25,591 nucleotides of DNA from positions 1 through 25,591 of IMG/VR virus record IMGVR_UViG_3300035157_000090; one strand, given 5' to 3'. Below the pieces are notes generated by a model. The model was not told the origin of the DNA. It did not search any database and saw only the letters and a program-made list of their open reading frames with translations. Positions 1 to 25,591 of the stretch are shown here, in pieces. The translations under genes and the position numbers were made by a program. This stretch comes from a virus. Each line of letters opens with the position of its first letter. Position 1 is the stretch's first letter.

Positions 1-158
1 CTGGTGATGAATTGATGGTTGTTAAGTTCACACCAGATGATGAGTTTAATAATAAGGTAGTGGATGGAATGTTACAGCAATCTTTAAAAGATAGAATAGA
101 AGAATTGGATGATGACGATGATGATGACGGTGGATCCCCAGTTCCAGCAGTAAGATGA
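1..158 (+). CDS. 3' end of unidentified protein with poly-Asp tail (partial)
   Basis: An open frame enters from the left edge (first full codon at position 3) and ends at TGA 156-158, giving about 51 C-terminal residues. A charged, probably helical stretch is followed by a run of seven Asp codons and a short Gly/Pro tail ending PVPAVR. I do not recognise the family. The position upstream of the terminase suggests a neck or head-completion protein as in other T4-like phages, but that is inference from context only. The stop overlaps the start of the next small ORF (ATGA at 155-158). Confidence 0.6.
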   Translation, partial: GDELMVVKFTPDDEFNNKVVDGMLQQSLKDRIEELDDDDDDDGGSPVPAVR

Positions 159-250
159 TAGTAGTTAATGCTGAGAATATTAGGTTGTTTACAATCATGA
201 TGTTAGCGATTGTGTGGGTATTCATACTCAATTTGCCAACAAAGGATTGA
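155..250 (+). CDS. 31-residue membrane micro-protein
   Basis: A 31-codon ORF starts with ATG at 155, overlapping the preceding stop (ATGA), and ends at TGA 248-250. After a short polar N-terminus (MIVVNAENIR) it has one hydrophobic stretch, about residues 11-26 (LFTIMMLAIVWVFILN), followed by the polar tail LPTKD. This fits a single-pass membrane peptide. No function can be assigned. Support comes from the coupled start, which recurs throughout the window, and from the coherent membrane-type composition. The Shine-Dalgarno sequence is weak, and chance is possible at this length. Confidence 0.5.
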   Translation: MIVVNAENIRLFTIMMLAIVWVFILNLPTKD

Positions 251-261
251 TAGCTTATAAT
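235..261 (+). promoter_or_regulatory. Possible sigma70-type promoter
   Basis: TTGCCA (235-240) and TATAAT (256-261) resemble -35 and -10 boxes. The 15-bp spacer is shorter than the usual 17, so this is only a candidate. It would place a transcript start just ahead of the gene at 290. Confidence 0.3.
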
Positions 262-289
262 TAGTAATATCACATGGGATTGAACTATC

Positions 290-502
290 ATGCCCCAGAC
301 CAAATCACACTATACCGTAGGGTATCACGATGCAGAACAGCATCGTCATTATATTTGCGAGTATGCAAACGACTCGTACGAAGCTATTAAAGATGCACAA
401 GAGGATGTTCCGTTTCTACGTGAGCATCCTTCTTTTGTGGATTCTTGCACAAATGAAACAGGTTTAGATTACTTAATGGGCATAGTCCCAATGGGCCGAT
501 GA
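290..502 (+). CDS. Hypothetical protein, 70 residues
   Basis: A small soluble protein rich in His, Tyr and acidic residues (start MPQTKSHYTVGYHDAEQHRH). It has no membrane segment and no motif that I recognise. The start ATG 290 is the first in frame, about 30 bases after a possible -10 box. The stop TGA overlaps the next micro-ORF (ATGA, 499-502), so the two are probably translated together. The N-terminal half could form a small alpha/beta fold, but no function is proposed. Confidence 0.7.
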   Translation: MPQTKSHYTVGYHDAEQHRHYICEYANDSYEAIKDAQEDVPFLREHPSFVDSCTNETGLDYLMGIVPMGR

Positions 503-594
503 AGCATGAAATAATGTGGTGGATGAGCCGTCTCACCATCATGGGAGTATCATTAGGTTTAGCATTCAGACTTGCTGCTGAAGCATACGTATAA
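499..594 (+). CDS. 31-residue hydrophobic micro-protein
   Basis: A 31-codon ORF whose ATG (499) overlaps the stop of the previous gene (ATGA). After a Met/Trp-rich start (MKHEIMWWMSR) it has a hydrophobic stretch at about residues 12-27 (LTIMGVSLGLAFRLAA) that could span or lie on a membrane. It ends at TAA 592-594, 23 bases before the next gene. It resembles the ORF at 155-250 in size and character but not in sequence. No function is known to me. Confidence 0.5.
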   Translation: MKHEIMWWMSRLTIMGVSLGLAFRLAAEAYV

Positions 595-617
595 GTAGTA
601 ATAGTTATTAGGAACAT

Positions 618-917
618 ATGCTATCAACACAATACCGTTTGAGGCTAACAGCAATCTGTAAAGACATAGGTGCTGGAGTTGAGGTTAGTCTGGAAGATAT
701 GATCTGGGCAGAGAAATTAGCAAAGGCAAACACTGCTGCTAGAGGTATGTTAAACACAGCAAGAAGAGTCAGTACTGATCCTACTGACTCTTTTCTGAAT
801 AGCTTGAATATAGGAGACCCCGATTCAAGCAATCATCGTAGGGGTTTCGGATCTCCAGAAGATGTGGTAGAATGGTTTCATCAAGAAAGATCTGACGACT
901 GGAGACAGAGAGATTAA
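618..917 (+). CDS. Conserved-looking hypothetical protein, 99 residues
   Basis: A soluble, charged protein. The N-terminal two thirds look helical (ICKDIGAGVEVSLEDMIWAE, then Lys/Ala-rich), and the C-terminus is acidic and Trp-containing, ending WRQRD. ATG 618 follows AGGAA (610-614) at a short but usable spacing. In T4 the small terminase subunit gp16 sits just ahead of gp17, but this protein is much shorter than T4 gp16 (164 residues) and four genes intervene, so I do not assign it. It could be a packaging accessory protein; that is position-based inference. Confidence 0.75.
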   Translation: MLSTQYRLRLTAICKDIGAGVEVSLEDMIWAEKLAKANTAARGMLNTARRVSTDPTDSFLNSLNIGDPDSSNHRRGFGSPEDVVEWFHQERSDDWRQRD

Positions 918-919
918 AT

Positions 920-1552
920 ATGAAATGCAATGTTGTTCCTGCATTCCCTTCACCTATTATTCAGGTGCATGTGGAAGAGGATACTAGTGAATTATTGGGA
1001 CATAATCAATATACTTCTAGTTTTCAAACTAGACAAAGATTTGATCATTCAGATCCAATAGCAAGTCAAAGAGTATTAGAAAAATATCCAAAAACTAAAC
1101 AAATTTTATTGAACAAATATATTTCTGTTGCTGAAGAAGTACTTGGATATAAGAAAAGAGATTATGCAATAACTACATCTTGGTTTACTTTAAGTAATAA
1201 AGGAGAAGGATCTCAATCTCATAAACACAAGAATAGTTTTTGGAGTTGTGTATATTATTATCAAGAAGAATATCCCAAAGGAACTGGTGGAATATCATTC
1301 ACTAATCCCAACACAGATTTATTTGATTTTTATTATTGTGATAATGATATCACAGTACCTAATTATATAAATTCTATTACATGTAAATTGGAACCACGAC
1401 CTAATTTATTATTAATATTTCCAAGTTATCTTGTACATCAAATATTAAAACATAATAATGAAACACCAAGAAGTTCTCTTGCATTTAATATTGTTCCTCT
1501 AGGAAAATGGGGTGATGGGGATTCTTATTTAGATATGAGTTGGTTCCAATGA
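920..1552 (+). CDS. Putative 2OG-Fe(II) oxygenase
   Basis: At 210 residues it has the usual length for the small 2OG-Fe(II) oxygenases often carried by marine T4-like phages. Visible landmarks are a His pair (H101, H103) in SQSHKHKNSFW followed by a beta strand (SCVYYYQ), then the segment IFPSYLVHQ with H173 and, eleven residues on, R184 before SLAFNIVP. That is the family's HxH, FPs..H and RxSxxFN pattern, which supplies iron ligands and the 2-oxoglutarate Arg. The substrate cannot be told; phage relatives are usually listed only as putative dioxygenases. The gene is visibly more AT-rich than its neighbours. ATG 920 is three bases after the preceding stop, and the end overlaps the next gene (ATGA). 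Confidence 0.72.
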   Translation: MKCNVVPAFPSPIIQVHVEEDTSELLGHNQYTSSFQTRQRFDHSDPIASQRVLEKYPKTKQILLNKYISVAEEVLGYKKRDYAITTSWFTLSNKGEGSQSHKHKNSFWSCVYYYQEEYPKGTGGISFTNPNTDLFDFYYCDNDITVPNYINSITCKLEPRPNLLLIFPSYLVHQILKHNNETPRSSLAFNIVPLGKWGDGDSYLDMSWFQ

Positions 1553-1734
1553 GTGATGTTGTATGGTCTATAAATATTATGCTTGCTATACTATTAGTAT
1601 TGGTAGGCATTTCAATTTATTGGATCTTTAAATACGATGATTGGTATCCTAACACCATTGTTCATGATGACATCCCCACTGAATCCGAACACACTGATAC
1701 AACAGTTCAGGACGTGGGAATCGGAACAGAATAG
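1549..1734 (+). CDS. Small single-pass membrane protein
   Basis: 61 residues. I chose ATG 1549 because it overlaps the stop of the oxygenase gene (ATGA); a TTG nine bases upstream is also in frame but less likely. Residues about 6-26 form a hydrophobic span (SINIMLAILLVLVGISIYWI). It is followed by a Trp/Tyr juxtamembrane patch and an acidic, Thr-rich tail. No cleavable signal peptide is evident, so the span probably anchors the protein with the acidic tail in the cytoplasm or periplasm. Function unknown. Confidence 0.65.
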   Translation: MSDVVWSINIMLAILLVLVGISIYWIFKYDDWYPNTIVHDDIPTESEHTDTTVQDVGIGTE

Positions 1735-1784
1735 AACCCCTGCTAGTGAAGTGCTAAATAGTGCATTGATACTAGAAGATGATT

Positions 1785-2240
1785 ATGGGTGCGATGATAC
1801 CACCGAGCAGAAAGAGTTGCTACAATTTCAGAGTGACCAAGATCAACAGAGTGATAGATGGAGACACGATAGACGTGACTCTGGACCTAGGATTCTCCCT
1901 AACGAAGAAAGAGAGGGTCCGCATTGCAGGTGTGGACACCCCAGAGAAGAGGACAAGAGACCTAGAAGAGAAGACCCTTGGGATAGACGCAACGAACTGG
2001 ATGAAAGAGAAGTTGACGGAAACTATTAAAGGAGATGAAGAACTCGTTATTAGAACTGAACTTAAGGGTGGCGTTGGGAAGTATGGTAGGCTTCTTGGTT
2101 GGCTCTATGTTGGCGATGATAAGTTTTCATTGAACGAACAGATGATCACTGAAGGATATGCATGGGCATATGATGGCGGTACTAAACAAAAGAATTTTGA
2201 AGACCTACGTGCTATACGTAGATCACACGGTACACTATAA
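1785..2240 (+). CDS. Thermonuclease-family (SNase-like) nuclease
   Basis: The staphylococcal-nuclease fold is clear: RVIDGDTIDV near the N-terminus (Ca-binding Asp), then RVRIAGVDTPEKRTRD, holding the first catalytic Arg, Asp-Thr and catalytic Glu (GVDTPE), and later GKYGRLLGWLYV with the second catalytic Arg. All classical active-site positions are present. I see no signal peptide, so it should act inside the cell, plausibly on host nucleic acid or in nucleotide recycling; the target is inference. Three starts are in frame (1779, 1785, 1794). I prefer 1785 because AGAAG lies six bases ahead. The stop overlaps the gp17 start (TAATG), so it is translationally coupled to the terminase. Confidence 0.85.
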   Translation: MGAMIPPSRKSCYNFRVTKINRVIDGDTIDVTLDLGFSLTKKERVRIAGVDTPEKRTRDLEEKTLGIDATNWMKEKLTETIKGDEELVIRTELKGGVGKYGRLLGWLYVGDDKFSLNEQMITEGYAWAYDGGTKQKNFEDLRAIRRSHGTL

Positions 2241-3889
2241 TGCCAGCAACAACTGACGTATACTTAGGTAACCCCAACCTGAAGAAGGCAGGTACTGAGA
2301 TACAATTTACAAAGAAACAAGTAGAAGAGTGGATCAAGTGTAAGCAAGATCCTCTATATTTTGCATGTAAATACATGCAGATCATTTCTTTGGATGAAGG
2401 TCTAGTACCTTTTGAAATGTATGATTTCCAAAAAAAGATTTTAAAAGACTTTCACGAAAACAGATTCAACATTGCTAAGTTGCCTCGTCAGACTGGTAAG
2501 TCAACCACTGTGGTAGCGTATCTTTTATACTATGCTATTTTCTATGATAGTGTTAATATTGGGATACTTGCTAACAAGGCTAGTACTGCTAGGGAACTCC
2601 TAGGTAGATTGCAATTGGCGTATGAGAACCTGCCTAAATGGTTACAACATGGTGTTTTAGTATGGAACAAAGGTAATGTCGAACTTGAAAATGGATCAAA
2701 GATACTGGCTGCTTCTACGTCTGCAAGTGCTGTCCGAGGCATGTCGTTCAATATCCTCTTCCTCGATGAGTTTGCGTTCGTTCCAAACCATGTTGCAGAA
2801 CAATTCTTTGCATCTGTTTATCCTACTATTACTTCTGGTAAATCAACGAAAGTCATAATCATTTCTACTCCTAATGGAATGAATCACTTCTACAAGATGT
2901 GGGAGGATGCTAGGAATGGTAAGAATGGTTATGTAACGAATGAAGTACATTGGTCTCAAGTTCCAGGTAGAGATGCTAAATGGAAAGAGGAGACGATGAA
3001 GAATACGTCCAAGAGACAGTTCGCACAGGAGTTTGAATGCGACTTTCTTGGATCTGCTGATACATTAATATCACCAGCAAAATTACAAGCTATACCATTT
3101 ACTGAACCTATACAAAGCCATGCAGGACTTGATGTTTATGAGAGATCTCAAAAAGATCACGAATATATTATTACTGTGGATGTTGCCAGAGGAATTGGTG
3201 GCGATTACAGTGCTTTCATCGTGTTTGATATCACCACTCTCCCGTACAAAATTGTTGCCAAATACCGTGATAATGAGGTTAAGCCTGTATTGTTTCCGTC
3301 CGTCATCCTTCAAGTAGCAAAAGAATATCACTTACCTTATATACTTGTTGAGGTAAATGATATTGGTGATAGTATAGCAGCAACACTAAACTATGACCTT
3401 GAGTATCCTAACGTACTCATGTGTGCTATGAAAGGTAGAGCAGGTCAAGTAGTGGGTCAAGGGTTCTCTGGAACCAAGACTCAACTAGGTGTGAAGATGA
3501 GTATCACAGTTAAGAAGCAAGGTTGTGCAAACCTTAAGGCAATCATAGAAGAAGACAAATTAACATTCCAAGATTTTCATGTCTTACAAGAACTTACTAC
3601 CTTCATTCAGAAGAAGCAAGCATGGGAAGCAGATGAAGGATATCATGATGATCTTGTAATGTGTATGGTACTCTTTGCATGGTTGGTTATGCAAGAATAT
3701 TTCAAAGAGATGACTGACCAAGATGTTCGTAGAAGAATATATGAGGAGCAACGTAATCAAATAGAACAAGACATGGCTCCATTTGGATTTATTGATGATG
3801 GACTAGGTGATGATTCATTTGTTGAAGATGGATCATTGTGGGAATATGGTGAGACACAAGAAGAAGTCTCATATATGTGGAACTACTAG
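2240..3889 (+). CDS. gp17: Terminase large subunit, DNA packaging ATPase/nuclease
   Basis: 549 residues, against 610 in T4 gp17. The N-terminal ATPase has Walker A RQTGKST (residues 83-89), Walker B ILFLDEF (172-178, with the catalytic Glu after Asp) and the coupling motif ISTPNG (208-213). The C-terminal RNase H-like nuclease has acidic residues at VDVARG (D314), VEVND (E371) and GYHDDLV (D470/D471), matching T4's metal site. It drives DNA into the prohead through the portal (gp20, in this window) and cuts the concatemer. The start at ATG 2240 overlaps the thermonuclease stop. The next gene starts inside its last codons. Confidence 0.97.
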   Translation: MPATTDVYLGNPNLKKAGTEIQFTKKQVEEWIKCKQDPLYFACKYMQIISLDEGLVPFEMYDFQKKILKDFHENRFNIAKLPRQTGKSTTVVAYLLYYAIFYDSVNIGILANKASTARELLGRLQLAYENLPKWLQHGVLVWNKGNVELENGSKILAASTSASAVRGMSFNILFLDEFAFVPNHVAEQFFASVYPTITSGKSTKVIIISTPNGMNHFYKMWEDARNGKNGYVTNEVHWSQVPGRDAKWKEETMKNTSKRQFAQEFECDFLGSADTLISPAKLQAIPFTEPIQSHAGLDVYERSQKDHEYIITVDVARGIGGDYSAFIVFDITTLPYKIVAKYRDNEVKPVLFPSVILQVAKEYHLPYILVEVNDIGDSIAATLNYDLEYPNVLMCAMKGRAGQVVGQGFSGTKTQLGVKMSITVKKQGCANLKAIIEEDKLTFQDFHVLQELTTFIQKKQAWEADEGYHDDLVMCMVLFAWLVMQEYFKEMTDQDVRRRIYEEQRNQIEQDMAPFGFIDDGLGDDSFVEDGSLWEYGETQEEVSYMWNY

Positions 3890-4140
3890 TGGATCTAGAG
3901 CAGCAATTTGATCTAGAACATTTGCTATTTAAGCAAAGAAAATGTAGAACATGTGGAAGAACTAAAGATTTAATGACTGATTTCTATCTTACTCGTAAGA
4001 ATAGAAGTAGATTAGCATCAGCATATTCTTACGAATGTAAGATATGCACTATAGAAAGAGTAGTGAAAACTAGAAAAAGTAAGAAGAAAAATAGACCTAG
4101 ACCTTTACCTCCATACCTAGCAGATTATCCTGATTGGTAA
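3877..4140 (+). CDS. Small zinc-ribbon protein with basic tail
   Basis: About 87 residues with two CxxC knuckles 33 residues apart (CRTCGRTK and ECKICTIE), a typical zinc-ribbon spacing, followed by a Lys/Arg-rich tail (KTRKSKKKNRPRPLPP) that could bind nucleic acid. It resembles the zinc ribbon that precedes HNH domains in some phage nucleases, but no HNH residues are present. No ATG is in frame. GTG 3877, inside the final gp17 codons and about nine bases after AGAAGAAG, is the best start; GTG 3889 is the alternative. It may be a DNA-binding accessory to packaging or late transcription (inference). Confidence 0.7.
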   Translation: MELLVDLEQQFDLEHLLFKQRKCRTCGRTKDLMTDFYLTRKNRSRLASAYSYECKICTIERVVKTRKSKKKNRPRPLPPYLADYPDW

Positions 4141-4179
4141 TGTTCACGTTTTGTTTCCCCACTTGAAAGACGTTAATTT

Positions 4180-4187
4180 CTAAATAA
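4180..4187 (+). promoter_or_regulatory. Candidate T4-type late promoter for gp18
   Basis: CTAAATAA lies in the 89-base gap before the sheath gene and matches the T4 late -10 element TATAAATA at all but the first two positions. The downstream bases (GTATAG) are shared with the site at 13084. A transcript would start roughly 35 bases before gp18 ATG, which has GGGAG as its ribosome site (4215-4219). Confidence 0.5.
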
Positions 4188-4229
4188 GTATAGACAATTT
4201 ATCGATCATTTTATCGGGAGAAACGAAAC

Positions 4230-6668
4230 ATGGCAAGTCAAATCTCGCCTGGTGTTGTCATTAAAGAAAGAGATCTTACAACTGGTACAGTTGTTAACTC
4301 TGCTGCAACTAAAGCAGCAGTTGTTTCAACATTCCAGAAAGGTCCAGTTAATGAAATCACCACGATAGCTTCTCAAAGAGAATTAGTAGACACATTTGGT
4401 AGTCCAGGTGACTCGAATGCAGATGACTTTTTTGTAGCATCTGAATTCTTGAACTATGGAGGTCGCCTTGCTGTGGTACGTGCAGAAACTGGTGCGGTCA
4501 ACGCTGGTGCTGCTGCTATCATCCGTAACAAAGTTGACTACGAATCTCGTATAGAAGCAACCACTCCAGCATGGAAGTGGGCTGCTCAAACACCTGGTAT
4601 TTGGGGCAACGATTATGACGTTGTTATTGCAGACCGTGGTGCAGATCAATATGTAACATTTGCTTCAGCACCTGCTGGTATAACTGCTGGTACAAACTTA
4701 ACATTTAGTTCAGGTAAGGGAGGAGAAGTTCTTTCTTATGATGCTGCAACATATACTGCTGCTGTTATTCTGGATGATCCTACAAGTAGAATTACTGCAT
4801 CCGATACCCTTGATACTCCCGATGAGGGTCGTGTAACAGGATTCACTGTTAGTGCTGGTGGTGTTAACTACACAACAGGTACTGGATTAGTAACCACAGG
4901 TGGTGCTGGATCTGGTGCTAAAGTAGATATTACAGTATCTTCTGGTGCTCCTTCAACTCTTACACTTACCGCACCTGGATCAACATATGGTGCTACTGGA
5001 ACTAACGTAGCAACATCTGGTGGTAATGGATCTAACCTAACTGTAGACTTCACTTCAACTGGTGGTGTTATTGATAGCGTATCTATCAACACTGCTGGTA
5101 CAGGATACACAGTTGGAGATGTAGTAACAATTACTGGTGGTGGTAACAACGCACAGGTGACCATCGCTGCTGTAAAAGGTGCAATCACTGCTGCTGTTGT
5201 TGCAACAGATGGTGCTGGTGAAGGATATGCTGTTGGTAATACATTAACAGTTGTTCAGACTGGTGCATCTTCAGGTACAGTTGACGTTGCTACAATCCAA
5301 GACTCAACAATCGCTGTTACTGTTTCCGATTGGTGGACTAATACAAATACAGATGGTACTCAATCAGCTGCTGCTGATGGTAAGATTAAACTATCTGCTG
5401 TTGGTCCTCGCCCAGGTACTTCACAGTTCGCTGCTGATCGTGGTCTCTCATATGACGAGGTTCATGTTGGAGTTATTAACAGAACTGAAGGTACTGTTGT
5501 TGAAAGGATTCAATACCTTTCTAAGTTTACTGATGGTGTATCAACAGAAGGTGCTTCTGCATACTACCCAACAATTGTAAAGGAAGTATCTAACTACGTT
5601 TACTTTGGTTCACATATAACTGCTGCACATAACCCTTCTAGTGGTGGTGCTGGTCTTGCTGTAGGTACTGCTGCTGCTTCTGCTGCCTCAGGATCTAAGA
5701 TGCAACTCTTTGGTACTGTACAAACAGTACTTGCTGGTGGTACTGATGATTATGCATACACACCTGCTGAGTTCACAACTGGAATAGAATTATTCAATGA
5801 TACTGAGACAGTTGATGTAGACTACATCCTTATGGGTGGTTCAATGTCTACTGAAGCAGATACTAAGTTGAAAGCAGCACAGTGTATCACAACTGCTAAC
5901 CTAAGAAAAGATGCTATCGCATTTGTTTCTACACATAAAGGTAATCAGGTATCTGGTACAGTTGCACTCTCAAGGACTGATCAGAAGGATAATACAATTA
6001 ACTTCTTCTCTTCTTTGGGTTCTACATCATTCGCTGTATTTGATAGTGGTTATAAGTATTTCTATGATCGCTTTAACGATAAGTATCGCTACGTTCCTTG
6101 TAACGGTGACGTTGCTGGTCTATGTGTCGCAACTTCTGCAACACTTGATGACTGGTTCTCACCTGCTGGACTATCACGTGGTGGTGTGAGAAATGCTATT
6201 AAACTAGCATACAACCCAACTCAATCTGATAGAGATGAACTTTATCAGAATAGAATCAACCCAATTGTTTCATTCCCTGGCCAAGGCATAACCTTGTTCG
6301 GTGATAAGACTGCATTGTCTTCACCTTCAGCGTTTGATCGTATTAACGTTCGCCGTCTCTTCATCAATATTGAGGAGAGAGCTGAAGCACTTGCTAAGGC
6401 AGTCATCTTTGAACAGAATGATGAAACAACTAGACTTGGATTCACTAATGCACTTGGATCTTACCTTTCTGAGGTACAGGCAAGAAGGGGCATCACAGAT
6501 TTCCAAGTTGTGTGTGATGAGTCAAACAACACTGCTAGTGTAATTGATCGTAACGAATTTGTTGCTGAAGTTTATGTTAAACCAACACGTTCTATCAACT
6601 TTATCACTCTATCGTTCGTTGCTACCAGATCTGGAGTTTCATTCAGTGAAGTCGTAGGACGTTCTTAA
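4230..6668 (+). CDS. gp18: Tail sheath protein with inserted beta-rich modules
   Basis: 812 residues, clearly longer than T4 gp18 (659). The N-terminus (SQISPGVVIKERDLTTGTVV) and the C-terminal half (FDRINVRRLFINIEERAEA, then a basic/aromatic C-terminal domain) are typical of contractile sheath proteins. Between them, residues about 202-358 form four Gly/Thr/Val-rich repeats of roughly 38-41 residues (see the repeat entry). The protein polymerises around the gp19 tube and contracts to inject DNA. The insert probably sits on the outer surface, as the variable domains of T4 gp18 do (inference). Ribosome site GGGAG is about ten bases ahead of ATG 4230; gp19 follows after 35 bases. Confidence 0.96.
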   Translation: MASQISPGVVIKERDLTTGTVVNSAATKAAVVSTFQKGPVNEITTIASQRELVDTFGSPGDSNADDFFVASEFLNYGGRLAVVRAETGAVNAGAAAIIRNKVDYESRIEATTPAWKWAAQTPGIWGNDYDVVIADRGADQYVTFASAPAGITAGTNLTFSSGKGGEVLSYDAATYTAAVILDDPTSRITASDTLDTPDEGRVTGFTVSAGGVNYTTGTGLVTTGGAGSGAKVDITVSSGAPSTLTLTAPGSTYGATGTNVATSGGNGSNLTVDFTSTGGVIDSVSINTAGTGYTVGDVVTITGGGNNAQVTIAAVKGAITAAVVATDGAGEGYAVGNTLTVVQTGASSGTVDVATIQDSTIAVTVSDWWTNTNTDGTQSAAADGKIKLSAVGPRPGTSQFAADRGLSYDEVHVGVINRTEGTVVERIQYLSKFTDGVSTEGASAYYPTIVKEVSNYVYFGSHITAAHNPSSGGAGLAVGTAAASAASGSKMQLFGTVQTVLAGGTDDYAYTPAEFTTGIELFNDTETVDVDYILMGGSMSTEADTKLKAAQCITTANLRKDAIAFVSTHKGNQVSGTVALSRTDQKDNTINFFSSLGSTSFAVFDSGYKYFYDRFNDKYRYVPCNGDVAGLCVATSATLDDWFSPAGLSRGGVRNAIKLAYNPTQSDRDELYQNRINPIVSFPGQGITLFGDKTALSSPSAFDRINVRRLFINIEERAEALAKAVIFEQNDETTRLGFTNALGSYLSEVQARRGITDFQVVCDESNNTASVIDRNEFVAEVYVKPTRSINFITLSFVATRSGVSFSEVVGRS
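4833..5303 (+). repeat. Four tandem ~39-residue modules inside gp18
   Basis: Encoded residues 202-358 split into four related units starting at about 202, 243, 283 and 321. Each has a beta strand, a Gly-rich turn and a second strand. The signature is G-x-x-Y-x-x-G-x-x-(V/L)-x-(T/V), seen as GVNYTTGTGLVTTGG, STYGATGTNVATSGG, GTGYTVGDVVTITGG and GEGYAVGNTLTVVQTG. The repeat is protein-level and diverged; the DNA is not identical between copies. Such modules are common in cyanophage virion proteins. Confidence 0.8.
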
Positions 6669-6703
6669 TCCATAACCACAAACTCGTAGGAAGGTAAACT
6701 AAA

Positions 6704-7306
6704 ATGGCTATTAACTCAAACGTATCTGAGTTTTTGCAGAAGATCAAGCAGGGTGTTAAACCCAATATGTTCTTGGTCGATATCGAGTTCCCTGGTACAC
6801 TTGCTAAGAGTGCCTCAGATAAGGAACTTGTTAACGTACTTTGCAAATCCGCAGCTCTACCAGCATCAAACTTAGGTGTAATCGAAGTCCCATTCAGAGG
6901 ACGTACAGTAAAAATCGCAGGTGATCGCACCTTCGATACATGGACAACTACATTCGTAAATGACGAAGACATGAGGATTCGTTCATTTATGGAAGATTGG
7001 ATGGCTGCAATCAATTCACATGAAGGAAACGTGTCTAAGTTATTCAAACCCGAAACACAGGGTGATGGATATATGGCTCACCTTAATGTAAGGCAACTAG
7101 AGAAAGATGCAACTGCTGGTGGAGACATCATCAGAACATACAAACTCTGGCATGCATTCCCAACTAACGTCTCACAAATCGATCTTGCTTATGATAGCAA
7201 CGATCAGGTTTCTGAGTTCACAGTTGAATTCCAATTATCCTATTGGACTGCTGAAACAGGAGGAGCAGCAAGTACCAATCCACCTAGCGTTCCTGTGGGT
7301 GTATAA
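6704..7306 (+). CDS. gp19: Tail tube protein
   Basis: 200 residues, against 163 in T4 gp19. The family core is visible: early FLVDIEFPG, then VPFRGRTVKIAGDRTFDTW and the following NDEDMRIRSFMEDWM, which is the conserved strand-helix pattern of contractile tail tube subunits. It stacks as hexameric rings to form the inner tube within the gp18 sheath. AGGAAGG (6689-6695) lies nine bases before ATG 6704. The C-terminal Gly/Ala/Pro tail, about 17 residues, is probably disordered. I see no late promoter in the 35-base gap, so it is likely co-transcribed with gp18. Confidence 0.95.
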   Translation: MAINSNVSEFLQKIKQGVKPNMFLVDIEFPGTLAKSASDKELVNVLCKSAALPASNLGVIEVPFRGRTVKIAGDRTFDTWTTTFVNDEDMRIRSFMEDWMAAINSHEGNVSKLFKPETQGDGYMAHLNVRQLEKDATAGGDIIRTYKLWHAFPTNVSQIDLAYDSNDQVSEFTVEFQLSYWTAETGGAASTNPPSVPVGV

Positions 7307-7309
7307 ATA
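7302..7309 (+). promoter_or_regulatory. T4-type late promoter, exact TATAAATA, for gp20
   Basis: A perfect match to the T4 late -10 element that overlaps the gp19 stop codon (TAA at 7304-7306). The portal start is 28 bases downstream, leaving room for a leader of about 20 bases. Recognition would be by gp55-bearing RNA polymerase, and both gp55 and the gp45 activator are encoded in this window. Confidence 0.65.
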
Positions 7310-7337
7310 AAAGGGTAACTGGTGAGAACACAATAAT

Positions 7338-9017
7338 ATGAGTCAGCTATTTGGCTTTCAAATTAACAAAAGGCAGGAACGGAAGGGTCAATCCCCCGTT
7401 CCTCCTAATGCTGAGGACGGCGTTGCCGTAGCAGCAGGTGGTTATTTTGGCACTTATGTAGAGACTGACGCACAAGCGAGAAATGAATATGATCTAATCA
7501 AAAGGTATAGAGACATGTCTCTACACCCTGAATGTGATTCAGCAGTTGATGATATCATTAATGAGTTTGTGGTTAACGACTCTAATGATAGTTGCGTAGA
7601 TATTAATCTCGATAACCTAGAAGTAGGTATGTCGGTAAAGAAAAGAATAAGGGAGGAGTTTGAGTATATCAAGCGACTCCTTTCTTTTGATTTAAAGGCA
7701 CATGAGTTAATCCGTAACTGGTATATTGATGGTAGGATGTATTACCACAAGGTAATAGACCTAGCAGAACCAAAGAAGGGTATTACAGAACTTCGATATA
7801 TTGATCCTCTTAAAATAAGAAGGGTCAGACAGAAGATTAAAACTGTAGATGATCCAACAGTAGTCAAAGGAACTGCACTCGAACATGAGTGGGGTGACTA
7901 TGTTGACTATTATATTTTCAACCCTAAGGGATTTGGAAGACAATCCGCACTAGTTGGACCTGGAGATTTCACAGGAAACCAAGGAATTAAATTAGCATTT
8001 GATTCAGTAACCTTTGTCCACTCTGGACTACAGGATATGAATAAGAGAATGCATCTTAGTTTCTTACATAAAGGAATCAAGTCACTCAATCAACTTAGAA
8101 TGATTGAGGACGCACTAGTAATCTATCGTTTATCACGTGCTCCTGAACGTAGGATATTCTACATTGATGTAGGTAACCTACCTAAGGTGAAGGCAGAACA
8201 ATACTTGCGTGATGTGATGTCTCGTTATAGGAACAAACTTGTCTATGATGCACAGACAGGTGAGATCCGTGATGATAAAAAGCATATGAGTATGCTAGAA
8301 GATTTCTGGTTACCTCGTAGAGAAGGTGGTCGTGGAACTGAAATTACTACCTTACCTGGAGGACAGAACCTTGGTGAACTTAAAGATGTTGAATACTTTA
8401 AGAAGAAGCTTTATAACTCGCTTAACCTTCCACCTAGTCGTCTTACAGACGATAACAAAGGTTTCAATCTCGGTAAGACTACGGAAGTTCTTAGAGACGA
8501 ACTTAAGTTTAGTAAGTTCATTGGAAGACTACGTAAGAGGTTTAGCTTCATCTTCCAAGATATCCTCAAGACTCAACTTATTCTTAAAGGAGTAATTTCT
8601 CCTGATGATTGGGATGATATGCAAGAGCATATCCAGTATGACTATATACATGACAATCATTTTAATGAATTAAAAGAGTTGGAGATGCAAACCTCCAGAA
8701 TGGCTCTTGTTACACAAATGGATCCATTCGTAGGTAAGTATTATTCTGTTGATTATATTCGCCGTGAAGTTCTTGGTCACACTAACAATGAGATTAGAGA
8801 ACAAGACAAGCTAATGCGTAAGGAGATCGATCAAGGTCTTGTTATGGATCCAATCGATGTTAATTCATTCGATATGATGGATCGTCAGAATGATGCTTTT
8901 GCTCCTGAAATAGAAGCACAAAACGCCGAGGATGATCACACAAGAGAATTAGAATCAGCAAAACAACAGGCAAAATTAAAGCCTTCTCCAGCCAAAACTA
9001 CTAGTAATAATAAATAG
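7338..9017 (+). CDS. gp20: Portal vertex protein
   Basis: 559 residues, near T4 gp20 (524). Diagnostic stretches include YDLIKRYRDMSLHPECDSA with AVDDIINEFVV, YYHKVIDLAEPKKGITELRY with IDPLKIRRVR, and the central SYRNKLVYDAQTGEIRDDKK-like region followed by LEDFWLPRREGGRGTEITTL. The dodecamer forms the DNA channel, nucleates prohead assembly and docks gp17 for packaging. The C-terminus is polar and Lys/Ala-rich. ATG 7338 follows a late promoter match at 7302, and the gene ends inside another at 9009-9016. Confidence 0.97.
   Translation: MSQLFGFQINKRQERKGQSPVPPNAEDGVAVAAGGYFGTYVETDAQARNEYDLIKRYRDMSLHPECDSAVDDIINEFVVNDSNDSCVDINLDNLEVGMSVKKRIREEFEYIKRLLSFDLKAHELIRNWYIDGRMYYHKVIDLAEPKKGITELRYIDPLKIRRVRQKIKTVDDPTVVKGTALEHEWGDYVDYYIFNPKGFGRQSALVGPGDFTGNQGIKLAFDSVTFVHSGLQDMNKRMHLSFLHKGIKSLNQLRMIEDALVIYRLSRAPERRIFYIDVGNLPKVKAEQYLRDVMSRYRNKLVYDAQTGEIRDDKKHMSMLEDFWLPRREGGRGTEITTLPGGQNLGELKDVEYFKKKLYNSLNLPPSRLTDDNKGFNLGKTTEVLRDELKFSKFIGRLRKRFSFIFQDILKTQLILKGVISPDDWDDMQEHIQYDYIHDNHFNELKELEMQTSRMALVTQMDPFVGKYYSVDYIRREVLGHTNNEIREQDKLMRKEIDQGLVMDPIDVNSFDMMDRQNDAFAPEIEAQNAEDDHTRELESAKQQAKLKPSPAKTTSNNK
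9009..9016 (+). promoter_or_regulatory. Candidate late promoter AATAAATA before gp67/gp21
   Basis: AATAAATA differs from the T4 late element only at the first base and overlaps the gp20 stop (TAG 9015-9017). The next ATG (9029) is only 12 bases on, so that message would start almost at the small core gene and may mainly serve gp21. An AT-rich coincidence is possible. Confidence 0.4.
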
Positions 9018-9028
9018 ATAAGTACATC

Positions 9029-9238
9029 ATGGAACAATCTAATCCCGAAGCAGAAATCGTTAATGTCGTTAACCATATAACTGATGGTAAACGTGCAGAT
9101 GCAATTGATGCTATTCAAGATATTCTCTATTCTCGTTCAGCAGACGCAATAGGGACTTATAAACAGGTTGTAGCGAAATCTTTTTTTGATGAACCAGTAG
9201 GAGATACACCCAATGAAACTGATAACGGAACAAATTGA
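9029..9238 (+). CDS. Small prohead core protein, gp67/68 position
   Basis: 69 residues: acidic ends around a helical middle (ITDGKRADAIDAIQDILYSR, then a short Ala/Tyr/Lys helix). In T4 the portal and protease genes flank the small core proteins gp67 and gp68, and small helical proteins occupy this slot in cyanophages. The assignment rests on position and character more than on sequence identity. It would act as an internal scaffold component and be cut by gp21. The last 26 bases overlap the gp21 gene. Ribosome site: none clear. Confidence 0.65.
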   Translation: MEQSNPEAEIVNVVNHITDGKRADAIDAIQDILYSRSADAIGTYKQVVAKSFFDEPVGDTPNETDNGTN

Positions 9239-9857
9239 AGATGTAAAATTAATCACCGAAGGTAAAGGTGATGATAAGAAATTATACATCGAAGGTGTAT
9301 TCTTACAGGCAGAACTTAAGAATCGCAATGGCAGAGTCTATCCATTTAAAGTTCTTGAGAATGAGGTTACCAGGTACAATGAGGAATACGTTAAAACAAA
9401 ACGTGCTCTTGGGGAGTTGGGTCATCCTGACGGTCCTACTGTTAATCTTGACCGTGTTTCACACAGAATTACCTCACTTAAAACTGAGGGAAATAACTTC
9501 ATCGGAAAGGCACAGATCTTAGACACACCAATGGGTAAGATCGCCAAGTCTCTCTTAGGAGAGGGTGTCCAACTTGGAGTTTCATCTAGAGGAATGGGTA
9601 GTATCGACAGACAAGAAGATGCTAACTATGTAATGGATGACTTCATGCTTGCAACTGCTGCTGATATAGTTGCTGATCCATCTGCACCAGATGCTTTCGT
9701 TAACGGAATCATGGAAGGTAAAGAGTGGGTTTGGGCAAATGGTATACTGAAGGAAACTGAGGTTGCTAAATACCACAGACACATAAACGAGTCAACTCGT
9801 AAAAACCTAGAGGAAAGAACACTACAAGTGTTTAACGATTTCCTTTCAGGATTGTAA
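9213..9857 (+). CDS. gp21: Prohead core protease
   Basis: 214 residues, matching T4 gp21 (212). Shared landmarks are YIEGVFLQAELKNRNGRVYP near the N-terminus, ALGELGHPDGP with the catalytic His (H71), GVQLGVSSRGMGS with the nucleophilic Ser (S124 or S125), and AADIVADPSAPDAFV near residue 150. The serine protease matures the prohead by cutting scaffold, core and capsid proteins, usually after (I/L)-x-E. ATG 9213 lies within the end of the small core gene. A candidate late promoter for the next gene follows the stop. Confidence 0.96.
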   Translation: MKLITEQIEDVKLITEGKGDDKKLYIEGVFLQAELKNRNGRVYPFKVLENEVTRYNEEYVKTKRALGELGHPDGPTVNLDRVSHRITSLKTEGNNFIGKAQILDTPMGKIAKSLLGEGVQLGVSSRGMGSIDRQEDANYVMDDFMLATAADIVADPSAPDAFVNGIMEGKEWVWANGILKETEVAKYHRHINESTRKNLEERTLQVFNDFLSGL

Positions 9858-9860
9858 ATT

Positions 9861-9868
9861 AATAAATA
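9861..9868 (+). promoter_or_regulatory. Candidate late promoter AATAAATA before gp22
   Basis: Seven of eight bases match the T4 late element; the site starts three bases after the gp21 stop. The gp22 start at 9908 is 39 bases downstream and has a strong ribosome site, AGGGGA (9895-9900), seven bases ahead. Confidence 0.55.
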
Positions 9869-9907
9869 AACTTAGACTAATCATACGAACCATCAGGGGA
9901 AACTCAA

Positions 9908-11068
9908 ATGTCAGATATGTTAAATGAAAAGTTTGCGGAGTTCGCTACTGAGCATAAGGATATACTCAATGAGTATCAAGATCCCATGCCGAGTGTAACC
10001 GCAACTGCTATACCAGCAAGTCCTCCAGCTCCTGGACAGACAACAAGTGAGCCTAAAAGAGATTCCCATCAGGATCCACAACCTAGTGTTGGAACAGATG
10101 CTGCTACGGCAGGTCAATCTATAACCGACAACGGAGGTCCAGTTCCTACTGGTAATGATGAAGGAGAAGATAATCCTGGTGCTAAGGCTGCAGCCCCTGT
10201 AGCAGCTGCTGGTGCTAAAAGTGATGGAACCGCCCAAACCTCATCAATTAATGATGCAGGAGATCAAGGCGTTCAACCTTCAGTTGGTGCAGATGCTGCA
10301 TATGCAACATCAACAGGTCCAGATGTTTCGTATCCTATCAAACCTTCATTCGAGTCCGTTGACGTATCTGACGATGTTAAGGCACTCCTAGAAGGAACCG
10401 AACTCTCTGAAGAGTTTGCCGAGAAAGCAAAGACAATCTTTGAAGCTGCTATTAAGGCAAAACTTGCAGAAGAGCATACAAAGCTTGTAGAACACTTCGC
10501 CAAAGAACACGAAGAGAAGTTAGCAGTTGCTAAGAAAGAACTCTCTGAGGAAGTTAATGGTACAGTGAACTACGCCATTGGTCAATGGGTGGAAGAGAAT
10601 CAAGTCGCAGTTGACCGTGGAATCAGAAATGAGATTACAGAAGACTTTATTGCAGGTCTGAAGAATCTCTTTGAAGAGCACTACATTTCTATCCCCGATG
10701 ATAAAGTCGATGCGGTAGAAAGTATGGCTACATCTATTCGTGAAATGGAAGAACGCCTTGACGAACAGGTCAAAGCTAATGTGAAACTTCAAACTCGTCT
10801 AAATGAGAACACAAAGAAAGTAATTCTGAACACTGTTTCAGAAGGATTGGTGGATACTCAGAAGGACAAACTAGCTGCACTTGCAGAAGGAATTGAATTT
10901 ACTTCAGAGGAAGAGTATTCCAAGAAGATCAAGACTCTCAAGGAAAGCTACTTCAAAGGAGATGCTCCTAAAGTAGCATCCGCAGCAGATGAAACACCTG
11001 TCGAAGAAGTTGCAAACACACCAGCAATGAATGCTTATGTGGATGCTCTTAGTCGTTGGGAATCATAA
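9908..11068 (+). CDS. gp22: Prohead core scaffold protein with long low-complexity N-terminus
   Basis: 386 residues, against 269 in T4 gp22. After a short N-terminal helix (MSDMLNEKFAEFATEHKDIL), residues about 22-150 are Pro/Ala/Gly/Thr-rich and probably disordered, with a repeated PSVG-DAA-A motif. Residues about 150-350 are Glu/Lys-rich and helical (for example EHTKLVEHFAKEHEEKLAVA and EMEERLDEQVKANVKLQTRL), as expected of a scaffold that forms the prohead core and is then degraded by gp21. Context between gp21 and gp23 fixes the identity. Several (M/I/L)-L-N-E or L-N-E sites could be gp21 cleavage points (inference). Confidence 0.9.
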   Translation: MSDMLNEKFAEFATEHKDILNEYQDPMPSVTATAIPASPPAPGQTTSEPKRDSHQDPQPSVGTDAATAGQSITDNGGPVPTGNDEGEDNPGAKAAAPVAAAGAKSDGTAQTSSINDAGDQGVQPSVGADAAYATSTGPDVSYPIKPSFESVDVSDDVKALLEGTELSEEFAEKAKTIFEAAIKAKLAEEHTKLVEHFAKEHEEKLAVAKKELSEEVNGTVNYAIGQWVEENQVAVDRGIRNEITEDFIAGLKNLFEEHYISIPDDKVDAVESMATSIREMEERLDEQVKANVKLQTRLNENTKKVILNTVSEGLVDTQKDKLAALAEGIEFTSEEEYSKKIKTLKESYFKGDAPKVASAADETPVEEVANTPAMNAYVDALSRWES

Positions 11069-11100
11069 TAAACACATCTAACTTTTAGGGTAAACAAAAA

Positions 11101-12519
11101 ATGTTTAATGCAAAAGCCCTAACAGAAAAGTGGAACCCTGTTCTAAGTCATGAAGGCAGTTCTGCCATCAAGGACAACTACAAGAAATCAGTAACCGCAG
11201 TTCTGTTAGAGAACCAAGAAAGATTTCTACGTGAAGAGCGTGGAATGTTAAACGAGGTAGCGGTTAACGCCCTCGGAGCAAGTACAGTATCCCCTGCAAA
11301 CAGTGCATTGGGCAATGCTAACACTGCTGGACTAGCTGGTTTCGACCCAGTACTTATCTCCCTTATTCGCCGTGCAATGCCTAACTTGGTTGCATACGAT
11401 ATTTGCGGAGTACAACCAATGAGTGGTCCTACTGGACTAATCTTCGCAATGCGTTCTCGTTACGAGAATCAAGGTGGAGAGGAAGCACTCTTCAACGAGG
11501 CAGACACAGGATTCTCTGCTGGTGGAGACACCAACAAGGGAGACTATGCTGTTCGTGAAGGAGACGGTACTTCAGCTTCTGGTAACTCACTATCAGATGG
11601 TAACAACCCTGCACTTCTTAATGACTCTTCTCCAGGAACCTATGAGGTTGCTGCTGGAATGAGTAGAGAATCACTCGAAACAATGGGTGAGACTGGAAAT
11701 CTATTCCGTGAGATGTCATTCAGCATTGAGAAGACTTCTGTGACTGCTAAGTCCAGAGCCCTCAAAGCAGAGTACACCTTAGAACTAGCTCAAGACCTCA
11801 AGGCAATTCATGGATTGGATGCAGAGCAAGAACTTGCTAACATCCTATCTTCTGAAGTTCTTGCTGAGATCAACAGAGAAGTTGTTCGTAGAGTCTATAG
11901 CGTTGCTAAGAAAGGTGCTGCTAATAACGTAGCAACTGCTGGTGTATTCGACCTAGACGTAGATAGTAATGGTAGATGGTCAGTTGAGAAATTCAAGGGA
12001 CTCCTATTCCAAATCGAGAGAGATTGTAACGCAATCGCACAAGAGACTCGTAGAGGAAAGGGTAACTTCTTGATGTGTTCTGCTGATGTTGCATCTGCTC
12101 TTGCAATGTCTGGTGTACTTGACTATAGTTCTGGTCTAACTGGAGCTGGCGGTCCTTCCGTTGGTGAGGTTGATGATACAGGTAACCTACTAGTTGGTAC
12201 AATCAACGGACGCATTAAGGTCTACGTTGACCCATATGCTGCTAATCTATCTGATAAGCACTACTACGTTGTTGGTTATAAGGGTACTTCTCCTTATGAC
12301 GCTGGACTGTTCTACTGCCCATATGTACCTCTACAAATGGTTCGTAGTATTGACCCAGAGACATTCCAACCCAAGATTGGATTCAAGACACGTTACGGAA
12401 TGGTTTCTAACCCATTCGTTACAACTAACGGTGCATACAACGGTACTCCTGATGGAGAGACCCTCACCGCTAATGCTAACATGTACTACAGACGTGTACA
12501 AGTTACTAACCTCATGTAA
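11101..12519 (+). CDS. gp23: Major capsid protein
   Basis: 472 residues, against 521 in T4 gp23. HK97-fold hallmarks of the T4 family are visible: VSPANSALGNANTAGLAGFD, then PVLISLIRRAMPNLVAYDIC, GVQPMSGPTGLIFAMRSRYE, MSFSIEKTSVTAKSRALKAE with YTLELAQDLKAIHGLDAEQE, and the C-terminal GFKTRYGMVSNPFV. It forms the capsid hexamers. The N-terminal ~50 residues are charged and helical and are probably removed by gp21, possibly at LNE (50-52). No gp24-like vertex gene follows, unlike T4. Ribosome site TTTAGGG (11083-11089) is placed about eleven bases upstream of ATG 11101. Confidence 0.97.
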   Translation: MFNAKALTEKWNPVLSHEGSSAIKDNYKKSVTAVLLENQERFLREERGMLNEVAVNALGASTVSPANSALGNANTAGLAGFDPVLISLIRRAMPNLVAYDICGVQPMSGPTGLIFAMRSRYENQGGEEALFNEADTGFSAGGDTNKGDYAVREGDGTSASGNSLSDGNNPALLNDSSPGTYEVAAGMSRESLETMGETGNLFREMSFSIEKTSVTAKSRALKAEYTLELAQDLKAIHGLDAEQELANILSSEVLAEINREVVRRVYSVAKKGAANNVATAGVFDLDVDSNGRWSVEKFKGLLFQIERDCNAIAQETRRGKGNFLMCSADVASALAMSGVLDYSSGLTGAGGPSVGEVDDTGNLLVGTINGRIKVYVDPYAANLSDKHYYVVGYKGTSPYDAGLFYCPYVPLQMVRSIDPETFQPKIGFKTRYGMVSNPFVTTNGAYNGTPDGETLTANANMYYRRVQVTNLM

Positions 12520-12541
12520 TTCGAGGTTACGATACTCAGAT

Positions 12542-12566
12542 AAAGACCCCTTCGGGGGTCTTTTTT
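12542..12566 (+). terminator. Rho-independent terminator after gp23
   Basis: A nine-base perfect stem, AAAGACCCC (12542-12550) with GGGGTCTTT (12555-12563), is closed by a TTCG tetraloop and followed by a T tract (12561-12566). The C(UUCG)G loop is exceptionally stable. It ends the head module 22 bases after the capsid stop. Confidence 0.93.
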
Positions 12567-12567
12567 A

Positions 12568-12597
12568 TTGCATACATACTGAAATACATGTTATAAT
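12568..12597 (+). promoter_or_regulatory. Sigma70-type promoter downstream of the gp23 terminator
   Basis: TTGCAT (12568-12573) and a consensus TATAAT (12592-12597) with an 18-bp spacer. It begins right after the terminator T tract. The predicted start near 12604 lies just ahead of AAGAAGAG and ATG 12617, so the leader would be very short. It would let the host polymerase transcribe the small-gene island at 12617-13091 independently of late transcription. Confidence 0.7.
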
Positions 12598-12616
12598 TAT
12601 TATGAAGAAGAGTTTC

Positions 12617-12739
12617 ATGCAGTACCTGATTTGGTCATCTATCGTTTATCAGTTAGAGAAAGCTAACGATACGTCCACTCAATACTACAACAATGCATTT
12701 GCTAATATGAAAGCTCATGAACCTAAACCAGCGTCCTGA
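12617..12739 (+). CDS. Hypothetical 40-residue protein
   Basis: ATG 12617 follows AAGAAGAG (12605-12612) at four bases. A slightly longer version from ATG 12602 is possible but would put the ribosome site inside the gene and the start at the predicted transcript start. The peptide begins with a hydrophobic turn (MQYLIWSSIVYQ) and continues polar, with Asn/Tyr/Lys. No family is recognised. It is the first gene behind the sigma70-type promoter. Confidence 0.55.
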   Translation: MQYLIWSSIVYQLEKANDTSTQYYNNAFANMKAHEPKPAS

Positions 12740-12741
12740 AC

Positions 12742-12906
12742 ATGAACGGTAGATTATCTAAAGTTGATATGACAGCACGACTGTTGAAACTAAAACGAGA
12801 TATAGATAATAAGATGGCTTGGCCTAAGTGGTCTCCTACAGAAAGGTGGGCAGCACAACAGGCTCTAAATAGTGCATTGGACATACTAGACGAATACCAT
12901 TACTAA
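12742..12906 (+). CDS. Hypothetical 54-residue helical protein
   Basis: Begins two bases after the preceding stop and ends in TAATG with the next start. It is basic and amphipathic in the first half (LSKVDMTARLLKLKRDID), then Trp-rich (MAWPKWSPTERWAAQQ), then helical to the end. The composition is coherent and protein-like, and its ends abut both neighbours exactly, which supports it as a real gene. Function unknown; it could be a small DNA- or protein-binding factor. Confidence 0.65.
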   Translation: MNGRLSKVDMTARLLKLKRDIDNKMAWPKWSPTERWAAQQALNSALDILDEYHY

Positions 12907-13091
12907 TGTTACAGAAGATACTACTCTTCGCTTCACCTATAGTATCTGCTGCTACCATTGCTACAGTTATTACGGTTAATAGTTGGAAGAAAAAGAAACC
13001 ACCACACATCAAAGTCACATGGGATGACGAGGATGATGATGATTACACAGGCGGTCCTGGTGAAGGACCCTATTGGTGGTATACTAAATAA
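12906..13091 (+). CDS. Small membrane-anchored acidic protein
   Basis: 61 residues. ATG 12906 overlaps the preceding stop (TAATG). Residues about 4-25 are hydrophobic (KILLFASPIVSAATIATVIT) and followed by a KKKK cluster, fitting a signal anchor with the basic patch in the cytoplasm. The rest is acidic (WDDEDDDD), then Gly/Pro/Trp-rich (GGPGEGPYWWY). The final codons form part of a candidate late promoter. No function is recognised. Confidence 0.7.
   Translation: MLQKILLFASPIVSAATIATVITVNSWKKKKPPHIKVTWDDEDDDDYTGGPGEGPYWWYTK
13084..13091 (+). promoter_or_regulatory. Candidate late promoter CTAAATAA before the gp3-like gene
   Basis: Same octamer as at 4180, again followed closely by GTATAG, and overlapping the stop codon of the upstream gene (TAA 13089-13091). 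The tail completion-like gene starts 21 bases later, so a late message would have a leader of about 15 bases. Confidence 0.45.
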
Positions 13092-13112
13092 AGTATAGCT
13101 TGGGAAGCTGAT

Positions 13113-13631
13113 ATGCCTTCAAATTGGTATACTGAACAACTGTCGAATAGAAATTATCTATCTCCTCTTGGATTCAATCTCGAATTGGAACTTTTTAGAG
13201 GGGTAGATTTCTTTTGTCAGGCAGCAAATATACCAGACATTGAAATGCCTGTAACAGAAGTTCCTACAAGGTTTCGTAATCTACCTATTATACCTGGTGG
13301 TGGAGTTACCTTTGGGGATTTGAATGTTCGATTTATTATCGATGAATCACTAGTCAATTACCTATCAATTCACAAATGGATACGTGCTAATGGTAATGCT
13401 GATGCAAGTGATAAAGTTCCCGACACTCCAGAGTATAGTAATGCACAGTTGATTGTTAACACATCAAACTTCAATACTAATTTCTCTGTTAATTTTTCTA
13501 ATATATTTCCTATATCACTTTCTGGTGTTCAGTTTGATGCTTCATTAACTGACCAGGAATACTTGACTGCTGATGTTACTTTTAAATATCAGACCTATAC
13601 TATAACTGATAAGAATCTGAATGAACTTTGA
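13113..13631 (+). CDS. gp3: Tail completion/tube-terminator-like protein (gp3-like)
   Basis: 172 residues, close to T4 gp3 (176). The pattern FNLELELFRGVDFFCQAANI, then GGGVTFGDLNVRFIIDESLV with NYLSIHKWIRANG, is that of the tail-tube fold shared by gp19-type proteins. In T4-like cyanophages the gene between gp23 and uvsY is usually the tail completion/sheath stabiliser gp3, which caps the tube. I assign it on position, length and fold pattern; a tube-initiator-type (gp48/54) relative is the alternative. GGGAAG (13102-13107) serves as ribosome site. The last 11 bases overlap uvsY. Confidence 0.6.
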   Translation: MPSNWYTEQLSNRNYLSPLGFNLELELFRGVDFFCQAANIPDIEMPVTEVPTRFRNLPIIPGGGVTFGDLNVRFIIDESLVNYLSIHKWIRANGNADASDKVPDTPEYSNAQLIVNTSNFNTNFSVNFSNIFPISLSGVQFDASLTDQEYLTADVTFKYQTYTITDKNLNEL

Positions 13632-14097
13632 ATCTCTTCGTAATCGTTTTGAAAAATTAAGATCTGAATGGGACAAGGATAGTCTTGTCGATTTTCAGTT
13701 TAAAGATAAAAGTTATACAACCGACCTAGGTAAACTAGCGTTGGAGATTCCTTTTTGTCATAATAAATATTTAAACCATTACATTGACTGCACCCAAATC
13801 AAGACCTCTTTAGAGTTTGAAGTTCGTAAATTAGTTAAGGAGAAAAAAGAATACTATGGTGGTGAAGCAGATGCTAAAACATATGCTGAGAAACCATTTG
13901 GTACTCATATAAAAACTCAAGATAAAATGAAAACTTATCTTGAGGCAGATGATGAGATTATTAATTTAGAAGCAAAGGTTAAGTACCTAGATCAAATGCT
14001 TTATTTCCTTGATCATGTTATGAAACAAATCTCTAACAGAGGTTTTCAAGTTAAGTCAGCAATTGAATGGGAAAAATTTATTAATGGTACTGACTAA
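13621..14097 (+). CDS. uvsY: UvsY recombination mediator
   Basis: 158 residues, against 137 in T4. Conserved blocks match T4 UvsY: KKEYYGGEADAKTYAE (T4 DYYSG...), KMKTYLEADDEIINLEAKV (T4 EMKTVLSADKDV) and the C-terminal ISNRGFQVKSAIEWEKFING (T4 IKSRGFAIKHI). It loads the UvsX recombinase on gp32-covered single strands. The N-terminus has about 20 extra residues. ATG 13621 lies inside the end of the gp3-like gene, and the stop overlaps the uvsW start (TAATG), so the two recombination genes are coupled. Confidence 0.92.
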   Translation: MNFESLRNRFEKLRSEWDKDSLVDFQFKDKSYTTDLGKLALEIPFCHNKYLNHYIDCTQIKTSLEFEVRKLVKEKKEYYGGEADAKTYAEKPFGTHIKTQDKMKTYLEADDEIINLEAKVKYLDQMLYFLDHVMKQISNRGFQVKSAIEWEKFINGTD

Positions 14098-15551
14098 TGA
14101 CTCATATAGTTATTCAAAAAAAGAATGAAGTCTATATGAAGGTGCATAGTGAAGATCACATTCATAGAGAACTAGCAGACTACTTTACTTTTGAAGTACC
14201 TGAAGCAAAATTTTTAAAAAGAAATCCCAGATACAAATACTGGGACGGAACTATACATCTCTATTCACCTGCTACAGGAGAGTTGTATAATGGATTATTA
14301 GATCAATTAGATAACTGGGCTGCTGAACATCGATACACTGTGTCTCATGCAGACAATGAACACTATGGGATGGTACGTGAAGAGAATGATTTTGTAACAC
14401 CACCAGGTGTTAAAGTCTTCATGGATAAGATCTGTAAGATAAAACCTAGACCTTATCAATACAAGGCAGTTTACGATGCTTTAAAGAGTAATAGAAAACT
14501 ATTTCTATCTCCTACTGGTTCTGGAAAATCTCTTATGATCTATTCCATAGTCAGATACTACGCTGCTACCAGCAAGAAAACGCTCATCATCGTGCCTACT
14601 ACTAGTCTGGTCGAGCAAATGGTCAACGACTTTAGTGAATATGGTTGGAATGCCGAGGATCATGTTCATAAGATTTATAGTGGTAAGGACAAGAATACTA
14701 AGAAAAATATTATCATCTCTACTTGGCAGTCAATATACAGGTTTCCTAAGAGGTACTTTGATGATTTTGACTGTGTTATAGGAGATGAGGCACATCTATT
14801 TAAGGCAAAATCCCTTACTGGGATCATGACTAAGTTACATAACGCAAAGTATCGGTTTGGATTCACTGGTACTTTGGATGGTATCCCAACCCACAAGTGG
14901 GTATTAGAAGGATTGTTTGGTACGTGCGAGCAGGTAACCAAGACTGATGCTCTAATAAAGAAGGGTTATCTTTCCAATCTTAGGATCAAGGTGCTACTCT
15001 GTAAACACAACCCCCAGTATTTTTCAGCATATCAAGACGAGATAGATTATTTGGTCAGTCATAAAGGTAGAAATAACCTCATCAAGAATCTGGTCAAAGA
15101 TATAGAAGGAAACACCCTTGTCCTATTTAATTATATCGAGAAGCATGGTGAACCGTTGTTTGAATTAATAAATAATTCTGTAGATTCTGATCGTAAAGTA
15201 TTTTTCGTACACGGTGGTACTGACGTACAAGACAGAGAGGAGGTGAGACAACTTACTGAGGAGGAAGACAATGCAATTATCATTGCGTCATACGGTACTT
15301 TTAGTACTGGGATTAATATTAAGCGGCTTCATAATATCATCTTCGCATCTCCCAGTAAATCACGTGTTAGAAATTTACAATCCATTGGTAGAGTACTTAG
15401 GAAGGGAGAAGGGAAAACAATAGCAACACTATACGATATAGGTGATGATATTAATGGTAGAAATTTTACACTTAAACATTTGAATGAAAGAGTAAACATC
15501 TATCAAAGTGAAAACTTTAAATATGAAGTTCACAAAGTAAACCTAAGATAA
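14097..15551 (+). CDS. uvsW: UvsW SF2 helicase
   Basis: 484 residues with the T4 UvsW architecture. A small N-terminal domain (KYWDGTIHLYSPATGELYNG) precedes the helicase core: Walker A SPTGSGKS (138-145), DEAH (230-233), FTGT motif III (256-259), a GTFSTGINIK segment (about 400-409) and motif VI QSIGRVLRKG (428-437). It unwinds R-loops and branched recombination intermediates and regresses forks, shifting replication from origins to recombination. It is translationally coupled to uvsY; a possible Sm-like protein follows one base after the stop. Confidence 0.95.
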   Translation: MTHIVIQKKNEVYMKVHSEDHIHRELADYFTFEVPEAKFLKRNPRYKYWDGTIHLYSPATGELYNGLLDQLDNWAAEHRYTVSHADNEHYGMVREENDFVTPPGVKVFMDKICKIKPRPYQYKAVYDALKSNRKLFLSPTGSGKSLMIYSIVRYYAATSKKTLIIVPTTSLVEQMVNDFSEYGWNAEDHVHKIYSGKDKNTKKNIIISTWQSIYRFPKRYFDDFDCVIGDEAHLFKAKSLTGIMTKLHNAKYRFGFTGTLDGIPTHKWVLEGLFGTCEQVTKTDALIKKGYLSNLRIKVLLCKHNPQYFSAYQDEIDYLVSHKGRNNLIKNLVKDIEGNTLVLFNYIEKHGEPLFELINNSVDSDRKVFFVHGGTDVQDREEVRQLTEEEDNAIIIASYGTFSTGINIKRLHNIIFASPSKSRVRNLQSIGRVLRKGEGKTIATLYDIGDDINGRNFTLKHLNERVNIYQSENFKYEVHKVNLR

Positions 15552-15552
15552 T

Positions 15553-15975
15553 ATGGAAGACGAATTCTTTGCAACAATTAAACTAGTATCTGGTGAAGAA
15601 ATCATAGCAAAAACATCTTACTGTGAAGAAGATGATGTACTTCTAGTGCATAATGCTATGCAAGTAGAACATATTAAAAAACAACAAGCAAAGAATGTTA
15701 AAGTTGAAGGATTTACTTTGACTGAATGGATTCATTCAACCTTTGATGATGTATTCTTTATACCTAAAAGACAAATTATTACTATGACTCAATGTGATCC
15801 TAAGATTCAAGAGTTTTATCTTAAGTGTGTTTCTAATGAAAAGAGATCAAAACACTTGAGTAAACAAATGAGAGAAGGAAAGAACTTGACTGATCCAAAT
15901 AAAATAATACCTGGTTACGTTGGATCAGTGGAAAATGCTAGAGAATCTCTAGAGAAAATATTTAAAACAAGCTAG
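15553..15975 (+). CDS. Possible Sm-like (LSM-fold) protein
   Basis: 140 residues. The first ~65 residues (FFATIKLVSGEEIIAKTSYC, then EEDDVLLVHNAMQVEHI) have the strand pattern of an Sm1 motif: hydrophobic strand, Gly, polar, strand, acidic loop, then VLLVHNAMQV. Crystallographic work has reported a novel Sm-like protein of putative cyanophage origin, and this gene is a candidate relative; I have not compared the two sequences. The C-terminal half (about 90-140) is basic and helical. Sm-like rings bind RNA, so a role in RNA handling or host RNA metabolism is plausible but inferred. It lies between uvsW and the gp55 promoter region. Confidence 0.65.
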   Translation: MEDEFFATIKLVSGEEIIAKTSYCEEDDVLLVHNAMQVEHIKKQQAKNVKVEGFTLTEWIHSTFDDVFFIPKRQIITMTQCDPKIQEFYLKCVSNEKRSKHLSKQMREGKNLTDPNKIIPGYVGSVENARESLEKIFKTS

Positions 15976-15983
15976 AACATCCT

Positions 15984-16003
15984 TTAACCCTCCACAGGGT
16001 TAA
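15984..16003 (+). repeat. Perfect 8-bp inverted repeat upstream of gp55
   Basis: TTAACCCT (15984-15991) and AGGGTTAA (15996-16003) are separated by a four-base loop (CCAC). No T tract follows, so a terminator role is weak. It lies nine bases after the Sm-like gene and could be a transcript-end hairpin or a protein-binding palindrome. Confidence 0.75.
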
Positions 16004-16011
16004 CTGTAACC

Positions 16012-16063
16012 GATTCGTGGGGGGTGCGTCAAGTATTTTTACGAATCTTAACAATTCGTTAAC
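16012..16063 (+). promoter_or_regulatory. Inverted ATTCG repeats and paired TTAAC boxes, possible operator
   Basis: GATTCGT (16012-16018) is inverted as ACGAATC (16041-16047), and AATTCGT recurs at 16053-16059. TTAAC boxes at 16048-16052 and 16059-16063 are exactly 11 bases apart, one helical turn, and end just before the -35 box. This arrangement suits a DNA-binding regulator next to the gp55 promoter, but no binding protein is known. Confidence 0.4.
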
Positions 16064-16065
16064 GA

Positions 16066-16094
16066 TTGCATTAATGGTAGTTCTGTGCTATACT
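16066..16094 (+). promoter_or_regulatory. Sigma70-type extended -10 promoter for gp55
   Basis: TTGCAT (16066-16071), a 17-bp spacer and TATACT (16089-16094) preceded by TGC, forming an extended -10 (TGCTATACT). The predicted start near 16101 gives a leader of about 16 bases before ATG 16117. It should be read by unmodified host polymerase early in infection. Confidence 0.8.
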
Positions 16095-16116
16095 CATAAA
16101 AGGATGACGATATATA

Positions 16117-16605
16117 ATGGCTAAAAGAGCAAAAACAGAATACTATGTGAATAACAAAGAACTCCTAGAGGCAATGACCGTCTATAGAGAGAGGGTTATT
16201 TATGCGAAAGAGCATGAAAAAACTAAGCCACGAGTTCCTAATTACATAGGTGATTGCTTTAAGAAGATCGCTACTCATCTATCTTATAAACCAAACTTCG
16301 TTAACTATCCTTTCCGAGAGGACATGATAGGCGATGGTATAGAGAACTGCTTGCAGTACATAGATAATTTCGATCCTGAGAAGTCATCCAATCCTTTTGC
16401 CTACTTTACTCAGATTATATACTATGCATTTTTAAGACGTATCCAGAAAGAGAAGAAGCAACTAGAGATCAAACAAAAGATCCTAGATCATTCTGATTCT
16501 GCTACGGTAATGCATGTAGATGATACTGGTGTTGTAGGACTCAATGCTTCTGCATCTGATATGAACAGTATCAAAGAAAACATAGAAATAAAAATGAATC
16601 GCTAA
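16117..16605 (+). CDS. gp55: Late-transcription sigma factor
   Basis: 162 residues, against 185 in T4 gp55. The segment YPFREDMIGDGIENCLQYID followed by NFDPEKSSNPFAYFTQIIYY and AFLRRIQKEKKQ is the sigma region 2 signature of gp55, with the aromatic/basic face that melts and reads the late -10 element. There is no region 4, as expected: gp33 and the sliding clamp gp45 replace it in T4. The N-terminus is basic (KRAKTEYYVNNKELLEAMTV). The gene is preceded by its own sigma70-type promoter and coupled to the next gene (TAATG). Confidence 0.95.
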   Translation: MAKRAKTEYYVNNKELLEAMTVYRERVIYAKEHEKTKPRVPNYIGDCFKKIATHLSYKPNFVNYPFREDMIGDGIENCLQYIDNFDPEKSSNPFAYFTQIIYYAFLRRIQKEKKQLEIKQKILDHSDSATVMHVDDTGVVGLNASASDMNSIKENIEIKMNR

Positions 16606-16868
16606 TGCCTGTATATAGAGACTATGAGATTCGTATTAATCTCAACGAACTAATAGAGAAACGTATTCCATGTTGTGATCTCTTACACCCTGACCACTGT
16701 TTCACAGAGGCACAGATAGCACAGATAGCACACGACATTAATATGGACTTGGATCTACATCCAGTCTATCATCAAATTGATGAGCATATTATGAGGTATG
16801 TTAAAGCTGCTGGAATTGATAATAGCGACCATTGGGTTGAACCACATTTACCTGATCTTAACGAATAA
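16605..16868 (+). CDS. Hypothetical protein, paralogue of the next gene (copy 1)
   Basis: 87 residues starting in TAATG with gp55 and ending in TAATG with the next gene. Its core aligns with the following protein: IRINLNEL here and ITIDLNEL there, a middle helix with Q-x(3)-A, VYHQIDEHIMRYV against MYGMIDQAILEFF, then a Trp and Pro-His near the C-terminus (HWVEPHLPDL against IWDPHYGEI). It is acidic, soluble and has Cys-Cys at about 23-24. Function unknown; cotranscription with gp55 would make it early. Confidence 0.8.
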   Translation: MPVYRDYEIRINLNELIEKRIPCCDLLHPDHCFTEAQIAQIAHDINMDLDLHPVYHQIDEHIMRYVKAAGIDNSDHWVEPHLPDLNE

Positions 16869-17260
16869 TGGAACCATATAATGATACTGGTGTCCATACT
16901 AATGTACAGATCACAATTGATTTGAATGAGTTAGTATGGGCAAGAGGTGAGTACCTCAAGCAAGAGATGTCTGTTAATCAGGCAGAGTTCTTAGCAGAGA
17001 CACTAAGAAGGACGTTGACTTGGGACACTATGTATGGTATGATTGATCAGGCGATACTAGAGTTCTTTGAAAATCATGAGCATCCAGAGATTTGGGATCC
17101 TCACTATGGTGAGATACAACCTGAACCTGGTCGTGAGAAAGAACTACAGAACCTAGAGAAGGCAGCGAAGGATAGAGAGAAAGCAAAGAAAGAGTTTGAG
17201 ATGGTTGATCTAGTATCGTCAGCATGGACAATCCAAGTACCCAGACGAATAAAGAAATGA
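16868..17260 (+). CDS. Hypothetical protein, paralogue of the previous gene (copy 2)
   Basis: 130 residues. The first ~80 residues match the preceding protein in pattern (LNEL, YxxID, W..PHY). The last ~45 are a separate Glu/Lys-rich, probably coiled or helical extension (KELQNLEKAAKDREKAKKEF), followed by a basic tail ending PRRIKK. The basic end could contact nucleic acid (inference). ATG 16868 overlaps the preceding stop, and the stop overlaps the next start (ATGA, 17257-17260). Confidence 0.8.
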   Translation: MEPYNDTGVHTNVQITIDLNELVWARGEYLKQEMSVNQAEFLAETLRRTLTWDTMYGMIDQAILEFFENHEHPEIWDPHYGEIQPEPGREKELQNLEKAAKDREKAKKEFEMVDLVSSAWTIQVPRRIKK

Positions 17261-17427
17261 GCGATCCAGATGATCACCTACCCGAACACCTGAATGATCT
17301 ATGGGAAGACATGGATCGTTTGAATGCAATGTACGAAGAACTTATGTGGGATCACGAAGTTCCACTTGAGTTTATAGCAGACTATAAAAACAACCGTATT
17401 ATTATAAAACCTTATGGAACTCCTTGA
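17257..17427 (+). CDS. Small acidic hypothetical protein, 56 residues
   Basis: I prefer ATG 17257, which overlaps the preceding stop (ATGA). An in-frame ATG at 17224 would add 11 residues and a 37-base overlap. The first 30 residues are acidic and helical (LPEHLNDLWEDMDRLNAMYE), and the end (FIADYKNNRIIIKPYG) looks like a beta hairpin. No family is recognised. It could be a small inhibitor or adaptor, but nothing in the sequence shows that. Confidence 0.65.
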   Translation: MSDPDDHLPEHLNDLWEDMDRLNAMYEELMWDHEVPLEFIADYKNNRIIIKPYGTP

Positions 17428-17515
17428 AGTACAATTAGCAGTAATTAGAAAAATCAGAGAACTATATCCAAACACCAAAGCAGCATATGCGATTAACACA
17501 AGACGTTATAGATAA
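17414..17515 (+). CDS. Possible 33-residue basic protein
   Basis: ATG 17414 to TAA 17513-17515. A short helical N-terminus (MELLEVQLAVIRKIRELYP) is followed by a basic tail ending INTRRYR. It overlaps the end of the previous gene by 14 bases and the next gene by 29 bases, and no ribosome site is evident. The composition is protein-like, but the double overlap makes it uncertain. Confidence 0.35.
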   Translation: MELLEVQLAVIRKIRELYPNTKAAYAINTRRYR

Positions 17516-17666
17516 GATTGCAGTCCTAATGCAGCACACCAAAATGAATGGTGATGTTAATTGGAAGGATGGTGATGAGATAGATGTCTGCTTAGGTGGA
17601 CACTTCGCTGGTGATAAGTTTATCAGTATTATAAACAGAACACGTAGCAACACAACCAAGCAATGA
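17487..17666 (+). CDS. Hypothetical protein, 59 residues
   Basis: ATG 17487 to TGA 17664-17666; the stop overlaps the gp47 start (ATGA at 17663). The N-terminal half is helical (LTQDVIDKIAVLMQHTKM), followed by a turn rich in Gly/Asp (NGDVNWKDGDEIDVCLGGHF) and a basic Thr/Asn tail. No known motif is seen. The exact coupling to gp47 and the coherent composition support it as a real gene. Confidence 0.6.
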   Translation: MRLTQDVIDKIAVLMQHTKMNGDVNWKDGDEIDVCLGGHFAGDKFISIINRTRSNTTKQ

Positions 17667-18703
17667 AGATAGCAATTATTACAGACCAGCACCTAGATGG
17701 TCGTAAAGGTTCTGCTGCATTCTGGGCATTTTTTAAAAAATTTTATGATGAAGTCTTTTTCCCTACTCTTGAAAGAGAAGGTATCACCACCATCTTTGAT
17801 CTTGGCGACACATTTGATAATCGAAAGTCTCTGGATTATAATACTCTGGCAAGGATTAAGACAGATTATTTCGACAGACTTAGAGCATATGATGTACACA
17901 TGATTCTAGGGAATCATACGACATACTATAAGAACAGTAGTCATATTAATTCCCCTGAGTTGTTGTTAGAACAGTACGATAATATTAAAGTGTACTCTGA
18001 TCCACACGAGTGTTCGTTTGGTGGTAAGAACTTTTTACTATTACCGTGGATTAATGGTGCTAACCAAGAGAACTCTGATTGGTTTATAAACAATAGCAAT
18101 GCTGATATATGTTGTGGACATTTAGAGGTAGATGGATTTGAAGTAACACCTGGTATGAAGTTCCAAGGTGGTCGTGCTATTAAAGACTTCCATAGGTTTG
18201 ATCGTGTATGGTCAGGACACTTCCATCACAGATCAAAGAGAGCAAACATACAATATCTTGGTAACCCTTATCAGATGTTCTGGAATGATTATAAGGATCC
18301 TAGAGGGTTCCACATATATGATACAGAAACTGATAAGTTGAAGTGGATTAAGAATCCATTTGAAATTTTCAGCAAGATATACTATAATGATATTGAGCAT
18401 GATTATTCCAAATTTGATACCTCACAATACAAGGATCACTTTGTTAAGATAATAGTTGAAGAGAAAAAAAACTATCCTCAGTTTGAATCTTTACTAGATA
18501 AACTATATCAAACTGGTATCCATGATGTAAAAATTGTGGAAACCCTTGTAGACACTGATTTAGACGATGATGCTGATATCAATGTAAAGGATACATTGAC
18601 TTTACTTAATGAGTATATTGATGAGGCAGAAATAACTGTCGATAAATCAGATCTCAAGAAGTTGATGCAGACCCTTTACATCGAATCTTGTGAGGTTGTA
18701 TGA
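17663..18703 (+). CDS. gp47: Recombination nuclease subunit gp47 (Mre11/SbcD-like)
   Basis: 346 residues, against 339 in T4. All metallophosphoesterase motifs are present: TDQHLD (D8, H10), LGDTFD (D49), LGNH (N84, H85), CGHLE (H153) and SGHFHH (H186, H188), forming the two-metal site. With gp46 it resects ends for recombination-dependent replication and degrades host DNA. In T4 a small ORF (46.1) separates the two subunits; here a DUF3110-like gene does. Starts and stops are coupled on both sides (ATGA). Confidence 0.96.
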   Translation: MKIAIITDQHLDGRKGSAAFWAFFKKFYDEVFFPTLEREGITTIFDLGDTFDNRKSLDYNTLARIKTDYFDRLRAYDVHMILGNHTTYYKNSSHINSPELLLEQYDNIKVYSDPHECSFGGKNFLLLPWINGANQENSDWFINNSNADICCGHLEVDGFEVTPGMKFQGGRAIKDFHRFDRVWSGHFHHRSKRANIQYLGNPYQMFWNDYKDPRGFHIYDTETDKLKWIKNPFEIFSKIYYNDIEHDYSKFDTSQYKDHFVKIIVEEKKNYPQFESLLDKLYQTGIHDVKIVETLVDTDLDDDADINVKDTLTLLNEYIDEAEITVDKSDLKKLMQTLYIESCEVV

Positions 18704-18978
18704 ATGCTATGCTCTACATCTTAACTCTAACAGGTAGACCTGAGAAGGTTTTTTCTGTTAATGGTCATGATGATGTGCAAGTAGTTCCTATGTTTGTAGA
18801 AGAAGAAGATGCTGAACGTTATGTGTACCTAGTAGATGAGGTACATGATCCTTCAATTCCAGATCTGGATGTTGTAGAGGTTGACGGAGCTGCTATAATG
18901 GCTGCATGTGCTTCTCAAAATACTGAATTTATAGTCTTTCAAAAAGACGATTTGATAATACCGCCACGTGTTTTATGA
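18700..18978 (+). CDS. DUF3110-like protein
   Basis: 92 residues. It shows the DUF3110 pattern: an N-terminal strand (MLYILTLTG), VVPMFVEEEDAERYVYLVDE (the EDAxRyxxLxE block), PDLDVVEVDGAAIMAAC (P..p.v.vd...i...C) and a C-terminal PP (DLIIPPRVL). DUF3110 is found in cyanobacteria, plants and their phages and has no settled function. Assignment is by motif pattern. It lies between the two subunit genes of the nuclease, overlapping both (ATGA each side), so its translation is tied to theirs. It could have been acquired from the host (inference). Confidence 0.6.
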   Translation: MNAMLYILTLTGRPEKVFSVNGHDDVQVVPMFVEEEDAERYVYLVDEVHDPSIPDLDVVEVDGAAIMAACASQNTEFIVFQKDDLIIPPRVL

Positions 18979-20690
18979 TAACCTTTGAAAAAGTTCGCTG
19001 GAAGAATTTCCTATCGACAGGGAATACCTTTTCAGAGATTGATTTGGTGAAGACAAGAACAACTATAATCATCGGTGCTAATGGTGCTGGTAAGTCAACC
19101 ATCTTAGATGCGTTGACCTTTGCTTTGTTTGGGAGAGGGTTTCGTAAGATTAATAAATCGGCATTGGTTAATAGCATCAATGAGAAGGATTGTATTGTTG
19201 AGTTAGAGTTTAGTATTGGTAGAAATAAGTATACAGTTGTACGTGGTATCAAACCTAATAAGTTTATCATCTATTGTAATGGAGAACCTCTAGATCAAGA
19301 TTCTAAGTCAGTAGATCAGCAGAAGAATCTAGAACAGAACATATTACGAATGTCGTACAAGTCATTCACACAGGTTGTGGTGCTTGGGTCTAGTACTTTT
19401 GTTCCCTTCATGCGATTACCAACAGTACAACGCAGAGAGATTATTGAGGACATCTTAGATATTCAGATATTCTCTGTGATGAATGACTTACTTAAGGATA
19501 AGGTTAGAGAGAATAGAGATGAACTTTCAAAATTAGAAAATCAATTGGAGATTCAGAAACAATCTATTGATCTTCAAAAGAATTATATGCTAGAGTTAGA
19601 GAAGAAGACTCAAGCAGAAGTAGAAAGAAAAAAGAATAAGATTGTAGAACTAGAAGGTGAGGAGGAAGTATCTTTAAAGGCAGTAGAAGAACATAATAAA
19701 GATCTTTCTGTATTGCAATTAGAATTAACTCAACTGTCTGATGTATCTAAGAAACTAAAGAAGCTTTATAGTTTTAGGACTAAGGTAGATCAGAAGATCA
19801 AGAACCATCAACGTGATCATAAGTTCTTCCATGATACAGAGAGTTGTCCTAAGTGTGGACAGAGTATTGGTGAAGACCATAAGAAAGAAATGATTCTTGC
19901 TACAGAGACAAGGATTGCTAAACTTGATAGTGGATATGCAGAACTAGAAGAATCTATTAAAGAGGAAGAGGAGAGAGAATCAGCATTTACTTTGATATCT
20001 GGTAAGGTAATTGATATTAATTCTACCATCAACCAGTTTAACTTCCAGATCAATTCAACTAGGAAGATTATCAAGGACATTGAAGGAGAGATTGATGAAC
20101 TAGCAAAAGATAATACAGATAAGAAAGCAGAGTTTGAAAAACTAAAAGCACTCATAGAGAACAGTAATGATATTAAGAATACCCTTGCTACTACAAAGAA
20201 AGATAAAGATACATTAAATGTTGCTGGACATCTCTTAAAGGATACTGGTATCAAGACCAGAATCATCAAGACCTATCTCCCTACAATGAATAAACTGATT
20301 AATCAGTATCTTCAGGGTCTTGAGTTTTATGTTAACTTTACTTTAGATGAGAACTTTGAGGAAACAATCAAGTCTAGATATAGAGATGTGTTTTCTTATG
20401 AGTCCTTCAGCGAAGGAGAGAAGGCACGTATTGATATTAGTTTGTTGCTTACTTGGAGAAGTATTGCTAAACTAAAAAACAGTGTAGACACTAACCTTTT
20501 GATACTAGATGAAATCTTTGACAGTTCGCTTGATCAATCTGGTTCTTCTGATCTTGGTTGGATCCTACGTAATTTCGACAATAGCACTAACGTTTTCGTC
20601 ATCAGTCATAAGGACGCATTGATCGATAAATTCGATAGAACTATTCACGTGGATAAACCAAAGAACTTTAGTACCATTTCTGAGATGTGA
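18975..20690 (+). CDS. gp46: Recombination nuclease ATPase gp46 (Rad50/SbcC-like)
   Basis: 571 residues, against 560 in T4. N-terminal Walker A GANGAGKST (34-42), a long coiled-coil-forming middle with the zinc hook CPKCGQ (291-296), a second coiled coil, then the ABC signature FSEGEKAR (478-485) and Walker B LLILDEIFD (508-516). It is the ATPase partner of gp47 in end processing for recombination-primed replication. The gene starts within the DUF3110-like gene's stop (ATGA) and is followed by a 14-base palindrome. Confidence 0.96.
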   Translation: MITFEKVRWKNFLSTGNTFSEIDLVKTRTTIIIGANGAGKSTILDALTFALFGRGFRKINKSALVNSINEKDCIVELEFSIGRNKYTVVRGIKPNKFIIYCNGEPLDQDSKSVDQQKNLEQNILRMSYKSFTQVVVLGSSTFVPFMRLPTVQRREIIEDILDIQIFSVMNDLLKDKVRENRDELSKLENQLEIQKQSIDLQKNYMLELEKKTQAEVERKKNKIVELEGEEEVSLKAVEEHNKDLSVLQLELTQLSDVSKKLKKLYSFRTKVDQKIKNHQRDHKFFHDTESCPKCGQSIGEDHKKEMILATETRIAKLDSGYAELEESIKEEEERESAFTLISGKVIDINSTINQFNFQINSTRKIIKDIEGEIDELAKDNTDKKAEFEKLKALIENSNDIKNTLATTKKDKDTLNVAGHLLKDTGIKTRIIKTYLPTMNKLINQYLQGLEFYVNFTLDENFEETIKSRYRDVFSYESFSEGEKARIDISLLLTWRSIAKLKNSVDTNLLILDEIFDSSLDQSGSSDLGWILRNFDNSTNVFVISHKDALIDKFDRTIHVDKPKNFSTISEM

Positions 20691-20704
20691 CACTTTATAA
20701 AGTG
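20691..20704 (+). repeat. 14-bp perfect palindrome after gp46
   Basis: CACTTTATAAAGTG begins the base after the gp46 stop and is fully self-complementary. There is no loop or T tract, so it is a better candidate for a dimeric protein-binding site than for a terminator. The 74-base gap it sits in also must carry the start signals for the VWA gene; I see only weak promoter-like boxes there. Confidence 0.6.
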
Positions 20705-20764
20705 GACACTATATGCTGACGGATCCTCTGTATGGTGTAATATAGGTATATCAAACAGAGAAGC

Positions 20765-23011
20765 ATGACCCTACAGAACGAAATTAAAGGAAACCTTGCT
20801 AGACTTCTCGCTACTGAGAACCTAGTAGTAGAGCATCGTAAGGATGCTACCACAGCACAGTTTGATGTGGAGAAGAGAGTTCTTACACTTCCTAAGTGGG
20901 ATCTTGCTAGTAACACTGTATACGATCTACTTGTAGCACATGAGGTAGGTCATGCATTGTTCACACCAAATATTGACTGGAGAGAAGGACATGAAAATCT
21001 TCCAAAAGATTATGTAAACATCGTGGAAGATGTTCGCATTGAGAAGTTGATGAAGAGGAAGTATGGTGGACTTCCTAAAGTATTCTCACGTGGATATCAA
21101 GAACTTGATGATCAGGACTTCTTTGAGATTGAAGGAGTAGATCTTTGGGATTATAGTTTAATTGATCGTCTCAATCTACACCATAAGATTGGTGCAACTG
21201 CTATGATTCCTTTTCTTCCTCATGAGACTGTCTTCAATATTAAGTTGGAAGAGTTAGAAACATTTGATGAGGTTCTAGCACTTGCTGAAGAGATCTATGC
21301 TTACCAAAAGAAGAAGCAGGAAGAAGCACAGAAAGAAGCAGAAGCAAATGCACCTCAGCAAGGTGGTTTAGAATTAGATCAGCAAGGTGATCAGGGTTCT
21401 GAAGATAAGGTAGAACCTCAATCTCAGCAAGGTTCTGGTGAATCTGGTGAAGGAATGAGTGATGAAGATTTACTTAATGAGTTATCTAATACTGGTTCAA
21501 CTCAATCAATTGATCAAAAATCTGAGGGTGGTGGAAAACAAGGTGGTGATACTTCTAACCCTGATGAATGTAAAACTCAGAAGTCATTTGATGAGCAAAC
21601 ACAGAGATTAAATACTAAGAATCTTTACGGTAGAGATACATCTTATGTTGAGTTGCCTAAAAAGTTAAACATTGATAAGATTGTTGTAGACTGGACAGAG
21701 ATTCATGATTGGATAGATGAAAGAGTATCTCTATACAAGCATGATATAAAACAACAAATTGAAAGAGAACCTGAGTATTATACTAAAGATGCTGAGGATA
21801 TGCATGATGTACCTGATCAGGACTATCGTGACTTTCGTAAACAATCACAAAAAGAGGTAAACTATCTTGTTAAAGAATTTGAATGCAGAAAGTCTGCCAG
21901 TGCTTATGCTCGTGCTTCTACTAGTAGGACTGGAGTACTGGACACAGCAAGGTTACACACTTACAAATATAACGAAGACCTTTTCAAGAAGGTAACAGTT
22001 ATACCTGATGGTAAGAATCATGGACTAATCTTTATCTTAGATTGGTCTGGATCTATGTCGCAAGTTTTACTTTCAACCTTTAAGCAGTTGTTAAATCTTA
22101 CTGCTTTTTGTAAGAAGGTTCAGATCCCATTTGAAGTATATGCTTTTACTAATGAGTGGAAGAGAGTTGAAAGAATTAAGAATGGTTCACCAGATGCATG
22201 GGGATACTCTTACTACAGTAGCAGAGAAGATTGTAAGGCAGTAGATCGTGAAATATTTGTTGATGATCAAGAATTCAATTTAATGAATATCATTTCATCA
22301 CGTTCAAATTCACGTGACTATGAGCGTCAGTGTTTGAATATGTGGAGAGAAGTTTGGGCTCATTCTAACTCTTGCTGGTATAGGTACACTGATGGTTTAG
22401 AACTATCTGGAACTCCTCTTAATGAAGCAATTGTTTGCTTACATCAATTGATCCCACAATTTAAAAGGACAAGTGGAGTAGAAAAAATTAACGTATCTAT
22501 TCTTACTGATGGTGAAGCATCTTGTCTTGGATATGGTAGAAAAGTAGTAAGGCAGGATGATGAACCATATCTTTCTGTTGGTAGATTGAATGAGACTTGT
22601 GCATTAAGAGATCGTAATACTGGAAGAGTTTATCCTAACTTTAGGGATAGTTACGTTGGTGTTACTAATACTTTGTTACAGCAAGTACGTCATAGATTTC
22701 CTGAGTGTAATGTAGTTGGATTTAGAGTTTGTTCTGGATCACAATTACAAAGTTTTGTTCATCATTACAGTAATTCAAATTACTATGATATTCAAAAAGG
22801 TTGGAAGAAGGATAAGTCAACAGTTATTCCTGATGCAATCGGATTCAGTGAACTCTATGCTATCCAACAACAAGCATTAGATAATAATGTTGAGTTTGAG
22901 GTTAAGGAGAATGCTAAGAAGGGTGAAATAACAAGAGCATTCAAAAAGATGCTAGGCAGCAAGTCTAGTAATAAAAAGATCCTAAGTTCATTCATAGGGA
23001 TGGTCAGTTAA
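20765..23011 (+). CDS. HExxH metallopeptidase-VWA protein (CobT-like architecture)
   Basis: 748 residues in three parts. Residues about 1-180 hold a gluzincin-type site, HEVGH (59-63), with NIVEDVRIE (85-93) supplying a candidate third ligand (E88). Residues about 180-285 are an acidic/Gln/Gly/Ser linker. Residues about 415-700 form a VWA domain with a full MIDAS: DWSGS (426-430), T550 in LSGTPLNEA and D582 in LTDGEA. CobT of cobalt chelatase has an acidic linker and C-terminal VWA but not this peptidase motif. The next gene encodes a CobS/MoxR ATPase, the usual partner of such VWA proteins. The substrate is unknown; chelatase work would need a CobN-like subunit, which is not in this window. 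Confidence 0.85.
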   Translation: MTLQNEIKGNLARLLATENLVVEHRKDATTAQFDVEKRVLTLPKWDLASNTVYDLLVAHEVGHALFTPNIDWREGHENLPKDYVNIVEDVRIEKLMKRKYGGLPKVFSRGYQELDDQDFFEIEGVDLWDYSLIDRLNLHHKIGATAMIPFLPHETVFNIKLEELETFDEVLALAEEIYAYQKKKQEEAQKEAEANAPQQGGLELDQQGDQGSEDKVEPQSQQGSGESGEGMSDEDLLNELSNTGSTQSIDQKSEGGGKQGGDTSNPDECKTQKSFDEQTQRLNTKNLYGRDTSYVELPKKLNIDKIVVDWTEIHDWIDERVSLYKHDIKQQIEREPEYYTKDAEDMHDVPDQDYRDFRKQSQKEVNYLVKEFECRKSASAYARASTSRTGVLDTARLHTYKYNEDLFKKVTVIPDGKNHGLIFILDWSGSMSQVLLSTFKQLLNLTAFCKKVQIPFEVYAFTNEWKRVERIKNGSPDAWGYSYYSSREDCKAVDREIFVDDQEFNLMNIISSRSNSRDYERQCLNMWREVWAHSNSCWYRYTDGLELSGTPLNEAIVCLHQLIPQFKRTSGVEKINVSILTDGEASCLGYGRKVVRQDDEPYLSVGRLNETCALRDRNTGRVYPNFRDSYVGVTNTLLQQVRHRFPECNVVGFRVCSGSQLQSFVHHYSNSNYYDIQKGWKKDKSTVIPDAIGFSELYAIQQQALDNNVEFEVKENAKKGEITRAFKKMLGSKSSNKKILSSFIGMVS

Positions 23012-23082
23012 CAAACTGGACTACTCCCTATAGAATAATCCCCTTAATACACTATACTTATAACATACAGAAAAAAATCCCA

Positions 23083-24177
23083 ATGCCTTTTGAACCAGCA
23101 CCAGTAACTACAGAAGATTTTGTAGAGTTTTTAACCGACAAGTTCGGTCCCGAAGTGAATGCACCACAAGTACGTGAAGCGGCTGCACACTTCAATGTTG
23201 GTTACCAAACAGCGATCAAGAGGATCCGTCAATACCATGTTAAGCGTGGTCAGTGGAATTTAACTGTTGCAGAAAAACTAGAGAGAGTCTATGAAGGACT
23301 ACCTGCTACACCTGCTGTAGAGCAGAATTTAATTCCAATTAAGGATCCAAACTTTGTACCTTTTGGTAACTTCTCTGATGTGAAGAGAATCGTTCAGTCA
23401 GGGATGTTTTATCCTACTTTCATTACAGGTCTATCAGGTAATGGTAAGACACTTAGTGTAGAACAAGCATGTTCTCAACTTGGTAGAGAATTGATTCGTG
23501 TAAACATCACCATTGAAACTGATGAAGACGATCTTATTGGTGGGTTCCGTCTTGTTGATGGGGCAACTGTTTGGCATAACGGACCTGTCATTGAAGCACT
23601 TGAACGAGGAGCAATCTTGTTACTCGATGAGGTTGACTTGGCTAGTAACAAAATCCTATGCCTCCAATCCATACTTGAAGGCAAAGGTGTGTTCCTCAAA
23701 AAAATCGGTAGGTTTGTCAGACCTGCGGTAGGATTCAATGTATTCGCTACTGCTAATACTAAGGGTAAAGGATCTGATGATGGTAGATTCATTGGTACAA
23801 ATGTACTCAATGAAGCATTCCTAGAGAGATTTGCTTTAACCTTTGAGCAAGATTATCCTACTCCTAAGACTGAGCAGAAGATCCTTGAGAAGGTTGCTTC
23901 TAATCTAGGTGTCCTTGATGAGGGATTCTGTGAGAATCTTTCTAATTGGTCAGACATTATTCGTAAGACCTTTAAGGATGGTGGAATAGATGAAGTGATC
24001 TCTACACGTAGATTGGTTCATATCATTCGTGCTTATGCAATCTGGAATGATAGAATCAAAGCAATCAAGGTTTGTGTAAATAGATTTGACGAGGAGACTA
24101 AGCAATCCTTTGTTGATCTATATGATAAGATTGATGCTAAAGTAGATCTAGAGGAGGAACCCGATGAGTTTGAATAA
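23083..24177 (+). CDS. cobS: CobS-like MoxR-family AAA+ ATPase
   Basis: 364 residues. Residues about 28-57 (PQVREAAAHFNVGYQTAIKR and on) look like a helix-turn-helix. The AAA+ core has Walker A GLSGNGKT (116-123), Walker B ILLLDEVD (178-185), sensor 1 FATANT (221-226) and an arginine-finger segment LNEAFLERF (R249). ETDEDDLIGGFRL and the DEVDLAS block are typical of the CobS/MoxR group. Cyanophage CobS is commonly described as a cobalt chelatase subunit and auxiliary metabolic gene; the VWA-metallopeptidase neighbour makes a MoxR-VWA remodelling role equally plausible. The ribosome site is weak. The gene end overlaps the next start by 14 bases. Confidence 0.85.
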   Translation: MPFEPAPVTTEDFVEFLTDKFGPEVNAPQVREAAAHFNVGYQTAIKRIRQYHVKRGQWNLTVAEKLERVYEGLPATPAVEQNLIPIKDPNFVPFGNFSDVKRIVQSGMFYPTFITGLSGNGKTLSVEQACSQLGRELIRVNITIETDEDDLIGGFRLVDGATVWHNGPVIEALERGAILLLDEVDLASNKILCLQSILEGKGVFLKKIGRFVRPAVGFNVFATANTKGKGSDDGRFIGTNVLNEAFLERFALTFEQDYPTPKTEQKILEKVASNLGVLDEGFCENLSNWSDIIRKTFKDGGIDEVISTRRLVHIIRAYAIWNDRIKAIKVCVNRFDEETKQSFVDLYDKIDAKVDLEEEPDEFE

Positions 24178-24352
24178 GTCTTGGGATGGATATCTTGGTC
24201 ACATAGTTTCCCTAAGTGATGGTAGATATGCTAAAATACTAGAGGGGGTTGGTTCCCCTTCTAGTCCGAATCATAAGATTCGTATGCAAGACCTTGACGG
24301 AAACGTCTTTGAATGCTATCATGATAAGATACGATACGTATGGAATCCGTGA
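24164..24352 (+). CDS. Hypothetical 62-residue protein
   Basis: ATG 24164 is preceded six bases earlier by a perfect AGGAGG (24152-24157), embedded in the last cobS codons, so it should be strongly translated. The protein looks all-beta: GHIVSLSDGRYAKILEG, a Ser/Pro loop, then HKIRMQDLDGNVFECYHDKI, an SH3-like strand pattern, although I cannot name a family. It overlaps cobS by 14 bases and the next gene by 13. Function unknown; it may accompany the ATPase/VWA pair. Confidence 0.75.
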   Translation: MSLNKSWDGYLGHIVSLSDGRYAKILEGVGSPSSPNHKIRMQDLDGNVFECYHDKIRYVWNP

Positions 24353-24657
24353 AATATAGAGAAGATGAATTGCTGAGAGAAATCTCGGATTACATTAGCC
24401 AAACATATAGAGGTCATTATTCTGTAGGAAATGTACAGACTCTTGACCTCATTGATTCTGTGGGTGATGCTGAAGCATTCTGTAGAAGTAATGTTCTAAA
24501 GTATGCATCACGTTACGACAGAAAAGGATCAGCACGTAAGGATATCATAAAGATTATTCATTACGGTCTGCTTCTACTTCACTTCAATGATAAGACTGCA
24601 AAGCATCAATCATTGCAAAGTGGAGATACATCATTCACCGTTGATTATGACAAATGA
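24340..24657 (+). CDS. DUF3310-like protein
   Basis: 105 residues. The segment LDLIDSVGDAEAFCRSNVLK, then YASRYDRKGSARKDIIKIIH and YGLLLL, fits the DUF3310 pattern: Ile-Asp near the start, a Cys-x(2)-Asn-x(2)-K-Tyr core, R-x(2)-RKG and a final helix. That family occurs in many phages and is sometimes labelled nucleotide kinase without solid proof. Assignment is by motif pattern. ATG 24340 overlaps the preceding gene, and the stop overlaps the gp45 start (ATGA), placing it in the replication operon. Confidence 0.65.
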   Translation: MESVKYREDELLREISDYISQTYRGHYSVGNVQTLDLIDSVGDAEAFCRSNVLKYASRYDRKGSARKDIIKIIHYGLLLLHFNDKTAKHQSLQSGDTSFTVDYDK

Positions 24658-25361
24658 GTACAGTAACATTATCGAAAGAAACATTTGCAATTCTGGAAAG
24701 TTTTTCCACGATCAATTCGTCAATTGTATTTAAGAAAGGAAATAGAATAAGAACGTTCTCTAATGCTGAGAATGTTTTGGGAGAATATGAAGCAGAGGAA
24801 TTCTTTCCTCAGGATTTTGCTATCTATGATTTAAGTCAGTTTCTATCAGCTATTAGAACTCTTAGATCTGATACTGGACAGTTACCTAACCTTGAGTTTT
24901 TAAATGAAGACTACGTTGTTATTCGTAGTAAGGGTGCTAACGTTCGATATTATTATAGCGATCCAGAGATTACTCTCAAGACAGCACCAGAAAAGAATGT
25001 TGTTTTTCCTGGTGCAAACATAGAGTTTGATTGTTCTCAGGATATGCTTAAGAAGATCTTTGAACTTTCAAATACATTGCAATTGAGGGATCTTATATTC
25101 GCTAGTAAGGATGATAAGACATTCGTCAAGTTATCTGATAGGGAAAATGATACCGCTAATGCGTGTAAGTTTGATGTAACCAATGGTGAATGCACAGGTG
25201 ATTATAATTTTCCTATGAAGATTGATAACCTATTAATTTATACTAAGGGTGCAGATTACAAGGTACGTGTTGGTGAAGGGATTACTGAATGGGTTGTTAC
25301 TAAACTATGGAACAACGAGGACATTCAACTTAAGTACTACGTAGCACTGGAGCCTAAATGA
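24654..25361 (+). CDS. gp45: Sliding clamp
   Basis: 235 residues, against 228 in T4 gp45. The N-terminus (LSKETFAILESFSTINSSIV, then FKKGNRIRTFSNAENVLGEY) and the C-terminal clamp domain match the T4 clamp family. The protein forms a trimeric ring that tethers the polymerase and, in T4, is also the mobile activator of gp55-dependent late promoters. Its place just before the clamp-loader gene is the T4 order. Start and stop overlap both neighbours (ATGA). Confidence 0.93.
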   Translation: MSTVTLSKETFAILESFSTINSSIVFKKGNRIRTFSNAENVLGEYEAEEFFPQDFAIYDLSQFLSAIRTLRSDTGQLPNLEFLNEDYVVIRSKGANVRYYYSDPEITLKTAPEKNVVFPGANIEFDCSQDMLKKIFELSNTLQLRDLIFASKDDKTFVKLSDRENDTANACKFDVTNGECTGDYNFPMKIDNLLIYTKGADYKVRVGEGITEWVVTKLWNNEDIQLKYYVALEPK

Positions 25362-25591
25362 AGAACGATTTTTTATGGGTTGAAAGATATCGACCAAAGA
25401 AAATCGATGAATGTATTCTTCCAGAGAACATTAAAAAATCATTTCTCGGTTTTCTTAATCAAGGAGAGATACCAAATCTTTTGTTATCTGGTTCTGCTGG
25501 TGTTGGGAAGACAACCGTAGCACGTGCTCTATGTGAGGAACTGGGTGCATCCTACATCATAATCAATGGTTCTGATGAGGGTAGATACCTT
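25358..25591 (+). CDS. gp44: Clamp loader large subunit, 5' part only
   Basis: 78 codons are present and the frame runs off the right edge. WVERYRPKKIDECILPENIK matches the T4 gp44 start (YRPSTIDECILP), and GSAGVGKTTVARALC is the AAA+ Walker A. INGSDEGRYL corresponds to the T4 VNGSD segment. The loader opens and places the gp45 ring with gp62. The start ATG 25358 overlaps the gp45 stop (ATGA). Confidence 0.95.
   Translation, partial: MKNDFLWVERYRPKKIDECILPENIKKSFLGFLNQGEIPNLLLSGSAGVGKTTVARALCEELGASYIIINGSDEGRYL

Follow-up and report, generated by a model that had tools for sequence, protein, structure and literature searches.

The tail sheath protein gp18 of this virus carries an insert of four diverged units of about 38 residues each, spanning residues 200-356 (positions 4827-5297 of the window, i.e., of the whole stretch of DNA analyzed, which is an entire IMG/VR virus record of 25,591 bases and part of a T4-like cyanophage genome). 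The units exceed chance, they are of two types arranged in the order A-A-B-B, and the insert is optional in related sheaths, having been gained or lost repeatedly. The overall reading that we prefer, and hold tentatively, is that of an optional autonomous beta domain in sheath domain II, where one A-B barrel would be placed within another A-B barrel and would offer a docking surface.

The sheath gene and the insertion site

With the window as query, megablast matches 280 phage records, and all of them bear names of Synechococcus or Prochlorococcus phages, cyanophages or marine viruses. In Pfam, gp18 matches Phage_sheath_1C (2.8e-17), Phage_sheath_1 (6e-13) and Gp18_domIII_N (5.8e-9), and in PHROG it matches tail sheath (5.7e-119). 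The gene is directly preceded by an endonuclease VII-like gene, and its surroundings are the same as in S-CAM3, namely terminase, endonuclease VII, sheath, tube and portal in that order. As all three Pfam sheath regions exceed their cut-offs, gp18 is a T4-type contractile tail sheath protein. Among solved T4-like sheaths, phmmer finds 9ev2 (1e-82) and T4 9mkb (2e-79), and the gp18 model can be superposed on 3foa with a VIA Z of 18.6 (322 residues aligned, rmsd 5.2). The G+C content is unremarkable. The features of the gene are as follows.

4230..6668, + strand: gp18, contractile tail sheath protein, 812 aa (open reading frame; Pfam; PHROG)
4314..4481, + strand: Gp18 domain III N-terminal region, residues 29-84 (PF22671, 36.5 bits, cut-off 27)
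4647..4823, + strand: beta segment left of the insert, residues 140-198 (alignment; model strands)
4827..4940, + strand: module 1, type A, residues 200-237 (module HMM 33.6 bits; tree; three model strands)
4944..5060, + strand: module 2, type A, residues 239-277 (module HMM 40.2 bits; tree; three model strands)
5064..5174, + strand: module 3, type B, residues 279-315 (module HMM 49.4 bits; tree; three model strands)
5178..5297, + strand: module 4, type B, residues 317-356 (module HMM 24.6 bits; tree; model strands)
5298..5345, + strand: right side of the insertion site, a strand followed by the DWW motif, residues 357-372 (alignment; model)
5793..6314, + strand: subtilisin-like sheath domain, residues 522-695 (PF04984, 49.4 bits, cut-off 31.4)
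6321..6623, + strand: sheath C-terminal domain, residues 698-798 (PF17482, 63.1 bits, cut-off 26.9)

In the alignment, the insertion site is a small beta segment between an AGxWGNxxxVxxxDRGAD-like motif and DW(W/Y)xNT, and the beta segment on its left has a shorter or equal counterpart in insert-free cyanophage gp18. The first-pass annotation had given the protein about 150 residues more than T4 gp18. The figure holds, T4 gp18 having 659 aa and thus being 153 aa shorter, but the comparison is confounded by a 91-residue domain I that T4 gp18 has of its own and these cyanophages lack. Insert-free cyanophage gp18 (633-645 aa in eight of those translated, 669 aa in P-HM2) is the better yardstick of size. 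Between identical anchor columns, 163 residues are found in the window's gp18 and 11 in the cyanophage sheath L067; as the insert makes up 152 of the 167 residues by which gp18 exceeds L067, the enlargement of the sheath by these units stands.

Four modules of two types and their copy number

Since the HMM behind the module scores listed above was trained with the window's own units included, a leave-out test was done for each unit position, in which an HMM built from three positions scores the fourth, with 580-600 shuffles per position. Median scores at positions 1-4 are 27.8, 23.5, 38.9, and 31.2 bits (n = 29, 30, 30, and 29) vs. shuffled maxima of 6.8, 13.1, 5.8, and 9.4 bits, the lowest single units overlapping the shuffles at position 2 (10.9 bits) and position 4 (6.6 bits). 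The presence of four repeat units beyond chance is thus confirmed. The weak one in the window is unit 4, the most diverged, with a leave-out score of 8.7 bits that lies below the shuffled maximum of its position, and pairwise comparison of unit 4 with units 1 and 2 is no better than with shuffles. Among the window's open reading frames of at least 50 codons, the module HMM shows only these four units above noise, and at the DNA level no tandem repetition of the units remains in the window. Across 34 inserts, the invariant columns include the G and Y of every unit's G..Y. Four diverged beta-rich units had been proposed at 4833-5303, which in frame corresponds to residues 202-358; with four HMM units at residues 200-356 and three predicted strands in each, this was essentially right.

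Glycine, serine and threonine account for 48% of the insert, and tblastn with the insert alone retrieves 9 records only, S-CAM3 not among them, a sparse yield that we put down to the low-complexity filter of BLAST and for which profiles were used instead. It could be argued from both observations that the repeats are an artefact of low-complexity sequence rich in these residues. The probability of this is practically negligible, as shuffles of the same composition mostly score far lower, columns are invariant across 34 proteins and the fold of the insert is predicted confidently.

Within the same protein, units 1 and 2 are 46.5% identical and units 3 and 4 are 44.7% identical, vs. 29-33% for the remaining pairs (n = 29 proteins), in agreement with the duplication within the insert that had been suggested. 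In a tree built from 70 sheath units sharing less than 80% identity and the two units of a neck protein (72 in all), units 1+2 and units 3+4 fall on opposite sides with 0 of 72 misplaced and a support of 0.878, while the other two-by-two groupings misplace 20 and 22. The insert therefore consists of two A and two B units in the order A-A-B-B, and of the earlier description as a four-unit tandem, the relatedness of the four units is retained whereas their being four equal copies is rejected. Contiguous A-B pairs can also be found in other proteins: a 353-aa protein of AG-345-P14, which matches the head-tail adaptor Ad2 (1.1e-41), holds a lone one whose units fall on the A and B sides of the tree, and others occur in two giant structural proteins (L269 and L266). 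These pairs in neck and giant proteins point to the A-B pair as the natural unit. As judged from the sequences, A-A-B-B would most simply be an A-B pair placed within an A-B pair, although the identical order would also result if A and B had each been doubled in tandem.

The modules are not confined to sheaths. The insert profile matches 15 of 16 phage records, and T4 has no match. Eight cyanophages without the full sheath insert (S-PM2, P-HM2, ACG-2014e, Syn1, Sf-FP1, S-RSM4, S-H9-2, and S-RIM32) have 9-19 matches each, nearly all in other virion proteins; the only sheath match among them is a weak one in S-PM2 gp18, and in S-PM2 the genes that contain the matches carry annotations as virion structural, virulence-associated, and tail fibre proteins. 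Similarly, the PHROGs matched by the inserts comprise those of virion structural proteins, baseplate wedge, tail fibre, and head closure Hc2. With a single-module profile, the sheath is matched in 17 of 17 records that bear the insert, as would be anticipated, and several of these records have additional matches in giant proteins and in Hc2-type proteins of 478 and 489 aa. Across 12 loci examined for such blocks, contiguous A-B pairs are present outside sheaths and no A-A-B-B block is found there.

Copy number was searched in 256 sequences (255 loci plus the window), all with a sheath frame, 191 being kept as full-length and 65 dropped. At a threshold of 8 bits, 107 of the 191 have no unit, 19 have one, 3 have two, and 62 have four; three-unit sheaths are absent. 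Fifteen of the 19 one-unit sheaths are T4-type (T4, Acj9, and loci retrieved by means of T4 gp18), their single match falling within frame residues 105-126. Ten sheaths of the S-PM2 type, with frames 740-766 aa long and in five cases 0 units at 8 bits, were rescored at a permissive 4 bits without shuffles; under these conditions all 10 show a B module, and 7 of the 10 have an A upstream of it. Seven other large or odd sheaths rescored with this set show no modules. The 932-aa sheath of S-WAM1, expected to be richer in modules, has none at 4 bits and carries a different kind of insert upstream. In S-CREM2, the virion sheath gene is reported at 111494-113878, i.e., 2,385 bases (PMC10665884); if this includes the stop, the protein has 794 aa, a four-module length as judged on length alone. 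Module number thus varies among relatives; it does so by pairs (none, about one pair, four), a pattern better accounted for by paired or nested duplication than by an open-ended tandem string.

Because the sheath sets hold near-copies, they were thinned to 87 rows (53 with none, 9 with a pair, 25 with four). The three states require 8 changes on the core tree vs. a shuffled mean of 30.2, insert-bearing and insert-free sheaths being intermixed there. From the branches with good support, at least 4 changes are needed for none, at least 3 for the pair and only 1 for four. This pattern is that of an insert gained or lost repeatedly, of which the four-module form could still have a single origin.

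Predicted fold and relation to T4 domain I

The model of whole gp18 (37 sequences) is poor overall (pTM 0.44), and the insert is among its most confident parts, with block means of 85-95. When residues 186-372 are modelled alone (34 sequences), a pLDDT of 91 and a pTM of 0.80 are obtained, with twelve strands, three per module. The insert is thus predicted to be an autonomous beta domain that folds independently. Foldseek against PDB gives nothing at E <= 0.001 (best 1.7), and among PDB sequences phmmer finds nothing at E up to 10 and hmmsearch nothing at E up to 1. With VIA, the insert model yields 13 rows with Z of 3.0-4.2, all below 5, values that may reflect just a common strand arrangement. 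Five of them, from model residue 52 or 53 to 132 and hence over modules 2+3, are EF-Tu-type six-stranded barrels (72-78 residues aligned, Z 3.0-3.6), and the other eight span both ends of the insert (65-79 aligned), ranges that, taken alone, are compatible with modules 1+4. No Ig-like and no T4 domain I row is found among the 13, which does not exclude either fold, and Ig-like families are absent from the five Pfam families that match the 34 inserts at E <= 0.1. From these weak barrel matches, the insert would, more likely than not, be made of two nested six-stranded barrels. A single closed 12-stranded domain, for which the prediction of the insert as one confident unit and the absence of three-module sheaths among 191 can be invoked, appears somewhat unlikely given that a neck protein and the S-PM2-type sheaths carry single A-B pairs and that five barrel matches are restricted to modules 2+3.

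In T4, domain I protrudes from the sheath, is described as making no subunit contacts, and binds the baseplate and the retracted long fibres; mutations G106S, S175F, and A178V in this domain inhibit fibre retraction, and the protease-resistant part, residues 83-365, is exposed on the tail (PMC3004832). The T4 sequence agrees with the mutant numbering if the initiator Met is omitted; counted in this way, G106 is the first conserved G in a motif of about 22 residues, TPGSNYAVGDKITV, that T4 domain I has in common with the B modules. In T4-type sheaths, the B profile picks out TISTPGSNYAVGDKITV and the equivalent stretches, with scores of at least 9.0 bits in 21 of 22, the sole exception being the T4-like sheath of LPCS28 (0.2 bits), whereas the maximum among 1,100 shuffles, 750 of which gave a score, is 7.3 bits. 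In profile-profile comparison, the B profile matches T4 domain I with E 1.1e-6 and a probability of 91. When T4 gp18 is cut into 13 segments, those two that hold the motif reach 33 and the other 11 at most 12.9, vs. 14.0 for the reversed domain I. Part of one B module is therefore likely homologous to the T4 domain I motif, as far as can be told from the sequences. Beyond this motif, the A profile gives nothing significant against T4 domain I, the second half of which matches neither A nor B, a resemblance to the A module seen there by eye being unsupported (E 0.1). Pfam Gp18_dom_I (PF22639) reaches 10.7 bits in the window's insert, far under its cut-off of 27; of the 34 inserts, 22 match it at E <= 0.1 with a best value of 8.6e-4, and that of the window is not one of them, although the latter does carry the B motif G..Y.VGD by a criterion of our own and not of Pfam.

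Position also separates the two. In a local profile alignment of insert-free cyanophage with T4-type sheaths, the strand before the insert corresponds to T4 residues 189-241, a modest match (E 0.0017, and 0.00088 on a shorter slice, one match), a second collinear match farther along being insignificant. T4 domain I occupies residues 98-188, upstream of the YPGELGD strand, whereas the cyanophage insert lies downstream of the matching strand. The view of the insert as an enlarged T4 domain I was rejected on this position, the register of the global alignment being unreliable there. The insert lies in domain II, which by analogy with T4 would be exposed, elsewhere than T4's domain I. The first-pass annotation had set its repeats against homology of the whole segment to a T4 gp18 domain; full-length homology to T4 domain I is not found, the site being different, and what is common is the one motif of about 22 residues. 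The proposal is thereby not refuted, but the insert is no complete stranger to T4 gp18 either.

Possible roles and comparison with known systems

The location in a surface-exposed sheath domain proposed beforehand draws its support from the T4 analogy, on which the insert is very probably displayed outward. It would protrude from the extended sheath as T4 domain I does, and may offer tail fibres or other appendages a surface for docking or spacing, apart from contraction. In cyanophage A-1(L), the long fibre arm is described as folded back and resting in a groove along the sheath (PMC10966104); by Foldseek rank, the A-1(L) sheath is no close relative. Cyanomyoviruses are reported without wac and several T4 fibre genes, and S-PM2 without a collar (PMC2984593). 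Taken together with the role of T4 domain I, the A-1(L) fibre arm and the missing wac and collar make appendage docking or spacing the likeliest role, a possible one by analogy.

The insert evolves under purifying but relaxed selection, without being uniquely relaxed within gp18: its dN/dS (0.18-0.66) is below 1 in all 10 informative pairs of the 11 tried and in every one of these higher than that of C-terminal gp18 (0.04-0.16), whereas residues 382-500 have the lower value in just 7 of the 10. dS is often lower in the insert than elsewhere, which inflates the ratio in several pairs and may reflect exchange. Between a sheath with one pair (L211) and one with none (L204), the flanks have 73-97% DNA identity per 60 columns around an unlike or gapped segment, a difference read from the alignment as a cassette exchange; clean borders are seen only there among the four sheath pairs compared as DNA (28 stretches listed). 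Both the faster change of the insert relative to the sheath core and the exchange at its site would fit an exposed, host-facing surface that binds polysaccharide or a receptor and aids adsorption along the tail, as has been proposed for Ig-like added domains (PMC9230969). However, with 6 aromatics (H counted), 3 K/R, and 7 D/E in 157 residues, with invariant positions that are mostly Gly plus a Tyr common to all modules and not the site of one module, and with dN/dS below 1 throughout, host binding is quite unlikely, and the receptor or polysaccharide contacts suggested at first are unsupported. Turns are more conserved than strands (mean entropy 0.97 vs. 1.30 bits over 60 and 99 positions), and this steadiness of the turns together with the few charges and aromatics speaks more for a scaffold whose faces change than for a binding site that stays fixed.

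The same variability of the strands counts against a cementing role, in which the barrels would touch neighbouring subunits and stabilize the extended or contracted tail. Evseev et al. propose such a role for added domains, citing contacts of domain II in phage 812 (PMC9230969), and a barrel pair could reach neighbouring subunits; yet T4 domain I makes no such contacts in the description cited above (PMC3004832), many relatives with a similar core have no insert, and cementing thus appears unlikely. Finally, the insert might have little function of its own and be a tolerant loop that swaps cassettes via recombination between conserved flanks, as the L211/L204 flanks and the repeated gain or loss on the core tree could be taken to indicate. 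This is very doubtful in view of the purifying selection and of the module number, which is exactly four in each of the 62 sheaths with strong modules.

Outward display with a possible docking role remains the reading that we prefer. A more novel reading, highly speculative and of low probability, takes the A-B pair as a coupling element shared by parts of the cyanophage virion, sheath barrels meeting matching barrels of neck, wedge, and fibre. If true, coupling barrels would clip appendages along the tail in phages reported to be without T4's whisker gene, the number of pairs in the sheath would set appendage stowage, and T4 domain I would be a relic of this element. Sheath subunits being highly repeated (138 in T4; PMC3004832), an optional sheath domain is displayed in very many copies, and the series none, one pair, two pairs is a natural one for probing the roles of sheath add-ons. 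The motif in common with T4 domain I ties cyanophage diversity to a domain with recorded fibre-retraction mutants. Among the literature matches listed, in which subscription papers and preprints are thinly covered, none has a title or abstract opening that deals with these modules in a cyanophage sheath.

Extra beta domains in sheath proteins are already known, and the A-A-B-B insert is a well-delimited new form. The added domains of type 3 multi-domain sheaths are described as beta-rich, away from the tube and mostly Ig-like, and are thought to be evolutionary additions inessential for contraction (Evseev et al., 2022, PMC9230969); the insert is likewise beta-rich, but its modules are short and of two types, follow the order A-A-B-B, and give no PDB match at E <= 0.001. 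The same module profiles match cyanophage neck, baseplate wedge, fibre, and giant proteins (PHROGs 701, 697, 4406, 438, 460, and 19630 among others), where the modules score lower and are more scattered than in the sheath. S-PM2 gp18 has its insertion at the identical sheath site, with one weak, degenerate A-B pair in contrast to the two pairs of the window. As regards T4 domain I (PF22639), it is a single domain whereas the insert has four modules, only part of one being recognisable in T4; like the insert, it is a beta domain inserted in sheath domain II, and both fall in the exposed, protease-resistant region of the sheath.

Other features of the window and gene models of gp18

Besides the insert of gp18, the contractile tail sheath protein, several features of the window deserve mention:

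920-1552, 2OG-Fe(II) oxygenase, among T4-like genes
6052-6105, 27-base unit in two copies (78% matches), within the gp18 gene and outside the insert
13113-13631, tail-tube family protein (phrog_45), additional to the gene that occupies the position of gp19
23083-24177, porphyrin-biosynthesis family protein, among T4-like genes

The gene models of gp18 in two other phages also deserve mention. The gp18 of ACG-2014e (L084:501-2506) is annotated with 582 amino acids, yet the tblastn match, split into three pieces, continues beyond this length, suggesting that the reading frame is broken. In Proteus phage PM2 (L113:1513-3509), two adjoining genes are annotated for gp18.

Module pairs in other loci

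The A and B types of beta module can also be found outside the sheath, as in Marine virus AG-345-P14 (L260:3546-4604), where one A-B pair is inserted in the head-tail adaptor Ad2 (gp13-like). Regarding the sheath genes, comparison of L211, which has one module pair, with L204, which has none, reveals that the flanks are similar and that the cassette between them has been exchanged.

Large sheath inserts of other kinds

Other large sheath inserts exist, since four full-length sheaths of 854-877 amino acids (L163, L164, L166, and L168) harbor no module at the 8-bit threshold. In the 932-residue gp18 of S-WAM1 (L265:303-3101), no A or B module is detected even at the permissive 4 bits. Its insert is of a different kind, apparently repeated, and is located upstream of the PG.YGN strand, close to the site of domain I, the beta domain of T4 gp18.
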